Shown: piece by piece, positions 1-64,000 of the stretch | Layout: the number at the start of each line of letters is the position of its first letter | Numbering within the stretch: position 1 is the first letter of the stretch | NCBI RefSeq assembly: GCF_003426945.1 | Contig: NZ_QURO01000004.1 | Coordinates: 1,054,001-1,118,000, forward strand | Direction: 5' to 3' | DNA from: Thermus sediminis | GTDB lineage: Bacteria > Deinococcota > Deinococci > Deinococcales > Thermaceae | Length of the DNA stretch: 64,000 bases | Program-made: the position numbers and the translations under genes | The notes under the pieces: model-generated | What the model saw: the letters and a program-made list of their open reading frames with translations, nothing else | The model's database searches: none | Told to the model about the DNA's origin: nothing

Positions 1-1130
1 TGGACGTGTCCTGCGTGCAGGGGGTCCTAAGGGAAGAGGGGTTTGACGGCTGGCTCCTCTACTCCTTCGGGCGGAGCAACCCTTTGGCCCTTCAGGTCCT
101 GGGCCTCAGCCACCTCCACCTCACCCGCCGCCTGGCCTACTTCATCCCGAGGGAGGGGGAACCCACCCTCCTCGGCCACGCCATAGAGGCGAGCCTCCTC
201 CCTTCCCTGCCCGGAAGGCAGCTTCTCTACCACACCTGGCAGGGATTCTTGGAAGGCCTTTCCCAGGCCCTCGAGGGCTTCAGGCGCATCGCCTTGGAGT
301 ACGTCCCCGGGGGGCAGATCCCCTACCTCTCCCGGGTGGACGGGGGCACCCTGGACCTCCTCAGGGGGATGGGCTTGGAGCCCGCCTCCTCCTGGCCCCT
401 CCTCCTCCTCTTTCAGACCTGGGACGAGGGGAAGCTAAAAAGCCACAAAAGGGCCGCAGCCGGGCTCGTCCAGGCCCGGGATGCAGGATTGGCCCTCCTC
501 CGGGAAAACCCCAAGGCCACGGAACGGGAGGTCCAGGGGAGGATGGCCCAGGTCCTGGAGGGGCTTGGCCTGGTCTTTGACCACCCCCCCATGGTGGCCT
601 TCGGCAAAAACAGCGCCAACCCCCACCACACCCCGGGGGAGAAGGGCCTCGAGGCGGGGGAGGTGGTCCTCCTGGACCTCTGGGCCAAGGAACTGGGCGG
701 GGTCTACGCCGACCTCACCTGGATGGCGGGGCTCGGGGTGGGCGAGGCCGCCCACCGGGCCTTCCAGGCCGTGAGGGAGGCCCGGGACCGGGCCATCGCC
801 TTCGTGGAGGGGGCCCACCGGGAAGGGCGCCGCCCCAAGGGGTACGAGGTGGACCGCGCGGCCCGGGGGGTCCTCGAGGCCCTGGGGTACGGCCCCTACA
901 TCCGCCACCGCACGGGGCACCACCTGGGGGAGGAGGTCCACGGCTCCGGGCCGCACCTGGACGACCTGGAAACCCACGACTTCCGCCCCCTGGTGCCGGG
1001 CCTGGCCTTCACCGTGGAGCCCGGGGTCTACCTGCCGGATTTCGGGGTGCGCACGGAGGTGGACGTCTACCTCCATCCCCAGGGCCCGGAGGTCACCACC
1101 CCCCTCCAAGAGGCCATCACCCCCCTCTAA
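1..1130 (+). CDS. M24 family metallopeptidase (Xaa-Pro aminopeptidase/dipeptidase type)
   Basis: A cytoplasmic pita-bread metallopeptidase, likely removing N-terminal residues before proline or splitting Xaa-Pro dipeptides. The N-terminal ~130 residues form the creatinase-like domain. The catalytic half holds the expected metal ligands: two Asp in [20 protein letters not shown], His in [13 protein letters not shown], and Glu residues in [20 protein letters not shown]. The window opens on TGGACGTGTCC, so the true start is probably an ATG whose A is the base just before position 1; the first in-window start is GTG at 6. About 375 residues is normal for the family. prs follows after 67 bp. The family is certain; the exact substrate is inferred. 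Confidence 0.88.
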
Positions 1131-1172
1131 CCACCCCATCCCGGCCCTCGCCGCAGCGGGGGCCCTGATCCG
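1131..1172. repeat. Degenerate copy of the CCCCATGCTGG palindromic element
   Basis: This gap between the M24 peptidase and prs aligns without gaps, over about 40 bp, to the copy at 12044-12085: same CCACCCCAT start and same GGGGCCC end, but a diverged centre. The palindrome is largely lost. It looks like a decayed member of the family at 5461, 12048, 26804, 46365, 50922 and 50965. By-eye alignment only. Confidence 0.35.
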
Positions 1173-1197
1173 GGGGCGTGGTATCTTGGGGAACGGC

Positions 1198-2130
1198 ATG
1201 GACCGCCCCTTGCTCCTCTTCTCTGGCCAATCCAACCGGCCCCTGGCCCAGGCCATCGCCGAGGCCCTGGACATCCCCTTGGGCAGGAGCACCACCCAGC
1301 GCTTCGCCAACGACAACCTCTTCGTCCGCTTTGAGGAGAGCCTCAGGGAAGGGGACGTCTTCCTCGTCCAATCCCTGACCCCCCCGGTGCAGGACCACCT
1401 CATGGAGCTCCTCATGATGGTGGACGCCGCCAAGGGGGCCAGCGCCGCCCGGGTCACCGCCGTCATCCCCTACTTCTCCTACGCCCGCAGCGACAAGAAG
1501 GACGCCCCCCGGATCTCCATCGCCGCCCGGCTCGTCGCCGACCTCCTGCAGACCGCCGGGGCCGACCGGGTCCTCACCATGACCCTCCACTCCCCCCAGG
1601 TCCACGGCTTCTTCAAGATCCCCGTGGACCACCTCTCCGCCGAGCCGGTGATCGCTAACCACTTCGCTACCCGGGTGGACCTGGAGGAGGCTGTGGTGGT
1701 GGCCCCGGACGCCGGGAACCTCAAGCGGGCAAGCTCCTTGGCGCGAAGGCTTGGCCTCCCCCTGGCCTTCATCGACAAGGAACGGGTCTCCGACACCGAG
1801 GTGCGGGTGAGGATGCTGGTGGGGGAGGTCAAGGCGAGGACGGCCCTCATCGTGGACGACGAGATCTCCACCGGGGGGAGCCTGGTGGAGGCGGTGGAGG
1901 CCCTCCTGCAGGCGGGGGCCAAGGAGGTCTACGCCGCCGCCACCCACGGGGTCTACGTGGGCCCGGCCCTGGAGCGGATCGCCGAAAGCCCCGTGAAAGA
2001 GGTGGCGGCCACGGATACCTGCCCTCCCAGGAGGGGTCCCAAGCTGAAGACCCTCACTGTGGCCCCCCTCTTCGCCGAGGCCATCTGGCGGATCCACCGG
2101 GGAGAGTCGGTGTCCAGCCTTTTCACCTAG
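1198..2130 (+). CDS. prs: Ribose-phosphate pyrophosphokinase
   Basis: Makes PRPP from ribose 5-phosphate and ATP, feeding purine, pyrimidine, NAD, histidine and tryptophan synthesis. Family marks seen: [17 protein letters not shown] near the N-terminus, SYARSDKKD (ATP-binding flexible loop, about residues 96-104), and the PRPP-binding loop [14 protein letters not shown]. The 310 residues match the family. ATG 1198 is chosen over an in-frame TTG at 1186 because protein homology starts there. A TATCTT hexamer at 1182-1187 is a possible -10 box 10 nt upstream. The gene ends 3 bp before the hydrolase gene, so the two are probably co-transcribed. Confidence 0.96.
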
Positions 2131-2133
2131 GCG

Positions 2134-2829
2134 ATGGAAGCGCGCCTCACCCTGGCGGGCCTTCCCCTCCTGGCCCGGATTCCCCCAAGCCCCAGAGCCC
2201 TCCTCCTGGCCCTTCACGGCCTCCAGGGTTCCAAAGAGCTAATCCTCTCCCTCCTTCCCGGCTACCTCGAGGCGGGCTTCCTCCTCCTGGCCCCCGATGC
2301 CCCGAGGCACGGGGAGCGGGGAAGCCCCCCCTCGGCCAAGAGCCCAAGCTACGTGGAGGAGGTCTATCAAGTAGCCCTGGCCTTCGCCGAGGAGGCCTGG
2401 CGAGTGGCGGAGGAGGCCCAAAGCCGCTACGCCCTCCCCCTCTTCCTGGCAGGGGGGAGCCTGGGGGCCTTTGTGGTCCACCTCCTCCTCTCCAGGGGCT
2501 TCCGGCCAAAGGCGGCCCTGGCCTTCATCGGCAGCGGCTTTCCCATGAAGCTCCCCCAGGGGCAAAGGCTCCAAGACCCCAGGGTGGAGGCCCTCTACCA
2601 GACCCCCCCGGCCATGCAGGGGGAGGCCTACGGGGGCGTGCCCCTCCTCCACCTCCACGGCACCAGGGACCTGATCGTGCCCCTGGAGAGGGTGGAAAGG
2701 ACCCTGGAGGCCCTTAGGCCCCACTACCCCGAGGGACGCCTGGCCCGCTTTGTGGAGGAGGGGACGGGGCACACCCTCACCCCCCTCATGGCCCGGGTGG
2801 GGCGGGCCTTTTTGGAGGCATGGCTCTGA
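2134..2829 (+). CDS. Alpha/beta hydrolase (YitV/esterase-like)
   Basis: A 231-residue alpha/beta hydrolase. Visible marks are LLLALHGLQGSKE (oxyanion region, about residue 25), the nucleophile elbow GGSLGAF (Ser near residue 110), HGTRDLIVPLE carrying the acid, and a C-terminal GTGHTLTP with the catalytic His. This arrangement fits short prokaryotic esterases. It begins 3 bp after prs and is likely in the same transcript, but nothing in it points to nucleotide metabolism. Substrate unknown. Confidence 0.8.
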   Translation: MEARLTLAGLPLLARIPPSPRALLLALHGLQGSKELILSLLPGYLEAGFLLLAPDAPRHGERGSPPSAKSPSYVEEVYQVALAFAEEAWRVAEEAQSRYALPLFLAGGSLGAFVVHLLLSRGFRPKAALAFIGSGFPMKLPQGQRLQDPRVEALYQTPPAMQGEAYGGVPLLHLHGTRDLIVPLERVERTLEALRPHYPEGRLARFVEEGTGHTLTPLMARVGRAFLEAWL

Positions 2830-2893
2830 CGCCCTCCCGCCCTGGCCTAGACCGGGACGGGGACCCCGGCCGTGAGCCGGTAGGGGTTGCAAG

Positions 2894-3445
2894 GTGAAGG
2901 CTTCCGGAGGCATCCAGGTTGGGCTTCAGGGCTACTGGGGCTACCCCGGGGGGTTCAAGGCCTACCGCCAGGCCTTCCCCACGGTGGAGCTCTCCTGGTG
3001 GCACCGCCTTCCCGACGAGAAGACCCTAAGCCGCCTAAGGGCCCTGGCCCCCGAAGGGTTCCTCTTCAGCGCCTACGGCCACAAGCACCTCACCTACAGG
3101 CCCAGCGGGGAGGAAAGGCACACCTTGAGACGCTTCCTTAGGCGCTTCAAGCGCCTTGGGGAAAAGCGAGGGGCGGTGCGCCTCCTCGTCCCCCAAGGGG
3201 TGGAAGAGGGGGCCTTCTCCTCTTGGTTGGACCTCCTGGAGGAGGTGGTGGCAGAAATAGGCCCAACCCCCCTCTTCTTCCAGGCCCCCGAGGCCCTGAG
3301 GCCCCTCTTGCGGGAGCGGGGCTACGCCCTGGTGAACGGGGCAGGCCCCTTCCTCTACCTCCTGGACCCCCCAAGGCTAGGGGAAGGGAAGGGCTTCGCC
3401 TACTTCTCCTCTTCCCAAGCCCTGGCCCAGGCCCTACACTCATAG
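2894..3445 (+). CDS. DUF72 family protein (short form)
   Basis: The N-terminus has the DUF72 pattern: VGLQGYWGYPGGFKAYRQAF, then FPTVELSWWHRLP, and PEGFLFSAYGHKHLTY. The family is a TIM-barrel-like protein of unknown biochemical role (YecE-like). At 183 residues it is shorter than the usual ~240-290, lacking part of the C-terminal half, yet it is intact. GTG start at 2894. speA begins 16 bp downstream, suggesting one transcript. Family call good, function unknown. Confidence 0.72.
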   Translation: MKASGGIQVGLQGYWGYPGGFKAYRQAFPTVELSWWHRLPDEKTLSRLRALAPEGFLFSAYGHKHLTYRPSGEERHTLRRFLRRFKRLGEKRGAVRLLVPQGVEEGAFSSWLDLLEEVVAEIGPTPLFFQAPEALRPLLRERGYALVNGAGPFLYLLDPPRLGEGKGFAYFSSSQALAQALHS

Positions 3446-3461
3446 GGGAGGTTGACCCGGA

Positions 3462-5354
3462 TTGAGGACGGCCAAGCGCTTTTCCCCCAAGGAAGCCGAG
3501 GAGATCTACCTGGTGCCCTACTGGAGCGGGGGCTTCTTCCGCGTGGGCGAGGACGGGGAACTGGAGGTGACCCCCTTGGGTCCCAAGGGACCCGCGGCCT
3601 CCCTTTTGGAGATCGTGGAAGCCCTCAGAGACGAGGGGCGGCCCCTGCCCCTGGTCCTCCGCTTTCCCCAGATCCTCGAGGCCCGGGTAAAGGAGCTCAA
3701 CGAGGCCTTTTTCAAGGCCATGGAGAAGTATGGGTACCAGGGCACCTACCGCGGGGTCTACCCGGTGAAGGTGAACCAGCGCCGCCTAGTCCTGGAGACC
3801 GTGGCCAGGGTGGGCAGGCCCTACCACTATGGCCTCGAGGCGGGCAGCAAGGCGGAGCTGGCCCTGATCCTGGCCCAGGACCTCTCCCAGGAGGCCCTGG
3901 TCACCATCAACGGCTTCAAGGACGATGACTTTATCCGCCTGGCCCTCACGGGGAAAAAGCTGGGCCGCAACGTGGTCATCACCCTGGAGAAGTTCGCCGA
4001 GCTCCCCCGGGTCCTCCGCCTCTCCCGGGAGCTGGGGGTGGCGCCCAGCCTGGGCATCCGCTACAAGCTCAAGGCCAAAGGGGCGGGGCAGTGGGAGGCC
4101 TCGGGGGGGGAGAACGCCAAGTTTGGCCTCACCACCCCGGAGATCGCGCGGGCAGTGGAGGTCCTGAGGGACCAGGGCCTCCTGGACACCCTGGTCATGG
4201 TCCACGCCCACATCGGCAGCCAGGTGACGGACATCCGCCGCATCAAGGCCGCGGTGCGGGAGGCGGCCCAGACCTACGTCCAGCTCCGGAAACTCGGGGC
4301 CCCCCTCCGCTACCTGAACCTGGGCGGGGGCCTGGCCGTGGACTACGATGGCTCCAAGACCAACTTCTACGCCTCCGCCAACTACACCCTCTCCGAGTAC
4401 GCCGAGGACCTGGTCTACGTGACCAAGGAGGTGGTGGAGGCCCACGGGGAGCCCCATCCCATCCTGGTGACGGAGTCGGGGCGGGCGGTCACCGCCTACC
4501 ACCAGGTACTGGTCCTGGAGGTGACCGATGTGATCACCCCCCCTGGCGAGGAGCGGCCCCAGGCCCCGGGGGAGGAGGCCCACCCCCTGGTCCACGAGCT
4601 TTGGGAGGGCCTGCAAGGCCTCTCCGCCAAGAACTTCCGCGAGGTCTACCACGATGCCTTCGCCGACAAGGAGACCCTGCAGACCCTTTACGACCTGGGC
4701 CTGGTCTCCTTGAAAGACCGGGCCCTGGCAGAGGAGATCTTCTACCACACCGCCCGGAGGGTCTACGCCATCGTCCAGGGGCTCCCCTACGCCCCGGACG
4801 AGTTTGAGGATCTGGAGAAGCTCCTCGCCGACAAGCTGGTGTGCAACTTCTCCATCTTCCAAAGCCTGCCCGACGCCTGGGCCATCCACCAGCTCTTCCC
4901 CATCGTCCCCCTGAGCCGACTCCGGGAGCCCCCGAGCCGCAGGGCCACCCTGGTGGACATCTCCTGCGACTCCGACGGCAGGATAGACCGCTTTATAGAC
5001 CTCCACGACGTGCGCGCCGCCCTGCCCGTCCACGCCATCCGCCCTGGGGAGCCCTACTACCTAGGGGTCTTCCTGGTGGGGGCCTACCAGGACGTCTTGG
5101 GCTCCAACCACAACCTCTTCGGCCAGGTGGGGGAGGCCCACGTAGAGGTGGGGGAGGAAGGCTTCGCCATCCAGCGCTTTGTGCCTGGGGAGACGGCGGA
5201 GAGGGTCATTGAGAAGATGGGCTTCACCGCCCGGGAACTAACGCTGGGGGTGGAGCGCCTGGTGCGGCAAAGCCGGCTCTCCCCGGCGGAGAAGGGGGCC
5301 TTCTTGGAGCGCTACGCCCGGGAGCTTCAGGGCTACACCTACTTGGAGGACTAA
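3462..5354 (+). CDS. speA: Biosynthetic arginine decarboxylase
   Basis: PLP-dependent decarboxylase turning arginine into agmatine, the first step of the Thermus route to spermidine and long or branched polyamines via N1-aminopropylagmatine. The PLP lysine lies in YPVKVNQRR (about residue 105); the alanine-racemase-like barrel follows with HAHIGSQVTDIR and LNLGGGLAVDYDG. The C-terminal domain carries VDISCDSDGRID with the active-site Cys, and GAYQDVLGSNHNLFG. The 630 residues match SpeA. TTG start at 3462 fits the homologous N-terminus. A 103-bp repeat begins at its stop codon. Confidence 0.95.
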   Translation: MRTAKRFSPKEAEEIYLVPYWSGGFFRVGEDGELEVTPLGPKGPAASLLEIVEALRDEGRPLPLVLRFPQILEARVKELNEAFFKAMEKYGYQGTYRGVYPVKVNQRRLVLETVARVGRPYHYGLEAGSKAELALILAQDLSQEALVTINGFKDDDFIRLALTGKKLGRNVVITLEKFAELPRVLRLSRELGVAPSLGIRYKLKAKGAGQWEASGGENAKFGLTTPEIARAVEVLRDQGLLDTLVMVHAHIGSQVTDIRRIKAAVREAAQTYVQLRKLGAPLRYLNLGGGLAVDYDGSKTNFYASANYTLSEYAEDLVYVTKEVVEAHGEPHPILVTESGRAVTAYHQVLVLEVTDVITPPGEERPQAPGEEAHPLVHELWEGLQGLSAKNFREVYHDAFADKETLQTLYDLGLVSLKDRALAEEIFYHTARRVYAIVQGLPYAPDEFEDLEKLLADKLVCNFSIFQSLPDAWAIHQLFPIVPLSRLREPPSRRATLVDISCDSDGRIDRFIDLHDVRAALPVHAIRPGEPYYLGVFLVGAYQDVLGSNHNLFGQVGEAHVEVGEEGFAIQRFVPGETAERVIEKMGFTARELTLGVERLVRQSRLSPAEKGAFLERYARELQGYTYLED

Positions 5355-5454
5355 GTGCCCGCACTTTGGTTTCGCAACATGGGAAGCCCAAGTCAGGGCT
5401 ATGGGGGAACTTTTTGGGGCCCCCGCCGCGGTGAAAGCCGCGGTGGGGTGCTTA
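5352..5454 (+). repeat. ~100-bp dispersed element, copy 1 (MITE-like)
   Basis: Begins in the speA stop codon (TAAGTGCCC) and ends GTGGGGTGCTTA. Shared with 21722-21825 and 26704-26803: AAGTRCCC at the left, the GTTTCGCAACATGGGA segment (this copy and copy 2), a GC-rich hairpin near the right end (CCCCGCCGCGG / CCGCGGTGGGG around a GAAA-type loop), and a GGGGTRCTT end that is inverted relative to the left end. Immediately followed by the palindrome at 5461-5488. Confidence 0.7.
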
Positions 5455-5455
5455 A

Positions 5456-5498
5456 TGCCACCCCATGCTGGCCTAAGCCAGCATGGGGGCCCCGGAAG
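5456..5498. repeat. Palindromic intergenic element (perfect 12-bp arms)
   Basis: CCCCATGCTGGC (5461-5472) and GCCAGCATGGGG (5477-5488) are perfect inverted arms around a 4-base loop. The flanks (CCA on the left, GCCCCGG on the right) recur in other copies at 12048, 46365, 50922 and 50965. No T-run follows, so it is not a standard terminator. Confidence 0.75.
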
Positions 5499-5504
5499 GA
5501 GGGC

Positions 5505-5532
5505 ATTAAAGACCGTTAAGGCTCCGTTAAGG
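5505..5532 (+). promoter_or_regulatory. Phased TTAA repeats resembling a PhoB-type box
   Basis: GTTAAG occurs at 5515-5520 and 5526-5531, exactly 11 bp apart, with a third TTAA at 5506-5509. Read on the other strand this is CTTAAC-N5-CTTAAC, the half-site and spacing typical of PhoB/PhoP-family direct repeats. It overlaps where the -35 of the diguanylate cyclase promoter should be (candidate -10 CATGAT at 5542-5547). Confidence 0.4.
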
Positions 5533-5553
5533 GGTCTGGGCCATGATGGGGGT

Positions 5554-6624
5554 ATGGCCCGGGCTAGGATGTACCCTGAGGGTATCTTGCACCCCACCCT
5601 CGAGCTCCTGGACCCCCTGAACCCGGTGCGGCGGCGGATGGCCCTCTGGCTTCTGCCCCTAGGAGGCCTCCTCGCCCTGGTGGCCCTCCTGGCCTCGAGG
5701 TCTGGCCTAGACCCCGTGGACCGGGTCTTCCTCCCCCTCATGGCCGTGGGCCTCCTCGTCCTGGCCTTGTCCCTGAAGCGCTACCCCGCCTCCGCCCGCT
5801 GGGCCATTCCCACGGCCCACGCCCTCATCGCCCTCTACCCCTTCTCCACCCTCACCTACCAACTCCTCTCCGCCGCCAACCCCCAGAGCCTCTCCCCCGC
5901 CACTTTCTGGGTGCCCTTCCTCTACTTCTCCGGCTACCTCTTCTTCCCCACCCAAAAGGCCCTGCGCTTGGCCCTCCTCTACCTCCTTGGCCTCTTTCTC
6001 CTGGCCCTTTTGGGAAGCCTCCGGGGCCACTACACCCCCGTGCACCTCAACGCTCTGGCCCAGTTCCTGGGCTCCAACCTGGCCTACTTGGGCCTCCTCT
6101 CCCTGCTGGTCCGCCTCAAGGAAGGGTACTTCGAGGCCCAGCTGGACGCCTATACCGACTTCCTCACCGGGCTGAGAAACCGGCGCTACCTGGAGCTCGT
6201 CCTGGAGCGGGAGCTCTTCCGCGTGGCCCGCTACGGCCGCCCCCTCTCCCTCGTCGTCCTGGACCTGGACGGCTTCAAGGGGGTGAACGACACCCACGGC
6301 CACGAGGTGGGGGACCGGGTCCTTCGGGCCCTCGCCCAGTGCCTGGAGGCCCACCTTCGCCAAAGCGACCGCGCGGTGCGCCTTGGGGGAGAGGAGTTCG
6401 CCTTGGTGCTGCCCGAAACGGCGCTTCCCCAGGCCTTCCGCCTGGCCGAGCGCCTGCGCCAAGGGGTGGCCGCCCTGAAGGTGCCCCCGGTAGAGCAGCT
6501 TTCCGCGAGCTTCGGCGTGGCCCAGGCGAACCCCACCGACTCCCCCCTCTCCCTCCTCAAGCGGGCGGACGAGGCCCTCTACCGGGCCAAGCGCCGGGGG
6601 AAAAACCGGGTGGAGAGCGCCTGA
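5554..6624 (+). CDS. Membrane diguanylate cyclase (GGDEF domain)
   Basis: Makes cyclic di-GMP from two GTP. The N-terminal ~200 residues are mostly hydrophobic, with about six membrane segments and no recognisable ligand-binding domain. The C-terminal GGDEF domain has LDLDGFKGVNDTHGHEVGD and the signature GGEEF, so it should be active. An RxxD product-inhibition site (RQSD) sits five residues upstream of GGEEF, as in feedback-inhibited enzymes. ATG 5554 is preferred because CATGAT lies 6 nt upstream; ATG 5569 is an alternative. The open frame reaches back to 5401 only by reading through repeats. No c-di-GMP phosphodiesterase or receptor gene is in the window. Confidence 0.9.
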   Translation: MARARMYPEGILHPTLELLDPLNPVRRRMALWLLPLGGLLALVALLASRSGLDPVDRVFLPLMAVGLLVLALSLKRYPASARWAIPTAHALIALYPFSTLTYQLLSAANPQSLSPATFWVPFLYFSGYLFFPTQKALRLALLYLLGLFLLALLGSLRGHYTPVHLNALAQFLGSNLAYLGLLSLLVRLKEGYFEAQLDAYTDFLTGLRNRRYLELVLERELFRVARYGRPLSLVVLDLDGFKGVNDTHGHEVGDRVLRALAQCLEAHLRQSDRAVRLGGEEFALVLPETALPQAFRLAERLRQGVAALKVPPVEQLSASFGVAQANPTDSPLSLLKRADEALYRAKRRGKNRVESA

Positions 6625-6786
6625 ATCCTCGTAGGAGAATTCCACTCCTCTAGCCCTCCTAAGCCGAAGGAAACGCCCTTTCCTTTGAGGGCCCCCTCTA
6701 CCCGCCAGGGGGCGTTTAAGGGTTTTGTAAGCCCCCCTGAGGAGGATGGAGGTATGGACCCTGGGGGTCCCGGAAAGGAGGCAAGG
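6625..6786. other. Intergenic region with candidate hairpins
   Basis: Between the diguanylate cyclase and the lipoprotein gene. It holds a small hairpin (TAGGAG...CTCCTCTA, near 6630-6652) and a longer inverted pair (ACGCCC near 6673 / GGGCGT near 6711, followed by TTTAAGGG) that could end the upstream transcript. The lipoprotein has a strong Shine-Dalgarno (AAAGGAGG, 6774-6781). I could not identify a convincing promoter. Confidence 0.35.
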
Positions 6787-9700
6787 ATGCGTATAGGTGC
6801 TTGGTATGGGTTCTTGACGGGTCTAGCCCTCCTCCTCGCCGCCTGCAGCGGGGGGGCACCCCCTCCGGACCTCACCCTAGCCGGGGTGAGCCCGAACAAC
6901 CCCACCGTGGCCCAGGGAAGCAGCCTCCCCCTCACCCTCACCTTCACCTCTCAGAACGGCTTCCAGGGGCAGGTTTCCCTGAGCGTGACGGAGAACGGCC
7001 AGGCCCCCCCCTGGCTCACCTTCTCCCCCACCAGCGCCAGCCTGAACGTGCCCAGGGGAGGCCAGGCCCAGGTGACCCTCCAGGTCCAGGTGGCGAGGAA
7101 CGCCCCCACGGGGCCGCACAGCTTGAGCCTCCGGGCCACTTACGGGGAGAGGTCGGCAGAGCGGAGCCTCACCCTCAACGTGACCCCGCCCCCCGACTTC
7201 GCCATCGCCCTCAACCCCGATAGCCTCACCGTGCAGCAGGGGAGTAGCGGCACGGTTCAGCTCACCCTCACCCCCCAGAACGGCTTCACGGGGACGGTGA
7301 ACCTGTCCCTGGTGGCGGGGCAGGACCCGGTACCCCAGGGGCTTTCCCTCTCCCCCACCAGCCTCACCGTTTCCGGATCCAACCCCTTGACCCGGGACCT
7401 GACCCTCACCGCGGGGGCCACCACGCCCACGGGCATCTACCGGCTGAAGGTGCGGGCCACGGGAGGGAACGTCACCAAGGACGCGGAGCTCACCGTCACG
7501 GTGAGCGCCTCCTCGGGCGGTGGCGGCGGCTCCAACAGCGGCACGGTGAACACTCCCGGGGGCCAGGTGGGGATGGGCCTGCAGGGGGGCACCTTCACCC
7601 AGGGCCCCACCTACCAGAGCGTGACCCCACCCGAGGGCTTCCAGGCTCCCTACGGGGCCATCGCCTTCACCGCCCAGGTTCCCCAGGGCGGGACCCTCAC
7701 CGTGACCCTCACCTTCCCCCAGGCCATTCCCCAAGGGGCGGTCCTGAGGAAGTTCGTCAACGGCACCTGGCGGGAGGTTCCCGGGGCCCAGTTCTCGGGG
7801 AACACGGCCACCTATCAGGTGAGGGACGGCGGAGATTTGGACGCCGACGGGCAGGCCAACGGCCAGATTGTGGACCCGGTGGCCTTGCTCACCCCCTCCC
7901 CCGACTTCACCCTCAGCCTCAACCCCGATAGCCTCACCATCCAGCAGGGGGGCAGCGGCACCACCCAGCTCACCCTCACCCCGCAGGGGGGCTTCACAGG
8001 GCCGGTGAACCTGAGCCTGGTGGACGGGAACGGGAACCCGGTCTCCGGGATTAGCCTCTCCCCCACCACGGTGAGCGTGTCTGACCCCAACAACCCTGTA
8101 ACCCCGGACCTCACTGTCAACGTGGCCAGCAGCGTGGCCCCGGGGAGCTACAACCTGCAGGTCCGAGCGGTCTCGGGGAGCCTGACCAAGACGGCGGGCC
8201 TGAGCCTCACGGTGACCGCTCCGCCCCCGCCACCCACCTTCACCCTCTCCGACCCCAACCCCAACCCCCTCTCCGTCTCCCAGGGGAGCACGGCCACCTT
8301 CGGGGTGACCCTGGTCTCCCAGAACGGCTTCCAGGGGGAGGTCAACCTGAGCCTGGCCGACGGGCAAGACCCCCTGCCCCAGGGCCTGGCCATCACCGCC
8401 ACCAACCCCTCCCCCATCATCCTCCAGGCCGGGGGGAGCGTGACCGTGACCGCCACCGTCAGCGCCGGGCAGGGAGTGGACCCGGGCACCTACCGCCTCA
8501 AGGTCCGGGCCCAGGGGGAAGGCGTGGTCCAGGAGAAGCCCCTCAGCGTTCAGGTGGTCCTGCCCCCGACCTTTGACCTCGGCCCTGTGAGGGACATCAA
8601 TGGCCGGGAGGGCGTTGTCACCACCCGCCGCGACCCCTCGAACCGGCTAAACAATAGCGTGTACTTCACCATCACCCCTCGGAACGGCTTCCAGGGGCAG
8701 GTGGACCTCTCCCTGGTGGACGAAGGGGGCAACCCGGTGCCCGGGCTGAGCCTTGACCCGGCGAGCGTGAACGTGACGGGCACCCAGACCTTTAGCGTCT
8801 ATGTTCTGGCGGATAACAACATCCCCCTCTTTGGCGCGGGCAAGGGATACGCGGTGCGGCTGAGGGCCCGCTCGGGGGACATCGTGCGGGAACAGCCCCT
8901 CACCGTGGATGTGTGGACCAGGGTCGGGGGAGCCAACCTCAACTTCCAGCGGGTGGCCTATGGCAATGGGATCTTTGTAATAGCTGGGACCAATGGCTAC
9001 GACCAGCGCACGCGGGCGTATGTCTACAACCCGCAGGACGGGAGCTTTACCAAAACCTTTGATGCCGGTCCAGAGGTTTGTGGCTGGCTTAGTGATGTGG
9101 CCTACGACCCCGCTCACAGAACTTGGGTAGCGGTGGGGGGAGGAACCGGGCTTGTCATCGTCTCCACCGACAATGCCCAGACTTGGCAAATCGTCTTTGG
9201 GGCCAAAGATCCAAACCGACACTGTTCACAACAGTACGACGGCAGAGAAATGCCCTTAGAGAGAGTTCGCTTCGTCAACGACCGCCTCTGGGCTTGGTAT
9301 ACCGGCGGCATGAACCCACAGCGCCTCTACTTCTCCCAGGATGGGGGCTACACCTGGAACTTCATTTCCCTTCCCATACCCTCAGGATACCAAGAGCTCG
9401 TGATCAGGGGTCTCACTTTCGGCCAGGGGAAGTACGTGGCAGTAGGGGAGATTAAAAGATCTGATGGACCTGACTACCCTATGCTGGCCATCTCTCCAAA
9501 TGGTACCAATTGGAATGTGATGCCCCTGGACACTCCCCAAACCCCATGGGGTAGAAGCTTCCCTACGGACATCCTCTACGTCCCCGACTGGGACAAGTTC
9601 GTGATGGTGGGCGACCCTGACTTGGTGGCCACCTCCTCCGATGGGGTGAACTGGAGCTTTCATAATATCCAGGGCCAGTTCGCTAGCCTGGCCTACGGCA

Positions 9701-9873
9701 ACGGGGCGGTGGTGGCGGGGAGCGGGAGCTTCCCAATTGTAGTTGTCTCCACCGATGGGCAGAACTGGCGGGTCGTGCCAACCGGATGCCCCGACGCCGC
9801 CGCTATGTCTGTAGCCTTCGGTAGCGGCATCTTCGCCCATACCAGCGCTTGGGGGTTTTGCACATCCCCTTGA
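6787..9873 (+). CDS. Large surface lipoprotein: repeated Ig-like domains, anchor-U-type domain and C-terminal beta-propeller region
   Basis: 1028 residues. ATG 6787 follows an ideal AAAGGAGG ribosome site and starts a signal peptide ending in the lipobox LLLAAC. Then come repeats of a ~95-residue beta-sandwich (about residues 20-135, 135-240, 370-475, 480-585, 590-700) sharing NPDSLTVQQG...SG, TLTPQNGFTG and VNLSLVDG. A different domain (about 255-365) ends DGGDLDADGQANGQIVDP, the pattern of the choice-of-anchor-U family. From about residue 715 to the end are VAYGNGIFVIAG and STDGQNWRVV-type repeats resembling sialidase/BNR propellers. The last ~850 bp are clearly less GC-rich than the rest. 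Related to the protein at 12250-13512. Probably an exported binding or adhesion protein; ligand unknown. Confidence 0.78.
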   Translation: MRIGAWYGFLTGLALLLAACSGGAPPPDLTLAGVSPNNPTVAQGSSLPLTLTFTSQNGFQGQVSLSVTENGQAPPWLTFSPTSASLNVPRGGQAQVTLQVQVARNAPTGPHSLSLRATYGERSAERSLTLNVTPPPDFAIALNPDSLTVQQGSSGTVQLTLTPQNGFTGTVNLSLVAGQDPVPQGLSLSPTSLTVSGSNPLTRDLTLTAGATTPTGIYRLKVRATGGNVTKDAELTVTVSASSGGGGGSNSGTVNTPGGQVGMGLQGGTFTQGPTYQSVTPPEGFQAPYGAIAFTAQVPQGGTLTVTLTFPQAIPQGAVLRKFVNGTWREVPGAQFSGNTATYQVRDGGDLDADGQANGQIVDPVALLTPSPDFTLSLNPDSLTIQQGGSGTTQLTLTPQGGFTGPVNLSLVDGNGNPVSGISLSPTTVSVSDPNNPVTPDLTVNVASSVAPGSYNLQVRAVSGSLTKTAGLSLTVTAPPPPPTFTLSDPNPNPLSVSQGSTATFGVTLVSQNGFQGEVNLSLADGQDPLPQGLAITATNPSPIILQAGGSVTVTATVSAGQGVDPGTYRLKVRAQGEGVVQEKPLSVQVVLPPTFDLGPVRDINGREGVVTTRRDPSNRLNNSVYFTITPRNGFQGQVDLSLVDEGGNPVPGLSLDPASVNVTGTQTFSVYVLADNNIPLFGAGKGYAVRLRARSGDIVREQPLTVDVWTRVGGANLNFQRVAYGNGIFVIAGTNGYDQRTRAYVYNPQDGSFTKTFDAGPEVCGWLSDVAYDPAHRTWVAVGGGTGLVIVSTDNAQTWQIVFGAKDPNRHCSQQYDGREMPLERVRFVNDRLWAWYTGGMNPQRLYFSQDGGYTWNFISLPIPSGYQELVIRGLTFGQGKYVAVGEIKRSDGPDYPMLAISPNGTNWNVMPLDTPQTPWGRSFPTDILYVPDWDKFVMVGDPDLVATSSDGVNWSFHNIQGQFASLAYGNGAVVAGSGSFPIVVVSTDGQNWRVVPTGCPDAAAMSVAFGSGIFAHTSAWGFCTSP

Positions 9874-9887
9874 GCGCGCCGGTAAAG

Positions 9888-9915
9888 CGGGGGCGGGGCG
9901 CCCCGCCCCCGTTTT
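9888..9915 (+). terminator. Rho-independent terminator
   Basis: Perfect 12-bp inverted repeat CGGGGGCGGGGC / GCCCCGCCCCCG (9888-9911) followed by TTTT, 15 bp after the lipoprotein stop codon. On the minus strand it could also stop metK transcripts, though that side has fewer T residues. Confidence 0.85.
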
Positions 9916-10002
9916 CCGCCGGGAAGAGAAGGGCCCGAGAAGGCGCTGAGGGCGCGCCTGGGGCGGCCTGTTTGGGCCAGGGGCGGGTACCTGGAGGTGA
10001 GG

Positions 10003-11181
10003 CTAAAGCCCCGCTTCCCGCCTTAAGGCCTCCACCCGATCGGTTTCCTCCCAGGGGAAGCCCGCCCGGCCGAAGTGGCCGTAGGCGGAGGTGGGGGTGT
10101 AGATGGGCCTGAGGAGGTCCAGCTCCTCAATGATGGCCAGGGGCCTGGGGTCAAAGACCCTCCGGACGATCTCGGTGAGCTTCTCATCGGGCAAAACCCC
10201 GGTGCCAAAGGTCTCCACCCGCAAGGACACGGGCCTCGCCTTGCCGATGGCGTAGGCGAGCTCCACCAAAGCCCTCTTCGCAAGCCCCGCCGCCACCAGG
10301 TTCTTGGCCATGTAGCGGGCGTAGTAGCTGGCGGAGCGGTCCACCTTGGTGGGGTCCTTACCGCTGAAGGCCCCGCCCCCGTGGGGCACCGCCCCCCCGT
10401 AGGTGTCCACGATGATCTTGCGCCCCGTGAGGCCGGTGTCCGCGTGGGGGCCGCCCAGGATGAAGCGGCCCGAGGGGTTGATGAGGTACTCCGTCTCCCC
10501 CTCCTTGAGGTACTCCGCGGGGATGGCCTGGCGCACCACCTCCCGGATCAGGTCCTCCCGAAGCTGGTCCTGCTCCACCTCGGGGGAGTGCTGGGCCGAG
10601 ACCACCACGGTCTTCACGTAAAGGGGCCTATCCCCTTCGTAGACCACGGTGACCTGGGCCTTGCCGTCGGGGCGGAGGTAGGGGAGGAGGCCCGTCTTCC
10701 GCACCTCGGCCAGGCGCATGGTGAGGCGGTGGGCCAGGGTGATGGGAAGGGGCATGAGCTCCGGGGTCTCGTCGGTGGCGTAGCCGAACATGAGGCCCTG
10801 GTCCCCGGCCCCCACACGGTCCAGGGGATCGGTGGACTTGAGGACCCGCCACTCGTAGGCCAGGTTCACGCCTCCGGCGATGTCCGGGGACTGCTCGTCT
10901 ATGGCGGTGAGGACGGCGCAGGTGTCGGCGTCAAAGCCGTACTTGGCCCGGGTGTAGCCCACCTCCCGCACCGTTTTGCGCACCAAGCCGGGGATGTCCA
11001 CGTACCCCTCGGTGGTGATCTCCCCCGCCACGAAGACGAGCCCCGTGGTGACCAGGGTCTCCGCCGCCACCCGGGCCTTCTTGTCCTGGGCGATGAGGGC
11101 GTCCAGGATGGCGTCGGAGATCCGGTCCGCCAGCTTGTCGGGGTGCCCTTCCGTGACCGATTCAGACGTGACCAGCCGCAA
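10003..11181 (-). CDS. metK: S-adenosylmethionine synthase
   Basis: Makes SAM from methionine and ATP. Motifs: [20 protein letters not shown] at the N-terminus, [12 protein letters not shown] (methionine loop) and [16 protein letters not shown] (P-loop-like). I chose the TTG at 11181 because AAGGAGGTG ends 6 nt upstream and the protein then starts MRLVTSESV; an in-frame GTG at 11202 would place this ribosome site inside the gene. Residue count (392-399) is normal. It has its own -10 (TATACT, minus strand, 11227-11232) and is divergent from murI. No SAM riboswitch is visible in the short leader. Confidence 0.95.
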
Positions 11182-11226
11182 CTTGCGCACCTCCTTAGAC
11201 ACCTGCCCCCTTGGGGCAACCCCGAT

Positions 11227-11232
11227 AGTATA
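11227..11232 (-). promoter_or_regulatory. metK -10 box
   Basis: TATACT on the minus strand, about 45 bp upstream of the chosen start, giving a short leader that contains AAGGAGGTG. No convincing -35. Confidence 0.5.
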
Positions 11233-11254
11233 CCACCCCCCCTCGGACGTCCAG

Positions 11255-11260
11255 TATGCT
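11255..11260 (+). promoter_or_regulatory. murI leaderless -10 box
   Basis: TATGCT, 8 nt before the murI GTG start. No ribosome site lies between, so the transcript is probably leaderless. Confidence 0.45.
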
Positions 11261-11268
11261 GGGGCCCC

Positions 11269-12042
11269 GTGAGGAACCCCAAGGCCCCCATCGGCGTCTT
11301 TGACTCGGGCGTGGGCGGGCTCACGGTGCTCACCGCCTTAAAGAAGGCCCTTCCCCAGGAGGATTTTCTCTACTTTGGGGACACGGCCCGGGTGCCCTAT
11401 GGAGGAAAGCCCCTTTCCATGGTGCGGCGCTTCGCCTGGGAGATCGCGGGCTTTCTCCTTAGGGAGGGGGTGAAGGCCATCGTGGTGGCCTGCAACACGG
11501 CGAGCTCCGCCGCCCTTCCCGAGCTGGCGGAAGACCTCTCCGTGCCCGTCTTCGGGGTCCTGGAGCCTGCGGCGGAGGTGGCCCGGGGCTACCGGAAGGT
11601 GGGCCTCATCGGCACCCAGGCCACGGTGCGTAGCCGGGCCTACGAGCGCTACCTGGATCTCTCCTGGGCCAAGGCCTGCCCCCTCCTCGTGCCCTTGGTG
11701 GAGGAGGGGCTTTGGGACGACCCCGTGGCCCTCCTCATCGCCCGGCACTACCTCGAGGAGGCCCCGGAGGACCTCGAGGCCCTCATCCTAGGCTGCACCC
11801 ACTACCCCTACCTGAAGAGGACCATCCAGGAGGTCCTGCCCCGGGTAGCCCTCATAGACTCCGCCGAGGCCACGGCGGGGCGGGTGGCCGGGGCTTTGAA
11901 GGCGGAGGGGCTTTTGAACCCGGAGGGGCAGGGGCGGGTGGTCCACTACGTCACCGGGGACCCGGAAAGCTACAGAGCCCTGGCCGAGCGCCTGGGGGTG
12001 CGGGTGGAGGCCCTGAGGCGGGTGAGCCTGGAGGAGCTCTGA
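11269..12042 (+). CDS. murI: Glutamate racemase
   Basis: Supplies D-glutamate for peptidoglycan. The cofactor-independent two-cysteine active site is visible: [23 protein letters not shown] (first Cys, about residue 75) and LGCTHYPYL (second Cys, about residue 183). 257 residues, typical. GTG 11269 matches where homologous N-termini begin; the open frame extends far upstream only as antisense of metK. Divergent from metK; two palindromic repeats follow its stop. Confidence 0.94.
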
Positions 12043-12043
12043 G

Positions 12044-12085
12044 ACCACCCCATGCTGGCCCAAGCCAGCATAGGGGCCCCGGTGA
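12044..12085. repeat. Palindromic intergenic element, near-perfect
   Basis: CCCCATGCTGGC (12048-12059) and GCCAGCATAGGGG (12064-12076), with one extra A in the right arm. Flanks CCA and CCCCGGTGAT match other copies. Directly after murI. Confidence 0.7.
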
Positions 12086-12118
12086 TACCACCCCATGCCG
12101 GCTTGGGGGCCCCGGGAG
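12086..12118. repeat. Palindromic intergenic element, truncated tandem copy
   Basis: Repeats the left arm (CCCCATGCCGGC, 12091-12102) and the right flank (GGGGGCCCCGG) but lacks most of the right arm, so it cannot form the full hairpin. Tandem with the copy at 12044; the pair at 50922/50965 is also tandem. Confidence 0.55.
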
Positions 12119-12159
12119 AAGAACTCAAGTTGAAAAGGGTCTAATAAGAGTCTAGCGGG

Positions 12160-12235
12160 GAGCGGTCCGTGAGGGCGAGAGCGCTCCCCAGGAGGCCAAG
12201 GGCTAAGGGGCCGCGCTGAAGGCGGCCCCAGGCCC
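12160..12235. terminator. Two hairpins between murI and the convergent propeller gene
   Basis: GGGGAGCG / CGCTCCCC (about 12158-12195) and GGGGCCGC / GCGGCCCC with a 6-base loop (about 12207-12229). They sit just beyond the 3' end of the minus-strand gene. No T-run is present, so termination is inferred. Confidence 0.35.
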
Positions 12236-12249
12236 CAGAAACCCTCCCC

Positions 12250-13512
12250 TCAGGGGGAGGTAAGGATGGTGCCCTCATCCCCCACCGCCACAAAGAGACC
12301 GGACCCGTAGGTGACGCTAGAGAGGTCCCTGTCCGTCCCCGAGGACTGCTCCGTCCAGTTCACCCCGTCCGGGGAGGTGAGGACCCCGCCCGCATCCCCC
12401 ACCGCCACAAAGAGGCCATTCCCGTAGGTGACGCTATAAAGCCAGTTGTTTATCCACGAGTTCTGCCACGTCCAGTTCACCCCGTCTGGGGAGGTGAGGA
12501 TGGTGCCGCCATTCCCCACCGCCACAAAGAGGCCGGACCCGTAGGTGGCGCCGAAAAGCCAGTTGTTTATCCACGAGTTCTGCCACGTCCAGTTCACCCC
12601 GTCTGGGGAGGTGAGGATGGTGCCATCCCACCCCACCACTACAAAGAGGCCATTCCCGTAGGTGACGCCAGAGAGGGTCTCCCTCGTCCCCGAGTCCCGC
12701 CACGTCCAGTTCACCCCGTCCGGGGAGGTGAGGATGGTGCCCTCACCCCCCACCGCCACAAAGAGGCCATTGCCGTAGGTGACGTCCCAAAGGAGGTCGT
12801 CTATCCTCGAGACCTTCCTCGTCCTCGTCCAGTTGACCCCGTCCGGGGAGGTGAGGATGGTGCCCTCACCCCCCACCGCCACAAAGAGGCCTGACCCGTA
12901 GGTGACGCCAAAGAGGAACGTATCCGTCCCCGAGTCCCGCCGCGTCCAGTTCACCCCGTCCGGGGAGGTGAGGATGGTGCCCCCAAACCCCACAGCCACA
13001 AAGAGACCGGACCCATAGGTGACGCCCCTAAGGATCTTGTCCGTCCTCGAGCGCCGCTCCGTCCAAGTGGCACCACTGCCCGCGGCGGCCACCGTGAGGC
13101 TCAGGCTCGCCGTCCTGGTGAGGTTCCCTGAAGTGGCCCGGACCCGGAGGCTGTAGCTCCCCCTTGGCGCGCCCCTGGCCACATTGACGGTGAGGTTCAG
13201 GGTCACAGGGTTGGGGCCGGTCACGCTCACCGTGGTGGGGGAAAGTGTGACCAAGGGAACCGGGTTCCCGTTCCCGTCCACTAGGCTCAAGCTCACCGTT
13301 CCCGTGAAGCCCCCCTGCGGGGTGAGGGTGAGGGTGGTCCGCCCGCTTTCCCCCTGCCGAATGGTGAGGCTCGCGGGGTTGAGAGAGAGGGTGAAGTCCG
13401 ACTGGGCCCACCCAAACCCGAAGAGGACGCAAGCGCCAAGCAGGAGGGCCAGGGAAGGGGCCAAGAACCCCCTGGCCGCCAAGGTCCGCCCAAGGAGCGA
13501 AATCCGGATCAT
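12250..13512 (-). CDS. Secreted Ig-like plus seven-repeat beta-propeller protein
   Basis: 420 residues. ATG 13512 follows GGAGGTGA and starts a signal sequence. It contains LLGAC, a possible lipobox, but also WAQ|SD, a possible signal peptidase I site. One beta-sandwich domain follows (about residues 38-135), the same type as in the lipoprotein at 6787. Then seven ~39-residue repeats of the form VTYGNGLFVAVGxxGTILTS + PDGVNWTW. The last repeat stops at ILTSP; its missing WT strand is supplied by ATWTERRS before repeat 1, as in circularly closed seven-bladed propellers. Repeats are nearly identical at DNA level. Role unknown; probably ligand or surface binding. Confidence 0.75.
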   Translation of the reverse strand: MIRISLLGRTLAARGFLAPSLALLLGACVLFGFGWAQSDFTLSLNPASLTIRQGESGRTTLTLTPQGGFTGTVSLSLVDGNGNPVPLVTLSPTTVSVTGPNPVTLNLTVNVARGAPRGSYSLRVRATSGNLTRTASLSLTVAAAGSGATWTERRSRTDKILRGVTYGSGLFVAVGFGGTILTSPDGVNWTRRDSGTDTFLFGVTYGSGLFVAVGGEGTILTSPDGVNWTRTRKVSRIDDLLWDVTYGNGLFVAVGGEGTILTSPDGVNWTWRDSGTRETLSGVTYGNGLFVVVGWDGTILTSPDGVNWTWQNSWINNWLFGATYGSGLFVAVGNGGTILTSPDGVNWTWQNSWINNWLYSVTYGNGLFVAVGDAGGVLTSPDGVNWTEQSSGTDRDLSSVTYGSGLFVAVGDEGTILTSP

Positions 13513-13578
13513 GGGGTCACCTCCTCCTTGCCGGCAGATTAACCGCACCTTTCCAAGGTTCGCAACCCCCCTTCCCTA

Positions 13579-13640
13579 GAGGTTCCCAGCGAGCTTTTCT
13601 GAGCTGGCAGAGCGAAGGAAACACGAAGAAAGGGTATAAC
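13579..13640 (-). repeat. Dispersed ~60-bp repeat, copy A (propeller gene leader)
   Basis: On the minus strand, GTTATACCCTTTCT, GTTTCCTTCGCTCTG, CTCAGAAAAGC and GGGAACC occur in the same order as at 50857-50911 (plus strand). This copy has a 4-base insertion (CCAG) that allows a small CCAGC/GCTGG hairpin. It lies in the probable leader of the propeller gene. Confidence 0.55.
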
Positions 13641-13692
13641 ACGGCCTGGCTCGGGCCAGCGTGAAGGGCCGGGCGGGTTCCCCTCCTTAGGC

Positions 13693-13698
13693 TAAGCT
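13693..13698 (+). promoter_or_regulatory. Leaderless -10 box of LOG gene
   Basis: TAAGCT, 6 nt before ATG 13705; no ribosome site between. Confidence 0.4.
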
Positions 13699-13704
13699 AG
13701 GGCC

Positions 13705-14349
13705 ATGCCCAGAAAGCCCCTCATTGACCAGCTCCACCACGAGGACAGCTGGCGGCTTTTCCGCATCCTGGCGGAGTTCGTGGAGGGCTTTGAAACCCTT
13801 TCGGAGATAGAGGTCCCCCTGGTCTCCGTCTTCGGCTCGGCCCGCTTTGGGGAGGACCACCCCGCCTACACCCTGGGCTACCGGCTGGGGAAGGCCCTGG
13901 CGGAGGCGGGTTTCGGCGTGGTCACGGGGGGTGGGCCCGGGGTCATGGAGGCGGCGAACCGGGGGGCCTTTGAGGCGGGCGGGGTGAGCGTGGGGCTTAA
14001 CATAGAGCTTCCCCAGGAACAAAGGCCCAACCCCTACCAGACCCACGCCCTTTCCCTCCGCTACTTCTTCGTGCGCAAGGTCCTCTTCGTGCGCTACGCC
14101 GCTGGCTTCGTCCTCCTGCCCGGGGGGTTTGGCACCTTGGACGAGCTCGCCGAGGTTCTGGTCCTTATCCAAACCGAGAAGGTCCACCCCTTCCCCGTCT
14201 TTGTCCTGGAGCGGGGCTACTGGCAAGGACTTCTCTCCTGGATGGACTTCTTGCGGCAGGAGGGGGCCATAGGGGCCAAGGACCTCGCCCTCCTCACCCC
14301 CGTGGACACCCCGGAGGAGGTGGTGGCCGCCCTCAAGGGAGTATCCTGA
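13705..14349 (+). CDS. LOG family protein (nucleotide 5'-monophosphate phosphoribohydrolase)
   Basis: Rossmann-fold LOG protein. It shows VFGSARFGEDHPAY, the GGGPGVMEAANRGAFEAGG loop, and the signature LLPGGFGTLDELAEVL (about residues 138-153). Relatives release ribose 5-phosphate from nucleoside monophosphates (cytokinin activation in plants); many are misnamed lysine decarboxylases. 214 residues. rdgB starts 5 bp downstream. A second LOG gene is at 62363-62878. Physiological substrate in Thermus unknown. Confidence 0.85.
   Translation: MPRKPLIDQLHHEDSWRLFRILAEFVEGFETLSEIEVPLVSVFGSARFGEDHPAYTLGYRLGKALAEAGFGVVTGGGPGVMEAANRGAFEAGGVSVGLNIELPQEQRPNPYQTHALSLRYFFVRKVLFVRYAAGFVLLPGGFGTLDELAEVLVLIQTEKVHPFPVFVLERGYWQGLLSWMDFLRQEGAIGAKDLALLTPVDTPEEVVAALKGVS
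14342..14347 (+). promoter_or_regulatory. rdgB leaderless -10 box
   Basis: TATCCT inside the 3' end of the LOG gene, 7 nt before the rdgB ATG, so rdgB may also have its own promoter. Confidence 0.4.
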
Positions 14350-14354
14350 AGGGG

Positions 14355-14966
14355 ATGCGGGTCGTCCTCGCCACCGCCAACCCCGGCAAGGTGCGGGAGC
14401 TAACCTTGGGCCTAGCCCCCCTAGGCTGGACCCTCCTCTCCCTGGCGGACTTCCCCTTGCGCCTGCCCAAGGAGGAAGGGGCCACCTTCCTGGAAAACGC
14501 CCTCCTCAAGGCCGCCTACGTGGCCAAGGCCACGGGCCTCCCCGCCCTGGCGGACGACTCCGGCCTGGTGGTCCCCGCCTTAGGGGGGGAGCCCGGGGTC
14601 CATAGCGCCCGCTACGGGGGCCGGGAGACGGACCGGGAGCGGAACGTCTACCTCTTGGAGAGGATGCGCCACCTAAAGGGGGAGGAGAGGAGGGCCCTTT
14701 TCGTGGCCGTCCTGGTCCTGGCCTACCCCGACGGGCACGCCGAGGCCTACGAGGGGAGCGTGGAGGGGATGGTCCTCGAGGCCCCAAGGGGGGAGGGGGG
14801 CTTCGGCTACGACCCCCTCTTCTACGTGCCCGAAGCCGGAAAGACCTTTGCGGAGATGACCCTGGAGGAGAAGGCGCGCCACTCCCACCGGGGAAAGGCC
14901 CTTTCGGCCCTCCTCGAGGCCTACGAAAAGGGCCCCCCACCCCGGGAGATCTCCCGGTTGGAATGA
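14355..14966 (+). CDS. rdgB: XTP/dITP diphosphatase (RdgB/HAM1 family)
   Basis: House-cleaning pyrophosphatase removing non-canonical purine nucleoside triphosphates such as dITP and XTP. Family marks: LATANPGKVRELTLGL with the substrate-binding Asn-Lys, EEGATFLENALLKA, ADDSGLVVPAL, SARYGG, and GGFGYDPLFYVPEAGKTFAE. 203 residues, usual length. It overlaps no neighbour and lies 5 bp after the LOG gene; both act on nucleotides, so co-expression makes sense. Confidence 0.94.
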   Translation: MRVVLATANPGKVRELTLGLAPLGWTLLSLADFPLRLPKEEGATFLENALLKAAYVAKATGLPALADDSGLVVPALGGEPGVHSARYGGRETDRERNVYLLERMRHLKGEERRALFVAVLVLAYPDGHAEAYEGSVEGMVLEAPRGEGGFGYDPLFYVPEAGKTFAEMTLEEKARHSHRGKALSALLEAYEKGPPPREISRLE

Positions 14967-15043
14967 CCCCAAGGGCCCCCTGGCCAAGCCCTGGGATTCC
15001 CCAAAACCGGGTAGCCCCAAGGCCCCCTGGCCCGGCTAGCTCC

Positions 15044-15076
15044 CACGCGAGGGCGAGCCCCCTAGGGCTTGCGCCC
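15044..15076 (+). promoter_or_regulatory. Imperfect inverted repeat at the mal promoter
   Basis: GGGCGAGCCC and GGGCTTGCGCCC face each other around CCTA and run into the -35 box of the mal promoter. The position suits an operator for a mal regulator, but no regulator gene is nearby. Inference. Confidence 0.3.
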
Positions 15077-15097
15077 CTGGCCAGGGTGGGTTATCCT
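15069..15097 (+). promoter_or_regulatory. malE promoter
   Basis: -35 TTGCGC (15069-15074), 17-bp spacer, -10 TATCCT (15092-15097). The start codon is ~60 bp further on, with GGAGGT in the leader. Confidence 0.5.
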
Positions 15098-15158
15098 GGG
15101 GTGCGGTTGGGGGAAAACCCGGTGGCGGAATGGCTACCAAGCCCATGGAGGTAGGAGC

Positions 15159-16364
15159 GTGAGGAGCATGGGAAGAGTTCTGGCCCTTTTCGCCTTAGGT
15201 CTCTCCCTGGCTTTCGCCCAGGGGAGGATCACCGTCTGGACCCACTTCCCTGGCCCCGAGCTGGAGTGGCTCAGGGCCCAGGCCCGGACCTTTGAACGGA
15301 CCACGGGCACCCGGGTGGAGGTGGTGGAGGTCCCCTTTGGGGACATCAAGCAGAAGTTCCTCCTAGGGGCCCCGCAAAGGCAGGCCGCGGACGTCCTGGT
15401 CACCATCCCCCACGACTGGCTGGGGGAGATGGCCCAGGCAGGGGTCGTGGAGCCCATGGCCAGGCACGTGACCCAAGGCTACCTGGCCGACCTCGAGCCC
15501 GTGGCCGTGGAGGCCTTCACCTTCCGGGGCAGGCTCATGGGCCTGCCCGCCTTCGCGGAGAGCGTGGCCCTCATCTACAACCGGCGCTACGTGGCGCAAC
15601 CCCCAAGGACCTGGGAGGAGTTCCTGAGTCTGGCCAGGAGGCACACCACCGGCACCTCCTTCGGCTTCCTCTACGATATCGGCAACCCCTACTTCAACTT
15701 CGGCTTCTTCCGGGCCTACGGGGCGGAGAACGTCTTCGCCAAGGACGCCCGGGGCAACCTGGACCCCTCTCGGCTCCTCCTGGGAGGCGAGGTGGGGGAG
15801 CGGGCCCTCCAGTTCATCAAGGACCTGCGCTTCCGGCACAACCTGGTACCCGAGGGGGTGGACTACGGGGTGGCCGACGGGGCCTTCAAGGACGGGGCCC
15901 TGGCCATGACCCTGAACGGCCCCTGGGCCCTGGGGGACTACAAGAGGGCCAGGATCGACTTCGGGATCGCCCCCTTCCCCACCCCCCCCGGGGCTAGGAA
16001 CCCCTGGGGACCCTTCCTGGGGGTGCAGGGGGTGGTGGTGAACACCTACTCCCAGAACAAGACGGCCGCGGTGAACTTCGCCAAGACCCTGGTCCTGGGC
16101 AACAACCTCGTCGCCTTCAACCAGGCAGGAGGCCGCATCCCCGTGTCCAAGAGCGCGGCCAGGGCCCTGGAGAGGGACCCCGTGGTGGCGGGCTTCTCCA
16201 GGGTCTTCCCCCTGGGCACCCCCATGCCCAACATCCCCGAGATGGGCAAGGTCTGGGGCCCTTGGGGGAACGCCATCTCCCTGGCCATCCAGAGGCCGGA
16301 CTCCAACGTGGGAAGGATCCTGGAAACCATGGCGCAGGAGATCCAGGCCTCCCTGGGCAGATAG
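15159..16364 (+). CDS. malE: Maltose/malto-oligosaccharide ABC transporter substrate-binding protein
   Basis: Exported receptor delivering malto-oligosaccharides (in Thermus also related disaccharides) to MalFG. Signal peptide GRVLALFALGLSLAFAQ, cleaved before GRITVWTHFPGPE. MalE-type features include ADVLVTIPHDWLGEMAQAG and LNGPWALGDYKRA. 401 residues. GTG 15159 has GGAGGT six bases upstream; ATG 15168 (MGRVLAL) is an alternative. No lipobox is visible. First gene of the operon; a hairpin separates it from malF, a layout often giving excess binding protein. MalK is not in the window and is presumably shared and encoded elsewhere. Confidence 0.93.
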   Translation: MRSMGRVLALFALGLSLAFAQGRITVWTHFPGPELEWLRAQARTFERTTGTRVEVVEVPFGDIKQKFLLGAPQRQAADVLVTIPHDWLGEMAQAGVVEPMARHVTQGYLADLEPVAVEAFTFRGRLMGLPAFAESVALIYNRRYVAQPPRTWEEFLSLARRHTTGTSFGFLYDIGNPYFNFGFFRAYGAENVFAKDARGNLDPSRLLLGGEVGERALQFIKDLRFRHNLVPEGVDYGVADGAFKDGALAMTLNGPWALGDYKRARIDFGIAPFPTPPGARNPWGPFLGVQGVVVNTYSQNKTAAVNFAKTLVLGNNLVAFNQAGGRIPVSKSAARALERDPVVAGFSRVFPLGTPMPNIPEMGKVWGPWGNAISLAIQRPDSNVGRILETMAQEIQASLGR

Positions 16365-16378
16365 GCCCCGTGCCCCTT

Positions 16379-16406
16379 CCCCACGGGAGCCCTTCCCCCC
16401 GTGGGG
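16379..16406 (+). terminator. Hairpin between malE and malF (attenuator or mRNA stabiliser)
   Basis: CCCCACGGG / CCCGTGGGG with a 10-base loop and no T-run. Placed after the receptor gene and before the permeases; likely lowers malFG expression or protects malE mRNA 3' ends. Confidence 0.5.
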
Positions 16407-16421
16407 AGCCGCCTTTAGACC

Positions 16422-17750
16422 ATGAAGCACCCCCCCGGACTCAAGGGTTTTCTTTCGGCCTTAGGCCTGCTCCTGGGGCTCCTCCTGGTCTCCACGGGGA
16501 TAGGCCTTTTCGCCTACCTCCTCCTCGAGCCCTACCTGGACCTGCCGGGCTGGACCATCCTCCTCATGGCCCTCGGGCTCCTGGTACCAGCCGCGTTGGC
16601 CGTGGGCCGCCTCTTCCCTTGGCTTTCCGACTGGTACTACTTCCTCCCCGCCCTGGCCTTCCTCCTAGTCTTCACCCTCTACCCCGTCGGCCTCACCGTC
16701 TACCTGGCCTTCACCGACTACTCCGGGGCCCGTAGCGGCTTCCCCGACCGCTCCACGGAAACGGCGGTGGTGGAGCAGGAGGGCCAGAGGCTCCTCCTGG
16801 AGGAACCCGTGGAAGAGGCCCTGCGGTGCGACCCCTGCGCGGGGGAGCCCGTGGAGGTCTACGCCGAGGGACACCGCCTGCGGGCCAGGATCCTCGAGGC
16901 TGAAGGTCAGGAGCTCCTCCTGGACCGTGCCCCCCCCTTCCAGGCGGAGTTCGTGGCCAAGGTGAACGCCTTCGGCTTCGTGGGGCTCAGGAACTTCGCC
17001 TTCATCCTTTCCCAGGCCAGCCAGGCCCTCTTCCCCGTCTTCGTCTGGAACGTGGTCTTCGCTACGGGCACCGTGCTCCTAAACGCCCTCCTCGGCCTCA
17101 TCCTGGGCCTCCTCCTCAACAACAAGGGCCTCAAGCTCCGGAACTTCTACCGCACGGTGCTCATCGTCTCCTGGGCCCTGCCCGGGGTCATCACCGTCCA
17201 GGTTTGGGTGGCCCTCCTCAACTACAACTTCGGGGCCATCAACCGCCTCCTGGGGGTCCTGGGGATCTACCCCATCCCCTGGCTCACCGACCCCGACTGG
17301 GCCAAGGTGGCCATCCTCCTGGTGAACCTCTGGCTGGGCTTCCCCTACATGATGACGGCCACCTTGGGGGCCCTTTCCACCATCCCCGACGAGCTCTACG
17401 AGGCGGCCAAGGTGGACGGGGCCACCCCCTGGCAGACCCTCCTTGGCATCACCCTTCCCCTTCTGGAAAAGCCCATGGTGCCCATCCTCCTCTCCTCCTT
17501 CGCCTTCAACTTCAACAACTTCTACATCATCTACCTACTCACCGGGGGAGGGCCGGCCCAGGAAGGGCGCCTAGCCACGGCCCAGGCCACGGACATCCTC
17601 ATCTCCTGGGCCTTCAAGACCGCCTTCAGCGCCGAGGGGCAGTCCGCCTACGGCCTGGGGGCGGCCATCAGCCTCCTCATCTTCGCCATCACCGTGGCCA
17701 TCAGCCTGGTGAACTTCCGGGTCACCGGGGCCCTGAGGGAGGTGAGGTAG
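16422..17750 (+). CDS. malF: Maltose ABC transporter permease MalF
   Basis: Inner-membrane permease. Two N-terminal membrane segments and a third near residue 85 precede an exterior domain (~residues 100-180); the core permease domain follows with the EAA loop ELYEAAKVDGATPWQ (about residue 325), which docks on the ATPase. FNFNNFYIIYLLTGGGP is typical of MalF. 442 residues, larger than minimal sugar permeases and like Thermus MalF. Stop TAG directly abuts the malG ATG. Confidence 0.93.
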   Translation: MKHPPGLKGFLSALGLLLGLLLVSTGIGLFAYLLLEPYLDLPGWTILLMALGLLVPAALAVGRLFPWLSDWYYFLPALAFLLVFTLYPVGLTVYLAFTDYSGARSGFPDRSTETAVVEQEGQRLLLEEPVEEALRCDPCAGEPVEVYAEGHRLRARILEAEGQELLLDRAPPFQAEFVAKVNAFGFVGLRNFAFILSQASQALFPVFVWNVVFATGTVLLNALLGLILGLLLNNKGLKLRNFYRTVLIVSWALPGVITVQVWVALLNYNFGAINRLLGVLGIYPIPWLTDPDWAKVAILLVNLWLGFPYMMTATLGALSTIPDELYEAAKVDGATPWQTLLGITLPLLEKPMVPILLSSFAFNFNNFYIIYLLTGGGPAQEGRLATAQATDILISWAFKTAFSAEGQSAYGLGAAISLLIFAITVAISLVNFRVTGALREVR

Positions 17751-19070
17751 ATGCGGAAGGTCCTGGCCTTGCTCCTCACCGGCCTCGCCCTCTACGGGGT
17801 CTACTGGTTCGCAGCCCACCGCCTCTTTGACGAGGGCTCCTACCGCAGGCAGGCGGCCTTCGGCAGCGTCTTCGTCCCCTACGGCTGGGCCTACGCCTTG
17901 GGCTTCCTCCTCCTCCTGGTCCTCCTCATCCTCCTCTACAGCCTGGTCTACACCGCCCTCGCGAACCGCCTGAAGGGGAGGCGGAAAAGCCCCTGGCCCC
18001 TCTTCCTCCAGGGGGTCACCCACCTCTTCCTCTGGGTCCTCATCCTCCTCGTCTACTACCCGGTGGTCCAGGTGGTGGCCGCCAGCTTTGACCCCACCAA
18101 CAACCTCTTCAGCTTCAGGAGGCCCGACACGGGCTTTCTGCTCCTGGACGCCAAGGTCATCCCCTACCTGCCCGAGCCCTCCTTGGAAAACTACGCCAAG
18201 CTGGTGGAGGGGGTCGTCTTCTACCCCTACCAGCTGGGCCTCCTCCTCCTCTCGGGCCTGGCCCTCTTGGGTGTGGCGGGGATTGGGCTTCTCCGCCGCT
18301 TCCTCCCGGAGGAGGGCTGGATGGACCTTTGGCAGGGGAGGCTCCTCCTCCTGATGGCCCTTGGGGTCTTCGCCCTGGCCCTCACCCTTTCCCCCAAGCA
18401 GTTCACCGGACAGGGCACGGAGGCCAAGTTCCTCCTGTGGGTGCGGAACACCTTCCTCATCTCCGGGCTCACGGGGCTTCTCGCCGTTCTCCTGACGGCC
18501 ACGGCGGGCTACGCCTTCGCCCGCTTCCGCTACCTGCCCGGGCGCTACCCCCTCCTCCTCTTCTTCATCTTCGTGCAGATGTTCCCGGGATTTCTGGCCC
18601 TGGTGGCCATCTTCTACCTCCTCTCCCGCCTGGACCTCCTGAACACCTTCACCGGCCTGGTCCTGGCCTACTCCGGGGGGATCGTCAGCTTCGGCACCTG
18701 GGTGTACAAGGGCTACCTGGAGAGCATCAGCCCCAGCCTCGAGGAGGCGGCCATGGTGGACGGGGCCAGCAAGTGGCAGGTCTTCACCAAGATCCTCCTC
18801 CCCCTCTCCGCTCCCATGTTCGTCTTCATCTTCCTCCTCCAGTTCGTGGGCACCTACTCGGAGTTCATCCTGGCCAACCTGGTCCTCACCGGGGTGGAAA
18901 GCTGGAACGTGGGCGTGGGGCTTAGGAGCTTCACCGCCGGGCAGTTCCAGACCAAGTGGGGCCTCTTCGCCGCGGCCAGCGTCCTGGGCTCCCTGCCCAT
19001 CCTCTTCCTCTTCTACGGCTTCCAACGGTACTTCGTCTCGGGCTACACGGCGGGGGCCGTGAAAGAATAA
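17751..19070 (+). CDS. malG: Maltose ABC transporter permease MalG
   Basis: Partner of MalF. The C-terminal half is a standard permease with EAA loop SLEEAAMVDGASKWQVF (about residue 325) and WGLFAAASVLGSLP. At 439 residues it is about 150 longer than E. coli MalG because the N-terminal half carries extra membrane segments and a linker. Begins immediately after the malF stop. The MNT gene starts 4 bp downstream. Confidence 0.92.
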   Translation: MRKVLALLLTGLALYGVYWFAAHRLFDEGSYRRQAAFGSVFVPYGWAYALGFLLLLVLLILLYSLVYTALANRLKGRRKSPWPLFLQGVTHLFLWVLILLVYYPVVQVVAASFDPTNNLFSFRRPDTGFLLLDAKVIPYLPEPSLENYAKLVEGVVFYPYQLGLLLLSGLALLGVAGIGLLRRFLPEEGWMDLWQGRLLLLMALGVFALALTLSPKQFTGQGTEAKFLLWVRNTFLISGLTGLLAVLLTATAGYAFARFRYLPGRYPLLLFFIFVQMFPGFLALVAIFYLLSRLDLLNTFTGLVLAYSGGIVSFGTWVYKGYLESISPSLEEAAMVDGASKWQVFTKILLPLSAPMFVFIFLLQFVGTYSEFILANLVLTGVESWNVGVGLRSFTAGQFQTKWGLFAAASVLGSLPILFLFYGFQRYFVSGYTAGAVKE

Positions 19071-19074
19071 GGCC

Positions 19075-19369
19075 ATGAACCTGGAGAGCCTCAGGGCCAG
19101 AAGGGAAGCCATTCTCGGCCTCTGCGCCCGCCACGGGGCGAAAGAGGTAAGGGTCTTTGGCTCCGTGGCCCGGGGAGAGGCCCGCCAAGACAGCGACCTG
19201 GACCTCCTGGTCCTTTTTGAAGAGGGGCGCTCCCTCCTCCCTCCTAGACCATGTCCGGCTCAAGCTGGCCCTCGAGGACCTCCTGGGGATGCCCGTGGAC
19301 GTAGTCAGCGAAGGGGGCCTTTCGCCTCGGATTAGGGAGTGGGTCCTAAAGGAGGCCATCCCTCTATGA
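19075..19369 (+). pseudogene. MntA-type nucleotidyltransferase antitoxin, frameshifted by a 7-bp duplication
   Basis: MNT-domain protein of MntA/HepT toxin-antitoxin pairs; family antitoxins AMPylate the HEPN toxin. The catalytic motif GSx10DxD is intact: GSVARGEARQDSDLD (residues 29-43). After EEGRSL the frame breaks, and the downstream part (LLDHVRLKLALEDLLGMPVD to VLKEAIPL) continues in another frame. At 19231-19244 the sequence TCCCTCC occurs twice in tandem; removing one copy restores a perfect ~95-residue protein (GRSLLDHVRL). As read, the product ends aberrantly at 19335. The restored frame ends ATGA, overlapping the HEPN gene. Real mutation, phase switch or sequencing error cannot be separated here. 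Confidence 0.85.
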
Positions 19370-19701
19370 GGGAGCCCAAGGAGCGGCTTGCGGACATCCT
19401 CGAGGCCATCGCCCGCATAGAGCGCTACGCGGCTATAGGCCGCGAGCGTTTCCTCGAGGACGAGTTGATCCAGGTCTGGGTGGTCCACCACCGGAAACGC
19501 ATCGGCGAAGCTGCGGCTCGCCTGGGGAGGGGTTTCCACGAGGCCCATCCTGGGCTTCCCTGGCGGGAGATGGTGGCCATGCGCAACCTGCTGGTGCACG
19601 AGTACTTCAGCGTGGATCTGGAAGAAGTGTGGCAAACCGTGGTCCGGGATCTCCCCTTTCTCAAGGCCCAGATAATCCAGCTTCTGGAGGAGATCTCTTG
19701 A
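19366..19701 (+). CDS. HepT-like HEPN toxin (DUF86)
   Basis: Small all-helical HEPN protein, likely an RNase toxin held in check by the adjacent MNT protein. The RNase/AMPylation motif Rx4HxY is present as RNLLVHEY (about residues 74-81). 111 residues, typical. ATG 19366 overlaps the antitoxin stop by ATGA, the usual coupled arrangement; an upstream in-frame start at 19339 would lie inside the antitoxin. Its own stop (TGA) overlaps the TTG of the GH13 gene. The pair is embedded between malG and the amylase, so it is read with the mal operon. Confidence 0.85.
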   Translation: MREPKERLADILEAIARIERYAAIGRERFLEDELIQVWVVHHRKRIGEAAARLGRGFHEAHPGLPWREMVAMRNLLVHEYFSVDLEEVWQTVVRDLPFLKAQIIQLLEEIS

Positions 19702-21410
19702 ACTACCACGACCTCGAGCACCTCTCCCCCGCCTTCCCCCGCCTGGGGGAGGAGGTGGAGATCTTCCTGGAAACCGGGGCCGAGGAGGGGCTTCTCCTCT
19801 ACGAGAAGGGCGGGGAGGTCCTGCAAAGGCCCCTGGCCAAGGCCCCTGGGGGGCTCAAGGCCAGGGTGGCCGTGGCCCAAAGCCCCTTCCGCTACCTCTT
19901 CCGCCTCCCCGAGGGGTACCTGGGAAGCCACGGCCTGGAGAAGGCCCTCCCCCGCTACGACCGCTTCTTCCACCTACTCCCCGAGCCCCTTCCCCCCGAG
20001 TGGGCCCTGGGGGCGGTCTTCTACCAGATCTTCCCCGACCGCTTCCGCCAGGGGCGAAAAGGGCTCGCCCCCGAGGACGGGGCCTGGCTTTACGGGGGGA
20101 AGCCCATCCGCAAGAAGGCCTGGCACGAGCCCCCGGGCCCCGAGGGCTCCCGGGAGTTCTACGGGGGGGACCTGTGGGGGGTCCTCGAGGCCCTCCCCTA
20201 CCTAGAGGAGCTGGGGGTGGAGGCCCTCTACCTCACCCCCATCTTCCAAAGCCCTTCTAGCCACCGCTACGACACCGAGGACTACCTGCAGGTGGACCCC
20301 CACCTGGGGGGGGAGGAGGCCCTAAGGGCCCTCTACCAGGCCCTCGAGGCCCGGGGGATGCGGCTCATCCTGGACGGGGTCTTCAACCACATCGGGGCCA
20401 CCCACCCCTGGTTCCAGAAGGCCCTAGAGGACCCCACGAGCCCCGAGCGGGGGATGTTCACCTTCTACCCCGACGGCACCTACGCGAGCTTTTGGGGCGT
20501 GAAGCAGATGCCCAAGCTGGACTACGCCTCCCCCCTGACCCAGGAGCGCTTCGTGTGGGGCAAGGAGGCCCCCATCCGCCACTGGATGCGCCTCTGCCAC
20601 GGCTTTCGGCTGGATGTGGCCCATGCCCTCGGGGAAGGGGGGACCAGCCGCAAGAACGCCCGCTGGCTCCGGGCCCTGGCCCGGGCCGCCAAGGAGGAAA
20701 GGGAGGAGGCCCTCGTCTTCGGGGAGCTCTCCTACGACGCCGTCCCCACCCTTCGGGCCCACACCCTGGACGGGGCCATGCACTACGCCGGCTTCGCCCA
20801 CCCGGTCATGGCCTGGCTCTCGGGGCGGGACGTCCACGGCCACCCCGTGGAGCTTGCGGCTGAGGAGGTCTGGCAGGTCCTCCACGACCACTACGCCGCC
20901 CTGCCCTTACAGCTCCGCCACAGCATGTACACCCTCCTCTCCTCCCACGACATCCCCCGGGCCCTTTGGCGGCTTAGGGGGGACAAGGGGGTCTACCAGC
21001 TGGCCTACGCCCTCCTCTTCGCCTTCCCGGGAAGCCCTGCCCTCTACTACGGGGACGAGATCGGCCTCTCCCAGCCCAACCCCTACGGGGTCTGGGCGGG
21101 GGACCCCTACTGCCGCGCCCCCTTCCCCTGGGACCAGGGAGTCTGGGACCAGGACCTCCTCCGCTTCGTGAAGCGCCTCGCCCACCTCAAAAAGACCCAC
21201 CCGGCCCTCCGGAGGGGAGGCCTTCTGCCCCTAAGGGCCCCCAAGGGGGTCCTGGCCTTCCGCAGGCGGTGGCGGGGGAAGGAGGTCCTGGCCTACTTCG
21301 CCAAGGAGGGGGCCAGGCTTCGGGTTCCTCGGGGGGTGGACCTCCTCACGGGGGAGGAGGTGGCGGGGGAGGTGGAGGCCCGCTACCTCCTCCTGGAGCC
21401 TGTATACTGA
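19698..21410 (+). CDS. GH13 alpha-glucosidase/neopullulanase-type enzyme
   Basis: Cytoplasmic amylase-family enzyme, likely hydrolysing imported malto-oligosaccharides or cyclodextrins. The N-terminal ~110 residues are a beta domain, then the barrel: VFYQIFPDRF, LDGVFNHIG, nucleophile Asp in GFRLDVAHAL, acid/base Glu in VFGELSYD, and the third Asp in LSSHDIPRAL. The pattern is closest to GH13_20 (cyclomaltodextrinase/neopullulanase). No signal peptide. TTG 19698 overlaps the HEPN stop, with GGAGGAGAT just upstream. 570 residues. Last enzyme gene of the mal operon. Confidence 0.9.
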   Translation: MNYHDLEHLSPAFPRLGEEVEIFLETGAEEGLLLYEKGGEVLQRPLAKAPGGLKARVAVAQSPFRYLFRLPEGYLGSHGLEKALPRYDRFFHLLPEPLPPEWALGAVFYQIFPDRFRQGRKGLAPEDGAWLYGGKPIRKKAWHEPPGPEGSREFYGGDLWGVLEALPYLEELGVEALYLTPIFQSPSSHRYDTEDYLQVDPHLGGEEALRALYQALEARGMRLILDGVFNHIGATHPWFQKALEDPTSPERGMFTFYPDGTYASFWGVKQMPKLDYASPLTQERFVWGKEAPIRHWMRLCHGFRLDVAHALGEGGTSRKNARWLRALARAAKEEREEALVFGELSYDAVPTLRAHTLDGAMHYAGFAHPVMAWLSGRDVHGHPVELAAEEVWQVLHDHYAALPLQLRHSMYTLLSSHDIPRALWRLRGDKGVYQLAYALLFAFPGSPALYYGDEIGLSQPNPYGVWAGDPYCRAPFPWDQGVWDQDLLRFVKRLAHLKKTHPALRRGGLLPLRAPKGVLAFRRRWRGKEVLAYFAKEGARLRVPRGVDLLTGEEVAGEVEARYLLLEPVY

Positions 21411-21415
21411 GCCAG

Positions 21416-21724
21416 ATGGGGCCCAGAGACTCCTTTGACCCGATGGGGCAAGAAAACCTCCTTAGGGCGGCAGAGGGCCTCCGGGGAGAGGATCCCAAAG
21501 CCCCAGGCTTCCGGAAAAGGCTCCACGCCCTCCTCCTGGAGGCCAAGGCCCGCTGGGAAAGCCTTTCCCCCGAGGAAAGGAAGCGGCTTCTCGCCCTGTT
21601 GGGAGGCCTCCTCGCCCTCCTGCCCTGGGGGAGGCTGGGGCGGATCGGGGTCCTGATCCAAGGGGCCACAAGCCCCCAGGCCCAGGTCCTCCTGCGGTTG
21701 GCCCTCAAGCTCCTAAAGCGCTAA
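21416..21724 (+). CDS. Hypothetical protein
   Basis: 102 residues, not recognised. A charged N-terminal half (FRKRLHALLLEAKARWESL) is followed by a hydrophobic stretch LLALLGGLLALLPWG and LLRLALKLLKR at the C-terminus, suggesting a peripheral or single-pass membrane protein. ATG 21416 starts 5 bp after the amylase stop, so it may be the tail of the mal operon; ATG 21443 is an alternative start. The 104-bp repeat copy 2 begins in its stop codon. Confidence 0.55.
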   Translation: MGPRDSFDPMGQENLLRAAEGLRGEDPKAPGFRKRLHALLLEAKARWESLSPEERKRLLALLGGLLALLPWGRLGRIGVLIQGATSPQAQVLLRLALKLLKR

Positions 21725-21825
21725 GTGCCCATACGTTAGTTTCGCAACATGGGATGTCCAGGTGGGAGCTCTGGCAAGGCCCTTTTGGGGCCCCCGCCGC
21801 GGCGAAAGCCGCGGTGGGGTACTTA
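21722..21825 (+). repeat. ~100-bp dispersed element, copy 2 (MITE-like)
   Basis: Starts in a TAA stop (TAAGTGCCC), shares GTTTCGCAACATGGGA and the right-hand hairpin (CCCCGCCGCGG / CCGCGGTGGGG, GCGAAA loop) with copy 1, and ends GTGGGGTACTTAG. Ends 10 bp before the mutS2 -10 box. Confidence 0.7.
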
Positions 21826-21834
21826 GCCCTGGGC

Positions 21835-21840
21835 TATACT
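21835..21840 (+). promoter_or_regulatory. mutS2 leaderless -10 box
   Basis: TATACT, 8 nt before the GTG start; no ribosome site. Confidence 0.5.
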
Positions 21841-21848
21841 GGACCTTT

Positions 21849-24107
21849 GTGCGGGATGTCCTCGAGGTCCTGGAGTTCCCCAGGGTAAGGGCCCTCCTGG
21901 CGGAGAGGGCCAAGACCCCCTTGGGGAAGGCCCTGGCCCTGGACCTAGGCCCCCTTTCCCAGGAGGAGGCGGAAAGGCGCCACGGGCTCACCCAGGAGGC
22001 CCTTGGCTACCCCTACCCCCTCCCCGAGGCGGGGGCCCTGAAGGAGGCCTGGGAAAGGGCAAAAGCGGGAGGGAGGCTTTCCGGGCCCGAGCTCCTCAGG
22101 GCAGCCCGGGCCCTGGAGGGAGCCATGGCGCTTAAGGAGGAACTCCTCCCCCTGCAAAACGCCCTGAGCCAGGTGGCGGCGGACATCGGGGACCACGAGG
22201 CCTTCCTGGACCGGATCAGGAAGGCCCTGGACGAGGAAGGGGCGGTGCGGAACGAGGCGAGCCCCCGCCTCCGGCAGGTCCGAAGGGAACTCCACCCCTT
22301 GCGCCAGGAGATCCTAAACCGCCTCTACGCCCTCATGGACCGCCACCGGGAGGCCATCCAGGACCGCTTCGTTACCGTGAGGCGGGAGCGCTACTGCATC
22401 CCCGTGCGCTCCGGCATGGCCCACAAGGTCCCCGGCCTCCTCCTGGACGAGTCCGAGTCCGGGGCCACTCTCTTTATAGAGCCCCTATCCGTGGTCAAGC
22501 TCAACAACCGCCTCTACGCCCTAAGGCTCCAGGAAGAGGAGGAGGTGAACCGCATCCTGAGGGAGCTCTCGGAGCGCCTGGCCGAGGACCCTGGGGTGCC
22601 GGGGACCCTGGAGGCCCTGGCCCTTCTGGACCTCGTCCAGGCCCAGGCGGCCCTAGCCAGGGACCTGGGGCTTTCCCGTCCCCGCTTCGGCGAGGGCTAC
22701 GCCCTGGAGGAGGCCTTCCACCCCCTCATAGAGAATCCGGTGAAGAATAGCCTCGCCCTGGACGAAACCCACCGGCTCCTCCTCCTCTCCGGCCCCAACA
22801 TGGGGGGGAAGACGGCCCTCCTGAAGACCCTGGGCCTGGCCCTCCTCATGGCCCAGTCCGGCCTCTTCGTGGCCGCAAGGAAGGCCACCTTGGCCTGGCC
22901 CGACCGGATCTACGCCGACATCGGGGACGAGCAGTCCCTCCAGGAAAACCTCTCCACCTTTGCCGGGCACCTGAAGCGCCTCAAGGAGATGCTGGAGGGG
23001 GCCACGGAGAAAAGCCTCGTCCTCATAGACGAGCTCGGGAGCGGCACCGACCCCGAGGAGGGGGCGGCCCTCGCCCAGGGCATCCTCGAGGCCCTCCTGG
23101 AGCGGGGCGTCAAGGGGATGGTCACCACCCACCTCTCCCCCCTGAAGGCCTTCGCCCAGGGGCGGGAGGGGATCCTGAACGCTTCCATGCGCTTTGACCT
23201 GGAAAGCCTCAAACCCACCTACGAGCTCGTCCTAGGGGTGCCGGGGCGGAGCTACGCCCTTTCCATCGCCCGGAGGCTCGCCCTGCCCGAGGCGGTCCTG
23301 AGGCGGGCTGAGGCCCTCCTTCCCGAGGGGGGCCGGCTGGAAGCCCTCCTGGAGAAGCTGGAGGCCGAGCGCCTGGCCCTCTTGGAGGAAAAGCGCCGCC
23401 TCCAGGAGGCCCTGGAGGAGGCCGAGGCCCTGAGGCAGGAGCTTTTGGCCAGGGAAAGGGGCTTCGCCGAGGAAAGGGAAAGGCGCCTTAGGGCCCTGGA
23501 GGAGGAGGTGCGGAGGCGGCTTCTCCAGGCGGAAGCGGAGATCAAGGCCCTTAAGGAGAAAGCCCGGACCCAGGGCAAGCGGGACGCCCTGAGGGAGCTC
23601 ATGGCCTTGAGGGAGCGCTACGCCAAGAAGGCAGAGCCCTCGCCACCCCCCCCGGGCCTCGCCCTGGGACAGGCGGTGGAGGTGCCCTCCTTGGGCAAAA
23701 GGGGCAAGGTCTTGGAGCTCAGGGGAGAGGAGGCCCTGGTCCAAGTGGGCCCGGTGAAGATGAGCCTCAAAGCCGGGGAGCTCAAACCCCTTCCCCAGGA
23801 AGCCCAGCCCAAGCCCCTCCCCCTCAAGCCCCGCCGGGAGGGGCGGGAGGTGGACCTAAGGGGCCTCACCGTGGAGGAGGCCCTGCTGGAGGTGGAGGGC
23901 GCCCTGGAGGAGGCCAAAGCCTTGGGCCTTCCCACCCTCCGCCTCCTCCACGGCAAGGGCACCGGGGCCCTGCGCCAGGCCATCCGGGAGGCCTTGCGGC
24001 GGGACAAAAGGGTGGAGGCCTTCGCCGACGCACCCCCCCACGAGGGGGGACACGGGGTCACGGTGGTGGTCCTAAAGGGGGGATTTCTCCCTAGCGCAAG
24101 AGGGTAA
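21849..24107 (+). CDS. mutS2: MutS2 family DNA-structure endonuclease / recombination suppressor
   Basis: Homolog of MutS lacking mismatch-recognition domains. In Thermus the family suppresses homologous recombination by cutting branched DNA; related bacterial MutS2 proteins also act at collided ribosomes. Core ATPase: Walker A SGPNMGGKTALLKTLG (about residue 318), Walker B LVLIDELGSGTDPEEG, VTTHLSPLKAF. A long coiled coil (about residues 490-600, Glu/Arg-rich) precedes a KOW-like segment and the C-terminal Smr nuclease (DLRGLTVEEALLEVE, LLHGKGTGALR). 752 residues. GTG 21849 matches the family N-terminus. Ends with a 17-bp convergent overlap with the next gene. Confidence 0.95.
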   Translation: MRDVLEVLEFPRVRALLAERAKTPLGKALALDLGPLSQEEAERRHGLTQEALGYPYPLPEAGALKEAWERAKAGGRLSGPELLRAARALEGAMALKEELLPLQNALSQVAADIGDHEAFLDRIRKALDEEGAVRNEASPRLRQVRRELHPLRQEILNRLYALMDRHREAIQDRFVTVRRERYCIPVRSGMAHKVPGLLLDESESGATLFIEPLSVVKLNNRLYALRLQEEEEVNRILRELSERLAEDPGVPGTLEALALLDLVQAQAALARDLGLSRPRFGEGYALEEAFHPLIENPVKNSLALDETHRLLLLSGPNMGGKTALLKTLGLALLMAQSGLFVAARKATLAWPDRIYADIGDEQSLQENLSTFAGHLKRLKEMLEGATEKSLVLIDELGSGTDPEEGAALAQGILEALLERGVKGMVTTHLSPLKAFAQGREGILNASMRFDLESLKPTYELVLGVPGRSYALSIARRLALPEAVLRRAEALLPEGGRLEALLEKLEAERLALLEEKRRLQEALEEAEALRQELLARERGFAEERERRLRALEEEVRRRLLQAEAEIKALKEKARTQGKRDALRELMALRERYAKKAEPSPPPPGLALGQAVEVPSLGKRGKVLELRGEEALVQVGPVKMSLKAGELKPLPQEAQPKPLPLKPRREGREVDLRGLTVEEALLEVEGALEEAKALGLPTLRLLHGKGTGALRQAIREALRRDKRVEAFADAPPHEGGHGVTVVVLKGGFLPSARG

Positions 24108-24525
24108 GCACCCCTAGAACCACGGCTATGGCCGTGAAGTAGAGCATGGCCTTGTTGAAGGCCGTGTTGATCTCCGCCCTCACTTCCTGGCGAAGCCCGG
24201 AAACCTCCGCCCTCACCTCCTGGCGCAGGCCGTCCATCTCCTGCCGGAGGCCAGCGATCTCCGCCCGCACTTCCTGGCGCAGGCCGTCCATCTCCTGCCG
24301 GAGGCCAGCGATCTCCGCCCGCACTTCCTGGCGCAGGCCGTCCATCTCCTGACGAAGCCCGGAGATCTCCGCCCTCACCTCCTGGCGCAAGCTGGCCATC
24401 TCCGCCTTCACCTCTTGGCGGAGAAGATCCATCCTCGCCTCCAGGGCGGATACCCGGTCGGGGAGGACGGCCATCACCCCCTCCACGATGCCCTCCAGCT
24501 TGTAGAGGCGTTCTTCTACGGTCAT
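24091..24525 (-). CDS. Coiled-coil protein with 18-residue repeats and C-terminal membrane anchor
   Basis: 144 residues. After an N-terminal helix (MTVEERLYKLEGIVEGVM) come tandem 18-residue units LRQEVRAEIAGLRQEMDG, three nearly identical plus partial ones, predicting a long coiled coil. The C-terminus ends with one membrane segment (AMLYFTAIAVVLGVLTLLR). The repeats are 54 bp and almost identical in DNA. It resembles small membrane-tethered coiled-coil proteins (DUF1640-like in layout), with no known function. Overlaps the mutS2 end by 17 bp on the opposite strand. Confidence 0.75.
   Translation of the reverse strand: MTVEERLYKLEGIVEGVMAVLPDRVSALEARMDLLRQEVKAEMASLRQEVRAEISGLRQEMDGLRQEVRAEIAGLRQEMDGLRQEVRAEIAGLRQEMDGLRQEVRAEVSGLRQEVRAEINTAFNKAMLYFTAIAVVLGVLTLLR
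24192..24390 (-). repeat. In-frame 54-bp tandem repeats
   Basis: About three near-identical 54-bp units plus partial units inside the coiled-coil gene. Length changes in multiples of 54 bp would preserve the frame and alter coiled-coil length. Confidence 0.75.
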
Positions 24526-24555
24526 CTGGCTCTTAGGATAGCAAAACCCACCCCC

Positions 24556-24975
24556 CTAAAGAGGCCTTCCCTCCATTTGGGCGATGCGATCCCGCACCTC
24601 CTGGGGAAGGGGAGCAGGCCTTCCCCCTTCCAGCCAAACCTGAACGGTTTTGCCCCGGGCCGCCTCCTCTCCCCCCGCCCGCACCAGGTACTCCATCTCA
24701 AAGCTGGAGCGACCCAGGCGCACCACCCTCACCCCTACCTCCACGGGATCTTCCAGAAGGATGGGCCTCAGGAAGTCCACCTCCGCCCGGGCCAGGATGA
24801 AGTGCCCTTTCTCCAGCCAGTCCCTTTTTAGCCGAGAAAAGTAGGCCACCCGGGCCATCTCCAAGTAGGTCAGGTAAACGGCGTTGTTCACGTGCCCCAA
24901 AGCGTCCAGGTCGCGGAAGCGCACCTCTATGGGGACCACCACGGGAAAGCCTTCCACGGGAAAAGAGCTTACCAT
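24556..24975 (-). CDS. Acyl-CoA thioesterase (4HBT hotdog, YbgC/FadM-like)
   Basis: 139-residue hotdog protein. The signature VRFRDLDALGHVNNAVYLTYLEMAR (active-site Asp, GHVNN) places it with 4-hydroxybenzoyl-CoA thioesterase relatives that hydrolyse acyl-CoA. ATG 24975 gives the standard N-terminus, although GGGAG lies very close to it; no better start is in frame. Divergent from pepF. The true acyl chain preference cannot be told. Confidence 0.85.
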   Translation of the reverse strand: MVSSFPVEGFPVVVPIEVRFRDLDALGHVNNAVYLTYLEMARVAYFSRLKRDWLEKGHFILARAEVDFLRPILLEDPVEVGVRVVRLGRSSFEMEYLVRAGGEEAARGKTVQVWLEGGRPAPLPQEVRDRIAQMEGRPL

Positions 24976-25002
24976 CTCCCAGCCTCTGACCCACGGGTCA
25001 GG

Positions 25003-25008
25003 TAGAGT
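25003..25008 (+). promoter_or_regulatory. pepF leaderless -10 box
   Basis: TAGAGT, 6 nt before ATG 25015. Confidence 0.4.
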
Positions 25009-25014
25009 AGGGGC

Positions 25015-26706
25015 ATGACCGAGACCACCTGGGACCTGACCCCCCTCTTCCCTAGCTTGGAGAGCCCGGAGTTCCAAAGGGCTTGGGAGGGCCTAAGGGC
25101 CCGCATCGACGGGCTCAAGGACCTCCTGGAACGGGAGGCCCCCCTTTCCGAGGTACTCTCCGCCCTGGACATCCTCCTCGAGGAGGCCCTTCCCCTCCAC
25201 GCCTACCTCTACGCCCGCTTCAGCGCCGACACGGGAGACGAAGCCGCCTTGGCCAAGCTCTCCGAGCTGGAGGTTCTCTTCTTGGACTATCAACGCCTGA
25301 GGCCCCGACTCACCCGCTATCTGGCCCTCAAGGAACCAGAGGAGGCCGGCCCTTACCGCCTTCTGGTGGAGGAGGCCAAGGAGGAGGCCCTCCACATGAT
25401 GCCCGAGGGGGAGGAGACCCTGGCGGCCGAGCTCTCCCTCTCCGGGCGGCGGGCCTGGGCCAAGCTCCACGAGAACCTCACGAGCCAGATCACCGCGGTG
25501 GTGGACGGGGAGGAGATGCCCATCAGCAAGGTGCGCAACCTCTACCTCCGCCCCGAGGAGGAGGTGCGCAAGAAGGCCTACAGGGCAGAGCTTCTGGCCT
25601 GGGAAGGGCACGAGGTGCCCCTGGCCTACGCCCTGAACGGCGTGAAGGGGGAAGCGGTGGTCCTGAACCGGAGGCGGGGCTACAAGGACGACCTCGAGCC
25701 CTCCCTCCTGCAAAACCGCATCACCAGGAGGGCCCTTTCCGCTATGCAGGAGGCGGTGAAGGAAAGCCTTCCCCTTTTCCGGCGCTACTACCTCCTGAAG
25801 GCCAAGGCCCTGGGCAAGGAAAGGCTGGATTTCTACGACCTCTTTGCCCCCATCGGCCAGGGGCGGCGTTGGACCCTGGAAGAGGCCCGAAGCTTCCTTG
25901 TGGAGAAGCTTTCCGCCTTCTCCCAAAACGCCGCCCAGGTGGCCGAGGCCGCCTTCCTTGAGCGCTGGATGGACCTCCTGCCCCGCAAGGGCAAGGTGGG
26001 CGGGGCCTACTGCATGCCCAGAGGTGGGGGAAAGAGCCTCATCCTGGCCAACTACGAGGAGAGCTTCGAGTCCCTTTCCACCCTGGCCCACGAGCTGGGC
26101 CACGCCTACCACAACTTCGCCCTGGCCCGGGTCCCCGCCTCCCTGCGGGACGTACCCATGACCCTGGCGGAAACGGCCAGCATCATGAACGAGACCCTGG
26201 TGGTGGAGGCCGCCCTCAAGGAGGCCTCCCCCGAGGAGGGTCTTCTCATCCTGGACGCCTACCTCCAGGGGGCGGCCCAGGTGGTGGTGGACATATATAG
26301 CCGCTTCCTCTTTGAGTCCCGGGTGTTCCAAAAGAGGGGGGCCCGGGAGCTCTCCCCTAGGGAGTTCAAGGAGCTCATGGTGGAAGCCCAGAAGGCCGCC
26401 TACGGGGAAGCCCTGGCCTCCTTCCATCCCTACATGTGGGCGGTGAAGGGGCACTACTACGGCGCGGACTTCTACAACTACCCCTACACCTTCGGCCTCC
26501 TCTTCGGCCTGGCCCTCTACCGCGAGGCCAAGGAGGACCCCGCCTTTATGGAACGCTACGAAACCCTCCTATCCGAGTCCGGCATGCGCAGCGCCAAAGA
26601 GCTCGCGGGCCGCTATGGCTTTGACCTGGAAAGCCCAGAGTTCTGGCGGAAGGGCCTGAAGGTTCTGGCCGAGAAGGTGGAGGCGCTGGAGGGTCGCCTT
26701 GCCTGA
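25015..26706 (+). CDS. pepF: Oligoendopeptidase F family M3 metallopeptidase
   Basis: Cytoplasmic zinc peptidase degrading short peptides. The HExxH site is LAHELGHAYHNF (about residue 360), with the third ligand Glu in ETASIMNETLVVEA. The N-terminal ~180 residues are the helical lid of the PepF/M3B type. 563 residues, typical. It uses its own ATG with a close -10 box and no ribosome site. Repeat copy 3 begins in its TGA stop. Confidence 0.93.
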   Translation: MTETTWDLTPLFPSLESPEFQRAWEGLRARIDGLKDLLEREAPLSEVLSALDILLEEALPLHAYLYARFSADTGDEAALAKLSELEVLFLDYQRLRPRLTRYLALKEPEEAGPYRLLVEEAKEEALHMMPEGEETLAAELSLSGRRAWAKLHENLTSQITAVVDGEEMPISKVRNLYLRPEEEVRKKAYRAELLAWEGHEVPLAYALNGVKGEAVVLNRRRGYKDDLEPSLLQNRITRRALSAMQEAVKESLPLFRRYYLLKAKALGKERLDFYDLFAPIGQGRRWTLEEARSFLVEKLSAFSQNAAQVAEAAFLERWMDLLPRKGKVGGAYCMPRGGGKSLILANYEESFESLSTLAHELGHAYHNFALARVPASLRDVPMTLAETASIMNETLVVEAALKEASPEEGLLILDAYLQGAAQVVVDIYSRFLFESRVFQKRGARELSPREFKELMVEAQKAAYGEALASFHPYMWAVKGHYYGADFYNYPYTFGLLFGLALYREAKEDPAFMERYETLLSESGMRSAKELAGRYGFDLESPEFWRKGLKVLAEKVEALEGRLA

Positions 26707-26803
26707 GTGCCCGCACGGGAACTTGGCGACACGATGGCCAGCTCCGCCGCCAGAGCAGGCTTTTCCTGGGACCCCACTGCGGCTTTTGCCAGGTGGGGTA
26801 CTT
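26704..26803 (+). repeat. ~100-bp dispersed element, copy 3 (diverged)
   Basis: Starts at the pepF stop (TGAGTGCCCGCAC) and ends GGTGGGGTACTTG. The interior is more diverged than in copies 1 and 2, but the right hairpin is kept (CCCCACTGCGGC / CCAGGTGGGG). Followed directly by a palindromic element, as is copy 1. Confidence 0.6.
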
Positions 26804-26843
26804 GGGTTGCCCCATCCTGGCCCAGGCCAGGATGGGGCAACCC
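26804..26843. repeat. Palindromic element with perfect 18-bp arms
   Basis: GGGTTGCCCCATCCTGGC (26804-26821) and its exact complement (26826-26843) around CCAG. Compared with the 5461 copy, the G in CATGCTGG is C here and the opposite arm changes to match: a compensatory pair. It could also act as a terminator of pepF, though no T-run follows. Confidence 0.7.
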
Positions 26844-26881
26844 AAAGGAGAGGCCCTGACCTTCCCCTGGCCCGAGGGAAG

Positions 26882-26887
26882 TATCCT
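26882..26887 (+). promoter_or_regulatory. arsC leaderless -10 box
   Basis: TATCCT, 7 nt before ATG 26895 (GAGAGG lies between, a weak ribosome site). Confidence 0.4.
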
Positions 26888-26894
26888 TGAGAGG

Positions 26895-27347
26895 ATGCGT
26901 CTCCTTGTCCTTTGCACCCACAACTCCGCCCGAAGCCAGATGGCCGAGGCCTGGCTCAGGCACTATGCCCAGGCGCTGGGGGTGGACCTCGAGGTCCACT
27001 CCGCGGGCACGGAGAAAACCTTCGTCAAGGAAGAGGCCAAAAGGGTGATGGCCGAGGTGGGCCTGGACCTCTCGGGCCACTCCTCCAAGACCCTCTTGGA
27101 GGTCCCCGACCCCTGGGATTTTGACTTGGTCCTCACCGTCTGCGACCAGGCCAAGGAGGCCTGCCCCGCCTACCCCGCCAAGACCCTGAAGCGCCACGCC
27201 TCCTTTCCCGACCCCTCGGGCAAGCCCCTGGACGAGTGGCGAAAGGTGCGGGACGCCCTGGGGCGGATGAGCCTTTACCTGGTGGAGAACCTAAAGGCGG
27301 GGCGCATCCCCTCGGATGGGGCTCTGAAGGAGGCTAGCGGCCTATAG
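26895..27347 (+). CDS. arsC: Arsenate reductase, low-molecular-weight phosphatase type
   Basis: Reduces arsenate to arsenite with thioredoxin-type electrons; members can retain tyrosine phosphatase activity. The P-loop CTHNSAR (Cx5R) follows MRLLVL, and the redox cysteines appear in VCDQAKEACPAYPAK (about residues 80-87). DPSGKPLDEW is typical of Thermus ArsC. 150 residues. No arsenite exporter or ArsR is adjacent. Convergent with ubiE, overlapping by 6 bp. Confidence 0.9.
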   Translation: MRLLVLCTHNSARSQMAEAWLRHYAQALGVDLEVHSAGTEKTFVKEEAKRVMAEVGLDLSGHSSKTLLEVPDPWDFDLVLTVCDQAKEACPAYPAKTLKRHASFPDPSGKPLDEWRKVRDALGRMSLYLVENLKAGRIPSDGALKEASGL

Positions 27348-28043
27348 GTCCCCTATGTGGAGCGCCGCCACCCCGAAGGTGAGGAGCTCGTAGCGCACGC
27401 GAAACCCCGCCTCCTCCATGAGGGCCTTCAGGGCCTCGGGCTCCGGAAAGGCCTCCACGCTCTCCGGCAGGTAGCGGTAGGCGCCATAGCTCCCGGAAAT
27501 GAGCCCCCCCAAAAAGGGCAGGACCCTTTGGAAGTAGACCCGGTAGACCAGGCCAAAAACCCCCTTGGGGGGCGGGGGAAACTCCAGGATCAAAAGCCTC
27601 CCCCCAGGGGAGAGGACCCGGACAAGTTCCTCCAGGGCCTTCCGGTAGTCGGCGAAGTTGCGGAAACCGAAGGCGATGGTGACGGCGTCAAAGCTGCCGT
27701 CAGGAAAGGGCAGGGCCAGGGCGTCCGCCTCCTGGAAGGCCACCTCTAGCCCCTGGGAAAGGGCCTTCCTGCGAGCGATCTCCAACATGGGCGGGGCGAA
27801 GTCCACCCCCACCACCTCCGCCTCTGGGGCAGCCCTCTTCAGGAGGAGGGCCAGGTCCCCCGTGCCCGTGGCCAGGTCCAGGATGCGCTTGGGCCCCTTC
27901 TCCAAGGCCAGGGCCACCGCCCGCCTACGCCAGCGGAGGTCGGCCCCAAAGGAGAGCAGCCGGTTCAGGAGGTCGTAGCGGGGGGCGATCTCCGAGAACA
28001 TCCGCTGTACCCGCCTGGCCTTTTCCTCGGGTGGAGCCGCCAC
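27342..28043 (-). CDS. ubiE: Demethylmenaquinone methyltransferase
   Basis: SAM-dependent last step of menaquinone synthesis (UbiE/MenG family). Motifs: FSEIAPRYDLLNRLLSFG near the N-terminus, SAM loop LDLATGTGDLALLL, VGVDFAPPML, FGFRNFADYRKAL. GTG 28043 (MAAPPEEKARRVQRM) matches homologs and has a TAGACT box 7 nt upstream; the open frame extends further only by chance. 233 residues. Divergent from the permease genes. Supplies the quinone used by the bc complex at 43227-46359. Confidence 0.93.
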   Translation of the reverse strand: MAAPPEEKARRVQRMFSEIAPRYDLLNRLLSFGADLRWRRRAVALALEKGPKRILDLATGTGDLALLLKRAAPEAEVVGVDFAPPMLEIARRKALSQGLEVAFQEADALALPFPDGSFDAVTIAFGFRNFADYRKALEELVRVLSPGGRLLILEFPPPPKGVFGLVYRVYFQRVLPFLGGLISGSYGAYRYLPESVEAFPEPEALKALMEEAGFRVRYELLTFGVAALHIGDL

Positions 28044-28050
28044 GAGGGGA

Positions 28051-28056
28051 AGTCTA
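28051..28056 (-). promoter_or_regulatory. ubiE leaderless -10 box
   Basis: TAGACT on the minus strand, 7 nt before the GTG start. Confidence 0.45.
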
Positions 28057-28074
28057 GCACCCCTAGGGGTAGGG

Positions 28075-28080
28075 TACAAT
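28075..28080 (+). promoter_or_regulatory. Leaderless -10 box of the permease gene
   Basis: TACAAT, 7 nt before GTG 28088. It points to 28088 as the real start, in the frame upstream of the G8 run. Confidence 0.5.
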
Positions 28081-28087
28081 CGGGCAC

Positions 28088-29922
28088 GTGCGAAGGGACC
28101 ATAAACGCATGGGGCTCCTTGTGCTCCTGGGGGGGGCGTTACCCTCCTCCTCTGGTACCTGGCCCCTTGGGCCGTGCCCCACCGGCTCTTCGGCGGCGAG
28201 GGGGTCCTCCTCAACCCCTTTGGCCACCACCTGCCCCAAGGAAGCCTTCCCCAAGGCTACCGGGACACCTGGCTCCTTTGGGCCTTTTCCCTCTCCTTGG
28301 GCTGGCTCCTCCTCAGCCTGGCCCTGCCCTGGAGGGCAGGGCCCAGGGGGGTCTACCTGGCGGGCGCCTTGGGCCTTGGGCTTTTCCTCTTGGTCTACAC
28401 CCTCTTCCAGGGAAGCGTGGCTCAGGTGAATTCAGGGGCGGAAAGCCCCCCCCTGAGGCGATACAGCCTGGGCCTGGGGAGCTACGCTACCCTGGCCTTT
28501 AGCCTCTACCTCCTCCTCTTGGCCCGGGTCTTCTCCCCCGGGGGGCTGGGCTTCCTGGTGCGGCGGCGGGGGGTGGTGGTCCCCCTCTTCTCTCTGCTCC
28601 TGGCCTCCCTTCTAGGGGGGGTCATCGTGTCCATTCTGAGCCAGAGCCCGGGGGAAGCCCAAAATCTCAGGGAGAGCCTCATGCTCAGGCTAGACCTGAT
28701 CACCTACACCTACCAGCTCCTCTTTAGTCCCTTGGTGAGCCCATCGGGGTTCCTGCAGAGCCTCCTCTTGGCCACCCCTCTGATCTTCACCGGGCTCGCC
28801 GTGGCCCTGGGCTTCCGGGGGGGCCTCTTCAACATCGGGGCCCCGGGGCAGCTCATCATGGGGGCCATCGCCGCCATGCTGGTGGGGGTTTACCTGCCTG
28901 GGCCCCGGTGGCTGATCCTGCCCCTGGCCGTCCTGGCCGCCGCCTTAGGCGGGGGGCTCTGGGGGGCCCTGGTAGGCTGGCTCAAGGCCCGATTCGGGGC
29001 CCACGAGGTCATCAACACCATCATGTTCAACTACATCGCTGTAAGCCTCTTCCTCTTCCTCATCTCCGCCAACGAGTACAGGTTCTTCGGATACACCCTT
29101 TACCTCCCCTTCAAGTACCCCGGGTTTGAGGCTCGCAGCTACGAGATCCGCCCCGAGGCCCGCATCCCCCACTGGACGGACCTGGTGGCCCCCGGCGGGG
29201 AGCTTTCCTTCGCCCTGCCCCTGGCCTTCCTCCTGGGCCTTTTGGGCTACTTCCTGGTGCGGAAGAGCCTGGGCCACCGGGTCCTCCTGGGCCTCCTCCT
29301 CGGGGTGGCGGGGTACGGGGTGGGGGGGCTTCTCCCCGGGGTGCCCCTGAGCCTCGGCCCCGACCTCACCTCGGTGCGCCTCAATGGGGCCTTTCTCCTC
29401 GCCCTCCTCGCCCTCCTCTTCTTCCACTTCTACGTGTTCCGTAGCGTGGGGGGGTACGAGCTCAGGGCCATGGGCCTCGCCCCCAAGGCGGCGGAGTATG
29501 GGGGGGCGATGGCGGGGAGGCGAATCGTCCTCACCATGTTCCTGGCTGGGGCCCTCGCGGGCTTGGCCGCCACCCATTACGTCCTGGGCGGGGGGATTGA
29601 CGAGTACCGCCTGAAGCAGGCCCTGCCCTACTCCGTGGGGTTTGACGGCATCGCCGTGGCCCTTATGGGGCAGAACACCCCCCTTGGGGTGGGTCTGGCC
29701 GCCTGGCTTTTCGGCATCCTCCTCACCGGGGGGCTGCAGGTAAACCTGCAGCTTGGGATCAGCCGGGAGCTGGTGGCGGTCCTGCAGGCCCTCATCGTCC
29801 TCTTCATCGCCGCCGGGGGCTTCTTGCCCCGCTACTTCACCGATCCCCTGAGGGCTGCGGAGGTGGAGCTCAAGGAGGAAGCCCGCAAGGAGGAAGCCCT
29901 GAAGGAGGAGGTGCGCCGATGA
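28088..29922 (+). CDS. Nucleoside/BMP-type ABC transporter permease 1 (frameshift in a G8 run)
   Basis: First of two permeases of the RbsC/YufP-NupPQ type, usually paired with a BMP-family lipoprotein for nucleoside uptake. The GTG at 28088 has a leaderless -10 and opens MRRDHKRMGLLVLLGG; the long frame (from GTG 28174, PHRLFGGEGVLLNPFG...) lies in a different phase. One additional G in the run at 28129-28136 would join them into a seamless first membrane segment (LVLLGGGVTLLLWYLAPWAV). The rest has ~10 membrane segments and GLFNIGAPGQLIMGA, NTIMFNYIA motifs. Either slippage, a mutation, or a sequencing error. Stop overlaps the next gene by ATGA. The C-terminus is a Glu/Lys-rich tail. Confidence 0.8.
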
Positions 29923-30830
29923 ACCTGGAAACGGCCTTCTGGATCGCCCTCTTCTTCTCTACCTTGCGCCAGACCACGCCCCTGCTCTTCGCCGCCCTGG
30001 GAGGGATGTTCTCCGAACGGGGCGGGGTGGTGAACATCGCCCTCGAGGGCATCATCCTCTTCGGGGCCCTCACGGCGGTGGTGGTCGTGGAGCGGTTTGA
30101 GGCTGCCCTGGGTCCTGGGCCCCACCCCTGGCTGCCCTGGCTGGGGGTCCTCTCGGCCATGGCCGTGGGGGGCCTGGTGGCCGCCGTGCACGCCGTGGTC
30201 TCCATCAAGTACCGGGCGGACCAGATCATCAGCGCCACCGCCATCAACCTCCTGGCCCTGGGGGCCCCGAGCCTGGTCCTCACCTACTTCTACGGGAACG
30301 CCACCAACTCCAACGAGGTGGCGAACCGCCTCCCCCTCTTCCTGGGCCTCTCCCCCCTGGTCTATCTGGCCTTCCTCCTGGTGCCCTTGACCTGGTGGGT
30401 CCTCTTCAAGACCCCCTTTGGCCTGCGCCTCCGGGCCGTGGGGGAGCACCCCGAGGCCGCGGACACCCTGGGGGTCAAGGTCTACCGCCTGCGCTACACC
30501 GGGGTCATCCTCTCGGGGGTCCTGGCGGGCTTGGCGGGGGCCTACCTTTCCATCGGCTTCCTCAACCAGTTCGTGCGGGGCATGTCCGCAGGGCTTGGCT
30601 TCATCGCCCTGGCGGCCATGATCTTCGGCAAGTGGCACCCCTTGGGCATCCTCTTCTCCACTCTCCTCTTCGGCTTCGCCAACGCCCTCGCCATCCAGCT
30701 CCAGGGCACGGACATCCTGCCCGCCGTCTTGGTCCAGGCCTTTCCCTACGTGGTCACCGTCTTGGTCCTGGCGGGGTTCATCGGCAGAAGCCGTCCCCCA
30801 GCGGCAGTGGGCAAGCCCTACGAGAAGTAG
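29919..30830 (+). CDS. Nucleoside/BMP-type ABC transporter permease 2
   Basis: 303-residue partner permease. It has the family marks GGMFSERGGVVNIALEGIIL near residue 30, SATAINLLALG, and the EAA-like GLRLRAVGEHPEAADTLGVKVY (about residue 170). About nine membrane segments. ATG overlaps the upstream stop (ATGA), implying translational coupling. The ATPase and binding lipoprotein are not in the window; they may be encoded elsewhere. Convergent with the next gene, overlapping by 13 bp. Confidence 0.9.
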   Translation: MNLETAFWIALFFSTLRQTTPLLFAALGGMFSERGGVVNIALEGIILFGALTAVVVVERFEAALGPGPHPWLPWLGVLSAMAVGGLVAAVHAVVSIKYRADQIISATAINLLALGAPSLVLTYFYGNATNSNEVANRLPLFLGLSPLVYLAFLLVPLTWWVLFKTPFGLRLRAVGEHPEAADTLGVKVYRLRYTGVILSGVLAGLAGAYLSIGFLNQFVRGMSAGLGFIALAAMIFGKWHPLGILFSTLLFGFANALAIQLQGTDILPAVLVQAFPYVVTVLVLAGFIGRSRPPAAVGKPYEK

Positions 30831-31081
30831 ACCGCTTTCCTGAGCCGCCCCAGGCGGTAGGAGAGCCTGAGGCGGCTCCCATCTTGGAAGCGGAGCTCCA
30901 CCCCGCCCCGGAAGAGGGCAAAGTGGAGAAGCCCCTCGGGCAGGACCCCCTGGGCGAAGCGGGCGTGGGCGTCCTGCCTCAGGTACAAAAACCCTTCCTC
31001 CAACCACACCTGGGCCTCGGTGCCCTGGCGGTTCAGGCTCAAGCGGCGAAGCCTTCGGGCCAGGGCCTCCGCCTGGGTCAT
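30818..31081 (-). CDS. Hypothetical protein
   Basis: 87 residues, not recognised. It is Arg/Leu-rich with alternating beta-like segments (AQVWLEEGFLYLR, GVELRFQDGSRLRLSY), no membrane segment and no cysteines. ATG 31081 follows GAGGTCC. It sits 7 bp after the PSP1 gene in the same direction and is likely co-transcribed with it and holB. Confidence 0.6.
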   Translation of the reverse strand: MTQAEALARRLRRLSLNRQGTEAQVWLEEGFLYLRQDAHARFAQGVLPEGLLHFALFRGGVELRFQDGSRLRLSYRLGRLRKAVYFS

Positions 31082-31088
31082 CAGGACC

Positions 31089-31856
31089 TCATTGGAGCTC
31101 CTCCTTGGCCACCTCGAGGCTCCTCCCCTCCTCCAGCAGGAGCTCCACCGTCCCCTTGAGGGGATTCACCTTCTGCACTTTGCCGCAGACCCCCGCCTTG
31201 GTGCAGACCCGGGCGTTCCTCCGGGGAAGCTCCGAAAGGAGCTCCTGGTAGACGGGGTGCTCGTAGGCCAGGCAGCAGAGGAGGCGGCCGCAGGGCCCGG
31301 AGATCTTCTCGGGGGAGAGGGGAAGCCCCTGGTCCCGGGCCAGCTTGATGGACACCTGGGCGAAGCCCTGGAGCCAGGTGGAGCAGCAAGACTCCATGCC
31401 GCAGGCCCCCAACGCCCCCAGGTACTGGGCCTCCTCCCTGGGGCCCTCCGCCAGGAACTCCACCCGGGCCCCGTAGCGCTCCTGGAGCTCCCGGGTGAAG
31501 GCCCTGAGGTTCACCCGCTCCGCGGCGGCGTAGCGCACCTTGAGGTGGCGGCCGTCCAGGGTGAAGTCGCACCCCAAGACCTTGGCGGCCACCCCCTCCT
31601 CCTTGAGGCGGGCCTTCAGGTAGAAAAGGGCCTCCTCCGCCCTGGCCCTAAGCCTCGCCGCCCGGTCCAGATCCTCCTTGCTGGCCAGGCGCACCACCTC
31701 CCCCACCCCCTTCTCCGGCCTAGGGGGCGTGCGCACCCGGCCCACCTCGAGGCCCCGGCCCGTACGCACCACCACGTACGCCTCCAGGGGCGGGGCCTCC
31801 CCCTGGAAGCGAAAATACCGGAGGACGGGGGTGCGGAAGCGGACGCCTACGGTCAT
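31089..31856 (-). CDS. PSP1 domain protein (RicT/YaaT-like)
   Basis: 255 residues with the PSP1 C-terminal domain pattern: LGCDFTLDGRHLKVRYAA, then the Cys-rich stretch GACGMESCCSTWLQGF and GPCGRLLCCLAYEHPVY, and CTKAGVCGKVQKVNPL. In Bacillus the homolog RicT helps RNase Y-dependent mRNA maturation and binds Fe-S clusters with partners; the Thermus role is not known. ATG 31856 has TAGACT 7 nt upstream inside holB, and overlaps the holB stop by ATGA. The pairing with holB is common in Firmicutes and Thermus. Confidence 0.87.
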   Translation of the reverse strand: MTVGVRFRTPVLRYFRFQGEAPPLEAYVVVRTGRGLEVGRVRTPPRPEKGVGEVVRLASKEDLDRAARLRARAEEALFYLKARLKEEGVAAKVLGCDFTLDGRHLKVRYAAAERVNLRAFTRELQERYGARVEFLAEGPREEAQYLGALGACGMESCCSTWLQGFAQVSIKLARDQGLPLSPEKISGPCGRLLCCLAYEHPVYQELLSELPRRNARVCTKAGVCGKVQKVNPLKGTVELLLEEGRSLEVAKEELQ

Positions 31857-32662
31857 CCCTCTAAGTCTAAGGCCAGGCGGGCCAGGACCAGGTCCGGACT
31901 CACATAGGCCTTCAAAGCCTCCCAGGCCTCCTCCAGGGCCAGAAGGGCCCTGGGCCGCCCCCTTAGGAGGGCGTGGAGGAGGAAGAAGCCCTCTTCCTCG
32001 GCAAGGAGTTCCTGCAAGAGCCCCAGGCGCTCCAGGAGGGGGCTCTCCAAGACCCTCCTCGCCACCTCTAGCCTCCCCTGGAAGGCCAGGGGGTCAGAAA
32101 GGGCCCGAAGCAGGCGGCCCGGGGCCCCGGCAGCGTAGGCCAGGAGGTCCGGGTCCTGGGTCAGGGTCCGAAGCCTCTCCTCGGGAACCGGGCCGAAGGC
32201 CACCTCCAGGGCCCGGCTGGCCAGGGTGGGGAGGAGGGTCTCCCGGCCTGGGGCGATGAGGATCAGGCGCCCATAGGAAGGGGGCTCCTCCAAAAGCTTC
32301 AGGAGGGCGTTGGCCGCGGCCTCGGTGAGGAGGTGGGCCGCGTCCAGGATGGCCACCTTGACCCGCTCCCGGGGGTAGCTCTGGAACCAGGCGAAGAGGG
32401 GCTCCACCTCTTCGAGGCGCACCTCGGCCTCCCCCCTCAGGCCCCCCTCCCTGGGCCCGATCTCCAGGAGGTCGGGGTGGGCCTCCAGAGGGGGCGGGGG
32501 GAAGCCCCGGTTGAGGCCCACGGCGTACCAGCGGGCCACGGGGCGCCTTCCCACCCCTTCGGGGCCGGAGAAGAGGAGGGTGGCGGCCTGGAGCTTGGGA
32601 AGGAGCTCCAGGATGGCCTCGTGGCCGATTATTCCCCCAGGGTGAGCCGGGTATGGAGCCAC
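31853..32662 (-). CDS. holB: DNA polymerase III delta' subunit
   Basis: Clamp-loader subunit acting with tau/gamma and delta. It keeps LLFSGPEGVGRRPVARWYA (degenerate Walker A), VKVAILDAAHLLTEAAANAL (the tract LLKLLEEPPSYGRLILIAP follows) and a C-terminal helical collar. GTG 32662 gives MAPYPAHPGGIIGHEA, matching the Thermus N-terminus, with GGAGGAGGGG upstream. 269 residues. It overlaps the phosphoesterase gene by 34 bp. No zinc-binding cysteines, unlike E. coli delta'. Confidence 0.92.
   Translation of the reverse strand: MAPYPAHPGGIIGHEAILELLPKLQAATLLFSGPEGVGRRPVARWYAVGLNRGFPPPPLEAHPDLLEIGPREGGLRGEAEVRLEEVEPLFAWFQSYPRERVKVAILDAAHLLTEAAANALLKLLEEPPSYGRLILIAPGRETLLPTLASRALEVAFGPVPEERLRTLTQDPDLLAYAAGAPGRLLRALSDPLAFQGRLEVARRVLESPLLERLGLLQELLAEEEGFFLLHALLRGRPRALLALEEAWEALKAYVSPDLVLARLALDLEG
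31864..31869 (-). promoter_or_regulatory. Internal leaderless -10 box before PSP1 gene
   Basis: TAGACT on the minus strand within the end of holB, 7 nt before ATG 31856. Confidence 0.35.
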
Positions 32663-33351
32663 TGGGGAAACCCCTCCTCCAGTAGGCGCTTTCGGACGGC
32701 CTCCAGGTCGTAGCCCACCCGGTGGAACTCCAGGCGGCTCCCCTCCCAAAGGGCGAAGGCCGCCCCCGGAACCCCGTCCCGGGGCTGGCCCACAGATCCG
32801 GGATTGGCCAGGGCCCGCACCGTGGGAGGGAGGACGAGCTCCCCCCCTTCGGGAAAGGCCTGGTAGCGTACCCAGGGCTTGGGCCCCGAAAGCTCCAAAA
32901 AGGCCCCCGCCAGGTGGGTGTGCCCGTGGAGGGTGAGGCGGGCCTCGGTGCAGGCGAAGGCCTCCCGGGCCAGGAAGAGGTCGTCCAGGTACTCCAGGGG
33001 ATCGCAGGGACTCCCGTGGACGAGAAGCGCCCCTTCCACCTCCTTCTGCCAGGGCCAGGAAGCGAGGAACTCCAGGTGCCTCTGGGCAAGGTGCGCCCGC
33101 TGCCAGGCCAGAATCTCCAGGACTGCTCCCTCCACCGAAAGGCGATCCAGGGCCAGAAGCCAAGCGTCGTGGTTGCCCAGGACGCAGGTGGCCCCCGAAG
33201 CCAGCAACCAGTCCAAAACCCGGTCCCCATCCGGGTAGTAGCCCACCGCATCCCCCAGGAAGAGGACCCGGTCAAAGGCCGGGGCTTCCCTTAAGACGGC
33301 TTCGAGGGCGGGCCAGTTCCCGTGGATATCGGAGAGGACCAGGTAGCGCAC
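32629..33351 (-). CDS. Metallophosphoesterase
   Basis: 240-residue calcineurin-like phosphoesterase. All five motifs are visible: LSDIHGN (start), LGDAVGYYPDGDRV, LGNHD, a central LVHGSP, and TLHGHTHLAG. This subgroup (YfcE/DUF2-like) acts on phosphomonoesters or phosphodiesters; substrate unknown. GTG 33351 has TATCCT 7 nt upstream (leaderless). Divergent from 33375, with the two promoters overlapping in 24 bp. Confidence 0.88.
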   Translation of the reverse strand: MRYLVLSDIHGNWPALEAVLREAPAFDRVLFLGDAVGYYPDGDRVLDWLLASGATCVLGNHDAWLLALDRLSVEGAVLEILAWQRAHLAQRHLEFLASWPWQKEVEGALLVHGSPCDPLEYLDDLFLAREAFACTEARLTLHGHTHLAGAFLELSGPKPWVRYQAFPEGGELVLPPTVRALANPGSVGQPRDGVPGAAFALWEGSRLEFHRVGYDLEAVRKRLLEEGFPQWLHTRLTLGE

Positions 33352-33358
33352 GGGGTTT

Positions 33359-33368
33359 AGGATAGCAT
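33359..33368. promoter_or_regulatory. Overlapping divergent leaderless promoters
   Basis: TATCCT on the minus strand (33359-33364, serves 33351) overlaps TAGCAT on the plus strand (33363-33368, 6 nt before ATG 33375). The two polymerases cannot sit there at once, so the genes may be mutually exclusive at initiation. Confidence 0.4.
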
Positions 33369-33374
33369 GAGCCC

Positions 33375-33998
33375 ATGGCTTCCGAGCTTCTGGAACGCCT
33401 CTCCCAGGACCTGGAGGTCCTCTCCGGACACCTCCGGGCCGCCCTGGACGAGTTCGGCACCCTCCTTTGCTACCTGGAAGGGGGGAGGGGCGGGGGAACC
33501 ACGCTTCTCCATGCCCCCTACACCGAGGCCATCCCCGTGCTCCAAGCCCTAAACGGCCTCGCCTTCCGGGGGCGGGTCCTCCTAGCCCTGGATCCCTCCC
33601 CCCTTTCTCCCACCCTGGAGGGAAAGCCCCTGGGCGGCCCTGCCCGTCCACCCCTGGAGCACCTCCTCAAGACCCACCGGCCAAGCCGCCTCCTCCTGGC
33701 CTTCCCTGGGGAGGGGCTGGGGATCCGGTTCCCGGGAGGCAAGGAGAGCCCGGAGGGCTGGAAACCCCTGGAGGCAGAGGGGGCGCCCCTGGTCCTCTGG
33801 GTACAGGCTCCCACGGGCCTCACCTACAAGGAGGTGCGGGCCTACGAGGCCTGGGAAAGCCCTTCCCTTCCCCTGCGCCTGCCCCAGGGCGAAGGCCCCT
33901 ACCTGGGAGGGGTGGGCTGGGCCTTGGGGATTCCCACCTACGGGGTGGGGCTGGTAAACTTGAGGCCGGGCCTAGAGGCGGTGCTGGGCCTCTGGTAG
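33375..33998 (+). CDS. Hypothetical protein
   Basis: 207 residues, family not recognised. N-terminal helix (MASELLERLSQDLEVL), then mixed strands and turns rich in Gly/Pro (LLALDPSPLSPTLEGKP, RLLLAFPGEGLGI). Soluble; no signal peptide or cysteine cluster. A 69-residue membrane protein gene follows after 11 bp, probably in the same transcript. Confidence 0.6.
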   Translation: MASELLERLSQDLEVLSGHLRAALDEFGTLLCYLEGGRGGGTTLLHAPYTEAIPVLQALNGLAFRGRVLLALDPSPLSPTLEGKPLGGPARPPLEHLLKTHRPSRLLLAFPGEGLGIRFPGGKESPEGWKPLEAEGAPLVLWVQAPTGLTYKEVRAYEAWESPSLPLRLPQGEGPYLGGVGWALGIPTYGVGLVNLRPGLEAVLGLW

Positions 33999-34009
33999 GG
34001 GAGGAAACC

Positions 34010-34219
34010 ATGTTCTACGCTGGGCTGATCGCGCTGTTTGCCGTACTGGCCGCCGTGGTGACCCTAATTTTCTATCTGATCCTTAACCCCCGCGTCCTCA
34101 CCACGGAAGGGGAGACCTTTGACCTGCGCTTCGTCCTCCTGATGCTGATCCTGATCATCCTCTCCGCGGCCACCGTGGCCTACATGCTCTACCTGGGCAA
34201 GCAGCACGACCTGCTCTAG
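34010..34219 (+). CDS. Small two-segment membrane protein
   Basis: 69 residues with two membrane helices (FYAGLIALFAVLAAVVTLIF and VLLMLILIILSAATVAYMLY) joined by NPRVLTTEGETFDLR. ATG 34010 follows GGGGAGGA at ideal spacing, good support for expression. Function unknown; could be an accessory subunit of a larger membrane complex. It is antisense to the last 156 bp of the gene at 34064-34624. Confidence 0.65.
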   Translation: MFYAGLIALFAVLAAVVTLIFYLILNPRVLTTEGETFDLRFVLLMLILIILSAATVAYMLYLGKQHDLL

Positions 34220-34624
34220 GACTTCCTCCGGAGCCATCTCCCCCCGGAGGTAGCGGAGGTCCCTCTCCAGGAAGGCCTGGGTGGCCTCGAGGACCGGCAG
34301 GAACCCCGGGGGAAACTCCCCCTTGAGGTGGGCTATGCACTGGAGAAGCCCTTGTACCACCTCCCTCTCCTGCTCCCGCCTCCTCTGGCCGCCCCGCAAG
34401 GCGCTTCGGGCCAAATGCTCCAGCCGCCACACCAGGCAGACGCGGGGTTCCCCTCCCACGCCTTGGCAGGGGAGGCCCGGGGCCCCAGAGCAGGAGGCGT
34501 AAGCCTTCTCATAAAGGGGAGCCAGCTCGGTGCGGCCCAGAAGGGCGGGGCCCAGGGGCCCGGCGTGGGCCGCGGCCAGGCGCAGGTACTGGGCGCGCCG
34601 GGCGCGGCGGACCTCAACCTCCAT
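34064..34624 (-). CDS. Hypothetical protein with antisense-overlapping C-terminus
   Basis: 186 residues if read to its stop. The N-terminal ~140 residues look genuine: helical, Arg/Leu-rich (MEVEVRRARRAQYLRL, RYLRGEMAPEEVLEQ), with three Cys. ATG 34624 has TATCCT 6 nt upstream, a leaderless start. The last ~45 residues (HGGRGEDDQDQHQEDEAQ...) have the composition of an antisense frame and lie opposite the small membrane protein gene. Family not recognised. Confidence 0.55.
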   Translation of the reverse strand: MEVEVRRARRAQYLRLAAAHAGPLGPALLGRTELAPLYEKAYASCSGAPGLPCQGVGGEPRVCLVWRLEHLARSALRGGQRRREQEREVVQGLLQCIAHLKGEFPPGFLPVLEATQAFLERDLRYLRGEMAPEEVLEQVVLLAQVEHVGHGGRGEDDQDQHQEDEAQVKGLPFRGEDAGVKDQIEN

Positions 34625-34630
34625 GCCCTG

Positions 34631-34636
34631 AGGATA
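34631..34636 (-). promoter_or_regulatory. Leaderless -10 box
   Basis: TATCCT on the minus strand, 6 nt before ATG 34624. Confidence 0.4.
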
Positions 34637-34673
34637 GGCCTCCCGGGGCAGGACAAATGACCCGAGAAAACCC

Positions 34674-35633
34674 CTAACCCAAGCGGAAGGGGGTCCTTAG
34701 ACCGGCCTGGGCGATGGTCCGGGCCTCCTCCGGGGCCCAGGAGAGGGCCAAGACCCCCCGGTAGGCCCTGAGGGCCCTTTCCCTTTCCCCGGCCAGGTCC
34801 AGAAGCTGCCCGAAGCGGGCGAGGACGTAGCCCGGGAGGTACTCGGGGTGCTGGAAGTCCATGCGGAAGACCTCCTCCATGAGACCCAAGGCCTCCCGCC
34901 ACTCCCCCGCCGCCAGGTAGATCTGGGCCGCCAGGTAGAGGGCCTCTGGACTCCCTATGGCGAAAAGCCCCTCCACCAGGCCCACCCAGTCGTCCTCCTC
35001 CCGAAGCTGCCAGGCCCGGTCCATGAGGGCCCTCTGCCTTTCGGCCTCCGTGGGCTCCTGGGGCCCGGGCAGGGCTCCGGGAAAGGCCTCGGCCAGAAAG
35101 GGGAAGTCCAGGACCTCGGCGATGACCGCCCCCTCCTTCCCCTTCAGGGCCTCGGCCACCCGGGCCATGCGCCCCTGGCGGAAGCCCGTGGCCGGGCCCT
35201 CGCCGAAGGCCTGGGCGAAGCCCTCGTAGATCCCCCTGAGCCTCGCCAAAAACTCCCCAGAGGCCAGGCCCTCGAGGGTCAAGGGGGTCCTAAGGAGGGC
35301 CAAGAGGGCCTGGTCAAAGGCAGCCATGCGCTCCAGGTAGGGCTTCCCGCCTGGGTGCTGGGCCAGGGCCTCGCGGAAGACCTCCGCCTCCTTCTTGAGG
35401 TGGGCCTCCTCGTCCAGGGCCACCACGGGAAGGCCCCGGCCCTCCGCCCAGGGCAGGAGGTGGAAGAGGAGGGGATCCTCCTCCCGCCACCACCCCTCGC
35501 TCAGGGCCTCCTGCGAGAGGGAGGCCAGGTAGAGGACCGGGGGGCGGGCCCTCTCCAGGATGGCCAGGACCGTGGCCGCGTTGTAGCGTGGGTGGAGGAT
35601 GTGGAAGGGCCCGAGGGAGGGTAAAAGCAGCAT
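34674..35633 (-). CDS. Hypothetical protein with TPR-like C-terminus
   Basis: 319 residues. The N-terminal ~90 residues look like an alpha/beta domain (LLLPSLGPFHILHP, PPVLYLASLSQEAL, LPVVALDEEAH). The C-terminal ~110 residues form helix pairs typical of tetratricopeptide repeats (PEALYLAAQIYLAAGEWREA, FGQLLDLAGERERALRAYRG). ATG 35633 is preferred over ATG 35642 because TAAGAT lies 7 nt upstream of it. Divergent from, and slightly overlapping, the MFS gene. No function assigned. Confidence 0.6.
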   Translation of the reverse strand: MLLLPSLGPFHILHPRYNAATVLAILERARPPVLYLASLSQEALSEGWWREEDPLLFHLLPWAEGRGLPVVALDEEAHLKKEAEVFREALAQHPGGKPYLERMAAFDQALLALLRTPLTLEGLASGEFLARLRGIYEGFAQAFGEGPATGFRQGRMARVAEALKGKEGAVIAEVLDFPFLAEAFPGALPGPQEPTEAERQRALMDRAWQLREEDDWVGLVEGLFAIGSPEALYLAAQIYLAAGEWREALGLMEEVFRMDFQHPEYLPGYVLARFGQLLDLAGERERALRAYRGVLALSWAPEEARTIAQAGLRTPFRLG

Positions 35634-36822
35634 CCTCACCATCTTAGACCTGCGGGATCGGAACTACCGCCTGGCGGTGGTGAACGGCTGGCTGGTCTGG
35701 CTGGGGGACACCTTCTTGAACCCCAACATCGTCCTCTCCGGCTTCGCCGCCAAGCTAGGGGCCCCGGGGGCCCTGATCGGCCTCCTCCCCGCTCTCCTCC
35801 AGGCGGGGGGCATGATCCCCCAGGCCTTCCTGGCCCCCTGGGTGGCCCGCCTGCCCCAAAAGATCGTCCTCTACCGGCGGGTGGCTACCCTGAGGCTTTT
35901 GGGGGTGGTCCTCATGGCCCTCTCCGCTCTCCTCTTCGGGGGAAGCCCTTCCCTCCTCCTTCTGGGCTTCCTCCTGGGCCTCCTCCTGAACGCCCTCTTC
36001 ACCGGGGTCTCCAGCCTCCCCTTTTGGGAGGTGGTGGCCAAGACCACACCCCCCGAGCGGCGAGCCGCCCTCTTCAGCGCCCGCAACCTGGTGGGGGGGC
36101 TTCTCGCCTTCTTGGCCGGGTTTTTGGTGCGGGAGGTCCTGGCCCTTCCCCTCCCCTTTCCCCTCCCCTACGCCCTCCTCTTCGCCCTGGGGGCCCTGGC
36201 CTTCGGCCTGGGCTGGTACCTCTTCGGCCTCACCGCGGAACCCGAGGAACCCCCCAAGGAGGCCCGGTTGGATCTAAAGGCCCCCCTCAAGCGCCCGGAG
36301 TTCCGCCGCTACCTGAGGGTCCGGCTCCTCCTGGGCCTCGCGGGCATGACCGAGCCCTTTTACGCCGCCTATGCGGTGCGGGCCCTGGGGAAGGAGGAGG
36401 AGCTGGGCCTCTACCTGGCCCTCTACGCCCTGGCCTTCACCCTCTCCAACCTCCTCTGGGCCCGGATGGCGGAAAGAGGCTCCAAGGGCGTGCTCCAGGC
36501 GGGGGCCCTCCTGGGCCTCCTGGCCCCCCTCCTCGCCCTCGTCCTCCCGGAGACCGCCTTCGGTCTGGTCTTCCTCCTCCAGGGGGCCTACCTGGCCGCC
36601 CTTGGCCTCGCCACCACCACCTACCTCCTCAACCTGGCCCCACCCGAGGAGAGGAGCGCCTCCATCGGCCTCGCCAACACCCTTTCCGGCCTCTTCGCCT
36701 TCTCTACGGTCCTAGGAGGGTACCTGGCCGACCGGTTGGGCTTTTCCGCCCTCTTCCTCTTGGCCGCCTCCTTTTACGCCCTGGCCCTCTACGCGGGCAG
36801 GAAGCTTCCTGAGGAGGGGTAG
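35599..36822 (+). CDS. Major facilitator superfamily transporter
   Basis: 407-residue, ~12-segment membrane protein. FSARNLVGGLLAFLAG and the gap between the halves (about residues 205-230, AEPEEPPKEARLDLKAP) fit MFS proteins; the C-terminal half has SIGLANTLSGLFAFSTVLGG. Start uncertain: ATG 35599 lies within the divergent gene, and the conserved part begins near RNYRLAVVNGWL (~35660). Substrate unknown; resembles uncharacterised exporters. Confidence 0.78.
   Translation: MWKGPREGKSSILTILDLRDRNYRLAVVNGWLVWLGDTFLNPNIVLSGFAAKLGAPGALIGLLPALLQAGGMIPQAFLAPWVARLPQKIVLYRRVATLRLLGVVLMALSALLFGGSPSLLLLGFLLGLLLNALFTGVSSLPFWEVVAKTTPPERRAALFSARNLVGGLLAFLAGFLVREVLALPLPFPLPYALLFALGALAFGLGWYLFGLTAEPEEPPKEARLDLKAPLKRPEFRRYLRVRLLLGLAGMTEPFYAAYAVRALGKEEELGLYLALYALAFTLSNLLWARMAERGSKGVLQAGALLGLLAPLLALVLPETAFGLVFLLQGAYLAALGLATTTYLLNLAPPEERSASIGLANTLSGLFAFSTVLGGYLADRLGFSALFLLAASFYALALYAGRKLPEEG
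35641..35646 (-). promoter_or_regulatory. Leaderless -10 box
   Basis: TAAGAT on the minus strand, 7 nt before ATG 35633. Confidence 0.35.
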
Positions 36823-36823
36823 G

Positions 36824-37100
36824 CTACCGGACCCTCCGGACCCCGTACGCACCCAGGAGCCCGTCCTGGCTCACCAGGGCAAGCGCCTCCCCAAGGGCCT
36901 GGGCCACCAGGAGGCGGTCAAAGGGGTCCTCGTGGGGCCAGGGGAGCCCGCGAACCATGGCCGCATGGGCCAGGGTCACGGGGAGGGGCGGGAAGGCCTC
37001 GGCCTCCATGGCCGTGGAAGAAAGCCCTCTGGGTCTTGGGGCCACTCCAGGCGGCCCAAGCCGGCCTCGAGGGCCACCTCCCCGAGGAGCGCGGTGGACG
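36824..37100 (-). pseudogene. PIN-domain (VapC-type) toxin remnant
   Basis: The C-terminal half reads as a PIN domain: LPVTLAHAAMVRGLPWPHED + PFDRLLVAQALGEALALVSQD + GLLGAYGV, including the conserved DPFDRLL and S/TxD region. Upstream, GEVALEAGLGRLEWPQDPEG continues the same domain in a different frame (shift near 37025), and the N-terminal part with the first acidic residues is absent. No VapB antitoxin is present. A decayed toxin gene squeezed between the MFS gene and thrS. Confidence 0.65.
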
Positions 37101-37171
37101 GCGACCTGCCTGACCCCAATTGGTCCAAACCGAGGGGTTAGCCAAGCCAAACCAGGGGACGGGGAAGGGCG

Positions 37172-37177
37172 TATAGT
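37172..37177 (+). promoter_or_regulatory. thrS leaderless -10 box
   Basis: TATAGT, 7 nt before ATG 37185; no ribosome site or T-box leader. Confidence 0.5.
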
Positions 37178-37184
37178 GGAACCC

Positions 37185-39161
37185 ATGACGGTTTACCTGC
37201 CGGATGGGAAGGCCCTCGAGGTCCCCGAGGGGGCCACCGCCAAGGACATAGCCGAAGGGATCGGCCCAGGCCTGGCGAAGGCAGCGGTGGGGGCCCTGGT
37301 GAACGGGGAGGTCTACGACCTCATGAAACCCCTCCCCCCAGGGGCCACGCTCCGCATCCTCACGGAAAAGGACCCGGAGTACCAGCTCCTCTTCCGCCAC
37401 ACCCTGGCCCACGTCCTGGCCCAAGCGGTGAAGGAGTTCTTCGGGGAGAAGGGCTACGACCCCGAGAGCGTGAGGCTCGGGGTAGGCCCGGTGATAGAGA
37501 AGGGCTTCTACTACGATATAGACGCCCCCGAGCCCCTCTCCGACGAGGACCTGCCCCAGATTGAGGAGAGGATGCGGGAGATCCTCAGGCGGGACCTCCC
37601 CTTGCGGCGCTACGTCCTCCCAAGGGAGGCGGCCCTCGCCCGCTACCAGGGCAAGGACCCCTACAAGACGGAGCTCATCCTAGACCTCCCCGAGACCGAG
37701 GAGATCAGCTTCTACCAGCAAGGGGACGACACGTACGGTTTCACCGACCTCTGCCGGGGCCCCCACGTGCCCTCCACGGGAAGGATCCCCCCCCACTTCA
37801 AGCTCACCCATGTGGCCGGGGCCTACTGGCGGGGGGACGAGAGGAGGCCCATGCTCCAGCGGGTCTACGGGGTGGCCTTCCGCACCGCCGAGGAGCTAAG
37901 GGAGTACCTCTGGCAGCTGGAGGAGGCCAAAAGGCGGGACCACCGCCGATTGGGTCGGGAGCTGGAACTCTTTCTCATTGACCCCGTGGTGGGCAAGGGC
38001 CTGGTCCTCTGGCTTCCCAAGGGGAACGTGATCCGGGAGGAGCTCATCGCTTTCATGCGGGAGGAGCAGGTGAGGCGGGGCTACCAGCTGGTCACCACCC
38101 CCCACATCGGGGGCCTGGAGCTCTACGAGACCTCGGGCCACTATCCCTACTACGCGGAAAGCCAGTTCCCCCCGATCCGCTTCACGGAGGGGGAGGAGGC
38201 CTACCTCCTAAAGCCCATGAACTGCCCCCACCACATCCGGATCTACGCCTATAAGAAGCGATCCTACCGGGAGCTTCCCCTGCGCCTGGCGGAGTTCGGC
38301 ACCGTCTACCGCTACGAGAAGGCGGGGGAGCTTCTGGGCCTCACCCGGGTGCGGGGCTTCACCCAGGACGATGCCCACATCTTCTGCACCCCCGAGGAGG
38401 TGAAGGGGGAGTTCCTGGGGGTCTTGGACCTGGTTCTCAAGGTCTTCGCCACCTTGGGCCTTAAGGACTTCCGGGCCCGGATCGGGACCCGGGACCCGGG
38501 GAGCCAAAAGTACGTGGGGGACGAGGCCAAGTGGGCCTTGGCCGAAAGGCAAATAGAGGAGGCGGCCCTCGAGGCCGGCCTCCACTACACCCTAGAGGAG
38601 GGGGATGCTGCCTTCTACGGCCCCAAGCTGGACTTCGTGGTGAAGGACGCCCTAGGGAGGGAGTGGCAGCTTGGCACCATCCAGGTGGACTACAACCTCC
38701 CGGAGCGCTTCGGCCTCACCTACGTGGGGAAGGACGGGGAGGAGCACCGCCCGGTCATGCTCCACCGGGCCCCCTTCGGCTCCCTGGAGCGCTTCATCGG
38801 CATCCTCATCGAGCACTTCGCCGGGGACTTTCCCCTCTGGCTTTCCCCGGTGCAGGCGGTGGTGGTGCCGGTCTCTGAGAAGCAGGAGGACTACGCCCTC
38901 GAGGTGGCAGGGAAGCTCAAAGAGGCGGGCCTCCGGGCCGAGGCGGACACCCGCCCCGAGAGGATGCAGGCCCGCATCCGGGACGCCGAACTCCAGAAGG
39001 TCCCCTACGTGCTGGTGGTGGGGGAGAAGGAGAAGGCGGAGGGCACGGTGAGCGTCCGCCGGCGGCATAAGGGAAACCTGGGTGCCATGCCCCTGGCCAC
39101 CTTTCTGGAAGGGGCCCTGAAGGAGTACCGCGAAAGGCGGCTGGAACCGGTTTTCGGATGA
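37185..39161 (+). CDS. thrS: Threonine-tRNA ligase
   Basis: Charges tRNA-Thr. Order of domains: N-terminal TGS (VYLPDGKALEVPEGATAKDI), editing domain with HTLAHVLAQAVKEFF (HxxxH) and its downstream Cys/His (DLCRGPHVPSTG), class II core with the zinc-binding MNCPHHIRIY and TQDDAHIF (motif 2 region), motif 3 near APFGSLERF, then the anticodon-binding domain. 658 residues, typical. ATG 37185 fits the TGS start; the open frame upstream is chance. Overlaps the next gene by ATGA. Confidence 0.97.
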   Translation: MTVYLPDGKALEVPEGATAKDIAEGIGPGLAKAAVGALVNGEVYDLMKPLPPGATLRILTEKDPEYQLLFRHTLAHVLAQAVKEFFGEKGYDPESVRLGVGPVIEKGFYYDIDAPEPLSDEDLPQIEERMREILRRDLPLRRYVLPREAALARYQGKDPYKTELILDLPETEEISFYQQGDDTYGFTDLCRGPHVPSTGRIPPHFKLTHVAGAYWRGDERRPMLQRVYGVAFRTAEELREYLWQLEEAKRRDHRRLGRELELFLIDPVVGKGLVLWLPKGNVIREELIAFMREEQVRRGYQLVTTPHIGGLELYETSGHYPYYAESQFPPIRFTEGEEAYLLKPMNCPHHIRIYAYKKRSYRELPLRLAEFGTVYRYEKAGELLGLTRVRGFTQDDAHIFCTPEEVKGEFLGVLDLVLKVFATLGLKDFRARIGTRDPGSQKYVGDEAKWALAERQIEEAALEAGLHYTLEEGDAAFYGPKLDFVVKDALGREWQLGTIQVDYNLPERFGLTYVGKDGEEHRPVMLHRAPFGSLERFIGILIEHFAGDFPLWLSPVQAVVVPVSEKQEDYALEVAGKLKEAGLRAEADTRPERMQARIRDAELQKVPYVLVVGEKEKAEGTVSVRRRHKGNLGAMPLATFLEGALKEYRERRLEPVFG

Positions 39162-39937
39162 GGGCCCGGTCCACCATCTTCACCCTTTTCGTGGAGTATG
39201 TCTACCCGGAAAGGCGGGCGCCCCTCAAGGCCCTCATCGCCATGATGGCCGCCTTGGGCTTCTCGGAGGCGGCGGTGCGGGCCGCCCTCTCCCGGAGCGC
39301 CAAGCGGGGCTGGGTGGTGCCGGAAAGGCGGGGCCGGGTGGCCCACTACGCCCTCTCCGACCGGGTCTACTGGCAGGTGCGCCAGGTGCGCCGCCGCCTC
39401 TACGAGCCCCTTCCCCCTTGGGACGGCACCTTCCTCTTGGTCCTGCCGGAAGGCCCTAGGGAACGGGGGAAAAGGGAGCGCTTCCGCCGCGAGATGGCCC
39501 TGCTAGGCTACGGGAGCCTGCAAAGCGGGGTCTACCTGGGCCTAAGCGCCGATCCCAAGGCCACCCGGGAGCTCCTTGGCTTCTACGGCCTCCCCGCCAC
39601 CCTCTTCCGGGGGGAGCACCTGGGCCCCAAAGGGGAGGTGCTCCAAGCCTTCCCCCTAGAGGAGGCCAGGGCCCTTTACCGCGTCCTCCCTCTGGAGTTC
39701 CCTGAGCCCCAGGACCCCCTCGAGGCCTTCCGGGCCCTCACCCGCCTGGCCCACGAGATGCGCAAGGCCCTCTTCCTAGACCCCCTCCTGCCCGAGGAGC
39801 TCCTGCCGGAGGGCTTCCCTGGCCCCTCGGCCAGGAGGCGGTTTCTGGAGATGCGGGAAGCCTTGAGGGGAAAAGCCCTGCCCTTTCTAAAGGACCTGGG
39901 CCTCCTTCTTGCCACCCTCTCATCCAGCCCCCGGTAA
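39158..39937 (+). CDS. PaaX-like transcriptional regulator
   Basis: 259 residues. N-terminal winged helix (MRARSTIFTLFVEYVYPERR, AVRAALSRSAKRGWV) followed by the central PaaX domain (WDGTFLLVLPEGPRERG... YGSLQSGVYLGL) and C-terminal helical domain. PaaX proteins repress phenylacetate catabolism in many bacteria, binding phenylacetyl-CoA; no paa genes are nearby, so the target is open. Overlaps thrS by ATGA. Confidence 0.85.
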   Translation: MRARSTIFTLFVEYVYPERRAPLKALIAMMAALGFSEAAVRAALSRSAKRGWVVPERRGRVAHYALSDRVYWQVRQVRRRLYEPLPPWDGTFLLVLPEGPRERGKRERFRREMALLGYGSLQSGVYLGLSADPKATRELLGFYGLPATLFRGEHLGPKGEVLQAFPLEEARALYRVLPLEFPEPQDPLEAFRALTRLAHEMRKALFLDPLLPEELLPEGFPGPSARRRFLEMREALRGKALPFLKDLGLLLATLSSSPR

Positions 39938-39940
39938 GCT
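39935..39940 (+). promoter_or_regulatory. Leaderless -10 box of binding protein gene
   Basis: TAAGCT (overlapping the upstream stop codon), 7 nt before ATG 39948; GGAGAGG also sits between, so it may double as a ribosome site. Confidence 0.35.
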
Positions 39941-39947
39941 GGAGAGG

Positions 39948-41135
39948 ATGAGGTGGTTTCCCTTCCTCCTGGCCCTAACCCCGGCTGCCCTGGCCCAGGT
40001 GGCCCTCCCCTTCTGGCACACCGCCGGCCCCCCCGGGAACAGGGTGCTGGAAGAGACCATCCGGAGCTTCAACGAGGGCCAGAGGGCGTACCGCATAGAG
40101 GCCCGCTACGTGGGGGACTACCGGGAGGCGGGGGTGAGGCTCCTGGCTGCCCTGCGCGCCGGAGGGGCTCCCGCCCTCTTCCACGGGGAGCTCTCCTTCC
40201 TGCCCCGCCTGGCCCAGGAGGGGGTGGCCCTGCCCCTGGACCCCTACCTGCAAAACCTCCCCAGGGACCTCTACCCGGAGATGCTCCGGGCGGGCCAGGT
40301 GCAGGGGAGGAGCTACGGCCTCCCCCTGGGGCTTTCCGTGCCCGCCCTTTACTACAACAAGGACGCCTTCCGGGCCCGGGGCCTGGCCCCGCCGAGGAGC
40401 TGGGCCGAGGTGGAGGAGGCGGCCGCCCGCCTCACAAGCCGCACCGCTAGGGGCCTGGTGGTCTCCACGGATATCTGGAGCTTCAACGCCCTCGTCATGA
40501 GCCTGGGAGGAAGCCTGGTGAGGGAGGGCCTTCCCGCCTTCACCTCCAAGGAGGTGGTGGCGGCCCTGGAGATGCTCCACCGCATGGTGCAAAGGGGCCA
40601 CGCCCAGGCCAGGAACCCGGCGGAGGCCCAGTTCGCCGTGGCCGACTTCCTCCGCACCAAGGCCTTCATGGGCATAGGCCCCACCACCGCCCTTCCCGTG
40701 GTCCAGGCCCAGACCTCCCTCCCCTTCGCCGTGGGGGTGGCCCCCCTACCCCGGCAGGCGGAGGGGGCCGTGCCCCTATCCGGGGCGGTGCTGGTGGTCC
40801 TGAAGGGAGCAAGCCCCGAGCAGGCCCAAGGGGCAGTGGCCTTCTGGCGTCACTTCCTGGAGCCCAAAAGGCAGGCGGAGTGGGTGCGCACCACCTGGTA
40901 CCTCCCCCTGCGCAGGGAGGCGGAACGGGAGCTGGCCGATTTCCTGAGGGACCCCGAAAGGGCCCGGGTCTTCGCCCAGGCGGAGGTGGCCCGCCCCTGG
41001 AGCCAGGACCCGGAGCTGGTGGTCTGGTACGGCTTTCTAGAGGAGGCCCTGGAGCGAAGCCTAAAGCAGGGGGTTAGGCCCCAGGTGGCCCTGGAGGAGG
41101 CCCAACGCAAGGCCCTGGCCGTGGAAAGGCGCTAG
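39948..41135 (+). CDS. ABC transporter substrate-binding protein (family 1, UgpB-like), paralog 1
   Basis: 395 residues with signal peptide MRWFPFLLALTPAALAQ cleaved before VALPFWHTAGP. The fold marks fit sugar or glycerol-phosphate receptors: YKVNPxYVGDYREAG-like region, ALYYNKDAFRARGL, PTTALPVVQAQTSLPFAVGVAPLP. About half identical by eye to the next gene. No permease or ATPase gene is adjacent. Substrate unknown (sugar, glycerol phosphate or glycerophosphodiester). Confidence 0.85.
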   Translation: MRWFPFLLALTPAALAQVALPFWHTAGPPGNRVLEETIRSFNEGQRAYRIEARYVGDYREAGVRLLAALRAGGAPALFHGELSFLPRLAQEGVALPLDPYLQNLPRDLYPEMLRAGQVQGRSYGLPLGLSVPALYYNKDAFRARGLAPPRSWAEVEEAAARLTSRTARGLVVSTDIWSFNALVMSLGGSLVREGLPAFTSKEVVAALEMLHRMVQRGHAQARNPAEAQFAVADFLRTKAFMGIGPTTALPVVQAQTSLPFAVGVAPLPRQAEGAVPLSGAVLVVLKGASPEQAQGAVAFWRHFLEPKRQAEWVRTTWYLPLRREAERELADFLRDPERARVFAQAEVARPWSQDPELVVWYGFLEEALERSLKQGVRPQVALEEAQRKALAVERR

Positions 41136-41163
41136 CCCTGACCCCGTTCTGACGGATTGGGTG

Positions 41164-41169
41164 TAAGAT
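41164..41169 (+). promoter_or_regulatory. Leaderless -10 box of paralog 2
   Basis: TAAGAT, 7 nt before GTG 41177; separates the transcription of the two paralogs. Confidence 0.4.
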
Positions 41170-41176
41170 CTCTCGT

Positions 41177-42373
41177 GTGAAAAGGCTAAGCGCCCTCCTC
41201 CTCTTCCTGGCCTCGGCCCTGGCCCAGACGGAGGTGACCTTCTGGCACGCCATGGACGGCCCCGCAGGCCGCCTTCTCGCCACCTTCGCCCAGGAGTTCA
41301 ACGCCAGGCAGGGCCTCTACCGGGTGGTGCCCCTGTACGTGGGGCAGTACCGGGAGGCCGAGACCCGGCTGGTGGCTGCCCTGCGCGCTGGGGCAGCCCC
41401 AGTCCTCTTCCAGGCGGAGATCTCCTTCTTCCCCCGGCTGGTGGGGGAAGGGCAGGCCCTGGCTCTAGATCCCTACCTGAACCTGGACAGGGCCTTCCTA
41501 GAGGACCTCTTTGAGCCCGCCTGGAACTACGGGGTGGTGGAAGGGAGGCGCTTTGGCCTCCCCCTGAACACCTCCACGCCCGTCCTCTTTTACAACCTGG
41601 ACGCCCTTCGGGCCCGGGGCCTGCAGGCCCCCAGGGATTGGAGGGAGTTTGAGGAGGCCGCCAAGGCCCTGGCCTCGCGCCAGGCCAGAGGGTTCATCTT
41701 CGTCACCGACCCCCAGGCCTGGCTCTTTGAGGCCATGGTGACGAGCCGCGGGGGGAGCCTGGTGAGGGACGGCAGGCCCAACTTCCTCTCCCGGGAGGCC
41801 CTCGAGGCCCTGGAGATGCTCCACCGCCTAAACCGGGCGGGAGCCCTCTCGGCCCGGAGCATGGCCGAGTCCACCTTCGCCCAGTTGGACTTCGTGCGCA
41901 CCAGAGGGATGATGGTCATGGCCTCCATCGCCAACTGGCCCGCCGCGGAGAACTTCTCCTTCGCCTTCAACCTGGGGGTGGCCCCCGTGCCCCGGGAACC
42001 AGGGGGGAAGGTGCCCCTAGGGGGGGCGCAGCTGGTGGTCCTGAGGGGGGCCAGCGAGGCCCAGGTGCGGGGGGCCATAGAGTTCTGGAGGTACCTCATG
42101 GAGCCCGGAAACGTGGCCCGCTGGGTGGAGGCCAGCTACTACGTGCCGGTGCGCAAGTCTGCCACCCCCCTGCTGGAGGGCTTCTACCGGGAAAATCCCT
42201 TTCGCAGGGTGGCCTTTGAGCAGATCGCCCACGCCCAGGAAAGGCCCCGCCTGCCCCAGTTCTCCGCCTGGGCGGGCCTCCTGGCCGAAGCCTTGGAGAG
42301 GAGCCTCAAGGGAGGCCTACCGCCCCAGAGGGCCTTGGAGGAGGCCCAGAGGAGGGCGGAGGCCATCCGGTAG
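41177..42373 (+). CDS. ABC transporter substrate-binding protein (family 1, UgpB-like), paralog 2
   Basis: 398 residues; signal peptide VKRLSALLLFLASALAQ, mature start TEVTFWHAMDGPAGRLL. Shares with paralog 1 the WxVTFWHxxxGPxG start, QYREAETRLVAALRAGAAP and GVAPVPREPGGKVPL. Duplicated in tandem and diverged. GTG start with its own -10. Its stop codon is part of the -10 of the next gene. Confidence 0.85.
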   Translation: MKRLSALLLFLASALAQTEVTFWHAMDGPAGRLLATFAQEFNARQGLYRVVPLYVGQYREAETRLVAALRAGAAPVLFQAEISFFPRLVGEGQALALDPYLNLDRAFLEDLFEPAWNYGVVEGRRFGLPLNTSTPVLFYNLDALRARGLQAPRDWREFEEAAKALASRQARGFIFVTDPQAWLFEAMVTSRGGSLVRDGRPNFLSREALEALEMLHRLNRAGALSARSMAESTFAQLDFVRTRGMMVMASIANWPAAENFSFAFNLGVAPVPREPGGKVPLGGAQLVVLRGASEAQVRGAIEFWRYLMEPGNVARWVEASYYVPVRKSATPLLEGFYRENPFRRVAFEQIAHAQERPRLPQFSAWAGLLAEALERSLKGGLPPQRALEEAQRRAEAIR

Positions 42374-42376
42374 GAT
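42371..42376 (+). promoter_or_regulatory. Leaderless -10 box overlapping a stop codon
   Basis: TAGGAT, whose TAG is the stop of the upstream gene, 6 nt before ATG 42383. Confidence 0.4.
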
Positions 42377-42382
42377 GGCCCC

Positions 42383-43144
42383 ATGCGTCTGGGCTTTAGC
42401 CCCTTCAGTGCGGAACTGGGATATGAGGAGGCCTTCCCCTTGGCGGCCGAGCTGGGGGTGGACCTGGAGGTGAACTACGACCTCCACGAGGTCCTGCCCC
42501 TTCCGGAGCCCAAAAGCCTAAAGGCCACCGGAGAGGCCCTGGGGGTGGGCTTCACCCTCCACCTCCCCTTCGTGGAGCTCAACCCGGCGAGCCTCATCCC
42601 CAGCGTGCGAAGCCTCTCCCGAGAGCGCCTCCTCAGGGCCCTGGAGTTCGGGGAGGCCCTGGGGGCCAAGGTGGGGGTGTTGCACACGGGCCGGGTGCCC
42701 CTCTGCCACCCCTTGGCCCTGGCCCTGGCCCAGGAGGCCCTGGAGGAGACCCTCTCCGCCCTGCTGCCCCTCCCCTTCCCCGTGGCCTTGGAGAACCTGG
42801 CCCTCTCGGAAGAGGACCTCCTGAAGGGACCAGAGGCCCTAAAGGATCTCCTCTTGCGCTTTCCCCAGTACGGCTTCTGCCTGGACGTGGGCCACGCCCT
42901 CGTGGAGCTCGGCCCCCGGGGGCCTCTCCTCTACCTCGAGGCCCTGGGGGACCGCCTCCTCCACCTCCACCTGCACGACAACCACGGAAGGCGGGACGAC
43001 CACCTGCCCGTGGGCGCAGGCAGCGTCCCCTGGGCCAGGCTCGCCCCCTTCCTCCGGGGCTTCGGGGGAACGGGGGCTCTGGAGGTGGGGGGCGGAGCCC
43101 CTGGGGTGCGGCAGAGCGTATCCCGCCTATACGGCCTACTATAA
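42383..43144 (+). CDS. Sugar phosphate isomerase/epimerase family (xylose isomerase-like TIM barrel)
   Basis: 253-residue AP-endonuclease-2-type barrel. Metal-binding pattern seen: LHLPF, VLHTG, VALENLALSEEDLL, FCLDVGHALVE, LHLHDNHGRRDDHLPVGAG. The family includes sugar epimerases, isomerases, dehydratases and endonuclease IV; length and the DDHLPVG segment fit the sugar group. It lies just after two sugar-type binding proteins, which may hint at a shared substrate, but it has its own promoter. Confidence 0.82.
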   Translation: MRLGFSPFSAELGYEEAFPLAAELGVDLEVNYDLHEVLPLPEPKSLKATGEALGVGFTLHLPFVELNPASLIPSVRSLSRERLLRALEFGEALGAKVGVLHTGRVPLCHPLALALAQEALEETLSALLPLPFPVALENLALSEEDLLKGPEALKDLLLRFPQYGFCLDVGHALVELGPRGPLLYLEALGDRLLHLHLHDNHGRRDDHLPVGAGSVPWARLAPFLRGFGGTGALEVGGGAPGVRQSVSRLYGLL

Positions 43145-43168
43145 GGGCAGGACATATGTCCTTGCCCC
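43145..43168. promoter_or_regulatory. Palindrome between isomerase and fbc operon
   Basis: GGACATATGTCC is a perfect 12-bp palindrome (43150-43161), extended by GGGCA / TTGCCC into a 23-bp imperfect one. It sits where the -35 of the fbc promoter (-10 at 43177) should be, and just past the isomerase stop. Operator or terminator; no T-run follows. Confidence 0.45.
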
Positions 43169-43176
43169 TGGGGTCT

Positions 43177-43182
43177 TATAGT
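43177..43182 (+). promoter_or_regulatory. fbc operon -10 box
   Basis: TATAGT about 45 bp before fbcC; the leader carries AAAGGGAGGT. Confidence 0.45.
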
Positions 43183-43226
43183 GGTGGGGTGGGGCTTTGC
43201 ACCCCTATTCACAAAAGGGAGGTGGC

Positions 43227-43952
43227 ATGGTCGTAGACCGGATCGAAGTCTACCTGGACGGGGCAGGGGAGCCCCTGGCGGTCCTCAAGGAACCCCCCTA
43301 CCGCCTCAAGTTGGACACCCGGAAGGTCCCCGATGGGGAGCACATCCTGAGGGTGGTAACCCACTTCCGAGGGGGAGGCCAGGAGGTGCGGGAAATCCCC
43401 TTCACCGTGAACAACTACCCCGAAGTCCTGGTCGTGGGCCTGGATGAAGGGGGGGAGGTGGCGGGGGAGGTGGAGCTTCGCCTTGCGGTGGGCGAGCCCG
43501 AGCTTCCCGTGGAGCCGGTGCGCTTCAACCCCATCTGGTATGCGGTGGCCTCGGTGGTGGTCCTGGGAAGCATCTGGGCCTACTTCGCCCTATCCCCCAC
43601 CGCGGAGAGGATCATAGCCGAGGTGGCCCCCCCGGCCCAGGAGGCCCCCCAGGAGAAAGCCAGCGTCCAACTCGCCGCCGAGGTGGACCCGGCCCTCATG
43701 GAAAAGGGCCAGAACCTCTACAACGCCCAATGCGCCGCCTGTCACGGGGTAAACGGCCAGGGGATACCTCCTGTCATGCCGGCCCTGGCGGGGAACGCCA
43801 ACCTCCGGGACGCGCAAATGATCATCAACGTCACCAGGAACGGGCGCGGGGCCATGCCTCCTGTGGGCGCTGGCTTCACAGAGGAGGAGCTGAGGGCGGT
43901 GGCCACCTACATCCGCAACGCCTGGGGCAACGCCTTCGGGCCCGTGGACTGA
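43227..43952 (+). CDS. fbcC: Cytochrome bc complex, c-type cytochrome subunit
   Basis: 241 residues. Unusual order: a soluble N-terminal domain (MVVDRIEVYLDGAGEPLAV, about residues 1-95, Ig-like in look), one membrane helix (YAVASVVVLGSIWAYFAL, about residue 110), then a small class I cytochrome c domain with the haem motif CAACH (about residue 172) and MPPVGAGF with the Met ligand. First of the four-gene fbcCXFB set described for T. thermophilus. ATG 43227 follows AAAGGGAGGT. Passes electrons from the Rieske protein onward to soluble cytochrome c. Confidence 0.92.
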   Translation: MVVDRIEVYLDGAGEPLAVLKEPPYRLKLDTRKVPDGEHILRVVTHFRGGGQEVREIPFTVNNYPEVLVVGLDEGGEVAGEVELRLAVGEPELPVEPVRFNPIWYAVASVVVLGSIWAYFALSPTAERIIAEVAPPAQEAPQEKASVQLAAEVDPALMEKGQNLYNAQCAACHGVNGQGIPPVMPALAGNANLRDAQMIINVTRNGRGAMPPVGAGFTEEELRAVATYIRNAWGNAFGPVD

Positions 43953-43962
43953 GGGGGGCAGC

Positions 43963-44445
43963 GTGTACCGCAACGATTTCGTCCTACCCACCTTCAGCCT
44001 GATCCTGGCCCTGGGCCTGTTCTATGCGGCCTACCTGAATGGCCTTCACATCGCCCGCCTCCAGGGCCACACCCCCGAGGAGCTTTCCGTGGGCCAGATC
44101 GGCCTCATGGCTTTTGGGGCCCTTTTCCTCCTGTACGGCCTCATGGGCCTGATCTCCTACTGGCTAGAGGGCCTCGAGCTCCGCCCAGGCCGCCACTTTC
44201 CCACCCCGTCCACCGCCCCGGTGGCCGCGGGGGTGATCCTGGTCCTCCTCCTCACCGCCCTCTCCGGCTTCTTCGTTCGCCTCATCGTGTACTCCGCCCA
44301 GACGGGGTACAACCCCACCTGGCTCCAGGGCCTCATCTTCGGCGGGATAAGCCTGGTGGTAGCCGCCCTCTTCGGCCTCTACCGGCGGTTCTTCGTACGG
44401 GAGGAAGTGGTCACCGAAGGGGAGAAGGGCGAGTTCCCCTGGTAA
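43963..44445 (+). CDS. fbcX: Cytochrome bc complex associated membrane protein FbcX
   Basis: 160 residues with four membrane segments (FSLILALGLFYAAYLNGL, GLMAFGALFLLYGLMGLI, VAAGVILVLLLTALSGFF, GLIFGGISLVVAALFGLY). No cofactor ligands are obvious, and no counterpart exists in mitochondrial bc1. It is known from the Thermus fbc operon, role unclear. GTG 43963 starts 10 bp after fbcC. Confidence 0.88.
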   Translation: MYRNDFVLPTFSLILALGLFYAAYLNGLHIARLQGHTPEELSVGQIGLMAFGALFLLYGLMGLISYWLEGLELRPGRHFPTPSTAPVAAGVILVLLLTALSGFFVRLIVYSAQTGYNPTWLQGLIFGGISLVVAALFGLYRRFFVREEVVTEGEKGEFPW

Positions 44446-44454
44446 AGGAGCGGC

Positions 44455-45084
44455 ATGGACGAGCGCGAGGTTCGCTTGAAGAAATCGCAGAGGCGGCTAT
44501 TCATCAAGACCGCCATCGGTACCGGCATCGGCCTCTCCTTGGTCTCGGCCTTCTACGTGGGGGCGAGTCTGAGGCCCAGGAGGGAGGTGACCCCAGAGAG
44601 GGAACCCCTGAGGGCTGGGGACATCCTGGTCTATGCCCAAGGAGCTAGGGAACCCAAGGCCATCCGCCTGGAGGAGCTGAAGCCGGGCGACCCCTTCGTC
44701 CTGGCCTACCCCATGGACCCCAAGACCAAGGTGGTCAAGAGCGGGGAAGCCCGAAACACGGTTCTGGTGGTCCGTTACGCCCCCGAGGAGCTCTCCCCCG
44801 AGGTGGCCGAGCACGGGGTGGAGGGGGTGGTGGCCTACTCTGCCGTCTGCACCCACCTGGGCTGCATCGTGAGCCAGTGGGTAGCGGACAGGAGGGCCGC
44901 CCTCTGCCCCTGCCACGCCGGCGTCTTTGACCTGGCCCAAGGGGCTAGGATCATCTCCGGCCCCCCGCCCAGGCCCGTGCCCCAGCTTCCCCTCAGGGTA
45001 GAGGACGGGGTCCTGGTGGCCGCCGGCGAGTTTTTGGGCGAAGTAGGGGTCAGGGCCCAGGCCTCTTCCCGGTGCCATGTCTAG
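44455..45084 (+). CDS. fbcF: Rieske iron-sulfur protein of the bc complex
   Basis: 209 residues. N-terminal basic stretch [18 protein letters not shown] and a membrane helix (residues ~18-38) anchor it; the soluble domain binds [2Fe-2S] through CTHLGC and CPCHAG (about residues 133-163). The [13 protein letters not shown] loop follows. ATG 44455; 9 bp after fbcX. Couples quinol oxidation at cytochrome b to FbcC. Confidence 0.95.
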
Positions 45085-45093
45085 GAGGTGAGC

Positions 45094-46359
45094 ATGTACA
45101 AGTGGCTCGACGAGCGCTTAGACCTCTCGGGGTTCTACCAGAAGGTCCTGCGCAAGGCCTTCCCCGTGCACCACTCCTTCTTCCTGGGAGAGATCACCCT
45201 CTTCGCCTTCATCGTCTTGGTGCTCACGGGGATCTTCCTCACCCTGAACTACGAGCCCTCCATCCGCGAGGTACGCCTCCCCGACGGGCGCGTGGTGCCC
45301 GCCGCCTACGCCAGCGTCCTCTACATCGACAGCCTCCCCTTCGGGGCGGTGATCCGGAGCCTCCACCACTGGTCGGCCCACGTGATGATCGCCGCCGCCT
45401 TCTTGCACATGCTGAGGATCCTCCTCACGGGGGCCTACAAGAAGCCCCGGGAGCTCAACTACCTGGTGGGCCTGGCCCTCTTGGGCGTGACCGTGGTCAC
45501 CGCCTTCACCGGCTACGCCCTCCCCTACGACAACTACGCCGTGACCGCCACCCGGATCGGCTACGGGATCGCTGCGTCCATCCCCTGGGTGGGGGGAGGC
45601 CTAGCCGACATCTTTTTTGGCGGGGAGTTCCCCGGCTCCGAAAGGGCCATCCCCCGCCTCTACAGCCTCCACGTCCTCTGGCTTCCCCTCCTCCTCATGG
45701 CCCTAATCGGGCTCCACCTGGCGATCATGATCAAGCAAAAGCACACCCAACCCCCCTACGCGGAGAGGGTGGCCCCGGGGAAGATCCTGGGCGTGCCCAT
45801 GTACCCCCAGCAGATGGTCATGATGGTCATCCTCTTCGCCCTCTACGTGGGCATCATGACCCTGATCGCGGGGGCCTTCCTGGCCCATCCCATCGAGGCC
45901 TTCGGGCCCCCCACCCCCGAAACCCCGGCGGTGAAGCCGGACTGGTACTTCCTCTGGCTCTTCGGCCTCCTGCAGATCATCCCCTCTAGCTGGCAGTTCC
46001 AACTCTTCGGGGCCACCATCGGCCCTGAGTTCATCGGCGGGGTGCTGATCCCGGGGATCCTGGGGATCATCGCCCTCCTCCTCCCCTTCGTGGACGTGCG
46101 CAAGGACAAGATGCGCTACATGGAGCTCCCCTCGGAGCACCCGGTGCGCACCAGCGCCATCCTGGCCCTCCTGGTCTTCTTCCTCATGAGCACGCTGGCG
46201 GGCTACAAGATCGACTTCCAGCTGCAGGGCTCCATCCTGGGGAACAACGCCGTCCTGTGGACCCTGGTCCTGGGCGGGCCCCTCCTCACCTTCACCCTCA
46301 CCTACATCCTGATGCGCATCTTCTACGGCAAAAAGGAGAGGGGCCAGGAAGCCCTTTGA
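45094..46359 (+). CDS. fbcB: Cytochrome b subunit of the bc complex
   Basis: 421 residues; the di-haem quinol-oxidising core. Histidine pairs for the haems appear in SLHHWSAHVMIAAAFLHMLR (helix B) and YSLHVLWLPLLLMALIGLHL (helix D). The quinol site motif PDWYFLWLFGLLQ (PEWY-type) is present. A full-length cytochrome b with C-terminal helices, unlike the split b6/IV of cyanobacteria. ATG 45094 follows AGGAGGTGA; a GTG at 45088 lies inside that site. Ends the operon; palindrome and terminator follow. Confidence 0.95.
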   Translation: MYKWLDERLDLSGFYQKVLRKAFPVHHSFFLGEITLFAFIVLVLTGIFLTLNYEPSIREVRLPDGRVVPAAYASVLYIDSLPFGAVIRSLHHWSAHVMIAAAFLHMLRILLTGAYKKPRELNYLVGLALLGVTVVTAFTGYALPYDNYAVTATRIGYGIAASIPWVGGGLADIFFGGEFPGSERAIPRLYSLHVLWLPLLLMALIGLHLAIMIKQKHTQPPYAERVAPGKILGVPMYPQQMVMMVILFALYVGIMTLIAGAFLAHPIEAFGPPTPETPAVKPDWYFLWLFGLLQIIPSSWQFQLFGATIGPEFIGGVLIPGILGIIALLLPFVDVRKDKMRYMELPSEHPVRTSAILALLVFFLMSTLAGYKIDFQLQGSILGNNAVLWTLVLGGPLLTFTLTYILMRIFYGKKERGQEAL

Positions 46360-46360
46360 C

Positions 46361-46400
46361 GCCGCCCCATCCTGGCTTGCGCCAGAATGGGGCCCCAGTA
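46361..46400. repeat. Palindromic intergenic element (one mismatch)
   Basis: CCCCATCCTGGC (46365-46376) and GCCAGAATGGGG (46381-46392) around TTGC, then GCCCC. Directly after fbcB. Confidence 0.7.
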
Positions 46401-46450
46401 GTCTCCTAGAATGGCCTTTCGTGCTAGGTTAGGGTGAAGGATTGCGGAAA

Positions 46451-46483
46451 GGGGTATACCCCCCGCCTAAGGGCGGGGGGTTT
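46451..46483. terminator. Bidirectional terminator between fbcB and rpsA
   Basis: CCCCCCGCC (46459-46467) and GGCGGGGGG (46472-46480) around a short loop, followed by TTT. A GGGGTATACCCC palindrome overlaps its left side. It serves the two convergent genes. Confidence 0.75.
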
Positions 46484-46487
46484 GCCC

Positions 46488-48089
46488 TCAACGCTGCTTC
46501 TCCTCCTCCAGTCCCAGGCTGGCCAGGAGATCCCCGTAGAGGTCGCCAAGCTTCACGCTGGCGGTGGCAGCGGGTACGGCGGAGGCGTCGTAAAGGTTGT
46601 ACTCCGCCACGGCCCCGTACTCGTACTCCCGGCGCTCCTCGCGGCGGGGGGCGGGCTTGCGCTTGCCCGAGGGGCGGCCCTCCTTGCCCTTGGCCCTTCG
46701 GGGGCGCTCCTCCTTGGGTGGGGGCGGGGGGAGAAGGCGCTTCCGGGAAAGGGAGATCCGCTGCTCCACGGGGTCGATGTGGAGGACCACCACCTCCATT
46801 TGCTCCCCCTTCTTGAAGAGGGCGGCGGGGTTCTCCACCCGCCTGTGATCCAGCTCGGAGACGTGGACCAGGCCCTCCATGCCGGGCTCTAGCTCCACGA
46901 AGACCCCGAAGTCCGTAACCCCGGTGATCCTGCCCTTGACCACGGTGCCCGGGGGGTACTTCTCCACCAGAAGCTGCCAGGGGTCAGGCTGGGTCTGCTT
47001 GAGGCCCAGGGAGAGGCGGCGCTCCGCGGGGTCCAGCCTGAGGACCACGGCCTCCACCTCCTCCCCTTCCTTCACCACCTCGGAGGGGTGCTTGGGGCGC
47101 TTGGTCCAGGAGAGTTCGGAGATGTGGATGAGGCCCTCGAGGCCCGGCTCCACCTCCACGAAGACCCCAAAGGGGGTGAGGCCCACCACCTTGCCCCTGA
47201 CCCGGGTGCCCACGGGGTACCTCTCCGCCACCGTGGTCCAAGGGTCGGGGATCAGGGCCTTGATGGAGAGGTTGACCCGCTCCCTCTCGGGGTCCACGGA
47301 CACCACCTGGGCCCGCACCCTCTGCCCCTTGTGGAGGACCTCCCGAGGGTGGCCGAAACGGCCCCAGGTGATCTCCGAGCGGTGGACCAGGCCGTCCACC
47401 GGCCCCAGGTTGACGAAGGCCCCGAACTCGGTCACATCCACCACGGTGCCCTCCACCACCTGGCCAGGTCCTAGACCCCGGAAGAAGGCCTCCTTGGCCC
47501 GCTTCTGCTCCTCCTCTAGCACCGCCCGGCGGGAGAGGAGGACCCGCCCCTTCTTGCGGTGGAACTCGATGATCTTGGCCAGAACCTCCCGGCCTACGTA
47601 CTGGTCCAGGTTGGGGATGCGCCTGAGGTCCAGCTGGGAAGCGGGGATGAAGGCCTGCACGCCCCTGAGATCGGCGATCACGCCCCCTTTGACCTTCTCC
47701 TTCACGGTGACGGCGACCGGCTCCCCCTTCTCGTAAAGTTCCCGGATGCGGTCCCAGTGCTCCGTGGCCTCCACCTTCTTGCGGGAGAGGAGGATCTGCC
47801 CGGTCTCGGGGTCCACCTTGAGCACCTGGACCCGCACCTCGTCCCCCGGCTTGAGGAATCCCTTGAGCTCCTCCTCAGAAAGGGGCCTTTCCGTGATCTG
47901 GTTGAAGGGGATGATCCCCTCCGTCTTCGCGCCGATGTCCACCGCCACGCCTTCGGAACCCACCAAGACCACTTTGCCCGTCAGGACTTGGCCCGGGCGC
48001 ACCCGCTTCTCCAGGCGGGCCTCGGCCTCCTGCAGGGCCTGTTCCATGCTGAAGGTCTTTTCCGGGGTCTGGGTCGCCTTTTCTTCCAT
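46488..48089 (-). CDS. rpsA: 30S ribosomal protein S1
   Basis: 533 residues with five S1/OB repeats, each ending in a GLVHxSEL-type strand (VDGLVHRSEITW, LEGLIHISELSW, MEGLVHVSELDH). This is the five-domain type rather than the six of E. coli. The C-terminus is a basic Arg/Lys-rich tail (RPRRAKGKEGRPSGKRKPAP) then LYGDLLASLGLEEE. It bridges mRNA to the 30S subunit; leaderless mRNAs need it less. ATG 48089 follows AAGGAGGAAAG. It has a strong promoter and ~120-nt structured leader. Confidence 0.96.
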   Translation of the reverse strand: MEEKATQTPEKTFSMEQALQEAEARLEKRVRPGQVLTGKVVLVGSEGVAVDIGAKTEGIIPFNQITERPLSEEELKGFLKPGDEVRVQVLKVDPETGQILLSRKKVEATEHWDRIRELYEKGEPVAVTVKEKVKGGVIADLRGVQAFIPASQLDLRRIPNLDQYVGREVLAKIIEFHRKKGRVLLSRRAVLEEEQKRAKEAFFRGLGPGQVVEGTVVDVTEFGAFVNLGPVDGLVHRSEITWGRFGHPREVLHKGQRVRAQVVSVDPERERVNLSIKALIPDPWTTVAERYPVGTRVRGKVVGLTPFGVFVEVEPGLEGLIHISELSWTKRPKHPSEVVKEGEEVEAVVLRLDPAERRLSLGLKQTQPDPWQLLVEKYPPGTVVKGRITGVTDFGVFVELEPGMEGLVHVSELDHRRVENPAALFKKGEQMEVVVLHIDPVEQRISLSRKRLLPPPPPKEERPRRAKGKEGRPSGKRKPAPRREERREYEYGAVAEYNLYDASAVPAATASVKLGDLYGDLLASLGLEEEKQR

Positions 48090-48107
48090 GCCGCCTCTTT
48101 CCTCCTT

Positions 48108-48192
48108 GCGCGCCTTTCCTTAGGAAGGCGGGCGCTCTAAAAGCGCTCACACGAAAAGGTGGGGGAGAAGCCTATTTCCCCCTCCCGTGTGA
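48108..48192 (-). promoter_or_regulatory. Structured 5' leader of rpsA (candidate autoregulatory element)
   Basis: Two stem-loops in the untranslated leader: TTCACACG / CGTGTGA enclosing GGGGGA / TCCCCC (48147-48192), and GCGCCCGCCTTCC / GGAAAGGCGCGC (48108-48135) whose 3' side runs up to the ribosome site. A small GCGCT/AGCGC stem lies between. S1 represses its own translation in other bacteria; this layout would allow that. Inference from structure only. Confidence 0.5.
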
Positions 48193-48218
48193 ACCGGCCC
48201 CGAAGGGCATACCCTCTC

Positions 48219-48247
48219 TTTATACCACGGGGAAGCCCCCTTGCCAA
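48219..48247 (-). promoter_or_regulatory. rpsA promoter
   Basis: On the minus strand: -35 TTGGCA (48242-48247), exactly 17 bp spacer, -10 TATAAA (48219-48224). One of the best promoters in the window. Confidence 0.75.
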
Positions 48248-48259
48248 GAGCCCCTGGGG

Positions 48260-48265
48260 CATAAT
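48260..48265 (+). promoter_or_regulatory. Leaderless -10 box of the M20 peptidase gene
   Basis: CATAAT, 6 nt before ATG 48272; back to back with the rpsA promoter. Confidence 0.4.
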
Positions 48266-48271
48266 GGGGGC

Positions 48272-49387
48272 ATGGAAACCCTGGCATGGATGAAGGCCAA
48301 CCTACCCCCTTTCCTCAAGGACCTCGAGGCCTTCGTGCGCCGGGAGTCCCCCTCGGGGGACCTCCTGGGCCTCAAGGAGGCGGCCCTCTTCCTGGAGGAA
48401 GCCTTCGGGGCCTTGGGGGGGCGGCTTTCCCGCAAGGAAACCCCCAAAGGCCCCGTCCTCCTCCTGAGGCGGGAAGGGGAGGGTACCCCGGTCCTCATCC
48501 TCTGCCACTACGACACCATCCACCCCAAGGGGAGCTTTCCCGAGGCCTTCCGCCTGGAAAGGGAGAAGGCCATAGGCCCAGGGGTCTACGACATGAAGGG
48601 GGGGATCGTCGCCCTCCTCTACGCCCTGCGCCACGCGGAGGCCACGGGGAGGAGGCTTCCCTCCCTGGAGGTCCTCTTCACCCCCGACGAGGAGGTGGGC
48701 TCCCCGGGAAGCCGCCCCCTCATCGAAGCCGCGGCCAAGAAGGCCCGGGCCGCCTTGGTCCTGGAGCCTCCTACGGCGGAAGGGGACCTCAAGGTGGCCC
48801 GCAAGGGGGTGGGCCTCTACCGCCTCAAGGCCCTGGGGAAGGCGGCCCACCAAGGGGTGGAGCCAGAGAAGGGAGTGAACGCCATCCTGGAGCTGGCCCA
48901 TCAGGTCTTGAGGGTAGCGGCCCTCGAGGACGGGGAGAAGGGCACCACCCTGGGCCCCAACGTGGTCCGGGGCGGCACGGTGAGCAACGTGGTCGCCGAA
49001 GAGGCGGAGGTGGAGATAGACCTCAGGGCCTGGAGCCTAGAGGAGGTAAGGCGGGTGGAGGAGGCCCTCAAGGCCCTCACCCCGGTCCTCCCCGGGGCCA
49101 GGCTGGAGCTCTCCGGTGGGCTCAACCGCCCCCCCATGGAGCCCACCCCAGAAAGCCTGGCCCTCTTCCAAAAGGCCCGGGCCATCGGGGAAAGCCTGGG
49201 CCTCACCCTCAAGCCGGGCCAGGTGGGGGGCGGCTCCGACGGCAACTTCACCGCCCACCTGGGCGTGCCCACCCTGGACGGCCTGGGCCTCCTAGGCGGG
49301 GACGCCCACCAAAGGACGGAGTACGTGGTGGTGCCGGAGATCCCCCGGCGGGCCGCCCTCCTGGCCGAGCTCCTCTACGCCCTATGA
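48272..49387 (+). CDS. M20 family metallopeptidase (carboxypeptidase G2-like)
   Basis: 371 residues. Zinc ligands: LCHYDT (His), GVYDMKGG (bridging Asp), TPDEEVGS (catalytic Glu pair), LVLEPPTAEGD, and the final His in GDAHQRTEYV. The lid domain is in the middle (LGKAAHQGVEPEKGVNA). The sequence is closest to glutamate carboxypeptidases and acetyl-lysine/ornithine deacylase relatives; substrate undefined. Stop overlaps the next ATG (ATGA). Confidence 0.88.
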   Translation: METLAWMKANLPPFLKDLEAFVRRESPSGDLLGLKEAALFLEEAFGALGGRLSRKETPKGPVLLLRREGEGTPVLILCHYDTIHPKGSFPEAFRLEREKAIGPGVYDMKGGIVALLYALRHAEATGRRLPSLEVLFTPDEEVGSPGSRPLIEAAAKKARAALVLEPPTAEGDLKVARKGVGLYRLKALGKAAHQGVEPEKGVNAILELAHQVLRVAALEDGEKGTTLGPNVVRGGTVSNVVAEEAEVEIDLRAWSLEEVRRVEEALKALTPVLPGARLELSGGLNRPPMEPTPESLALFQKARAIGESLGLTLKPGQVGGGSDGNFTAHLGVPTLDGLGLLGGDAHQRTEYVVVPEIPRRAALLAELLYAL

Positions 49388-49860
49388 GCCTCTCCCCTTC
49401 CGCCCAAAGGGTGCAGGAGGCCCTGAGGGCCCTGGGCTTCCCTCACCTCAGGGTGGTGGAGCTTCCCACCTCCACCCGCACGGCGGAGGAGGCGGCAAGG
49501 GCGGTGGGGGCCGAGGTGGGGCAGATCGTGAAGAGCCTGGTCTTCCTAGGGGCAAAGGGCGCCTACCTCTTCCTGGTGAGCGGGAAGAACCGCCTGGACC
49601 AGAGGAAGGCCGAGGCCCTGGTGGGGGAGGCCCTGCGCCGGGCTACCCCCGAGGAGGTGCGAACCCTCACGGGCTACGCCATCGGGGGGGTGCCGCCCGT
49701 GGGCCACGCCACCCCCCTCCCCGCCTTCCTGGACCGGGACCTCCTGGTCCATCCAAGGCTCTTCGCCGCGGGGGGGACCCCCAGGGCCCTCTTCGCCCTA
49801 ACCCCGGAGGAGCTTCTAGCCCTCACGGGGGCCAGGGTAGCCGAACTGAAGGAGGGGTAA
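49384..49860 (+). CDS. YbaK/EbsC-type aminoacyl-tRNA deacylase
   Basis: 158-residue YbaK/ProX editing domain: ELPTSTRTAEEAARAVGAEV, IVKSLVFLGAKGAYLFLVSG, GYAIGGVPPVGH. The family hydrolyses mischarged tRNAs such as Cys- or Ala-tRNA-Pro. It is coupled to the M20 gene by ATGA. Stand-alone domain, trans-editing likely. A 92-residue gene starts 1 bp downstream. Confidence 0.88.
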   Translation: MSLSPSAQRVQEALRALGFPHLRVVELPTSTRTAEEAARAVGAEVGQIVKSLVFLGAKGAYLFLVSGKNRLDQRKAEALVGEALRRATPEEVRTLTGYAIGGVPPVGHATPLPAFLDRDLLVHPRLFAAGGTPRALFALTPEELLALTGARVAELKEG

Positions 49861-49861
49861 G

Positions 49862-50140
49862 ATGTGGCCCTTTCGCAAGGACCCTCACGTGAAGCCCGAA
49901 GGCCCCCTGGCCTTCCGGGTGCGGGTGCGCACGAGGAGCGGGGAGGTGGTGGAAATCCGGCTCTCCAAGAGCATGGAGATCTCCCCCACGGAAACGGGCT
50001 ACTACGTGCGCAAGGAGATCGTGGCCCCGAGGAGCCTGGACCGGGCGGTGCTGGAGATCTGGTTTGACCGCCGCTACCGCCCCTTGCGCAAGGAGGTTCA
50101 GGGCGGGGAGCTTCTGCCCATCCGGGAGTGGACAGGGTAG
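49862..50140 (+). CDS. Hypothetical protein
   Basis: 92 residues, unrecognised. Basic and beta-rich (FRVRVRTRSGEVVEIRLSKS, LDRAVLEIWFDRRYRPLRKEV), probably soluble. ATG 49862 lies 1 bp after the deacylase stop, so it is probably translated in the same message. Confidence 0.6.
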   Translation: MWPFRKDPHVKPEGPLAFRVRVRTRSGEVVEIRLSKSMEISPTETGYYVRKEIVAPRSLDRAVLEIWFDRRYRPLRKEVQGGELLPIREWTG

Positions 50141-50143
50141 TAT
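50138..50143 (+). promoter_or_regulatory. Leaderless -10 box
   Basis: TAGTAT (its TAG is the upstream stop), 6 nt before ATG 50150. Confidence 0.4.
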
Positions 50144-50149
50144 GGGGAC

Positions 50150-50434
50150 ATGGAAAAAATCCTGTTCCTAGTAGGCCTAGGAATCATGGTCTACAACGTC
50201 CTCTACGGCTTCCGGCTTAAGCGGGCTATCCCTGGTGGAGTCATAGGGGAACGTGGCAGCCAGATGCTCTTTCTCATCCTCTTCTTCGCCCTGGCCTACC
50301 TGGGGGTTTTCCTCCTCGTCTGGCAGGAGCCCAGCAGCCTTCTCCTCCTCCTCCTTTCCCTCATCCTCCTCCTGGGGGCGGTCTTCGTCTACCTAGTCCT
50401 GAAGCTCGTGGACGCCATTGTGGCCTCCCTCTGA
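50150..50434 (+). CDS. Small membrane protein
   Basis: 94 residues with three membrane segments (ILFLVGLGIMVYNVLYGF, MLFLILFFALAYLGVFLLVW, LLLLLLSLILLLGAVFVYLV). No family recognised. Own leaderless -10, and it is coupled to the next gene by a TGATG overlap, so the pair probably works together. Confidence 0.65.
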   Translation: MEKILFLVGLGIMVYNVLYGFRLKRAIPGGVIGERGSQMLFLILFFALAYLGVFLLVWQEPSSLLLLLLSLILLLGAVFVYLVLKLVDAIVASL

Positions 50435-50832
50435 TGGTCTTCCGCCGTAACCCCAACCCCCCGGAGAGCGGCTGGAGGCCCACCCCCGAGGAGTGGCGGG
50501 TCTACACCCTCTGCGACGGTCGGCGCACGGAGGAGGAGGTGGTGCGGGATAGCAGCCTGGGGGAGAAGGCCTACCTGATCCTGGCGGGCCTCCTGAAGCG
50601 GGGCCTGATCCTCCCCGTGGAGGGGCCCAAGGAGCTTTGCGCCAAGCTTTCGGACCTCCTCAAAGCCCGCCTGGGCCCCAAGGCCGAGCCCTTCGTGAAG
50701 CGGCTCCAGACCTGCGAGAGCCGGGAGGCCCTCGAGGAGGAGGCCTTGCGCGTGGCCCTCAAGGTCAAGCTCACCCTGGACAAAAAGGCGGGGGAGGAGC
50801 TGGAGAAGGCCATCAAGGCCCTTTTCCGCTAA
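50434..50832 (+). CDS. Winged-helix-like hypothetical protein
   Basis: 132 residues. The segment TPEEWRVYTLCDGRRTEEEV + VRDSSLGEKAYLILAGLLKR reads as the winged-helix domain often attached to DUF4388 proteins; the C-terminal half is helical, KLSDLLKARLGPKAEPFVKR. Compare the DUF4388 gene at 52356-53156. Overlaps the upstream stop (TGATG). A mini repeat element begins at its stop. Confidence 0.6.
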   Translation: MVFRRNPNPPESGWRPTPEEWRVYTLCDGRRTEEEVVRDSSLGEKAYLILAGLLKRGLILPVEGPKELCAKLSDLLKARLGPKAEPFVKRLQTCESREALEEEALRVALKVKLTLDKKAGEELEKAIKALFR

Positions 50833-50856
50833 GTACCCCGTCGCGGCGGGGTACTT
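50830..50856 (+). repeat. ~100-bp element, internally deleted copy 4 / hairpin
   Basis: TAAGTACCCCG and CGGGGTACTT, only the two ends of the ~100-bp element joined by a 5-base loop. It starts in a stop codon like the full copies. It forms a strong hairpin and may act as a terminator. Confidence 0.55.
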
Positions 50857-50911
50857 GTACCCTTTCTGCCTGTTTCCTTCGCTCTGCTCAGAAAAGCCTC
50901 CCGGGAACCTT
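50857..50911 (+). repeat. Dispersed ~60-bp repeat, copy B
   Basis: GTACCCTTTCT, GTTTCCTTCGCTCTG, CTCAGAAAAGC and GGGAACC in the same order as the minus strand at 13579-13640, lacking four bases. Between the mini element and the tandem palindromes. Confidence 0.55.
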
Positions 50912-50914
50912 CCA

Positions 50915-50997
50915 CCGGGGCCCCCATGCTGGCGCAAGCCAGCATGGGGTGGCATCACCGGGGTCCCCATGCTGGCGCAAGCCAGCATGGGGTGGTA
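50915..50997. repeat. Two tandem palindromic elements with GCAA loops
   Basis: 50922-50949 and 50965-50992 are two perfect copies of CCCCATGCTGGC - GCAA - GCCAGCATGGGG. The plus-strand loop is a GNRA tetraloop. The flanks are inverted relative to those at 5461 and 12048. The second copy ends just before the symporter stop codon. Confidence 0.75.
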
Positions 50998-52353
50998 TTA
51001 GCGGGGCGGCACCCAGGGCTCCCCGCGGAAGAAGCCGTAGACCAGCCGCCCCACCACCCCCCCGAGGAGCACCAGGCCCAGGAGGTTGGGGATGGCCATG
51101 AAGCCGTTTAGGGTATCAGAGACCGCCAAAAAGGCCTCGAGGCCCCCCAAAGGCCCCACGAAGGCCAGGGTGGCGAAGGCCAGGCGGTAGGGCCAGCGCA
51201 CCCCTTCCCCGAAGAGGAAGGCGGCGGCCTCCTCCCCGTAGAAGCCCCAGGAGACCATGGTCCCCAGGGCGAAGACGGCCACGGTGAGGGCCAGGATGAC
51301 CCCGCCCAGGGGGTGGGCCCCGAAGAGGGCCTGGGCCGCCTCCGCCGCCCCTCCTCCCTCCTGCCAAAGCCCCGAGGCGATGAAGGTGAGGGCGGTGAGG
51401 GAGGTGACCAGGAAGCTCACGAACATCTCCGTGACCCCCCAGAAGCCTTGGCGAATCGGGTGGTCCACCTGGGCCTGGGCGTGGGCGATGGCCGCCGAGC
51501 CCAGCCCCGCCTCGTTGGCGAAGATGCCCCGGCCGAGCCCGGCGTTGATGGCGGCGTAGAGGCTATACCCCGCTACCCCTCCCAGGGCAGCCTCGGGGCT
51601 GAAGGCGGCCCGGAAGACCAGGGCCAGGGCCTCGGGAAGCCTCCCCCCGTAGAGGACCAAAAGGGGCCCGAGGGCCACCACGAAAAGGAGGAGCTTCAGG
51701 GGCACCACCACCTGGGCAAAGCGGGCCACCCGCACGATTCCCCCGCCCAGGACCACGCCCACCAGGAGGGCCAAAAAGAGGCCCACCAGGGCCGGGGGCG
51801 CCCCCAAGGGGGAAAGGGCCCCCCCCACCGCCCCCGCCTGGGAGAGGTTGCCGATGCCGAAGGCGGCCACCGCGGCGAAGAGGGCGAAGAGGTGCCCCAA
51901 AAACCTGAGCCTGGGCAGGCCCCGGGAGAGGTAGTGCATGGGCCCCCCAGAGACGGAGCCGTCAGCGTAGCGACGGCGGTAGTGCACCGCCAAGGTGGCC
52001 TCGGCGAACTTGCTGCCGGTGCCGAAAAAGTAGCCCAGCCACATCCAGAAGACGGCCCCAGGCCCCCCCAGGAGCACCGCCGCCAGCATGCCCAAGAGGT
52101 GGCCGGTGCCGATGGTGGCGGAAAGGGCCACCATGGTGGCCTGGAAGGGGGTGATCTGGCCGCCGAAGCCAAAGGCCCGCTCCCGGATGGCCCCCAGGGT
52201 CTCGCTGAAGGAGACCCGCATCATGCGGAAGGGGGCACTGAACCAGCGGATCCGGAAGATGACCAGGTATGCCCCTACCAGGAGGAAGACCAGCTTCATA
52301 GGGAAGCCGTAGACGATGCGGTTTAGATACTCGTTCAGGGCCAGGATATCCAT
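50998..52353 (-). CDS. Alanine/glycine:cation symporter (AGCS family)
   Basis: 451-residue membrane protein importing alanine or glycine with Na+ or H+. Family marks: GQITPFQATMVALSATIGTG, GGPMHYLSRGL, NAGLGRGIFANEAGLGSAAI and FALGTMVSWGFYGEEAA. About 11 membrane segments. ATG 52353 follows GGAGG by 7 nt and overlaps the upstream DUF4388 stop region. Alanine and glutamate racemase products feed the cell wall, but no link is shown here. Confidence 0.92.
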   Translation of the reverse strand: MDILALNEYLNRIVYGFPMKLVFLLVGAYLVIFRIRWFSAPFRMMRVSFSETLGAIRERAFGFGGQITPFQATMVALSATIGTGHLLGMLAAVLLGGPGAVFWMWLGYFFGTGSKFAEATLAVHYRRRYADGSVSGGPMHYLSRGLPRLRFLGHLFALFAAVAAFGIGNLSQAGAVGGALSPLGAPPALVGLFLALLVGVVLGGGIVRVARFAQVVVPLKLLLFVVALGPLLVLYGGRLPEALALVFRAAFSPEAALGGVAGYSLYAAINAGLGRGIFANEAGLGSAAIAHAQAQVDHPIRQGFWGVTEMFVSFLVTSLTALTFIASGLWQEGGGAAEAAQALFGAHPLGGVILALTVAVFALGTMVSWGFYGEEAAAFLFGEGVRWPYRLAFATLAFVGPLGGLEAFLAVSDTLNGFMAIPNLLGLVLLGGVVGRLVYGFFRGEPWVPPR

Positions 52354-52355
52354 GC

Positions 52356-53156
52356 TCACACCTCCGGCACCACCTCCACCTTATCCCCTCGGCGCAGGCG
52401 AAAGCGCCTAAGGTCCTCCTCCAAAAGCCCAAGCCGCCCGGGGATGTTGGGCCTGGGGCGCACCTCTATAAGGATCCCCGAGGGGCTAAGCCTCAGGCGG
52501 AACCCGTGGCGGATGACCCGGGCCCACTCCGCATAAAGGGGCTCGTCCACGTAGGCCATCCCCGAGCCCGGGCCGTAGATGGGGAGGACCAGGAGGGAAA
52601 CGGGGGAAAGGGAAACCACGGGGACGGCCTCGAGGACCCCCATCTGAAGAAGGGTGTTCAGAACGCGGGCCAGGCGCAAGGGGCCTGGGGCCAGGAGGAC
52701 CTCGGCGATACGCCTCCCCTCCACCTGGGCCAGAACCCCCAAGGCCTCGGGGGAAAGCTCCACCTCCCTACCCCCTGGGCCCAGGCGGAGGCGGTAACCC
52801 CAGTCGGCGGGCAGGTTCAGCCCTCCCCACGCCGCCTGGGCCTCAGCCAAGCGGGCGGGAACCGCCAATCCCCCGAGGAGGGTGGTGCGGGGGGGGAGGG
52901 CCTCGGGCTCAAAGGCGAAGGGACCCTGCTTGAGCCCCGCCAGGAGGTCCAGGGCCTCCTCCCCTTCAAGGCCCCGCTCCCCGGCCTGGACCCGCGCGTG
53001 GACCACCTGCCCTCCCCTCAGGTAAACCTCGGCCTCCAGAAAAGGGGGGCGGACCAGGAGCCGCCCCGTGCGCCCGGCTCCCATGAGGGCGCCCACCAGG
53101 GAAGAAAAGGGAAACTCCGCGAGGTTACCCGAAAGCATTCCTCCCCGTTTTACCAT
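52356..53156 (-). CDS. DUF4388 domain protein
   Basis: 266 residues. N-terminal DUF4388 (MLSGNLAEFPFSSLVGALMG + AGRTGRLLVRPPFLEAEVYL), common in Deinococcus-Thermus and Myxococcus regulators near GTPase or response-regulator systems. A helical middle part follows (SPEALGVLAQVEGRRIAEVLL, wing-like), and a C-terminal beta part (FRLRLSPSGILIEVRPRP). Start uncertain: ATG 53156 or 53138. Coupled to the symporter. Confidence 0.75.
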   Translation of the reverse strand: MVKRGGMLSGNLAEFPFSSLVGALMGAGRTGRLLVRPPFLEAEVYLRGGQVVHARVQAGERGLEGEEALDLLAGLKQGPFAFEPEALPPRTTLLGGLAVPARLAEAQAAWGGLNLPADWGYRLRLGPGGREVELSPEALGVLAQVEGRRIAEVLLAPGPLRLARVLNTLLQMGVLEAVPVVSLSPVSLLVLPIYGPGSGMAYVDEPLYAEWARVIRHGFRLRLSPSGILIEVRPRPNIPGRLGLLEEDLRRFRLRRGDKVEVVPEV

Positions 53157-53341
53157 GCCCCCCTTCGGGCGTCCAGGCGGGGCGGTCCGGGACATGAACC
53201 TCTGCCCCCGCGGCTTCACCCCGCACCCCGGGCCTCCCTCCCCGGCCGGAGCAACAGGCCACCTGGCCTTCCCGGATGGCGGCCACGACCCCCTCCTGGG
53301 CCAGGATCGGGAAGTGGTAGCCTGAGCGGTGAAGGGATAAC

Positions 53342-53370
53342 TTATTGCTACCGATACTCACTTGCAATAA
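53342..53370 (+). promoter_or_regulatory. Inverted-repeat operator of the ZIP gene
   Basis: TTATTGC (53342-53348) and GCAATAA (53364-53370), 7-bp perfect arms 15 bp apart, covering the -35 and entering the -10. Position and AT-richness suit a metal-sensing repressor of the Fur/Zur/MntR class; the identity is inferred. Confidence 0.55.
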
Positions 53371-53373
53371 AAT
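53345..53373 (+). promoter_or_regulatory. ZIP transporter promoter (leaderless)
   Basis: -35 TTGCTA (53345-53350), 17-bp spacer, -10 TAAAAT (53368-53373), then 6 nt to GTG 53380. Confidence 0.65.
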
Positions 53374-53379
53374 ACGGCC

Positions 53380-54126
53380 GTGGAGGCCTTAGCCATCTCC
53401 CCCTGGACGGTCTTCCTCTACGCCCTCCTCACTGCGGTGGCCACCGGGCTCGGAGCCCTGCCCTTCCTCTTCACCAGGAACATCCTGAGGCGGCACCTGG
53501 GCCTGGCCCAAGCCGCCGCCGCAGGGCTGATGCTTTCCGCCAGCTTCGGCCTCATCTACGAGGGGGTGGATTACCACCTGGGCCGAACCCTTCTCGGGGT
53601 CTTGTTGGGCCTCATCTTCATCCAGCTCTCCCACCGCTACCTGGAGGGGCGGGAGGTAAGCTTCGGTATTCTAAACGGCCTGGACGCCCGCAAGGCCTTG
53701 ATGATCGTGGGGATCATGACCCTGCACTCCTTCGCCGAGGGGGTGGGGGTAGGGGTGGCCTTCGGGGGCGGGGAGGCCTTGGGGGTCTTCATCACCCTAG
53801 CCATCGCCGTGCACAACATCCCCGAGGGGCTGGCCATCAGCCTGGTCCTGATCCCGAGGGGGGTGAGCGTTCTGGGAGCCGCCTTTTGGAGCGTCTTCTC
53901 CAGCCTGCCCCAGCCCCTCATGGCCGTGCCCGCCTTCCTCTTCGTGGAGCTATTCCAACCCGCTTTGCCCGTGGGCCTGGGCTTTGCCGCCGGAGCCATG
54001 ATCTGGATGGCGGTGGCAGAACTCCTCCCCGACGCCCTCAAGGAGGCGGAGGCCAGCGGGGTGGCCACCGCCCTCACCCTGGCCGTGGCCCTCATGGTGG
54101 CCTTCCAGATCCTCCTGGGGGGCTAG
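53380..54126 (+). CDS. ZIP family metal transporter
   Basis: 248 residues, eight membrane segments. The metal-path motifs are clear: TLHSFAEGVGVGVA in helix IV and AVHNIPEGLAISLV in helix V. Loop 3-4 is short and lacks the His-rich stretch of eukaryotic ZIPs. Likely imports Zn2+, possibly Mn2+ or Fe2+. Leaderless promoter overlapped by an inverted repeat, consistent with metal control. Overlaps sfsA convergently by 4 bp. Confidence 0.92.
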   Translation: MEALAISPWTVFLYALLTAVATGLGALPFLFTRNILRRHLGLAQAAAAGLMLSASFGLIYEGVDYHLGRTLLGVLLGLIFIQLSHRYLEGREVSFGILNGLDARKALMIVGIMTLHSFAEGVGVGVAFGGGEALGVFITLAIAVHNIPEGLAISLVLIPRGVSVLGAAFWSVFSSLPQPLMAVPAFLFVELFQPALPVGLGFAAGAMIWMAVAELLPDALKEAEASGVATALTLAVALMVAFQILLGG

Positions 54127-54791
54127 GGCCAGACCCAGGGGAGAGAGTCTTCCAAGCGGAGTTCGCTGAGGCTGGGGCACACCCGGAAGGCGAGAAGCCC
54201 TACCCCTGCCTCTTCCGCCTCCCGGGCCGCCACGAGAAGGGGCCCGTCCTCGGGGTCCAGGGCGAAGGCCTGGGCCAGGGGGTGCTGGACCATCCAGACG
54301 GCGTAGGCCCTCCCCCCTTTTCGAGCGAAGTCCGCAAGGAGCTTTAGGTGGTGTGCCCCCCTCTTGGTGGGGGCGTCGGGGAAGAGGGCCAGACCCCCTT
54401 CCACCCGGTTGCAGTTCTTGGCCTCCAGGAAGGCCTCCTTCCCAGAAAGCCGGGCCCAGAAGTCCAGCCTTTTCCCCCCAAGGGGCACCTCCCGCCTTAG
54501 GGCCTCCAAGGCCCCGAAGCGCCCCGAGAGGAGGAGAAGCGCCAGCAAGTCCCCCGCCAAGGTGGCGTCCACCCCCACCAGGACCCCTCGGCTCTCCACC
54601 AGGACCATCCGGCCCAGGCCCTTGGGGGTGGGCTTCCTCTGGTAGTGGCAAGGGGTCCCAGGGGTGAGGAGCTCGGCCATGCGCCCGGAGTTGGGGAGGT
54701 GCAGGGGTCCCACGTCCGCCTCCACCAGGAAGCGGTTGATTCTTCTGAGGAAGCGGCAGGGCAGCAGAGGAGGGAGGGGCAGGGCCACCAT
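54123..54791 (-). CDS. sfsA: SfsA family protein (sugar fermentation stimulation)
   Basis: 222 residues. SfsA pattern: FLRRINRFLVEADV, HLPNSGRM, FLEAKNCNRVEGGLALFPDA + PTKRGAHHLKLL, YAVWMVQ. The family has an N-terminal OB-like part and a nuclease-like fold with conserved Asp/Glu/Lys; cellular role unsettled. It starts 9 bp beyond the tRNA terminator on the same strand, so needs read-through or its own promoter. Confidence 0.88.
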   Translation of the reverse strand: MVALPLPPLLPCRFLRRINRFLVEADVGPLHLPNSGRMAELLTPGTPCHYQRKPTPKGLGRMVLVESRGVLVGVDATLAGDLLALLLLSGRFGALEALRREVPLGGKRLDFWARLSGKEAFLEAKNCNRVEGGLALFPDAPTKRGAHHLKLLADFARKGGRAYAVWMVQHPLAQAFALDPEDGPLLVAAREAEEAGVGLLAFRVCPSLSELRLEDSLPWVWP

Positions 54792-54799
54792 GGCACCAT

Positions 54800-54919
<120 letters not shown>

Positions 54920-54927
54920 ATGGGCTT

Positions 54928-55018
54928 TGGCGGAGGGTGAGGGATTCGAACCCCCGGTGAGCGCAAGGCCCACAGCGGTTTTCAAGACCGCCGCCTTCAA
55001 CCGCTCGGCCAACCCTCC
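54928..55018 (-). tRNA. tRNA-Ser (anticodon UGA)
   Basis: 91 nt including encoded CCA. Acceptor GGAGGGT / ACCCTCC, discriminator G, loop CTTGAAA giving UGA (reads UCN), GGTTCGAATCC T-arm and long variable arm. 8 bp upstream of the other tRNA-Ser. Confidence 0.95.
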
Positions 55019-55037
55019 AGGACTGGCCGCAAATCTA

Positions 55038-55066
55038 ACTATGGCGGAAACCCTCTTGCTTGTCAA
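55038..55066 (-). promoter_or_regulatory. Promoter of the tRNA-Ser pair
   Basis: On the minus strand: -35 TTGACA (55061-55066, perfect consensus, overlapping the upstream stop), 17-bp spacer, -10 CATAGT (55038-55043). Confidence 0.7.
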
Positions 55067-55953
55067 GGGCGCATCCAGGCCAGGAGGAACCTCTCCGCTA
55101 AGGCCTCCATGGCGGGGATCACCGTGTGGTGCAGGTCGGGGAAGAGGATCAGGTGGTCCTCTTCCTCTGGGCCGAAACCCGTGGGCCGGAGGCAGGCCCG
55201 GCCCTTGGTGAGGGGCCCCGTCCAGACCCCCCCCTCCCGGGTCAAGGCCGCCTGGTGGACCCGCCGCCCCATGGCCTCGCGCACGTCCCGGAGGCGGCAG
55301 GCCTGGGTGGGGGGGATTAGGGGGTCGTTGCCCGCCTGGAGGATAAGGAGGGGGGCCTGAAGGCGGGAGGCATGGGGCAGGGGGCTTTGGCGGGCCAGGG
55401 CCTCCGGGCCCTCCCCAAAGACCTCCCGCCAGCGAAGGAGGGCCTCGGGGCGGCTTTGCCTGAGGATGTCCACTTGTTCCGCAAAGTCCACGGGGCCGAT
55501 GGCGAAGACCACCCCCCTGGCCTTCCCCTCGAGGGCCGCCGCCTTAAGGGCCACGCAGGCCCCCAGGGAGTAGCCGGCGTAGGCGTGCCGGTCTGCCCCC
55601 AGCCGGGGGAGAAGACGGGCTAGGTGGGCCAGGTCCTCCGCCTCCTCCAGGCAGCCCGTGATCCTCCCTCCGCTCTTCCCCCGGCCCCGGAGGTGGGGCA
55701 CCACCCCTAAAAAGCCCCGCTCCCCCCAGGCCCGGCACCGGGCCAGCATGCTGGCCGTGGGGGGGCCAAACCCCCCGGGGACCAGGAGAACCGCCCCCTG
55801 GGGCGGCCCCTTTGGCCGGCAGACCTGGGCGAAGAGGCCCACCCCCGCCCGCCGGTACCGGATCCCCTCCCCCTCCCAGACGAAGGGCGGAGGGTTCAGA
55901 AGCGCCCAGAGGACCAGGGCGAGGGGGGGAAGGAGAAGCCAAAGGAGCCTCAT
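55063..55953 (-). CDS. Membrane-anchored or secreted alpha/beta hydrolase
   Basis: 296 residues. N-terminal hydrophobic helix (LLWLLLPPLALVLWALL) then the hydrolase fold: LLVPGGFGPPTASML, HLRGRGKSGG, nucleophile in YAGYSLGACVAL (Ser ~146), acid in LQAGNDPLIPP, and His in FPDLHHTVIP. Possibly acts on lipids or cell-envelope esters. Coupled by ATGA to the acyltransferase upstream, which suggests linked acyl-group transfer and removal. Confidence 0.8.
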   Translation of the reverse strand: MRLLWLLLPPLALVLWALLNPPPFVWEGEGIRYRRAGVGLFAQVCRPKGPPQGAVLLVPGGFGPPTASMLARCRAWGERGFLGVVPHLRGRGKSGGRITGCLEEAEDLAHLARLLPRLGADRHAYAGYSLGACVALKAAALEGKARGVVFAIGPVDFAEQVDILRQSRPEALLRWREVFGEGPEALARQSPLPHASRLQAPLLILQAGNDPLIPPTQACRLRDVREAMGRRVHQAALTREGGVWTGPLTKGRACLRPTGFGPEEEDHLILFPDLHHTVIPAMEALAERFLLAWMRP

Positions 55954-56975
55954 CGACCGAAGAGGAGGGGGGAGACCCGGACCCGGGCCAGGAGGTGGGC
56001 CAGGAGGAGGGGAAGGCCGAAGGCCAGGAGGAGGTAGACCAAGAAGGCCGGCCCAAGCCCCAGGGGCTCGGGGAAGCCCGGGTTTTTTTCCAGGAGGCGC
56101 ATGACCATGGGGTGGAGGAGGTAGATCTGCAGGGAGTAGCGGCCCAGGAAGGCCAGGGGGGTCTGCCAGCGGGTTTGGGCCAGGCGGTGGGCCAGGGCCA
56201 GGAGGAGGAAGGCCATGGCCGTGGTGTAGAGCCAGTGGGCGAGCTGGTAGTGCATCGTGTTGACGGGGCGCCTCTGCAGGACCTCGAGGGCCAAGGGCAG
56301 GTAGAGGCCAAGCCCCAAGAAGGCCAGGCCCAAGGCCCAGAGCCAGAGGCGGAGGAGGCGGGGAAGGAGCTCCAGGCGGCTCGCCAGGTAGAGGCCCAGG
56401 GCGATGGCGGGCAGGTACCAGAGGACGAAGCTCCCGGGGTAGGGCAGAAAGCGGTAGTGGCGGTTCAGGAGGTAGATGAGCAGGGTGCCCCCTAGGCCCA
56501 GGAGGAGAAACCAGACCCCATGGGCCTGCCCCCGCACCATGGGCAGGAAGAGGGGCAGGAGGAGGGTGAGCTGCAGGGCCACCACCAGGAAGTAGAGGTG
56601 GAAGTAGGCCTTGCCCCAGAGGAGCTGGTGGGGGAGGCGCTCGGGCTGGAAGACCCCGTGGTCAAAGTAGCGGAAGGCCAGGTAGACCCCGCTCCAGAGG
56701 AGGTAGGGCCAGAGGAGCCTGAGGGCCCGGTTTCCCAGGTAGCGCCCCAGGGAGAAGGAGCGCAAGAAGCTGGCCCCGATCACTAAAGCCGTGAGGAAGA
56801 GGAAGGCGGGCACGGCGAAGTGCAGGGTCCGGTTCAGGGCTGCTAGGAGAAGCCAAAGGGGGGTCTCGGGGGGCACCTCCCGCAGGAAGCGGCCCAGGAG
56901 GTGGTGGAGGACCACCTCCAAGATGGCCAAACCGCGGAAGACCTCCACCCAGGGAAACCGCTCCATCCTCCCCAT
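55950..56975 (-). CDS. Acyltransferase 3 family membrane protein
   Basis: ~341 residues and ~10 membrane segments. It begins with the signature MERFPWVEVFRGLAILEVVLHHLLG (conserved Arg and His), and ends GRYSLQIYLLHPMVMRLL. The family O-acetylates or acylates polysaccharides, lipids and pigments. Start uncertain: ATG 56975 or ATG 56966, both with a weak or too-close ribosome site. Coupled to the hydrolase gene. Confidence 0.83.
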   Translation of the reverse strand: MGRMERFPWVEVFRGLAILEVVLHHLLGRFLREVPPETPLWLLLAALNRTLHFAVPAFLFLTALVIGASFLRSFSLGRYLGNRALRLLWPYLLWSGVYLAFRYFDHGVFQPERLPHQLLWGKAYFHLYFLVVALQLTLLLPLFLPMVRGQAHGVWFLLLGLGGTLLIYLLNRHYRFLPYPGSFVLWYLPAIALGLYLASRLELLPRLLRLWLWALGLAFLGLGLYLPLALEVLQRRPVNTMHYQLAHWLYTTAMAFLLLALAHRLAQTRWQTPLAFLGRYSLQIYLLHPMVMRLLEKNPGFPEPLGLGPAFLVYLLLAFGLPLLLAHLLARVRVSPLLFGR

Positions 56976-57001
56976 TCTTCCGGAAGAGGGTAAGAAAGGG
57001 G

Positions 57002-58420
57002 TTAGGGGGAAAGCCCCTGGGCCCCGAGCTCCTCCCAAAGGGCCCGGCGGCGGGGGTAGAGGCCCTTAAGGGCCTCCAGGAGGGCGGCCACCCGCCTCGG
57101 GTCCAGGGCCCGGGCCCGGACCAAGAGGGCCGCGGCCTCCCGGTACCGCCCCCTACCCCCGGCCTCCAGGAGGTCCCTGGCCGCCTCCAGGTAGAGGCGG
57201 ACCGCCTCCTCGGGAAGCCTCTCCGCTAGGGCCTCCGCCAAGGCGGGGTAGGCCTCCCGGGGAGCCCCCTTGAGGAGGCGGTCCAGGGCCCGCCAGTCCT
57301 CCTCCAGGAGGTGGATCCGGGCCAGGAGGGCGGGGTCTTTCGCCAGGCGCAGAAGTTCCCGCCGCTTGGCTGCAAAGCCCTTGCCCAGGAGAGCCTTGAG
57401 GGCGGCGTAGCCCTCGAGGCTCGGCCTCATGGCGAAGCGGAGGGCCAGGTCCTCGGGCCTTCCCCTTCGCCTCGCCAGGAGGTCCACCAGGGGGAAGAGC
57501 CTCGGGTCCTTGCCGAACCACTCCAGGGCCTCCTCGGCGTAGCGGAGGGCCTCCGCCTCCCGGCCCAAGGCGAGGAGGCGCTCCACCAGGGCCAGGTAGT
57601 CCTCCGGGCCCTCCAGACCCTCCCGCATGAGGCCCAAGGCCTCCTCCTCCCGCCCCAGGGCGAAGAGGAGCCTCTCCTTGAGGGCCCGCTTCAGGCCCAA
57701 GGGGTCCTTGCCGGAAAGGTGGGGGAGAAGCCTCTCCGGAGCCCTCTTCCCCAACTCCAGGAGGGCCTCCTCCAAGGCAGGGGAAGGGGCCTTGAGGTAA
57801 AGGCGAAGGAGGGGCAGGGGGTCTTGGGACACCTCCAGGTACCGCATGGCCCCGGCCCTGAGGTAGGCCTCGGGGTCCAAGGGGGCCTCGAGGAGGGCCT
57901 CCAGGAAGGCTAGGACCTCCCCCTCCCCCACCTGGGGAAGCCTTATGAGGAGGGCTTGGGCCTCCTCCTTCCCTCCCCCGAGGAGGAAGGCCTGGCGCAG
58001 GGCCCGCACCGCCTCCAAAAAGGCCTCCTTGGGGAGGAGCGCCTCCCCGAGGAGGAGGGCCACCTCCGGCACCTGGGCCAAGCCCCTGAGGAGGGCCTGG
58101 GCCTCCTTGGGGGAGAGGCGGTCTATGGCCAGGAGGAGGTCCTCCTTGGGGCGGGCCTCGAGGTAGGCGTAGAGGAGGGCTGCTGCGTGCTTGCAGGGGA
58201 AGTCGGGGTAGGGGCAGGTGCACCGCCCCACGAGGCCCGGCCCCACCTCCACCCGGTAGGGCTCAGGAAGCGAGCCCTGGACCTCGCCAAGAAGCCGCTC
58301 CCCCACCCTAAAGACCCGGCGCACCCGGCCCTCCTTGGCGTAGGCCAGGCCCCGGCGCAGGGCCTCCTTGGGGAAGAAGGGGGCGAAGTCCTCTTCCTTT
58401 TCGGGAGGAAAGGGGGCCAC
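57002..58420 (-). CDS. SWIM zinc finger protein with helical repeats
   Basis: 472 residues. The zinc motif CTCPYPDFPCKHAAA (CxCx6CxH, about residues 67-79) identifies a SWIM domain, usually a nucleic-acid or protein contact. The rest is almost entirely helix pairs (LPLLRLYLKAPSPALEEALL, EEALGLMREGLEGPEDYLAL) resembling TPR/SEL repeats. GTG 58420 start. SWIM proteins are often beside SNF2 or AAA genes; none here. Divergent from amrS. Confidence 0.75.
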   Translation of the reverse strand: MAPFPPEKEEDFAPFFPKEALRRGLAYAKEGRVRRVFRVGERLLGEVQGSLPEPYRVEVGPGLVGRCTCPYPDFPCKHAAALLYAYLEARPKEDLLLAIDRLSPKEAQALLRGLAQVPEVALLLGEALLPKEAFLEAVRALRQAFLLGGGKEEAQALLIRLPQVGEGEVLAFLEALLEAPLDPEAYLRAGAMRYLEVSQDPLPLLRLYLKAPSPALEEALLELGKRAPERLLPHLSGKDPLGLKRALKERLLFALGREEEALGLMREGLEGPEDYLALVERLLALGREAEALRYAEEALEWFGKDPRLFPLVDLLARRRGRPEDLALRFAMRPSLEGYAALKALLGKGFAAKRRELLRLAKDPALLARIHLLEEDWRALDRLLKGAPREAYPALAEALAERLPEEAVRLYLEAARDLLEAGGRGRYREAAALLVRARALDPRRVAALLEALKGLYPRRRALWEELGAQGLSP

Positions 58421-58456
58421 GCCCCCAGTCTGCTATACTGGGGCTAGCCCTATCAA

Positions 58457-59506
58457 ATGGCCCTGACCGCCACCTTAAGGGAAGCGGACCTGAAGCGCCC
58501 CCTGCCCAAGGGCTTTGTGCAGTGCCGGGCCTGCGCCCACTACTGCGCGGTTCCCCAGGGCGGGGCGGGGAAGTGCGGCGTGCGCCGCAACCTGGGCGGC
58601 AGGCTCTACCTGGTCACCTACGGCAAGGCGGCCGCGGTGCACCTGGACCCGGTGGAGAAGAAGCCCCTCTACCACTTCCACCCCGGGGAAGGGATCCTCT
58701 CCGTGGGCACCGTGGGCTGCAACCTCTTCTGCGCCTTCTGCCAGAACTGGCAGATCTCCCAGTTCCGGGCGTTCCATGTGAGCCCGGAGGGCCGCCCGGA
58801 CCGGCCCATCGGCGAGGACTGGCCACCCCATAGGATCGTGGCGGAGGCCGAGGCCCTAGGGGTGAGGCTTCTCGCCTACACCTACAATGAGCCTGCCGTA
58901 TGGGTGGAGTACGCCCACGACACCGCCAGGCTGGCCAAGGCCCAGGGCATGAAGAACGTCTTCGTCACCAGCGGCTTTGAGACGGAGGAGGCCTGGGACT
59001 ACATCCGACCCTACCTGGATGCGGCCAACGTGGACCTAAAGGGCTTCACCGAGAAGTTCTACCGGGAGATCTGCGGGGCCCGGCTCGGGCCCGTCCTGGA
59101 AAGCCTGGAGCACCTCTTGGCCTCTGGGGTGTGGGTGGAGGTCACCACCTTGCTCCTCGAGGGCTACAACGACTCGGAGGCCGAGGTCCGGGCCATGGCC
59201 CGCTTCCTCAAGGGCCTCTCCCCGGAGATCCCCTGGCACCTCACCGCCGCCCACCCCGACTACCGCATGCTGGACCTTAGGCCCACCCGGCACGCCACCC
59301 TGGTCAGGGCCTACGGGATCGCCAAGGAAGAGGGCCTCCGCTTCGTCTACGTGGGCAACGTCCTGGACGAGGAGAGGGGCTCCACCTCCTGCCCGGACTG
59401 CGGCCGGCTCCTCATCCGCAGGCGGGGGTTCAGGGCGGAGCCCCTATGGCGGGAGCCCGGGGTCTGCCCGGGGTGCGGGAGGAAGATCCCCGGGGTATGG
59501 ACCTGA
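58457..59506 (+). CDS. amrS: AmmeMemoRadiSam system radical SAM enzyme
   Basis: 349 residues. Radical SAM cluster CNLFCAFC (Cx3Cx2C, ~residues 89-96); also an N-terminal Cys set (CRACAHYCAVPQGGAGKCGV) and a C-terminal zinc ribbon (CPDCGRL ... CPGCGRK). The PFL-activase-like barrel follows. In the AmmeMemoRadiSam set it co-occurs with the Memo-like amrB (next gene) and an AMMECR1-type amrA; the reaction is not known. TATACT at 58434-58439 is a possible promoter. amrB follows, partly overlapping if an early start is used. Confidence 0.88.
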   Translation: MALTATLREADLKRPLPKGFVQCRACAHYCAVPQGGAGKCGVRRNLGGRLYLVTYGKAAAVHLDPVEKKPLYHFHPGEGILSVGTVGCNLFCAFCQNWQISQFRAFHVSPEGRPDRPIGEDWPPHRIVAEAEALGVRLLAYTYNEPAVWVEYAHDTARLAKAQGMKNVFVTSGFETEEAWDYIRPYLDAANVDLKGFTEKFYREICGARLGPVLESLEHLLASGVWVEVTTLLLEGYNDSEAEVRAMARFLKGLSPEIPWHLTAAHPDYRMLDLRPTRHATLVRAYGIAKEEGLRFVYVGNVLDEERGSTSCPDCGRLLIRRRGFRAEPLWREPGVCPGCGRKIPGVWT

Positions 59507-59550
59507 ATACCCCACCAGGGGCCCCAGGTGGCCAACCCGAAGGGAAAGCC

Positions 59551-60354
59551 ATGGGCGTCGGGCCAAGGGTGAGGGTGGAACGGGTTGCGGGGTACTTCTA
59601 CCCCAAGGACGGGGAGGTCCTGCGGAGGGAGGTGGAAGGCCTCCTACGGGCCGCCAAGACCCCGCCTCTGCCCGGGGTCCGGGGGATCCTCTCCCCCCAC
59701 GCGGGCTACTTCTGCTCGGGAAAGGTGGCGGCGGAGGGCTTCCAGGCCCTCTCCGCCTGGCGGGGCCGGGCGGGGCGGGCCTTGCTCCTTGGCCCCAGCC
59801 ACTTCGTCCCCTTCCTGGGGGTGGCCTTCTACCCCTACCGGGCCTGGCGCACCCCTTTGGGGGAGGTGGCGGTGGACCTGGAGGGGGCGAGGAGGCTTCT
59901 TGGAAGGAGCTTTCCCTTCCTGGAGCTAGAGGAGCCTTTCCTGGAGGAGCACAGCCTCGAGGTCCTCCTCCCCTTCCTCCAGGTGGCCCTCCCCGGCGTC
60001 CCCATCCTCCCCCTCCTCTTCGGGGAGGTGGACCCCTTGGGGGTGGCCGAGGCCCTCCTGGAGGAGCTCTTTCCCACGGACCTGGTGGTGGCCAGCAGCG
60101 ACCTCTCCCACTACCACCCGGACCCCGTGGCCCGGGAGCGGGACCGGAGGACCCTGGAGGCTGCCCTTAGCCTGGAGGCCGAGGCCCTTTCCGGGGCCGA
60201 GGCCTGCGGCCGCCTTCCCTGGGCGGGCCTCACCGCCTTAGCCCGGGGGCTGGGCTGGAAGCCCAGGCTCCTCGCCTACGCCACCAGCGCCGAGGCCTCC
60301 GGGGACAGGGGGCGGGTGGTGGGGTACACGGCGGTGGCCTACGGGCCAGGCTAA
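59551..60354 (+). CDS. amrB: AmmeMemoRadiSam system protein B (MEMO1 family)
   Basis: 267 residues. The MEMO fold resembles extradiol dioxygenases. The putative metal ligands are kept: SPHAGYFCSG (His), LGPSHF (His) and EACGRLPW (Cys), plus EEHSLEVLLPFL and SSDLSHYHPD. ATG 59551 is a likely start; ATG 59497 would overlap amrS, and GTG 59569 is possible. It is joined to amrS but there is no AMMECR1 gene nearby. Confidence 0.87.
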   Translation: MGVGPRVRVERVAGYFYPKDGEVLRREVEGLLRAAKTPPLPGVRGILSPHAGYFCSGKVAAEGFQALSAWRGRAGRALLLGPSHFVPFLGVAFYPYRAWRTPLGEVAVDLEGARRLLGRSFPFLELEEPFLEEHSLEVLLPFLQVALPGVPILPLLFGEVDPLGVAEALLEELFPTDLVVASSDLSHYHPDPVARERDRRTLEAALSLEAEALSGAEACGRLPWAGLTALARGLGWKPRLLAYATSAEASGDRGRVVGYTAVAYGPG

Positions 60355-60358
60355 GGCC

Positions 60359-60856
60359 TTGACCCCGGTCCGCAAGCGCCTCTCCGCGGAGGCGTATCAC
60401 CGGATGGCGGAAGCGGGCCTCCTTACGGGAGGACGACCGGGTGGAACTCCTGGAGGGGGATGTGGCAGATGAGCCCCATCGGTAGCCCCCACGCCGCCTT
60501 GCGCCGGCCCCCCTAGAGGCCGAGGGGCGTTGCCCCATGGCCATACGGGACCCGGTGGGCCTGGAGGCTTGCTCTAGGCCGAAGCCGGACCTGTCCCTCC
60601 TCAAGCCCCGGGAAGGCCTGTACCTCGAGGCCCACCCGGGCCCTGGGGGCATCCCCCTTCTGGTGGGGGTGGCCGAGTCCTCTAGAAAAAGCACCCCTTT
60701 ACGCCCAACACGGGGTCCGGGAGGTATGGGTGCTGGACCTGGAGGGAAGGGTTCTCCGCCTCTTCCGCCACCCCTCGCCCCAAGGCCGCCGGGAGGCATC
60801 CGTCCCCGGGCCTAAGGACCCTTGGGGTGAACCTGGAGGTGGCCCGCCCGCTTTAG
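60359..60856 (+). pseudogene. Decayed Uma2 (DUF820) family gene
   Basis: Reads as a Uma2 restriction-endonuclease-like protein only by changing frames. TTG 60359 gives TPVRKRLSAEAYHRMAEAGL; a 1-base shift then gives EDDRVELLEGDV; another shift gives MSPIGSPHAALRR; then PKPDLSLLKPREGLYLEAHP + GPGGIPLLVGVAESS; then VREVWVLDLEGRVLRLFRHP. At least three frameshifts, in-frame stops and one small deletion. The longest intergenic stretch of the window is this relic. Uma2 genes are multicopy in Deinococcus-Thermus and cyanobacteria. Confidence 0.8.
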
Positions 60857-61242
60857 AGCCGGAAAAGGGGCCGGAACCAGGGGATGGAAAGGAGCACCAC
60901 GAGGAGGGCTAGCCCAAAGAGGAGCCGGGCCCAAGGCCTCCCTTTTCGCGCCTGGGAAAGCCCCCCGTGGGCCAGCCCCAGGGCCACAAGCCCTCCCACC
61001 CAGTGCTCGGCCACGAAGTAGCGGGCCTCGCCGGGGGTGCGCATGACCTCCTCCAGGGCCGCGAGGGCCCCCAGGAAAAGGGGGCTAAGGAAGGCCAGGA
61101 CCACCCCCAGGACCACCTGCAGGGTCAGGGTGTGGGCGAAGAAGGCCCCGGGGCGGGGCCTGGGGTCCAGAAGGGCCCAAACCCCGAAGAGGAGGACGGG
61201 CCAGCGCACCAGGTTGTGGAGGAAGAGGAGGACCTCGTACAT
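60853..61242 (-). CDS. Small integral membrane protein
   Basis: 129 residues, four membrane segments. HNLVRWPVLLFGVWAL near the N-terminus and FVAEHWVGGLVALGLAHGG near the middle recall a family of small cytochrome b-like membrane proteins whose spaced His could bind haem, but this is not proven. ATG 61242. Its 3' end just touches the Uma2 relic. Function unknown. Confidence 0.65.
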   Translation of the reverse strand: MYEVLLFLHNLVRWPVLLFGVWALLDPRPRPGAFFAHTLTLQVVLGVVLAFLSPLFLGALAALEEVMRTPGEARYFVAEHWVGGLVALGLAHGGLSQARKGRPWARLLFGLALLVVLLSIPWFRPLFRL

Positions 61243-61287
61243 GGCCTGGAGTCTACCCCAAAAGGGCCAGGGCCTCCCGGAGGTCCC

Positions 61288-62001
61288 TCACGGTGAGGTG
61301 GGGGGAAACCGGGGGTCGGGGGGGCGGTGGCCCCGGTCCACCCAGACCGCCTGGATGCCCGCAAGCAAAGCTCCCTGGACGTCCCGCTCCGGGTTGTCCC
61401 CCAGCATCACCGCCTCCCCAGGGCCCGCCCCAAAGGCGCAGAGGGCCATGCGGAAGAGCCGGGGGTCGGGCTTGCCCAGGCCTACCTCTCCCGAGATCAG
61501 GGTCAGGGGAAAGGCCCCCCCAAGCCCCGCCCCGAAGAGCTTTTCCCGCTGCAGGTCCGGCACCCCGTTGGTGAGGAGGACGGGGATGGCCCCCCTCTCC
61601 CTTAGGGCGGAAAGAAACTCCCACACCTCGGGGAAGAGGGGATAGCGGCGCCTTTCCTGGAAGAAGGCCTCGGCCAGCTCTCCCGCCCTCTCCACCGGCC
61701 CCCCAAGGGCCTCTAGGGCTTCCTGGAAGGCCCGCTTCCGGAAGGGCCAGGCCCAGGCGGCCAAGACCTCCAGGCCCGGGGTGGCGTACCGGGCCCAGAG
61801 GGCCTCGAGGGCGGAGTGGCCGATGGCCTCCGCCCAGGGGTAGAAGGGGGCTTCCCGGAAGAGGGCCTCCGCCTTGGCCTTCACCGCGGGGAAAAGCCCC
61901 TCCACCCCCACCGCCTCCCCCAGAGCAGCCAGGACCTCCTGGCTCACCCGGTGGTCCTGGAGGAGGGTGTCGTCCAGGTCCAAAAGCCAAAGCCGCTTCA
62001 C
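61288..62001 (-). CDS. HAD family hydrolase
   Basis: 237 residues. Motifs I-IV: LLDLDDTLLQDH (nucleophile Asp), LLTNGVPDLQREKL (Thr), GKPDPRLF (Lys) and VMLGDNPERDV (Asp pair). The helical cap after motif I puts it in the C1-cap group (phosphoglycolate/haloacid-type phosphatases). GTG 62001 follows GGGAGG and overlaps the VOC stop (GTGA). Substrate unknown. Confidence 0.87.
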   Translation of the reverse strand: MKRLWLLDLDDTLLQDHRVSQEVLAALGEAVGVEGLFPAVKAKAEALFREAPFYPWAEAIGHSALEALWARYATPGLEVLAAWAWPFRKRAFQEALEALGGPVERAGELAEAFFQERRRYPLFPEVWEFLSALRERGAIPVLLTNGVPDLQREKLFGAGLGGAFPLTLISGEVGLGKPDPRLFRMALCAFGAGPGEAVMLGDNPERDVQGALLAGIQAVWVDRGHRPPDPRFPPTSP

Positions 62002-62366
62002 GGGCCCTCCCGCACCAGGATGGGGTTCTCCCCAGGGTCAAAGAGGAGGAGGTGCCCCCCCGCCTCGCGGAAGGGGAGGCCGTACTTGGCGAGGCGGAGC
62101 CGCTCGTGGGGCAGGTTTTCCACGATGAAGACCAGCCGCCCCTCCTCCAGCCTCAGCCGGGCGAACCCCTGCCCCTCGGGCCTGGGCCGCTGCGGCCCCC
62201 GCTCCAACCCCCCAGGCCCCGGCCGGAGGAGGAGAAGGGGGCCTTCCGCCGGGGCCAGAAGGGCCTCCTTCTCGGGCAAGAGCGCCTCCAGAACCAGGCC
62301 CAGGGCCTGGTAGAAGCTCACCCCCTGGCCCAGGTCGGGAACGTAGACGAGAAGGGTTTCGCTCAC
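61998..62366 (-). CDS. VOC (glyoxalase/bleomycin resistance) superfamily protein
   Basis: 122 residues with the paired beta-alpha-beta3 look of VOC proteins: [53 protein letters not shown]. Metal ligands are uncertain. GTG 62366 overlaps the upstream stop. Fourth-from-end gene of a tight minus-strand operon. Confidence 0.75.
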
Positions 62367-62878
62367 AGCGACCTCAAAAAGGCCCTTAGGTCCCCCTCGT
62401 CCGCCACCACCTGGATGAGGTCCAGGTCCTCCCGGGCGATCTCCCCGAGGGGGCGGAGGAGGGAAAGCCAGTAGGGGTCCACAGCCAGGGGCCGCCCCAG
62501 GCCCCGCCTCAAGTAGAGGAGGTTCCAGGCCAAGACGAGCTCCGCCAGGGTGCCCACCCCGCCCGGGAGGGCCAGGTACCCCGCCCCCAGGTCCAGAAGG
62601 CGGCCGATGCGCTCGGGGAGCGTGGCGGCGGGGAGCTCCACGTCCACATGGGGGTTGGGACCTGGCCTCTCCGGAAAGAGCCTCGGGGCCGTCACCCCTA
62701 CCACCAGCCCCCCCTTGGCCTTCACCCCTTGGGCCAAGGCCGCCATCCCCCCCTGGTACCCTCCCGAGGCCAGGCCAAACCCCTCCTCGGCCAGCACCTC
62801 CCCGTAGCGCAAAAGCCTGGGGTAAAGGGGGTCCTCCGGGGGGAGGCGGGAGGAGACGAAGACCGAGACGAGGCGCAT
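62363..62878 (-). CDS. LOG family protein (second paralog)
   Basis: 171 residues: [34 protein letters not shown], and [20 protein letters not shown] carrying the PGGxGTxxE signature. Shorter than the LOG protein at 13705. It probably hydrolyses a nucleotide N-glycosidic bond; substrate unknown. Starts 1 bp after the universal stress gene and overlaps the VOC start. Confidence 0.83.
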
Positions 62879-63313
62879 CTAACGGCAGCGCACCACCAGG
62901 ACGGGGACGGAAACGCGGTGGAGGACCCCCTCCGTCACCGAACCCAGAAGGAGCTTATCCAGCCCCGTGCGCCCGTGGGTGCCCATGACCAGGAGGTCAA
63001 AGCCCTTGGCCGCCTCCACGATGGTGGGGATAGGAACCCCCTCCTTCACCTCCCCCGTGGCCTCCACCCCCTGCTCCTGAGCTAGGGCCAAGGCCTTGGC
63101 GACGGTCTCCTCCCCTGCCTTCTTCAGGTCCTCCAGGAGCTCCAGGCCGTAGGGGACGCTCTCGGGAGTGACCCAGATGGCCTGGGCGGGGTTTTCTAGG
63201 ACGTAGAGGAAGTGGACCTTGGCTGAAAGGGCCCTGGCCAGGTCTAGGCCGTGCTCTAGGGCCTGGAAGCTGCAGGGGCTCCCGTCCGTGGGTATGAGGA
63301 TGCTCTTGTACAT
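62879..63313 (-). CDS. Universal stress protein (UspA family)
   Basis: 144 residues. MYKSILIPTDGSPCSFQALE and the ATP-binding signature GTHGRTGLDKLLLGSVTEGV show the ATP-binding type. ATG 63313 has AAGGAGG at good spacing; the open frame continues upstream but the N-terminus is unmistakable. First gene of a four-gene operon (USP, LOG, VOC, HAD) and divergent from the rRNA methyltransferase. Confidence 0.93.
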   Translation of the reverse strand: MYKSILIPTDGSPCSFQALEHGLDLARALSAKVHFLYVLENPAQAIWVTPESVPYGLELLEDLKKAGEETVAKALALAQEQGVEATGEVKEGVPIPTIVEAAKGFDLLVMGTHGRTGLDKLLLGSVTEGVLHRVSVPVLVVRCR

Positions 63314-63346
63314 GCCGCCTCCTTCCCCCACATCATACCAACGCCC

Positions 63347-63352
63347 TAGACT
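63347..63352 (+). promoter_or_regulatory. Leaderless -10 box of rRNA methyltransferase gene
   Basis: TAGACT, 6 nt before ATG 63359. On the opposite strand TATGAT (63334-63339) suits the universal stress gene. Confidence 0.45.
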
Positions 63353-63358
63353 CGGGCC

Positions 63359-64000
63359 ATGTGGATCTACGGGCGGAACCCAGTCCTCGAGGCCCTGAAG
63401 GAAGGGCGGGCCCGGCGGGTCCTGGTGGCCAGGGGGGTAGAGGGCTGGCTCCTGAGGGAGCTGGAAAGGCTCGGGGCCCCCTACATCCCGGTCCCCCGGA
63501 TCGAGCTGGACACCCTCCTCAAGACCACCCACCATCAGGGGATCGCTGCCTTGGTGGAAGCGCCCCGCTACGCCTCCTTGGAGGAGGCCTTCCGCCTAGC
63601 CCAGTCCCGCAAAGAGCCCCCCCTCCTCGTGGCCCTGGACGGCATCACCGACCCCAGGAACTACGGGGCCATGATCCGGAGCGCCCTGGCCCTAGGGGCC
63701 CACGGGGTCCTCTCCGAGGAACGCCGGGCCGCCCCCCTCTCCCCCCTGGCCCTGAAGGCGAGCGCCGGGGCGGCCCTGAAGCTTCCCCTCGTCAAGGTGA
63801 AGAACCTGCCCCGGGCCCTCAAGGAACTCCAGGAACGGGGGGTTTGGGTCTACGGCCTGGACCCCAAGGGGGAGAAGACCCCCAAGGAGCTGGATCTCGG
63901 GAGGCCCTTGGCCCTGGTGGTGGGCTCGGAGGGGGAGGGGATGCGCAGGCTGGTGAGGGAAAGCTGCGACGAGCTCTTCCGCATCCCCATCCGGCCCGAG
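63359..64000 (+). CDS. TrmH/SpoU family rRNA 2'-O-methyltransferase, 5' part
   Basis: 214 codons, cut by the window end. N-terminal substrate-binding domain WIYGRNPVLEALKEGRARRV (L7Ae-like) then the SPOUT knot: LDGITDPRNYGAMIRSAL (motif 1, Asn and Arg), LALVVGSEGEGM (motif 2), and FRIPIRPE leading into motif 3. Closest to RlmB, which methylates the 2'-OH of G2251 in 23S rRNA. Leaderless ATG start. About 30 residues are missing at the C-terminus. Confidence 0.92.
   Translation, partial: MWIYGRNPVLEALKEGRARRVLVARGVEGWLLRELERLGAPYIPVPRIELDTLLKTTHHQGIAALVEAPRYASLEEAFRLAQSRKEPPLLVALDGITDPRNYGAMIRSALALGAHGVLSEERRAAPLSPLALKASAGAALKLPLVKVKNLPRALKELQERGVWVYGLDPKGEKTPKELDLGRPLALVVGSEGEGMRRLVRESCDELFRIPIRPE

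Follow-up and report, generated by a model that had tools for sequence, protein, structure and literature searches.

The promoter of a ZIP-family metal transporter gene in Thermus sediminis carries an inverted repeat, and we asked whether this repeat is a regulatory operator and which type of sensor would read it. The analysis covered a stretch of 64,000 nucleotides (the window), in which the sequence of positions 53342-53382 is TTATTGCTACCGATACTCACTTGCAATAAAATACGGCCGTG. The first-pass annotation had described this segment as an unusually AT-rich island in which the arms TTATTGC and GCAATAA overlay a promoter, and both descriptions held. The GC content is 41.5%, a level at or below which only 41 of 63,960 windows of equal size were found, and reading of the sequence confirmed that TTATTGC (53342-53348) and GCAATAA (53364-53370) are both exact, with an N15 spacer. 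At three mismatches or fewer, the arm pair gave a single match in the window against an average of 0.21 in shuffled sequence. Since 19 of 100 window shuffles contained at least one such match, mismatch-tolerant arms are not rare by themselves, whereas the exact pair is. Across the 2.16-Mb genome the pair was unique at zero to two mismatches, with seven further places at three. The palindrome continues inward, where TTGCTACCGATACTCACTTGCAA agrees with TTGCAARYGATAAYYRCTTGCAA at 20 of 23 positions (the runner-up in the window reached 15). We refer to the resulting 29-nt imperfect palindrome at 53342-53370, which was given no strand and has a 23-nt core at 53345-53367, as box 1; its designation as an operator draws on the exact arms, the orthologs and the sharing with fbpA described below. 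The window copy is a weathered version of TTATTGCAAGTGATAATCACTTGCAATAA, which is perfect in Calidithermus. Its centre, CGATACTCA, is likewise degenerate relative to the Fur-like TGATAATCA, which occurs exactly at many fbpA sites and in the Calidithermus loci L028 and L029.

Box 1 overlaps a predicted promoter. A -35-like hexamer, TTGCTA (53345-53350, plus strand), lies within the box, and a -10-like hexamer, TAAAAT (53368-53373, plus strand), has its first three bases in common with it. Both hexamers were assigned by consensus scan, which gave the layout TTGCTA, 17 nt, TAAAAT, the 6 nt ACGGCC and a GTG at 53380, and TTGCTA-17-TAAAAT was the sole promoter-like match in positions 53000-53600 (shuffles averaged 0.0). 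Leaderless genes with a -10 element adjoining the ORF are common in this phylum and account for about 30% of ORFs (PMC12340547). The ORF that follows (53380-54126, plus strand) encodes a protein of 248 aa that matched Pfam Zip (50.7 bits, cutoff 35.1) and BbZIP structures, and that stayed below the cutoff of the NCBIfam ZupT equivalog NF003243 (70.8 versus 252 bits). Full-length orthologs with 87-92% identity were present in 25 of 26 other Thermus genomes, with fragments in the remaining one, G025. The predicted overlap of an operator with a leaderless ZIP promoter, as proposed in the first-pass annotation, thus stands. Box 1 also overlaps what is left of the 3' part of a decayed alpha/beta-hydrolase gene (53257-53370, plus strand), recognized by reading the frame against relatives, and the last stop of this remnant lies inside the operator. 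In L003 and similar relatives the hydrolase gene (a Pfam hydrolase in L003) is intact upstream of the ZIP gene, and the box ends at its stop codon. The remnant in the window genome has two earlier in-frame stops and the box is intact. Judged from these sequences, box 1 outlives the decay of the gene that overlaps it.

To see how widely the box is kept, the upstream regions of 30 ZIP orthologs (-200 to +60, with 16 minus-strand loci reverse-oriented) were compared, the named loci being those of Thermus species and Calidithermus. A related box was found upstream of all 30, with best palindrome matches of 18 to 29 out of 29 positions. The palindromes of the Calidithermus loci L028 and L029 are perfect (14/14), and symmetric variants occur in single relatives (CTGATAATCAG in L028, GTAGTAACTAC in L030). 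Over the 30 loci, symmetry was 0.643 at the axis of the box compared with at most 0.464 at other axes within 30 nt, in windows that had been pre-chosen by palindrome likeness.

The 30 loci have 27 distinct ZIP boxes, from which a sequence-only profile (R1) was made and then searched, at E<=1, against 27 Thermus genomes. The search returned 55 rows, made up of 27 ZIP places (three repeated on the opposite strand) and 25 others, so that a box was found at the ZIP gene in every genome; 26 of these genomes had also trained R1, and G025 had not. All 25 non-ZIP places lie beside iron or peroxide genes, namely fbpA (15), VIT1 (4), 1-Cys peroxiredoxin (4), FeoA (1) and an ABM monooxygenase (1), identified with Pfam on representatives and from sequence for the remaining copies. 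Their E-values ranged from 0.002 to 0.42 per genome and many are individually weak. Because each R1 place alone is weak, the evidence for a regulon is the agreement of the genes. A second, symmetric 23-nt profile (R2) was trained on the ZIP and non-ZIP groups, and is therefore not independent of those classes. At E<=3 it gave 117 rows, corresponding to 25 ZIP places (the ZIP boxes of G003 and G006 were missed) and 35 others, and all 35 fell into the same classes (fbpA 23, peroxiredoxin 5, VIT1 4, ABM 2, FeoA 1). Three of the Thermus genomes without an R2 match at fbpA scored 19 (G022), 17 (G017) and 16 (G025) of 23 there, and the fbpA boxes of L177 and L179, two loci at contig ends, scored 15 and 16 of 23. 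Relative to the start codon, the box is placed differently at fbpA, VIT1 and peroxiredoxin genes than at ZIP genes. At fbpA, box 1 stands upstream of a likely TTGACT promoter and not on it, so its action there may differ.

In the T. sediminis genome itself, R2 at E<=3 found two sites, one at the ZIP gene and one at fbpA. The fbpA box (locus L089) reads TGCAAGCGATTCTCACTTCTA, and the gene product matched the iron-binding protein 3wae/4elo, which we take to be T. thermophilus entries, with an E-value of about 1e-167. The first-pass annotation had stated beforehand that the lack of a metal response and of a second occurrence at metal genes would speak against its reading; the repeat recurs at fbpA in this genome and at iron/peroxide genes throughout the genus. 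The arms alone do not show this regulon, because an arm-only pattern with up to two mismatches found no second place in the genome. A core-only pattern (up to three mismatches) gave 45 rows there and its reversed control 49, and is for this reason without power by itself. Eight loci with core-only matches were inspected (L088-L095) and only L089 was kept, on account of its fbpA gene and its recovery by R2. Outside the genus, R2 at E<=0.5 found eight places in seven of 15 genomes, of which five are at ZIP genes, one at an FTR1 permease gene, one at fbpA and one between the genes for glutamyl-tRNA reductase and a class-III aminotransferase, probably hemA and hemL. Of the ten genomes from other genera that carry the ZIP gene, five had no box there in this search. 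Only one of 69 additional homologs from beyond Thermus and Calidithermus scored at least 16 of 23, namely L202 from a Thermaceae metagenome-assembled genome (MAG). Going by the R2 search in other genera and these homolog scores, box 1 looks confined to the Thermaceae and near kin.

Which proteins could read such a box? A search with PF01475 found three Fur-family proteins in the genome, L031 (C4:1309980), L032 and L033. Alignments to B. subtilis PerR (2fe3) showed that L031 and L032 carry H37, D85, H91, H93 and D104. These residues are the PerR ligand set, and Fur proteins have Glu at position 104, according to an excerpt of PMC4866751. No Fur-type protein with Glu at this position was present among the three Fur-family proteins; since L031 and L032 have D104 where Fur has Glu, no classical Fur was found. 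L032 exceeded the cutoff of the NCBIfam PerR equivalog (232.1 versus 200 bits), and L031 stayed below that of its best NCBIfam model (72.5 versus 180 bits). L033 matched Zur structures best and is without His37, but at position 84 it does not show the Cys that Zur proteins typically have. Presence and absence of the paralogs, of which eight of 11 relatives have three and the other three have four, did not separate the candidates. Box 1 was not found upstream of L031, L032 or L033, so there is no autoregulation that would tie one of these paralogs to it.

A second element, AATCCGACCGGAATACTTGACTTT, gave a lead on how the paralogs may be divided. At iron-uptake genes it lies over the likely -35, and in the T. 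sediminis genome it occurs near L089 1501-1560. Scores of at least 19 of 24 were reached in 36 of 37 fbpA loci (35 distinct places; L183 scored 18) and in 4 of 4 FTR1, ABM and FeoA loci, and in none of the 30 ZIP, four VIT1 and six peroxiredoxin loci. In the 150 nt preceding L032 and three orthologs in Thermus, the element scored 16 to 18, compared with at most 15 for the other 24 Fur-family genes. The link between L032 and AATCCGACCGGAATACTTGACTTT is a lead only, because 13 of 226 background loci without the element also reached at least 16 somewhere in about 3 kb. If L032 reads AATCCGACCGGAATACTTGACTTT and L033 the Zur-like motif discussed below, L031 is left for box 1. By this elimination L031 is the mildly favoured candidate for the box 1 sensor, and L032 may hold that role instead, with a chance of roughly one in three. 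In G028, a genome of genus g3 with no R2 box, the ortholog of L031 (L156) no longer has either of the CxxC pairs that usually form the structural zinc site, yet a weaker box-like sequence is still present at the ZIP and fbpA genes.

We consider it quite probable that box 1 is the operator of a dimeric sensor of the PerR/Fur type, which would make the ZIP gene a member of an iron/peroxide regulon. The first-pass annotation had seen in the sequence a pointer away from Fur, and this part did not hold: box 1 departs from the textbook Fur box in its outer arms, yet the core, TGATAATCA, is Fur-like and the genes that share the box are iron and peroxide genes. The same outer TTGC/GCAA arms, along with the absence of box 1 at any Fur paralog, could be taken to mean that a regulator from another family reads the box and also governs the iron genes. 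We regard this as unlikely, given the Fur-like core, the iron/peroxide gene set and the availability of PerR-type proteins that have no other assigned box.

A rival reading is that box 1 is a Zur operator. ZIP proteins are often zinc importers, a Zur-like protein (L033) is encoded in the genome, Zur controls zupT in Cupriavidus and Francisella (PMC6103462), and E. coli Zur boxes resemble box 1 in length and placement (excerpt of PMC8000910). Zinc-loaded L033 would then repress the ZIP gene. The motif upstream of the T. sediminis zur gene (L033) is different, however: it reads TGAAAATTGCTTCTCA, and among the zur loci listed TGATAA...TTATCA-like sites are present at five of five non-Thermus orthologs (L159, L164, L166-L168), the one at L164 being imperfect. 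In L170, a stretch of 13 kb, the two best matches to TGATAA-N4-TTATCA (15/16 each) are located at 1007-1022, 21 nt before a cobW gene, and at 6632-6647, just before an unclassified gene (5802-6623) near a ZnuA-family gene. Together, these two sites would define a small zinc regulon. Within the window, the Zur-like motif matched best at 25898 (12/17), away from the ZIP gene. Box 1 was found at iron/peroxide genes and not at the genes with the Zur motif. The view that box 1 is not a Zur site was thus supported, inasmuch as the Zur-like motif differs and stands at other genes, and a Zur operator at the ZIP gene seems improbable. Instead of a zinc sensor, an iron or peroxide sensor probably controls the ZIP transporter.

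A conserved promoter could in principle account for the box by itself, the inverted repeat being a by-product of promoter hexamers set in AT-rich spacer sequence. The -35 and the -10 do both overlap the box, leaderless promoters with an adjacent -10 are common in the phylum, and over the 30 loci paired change across the dyad was not in excess (245 of 378 cells paired, shuffle average 249.9). We nevertheless give this reading little credence, since the spacer, which a promoter leaves unconstrained, holds the core, which is found again at fbpA, VIT1 and peroxiredoxin genes, and since the Calidithermus palindromes are perfect. The genome also encodes one DtxR-type protein over cutoff (L186), and ZIP proteins can move manganese. 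The other ZnuA-family gene (L138) has TTTAGGCATGCCTAA upstream, an MntR-like palindrome. At L171:4032-4047 the MntR-like palindrome before a ZnuA-family gene reads TTTAGGCATGCCTAAT, which points to manganese control of that transporter. That box 1 is an operator for manganese control by L186 is very improbable, as TTTAGGCATGCCTAA stands before a ZnuA-family gene, is unlike box 1 and has its best window match (11/16) away from the ZIP gene. As far as the motifs can tell, box 1 is a third class beside the Zur-like and MntR-like ones.

For a PerR/Fur-type sensor, repression would work through the overlap of the box with the promoter. The metal-bound sensor, most likely carrying Fe(II), would sit across the -35 hexamer and the spacer and reach into the -10; because the dyad covers this whole stretch, one or two bound dimers should exclude RNA polymerase from the leaderless ZIP promoter. 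Iron scarcity, or peroxide oxidising the iron site of the sensor, would release it, and the ZIP protein would then be made together with the fbpA product. In other Thermus species VIT1, 1-Cys peroxiredoxin, FeoA and the ABM monooxygenase would be released as well. Peroxide would be as likely a trigger of release as iron shortage, given that VIT1 and peroxiredoxin genes carry the box too. The ZIP protein may move Fe(II), or Mn or Zn under peroxide.

A wider scheme can be put forward tentatively, as one possibility among several. In the Thermaceae, which on this view have no classical Fur, a single PerR-type sensor (the L031 orthologs) may govern peroxide defence as well as iron uptake by way of an extended operator that differs from the classical Fur, PerR and Zur boxes, and the ZIP protein may be an iron-regulon transporter for Fe(II), or for Mn(II) in a protective swap. 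Each paralog would have one box: TGATAA-N4-TTATCA for Zur, AATCCGACCGGAATACTTGACTTT for L032 and box 1 for L031. If this were true, a widespread lineage of 'zinc transporters' would be re-annotated. The likely role of the ZIP protein shifts from zinc to iron/peroxide metabolism, and the operator motif comes with a list of likely iron/peroxide-controlled targets across the genus Thermus, which serves as a model thermophile. In the open-licence PubMed Central literature we found no account of a Fur or PerR box for Thermus and no description of box 1.

Box 1 was compared with the closest known systems. With the Fur box (consensus GATAATGATAATCATTATC) it has in common an odd-centred palindrome, the TGATAATCA centre and a place at iron-uptake genes. 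It differs in its flanks, TTGCAAG/CTTGCAA instead of GATAA/TTATC, in conserved arms that reach 29 nt at the ZIP gene, and in that the T. sediminis genome has no Fur-type protein with Glu104. Over its full length box 1 matched neither the classical Fur nor the PerR consensus, as the flanks differ, and the Fur 19-mer reached 14/19 at best upstream of non-Thermus homologs. The PerR regulon of B. subtilis, going by its known gene list, also has a Fur-family sensor with H37, D85, H91, H93 and D104, and box 1 likewise stands at peroxiredoxin and iron-handling genes and, in one relative, at genes of the heme type; some ABM proteins have a heme role. The letters of box 1 differ from the B. subtilis PerR box, TTATAATNATTATAA, and its gene set includes fbpA and FeoA, which are typically targets of Fur. 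The E. coli Zur box, as given in an excerpt of PMC8000910, is likewise about 30 nt long and overlaps -35 and -10. It has another sequence, and the Zur-like sites of the T. sediminis genome lie elsewhere. In a separate observation, ZIP homologs in Pseudophaeobacter, Tritonibacter, Shimia and Actibacterium, which we take to be Rhodobacterales, have upstream sites like TTAGAA-N3-TTCTAA, which resembles the Irr iron (ICE) motif of alphaproteobacteria. These sites scored 15 (L257), 14 (L259 and L260) and 13 (L255) of 15, with downstream controls at 8-10; a score of 13 is not decisive, because L233 (Hyphomicrobiaceae) and L201 (Fodinibius) reach it too. The motif and its regulator differ from those of box 1. 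Irr represses under iron depletion, according to an excerpt of PMC3413700 that names Irr boxes without giving their letters, so the direction of regulation may differ. Since four ZIP homologs carry such sites, iron control of the ZIP lineage may nonetheless recur.
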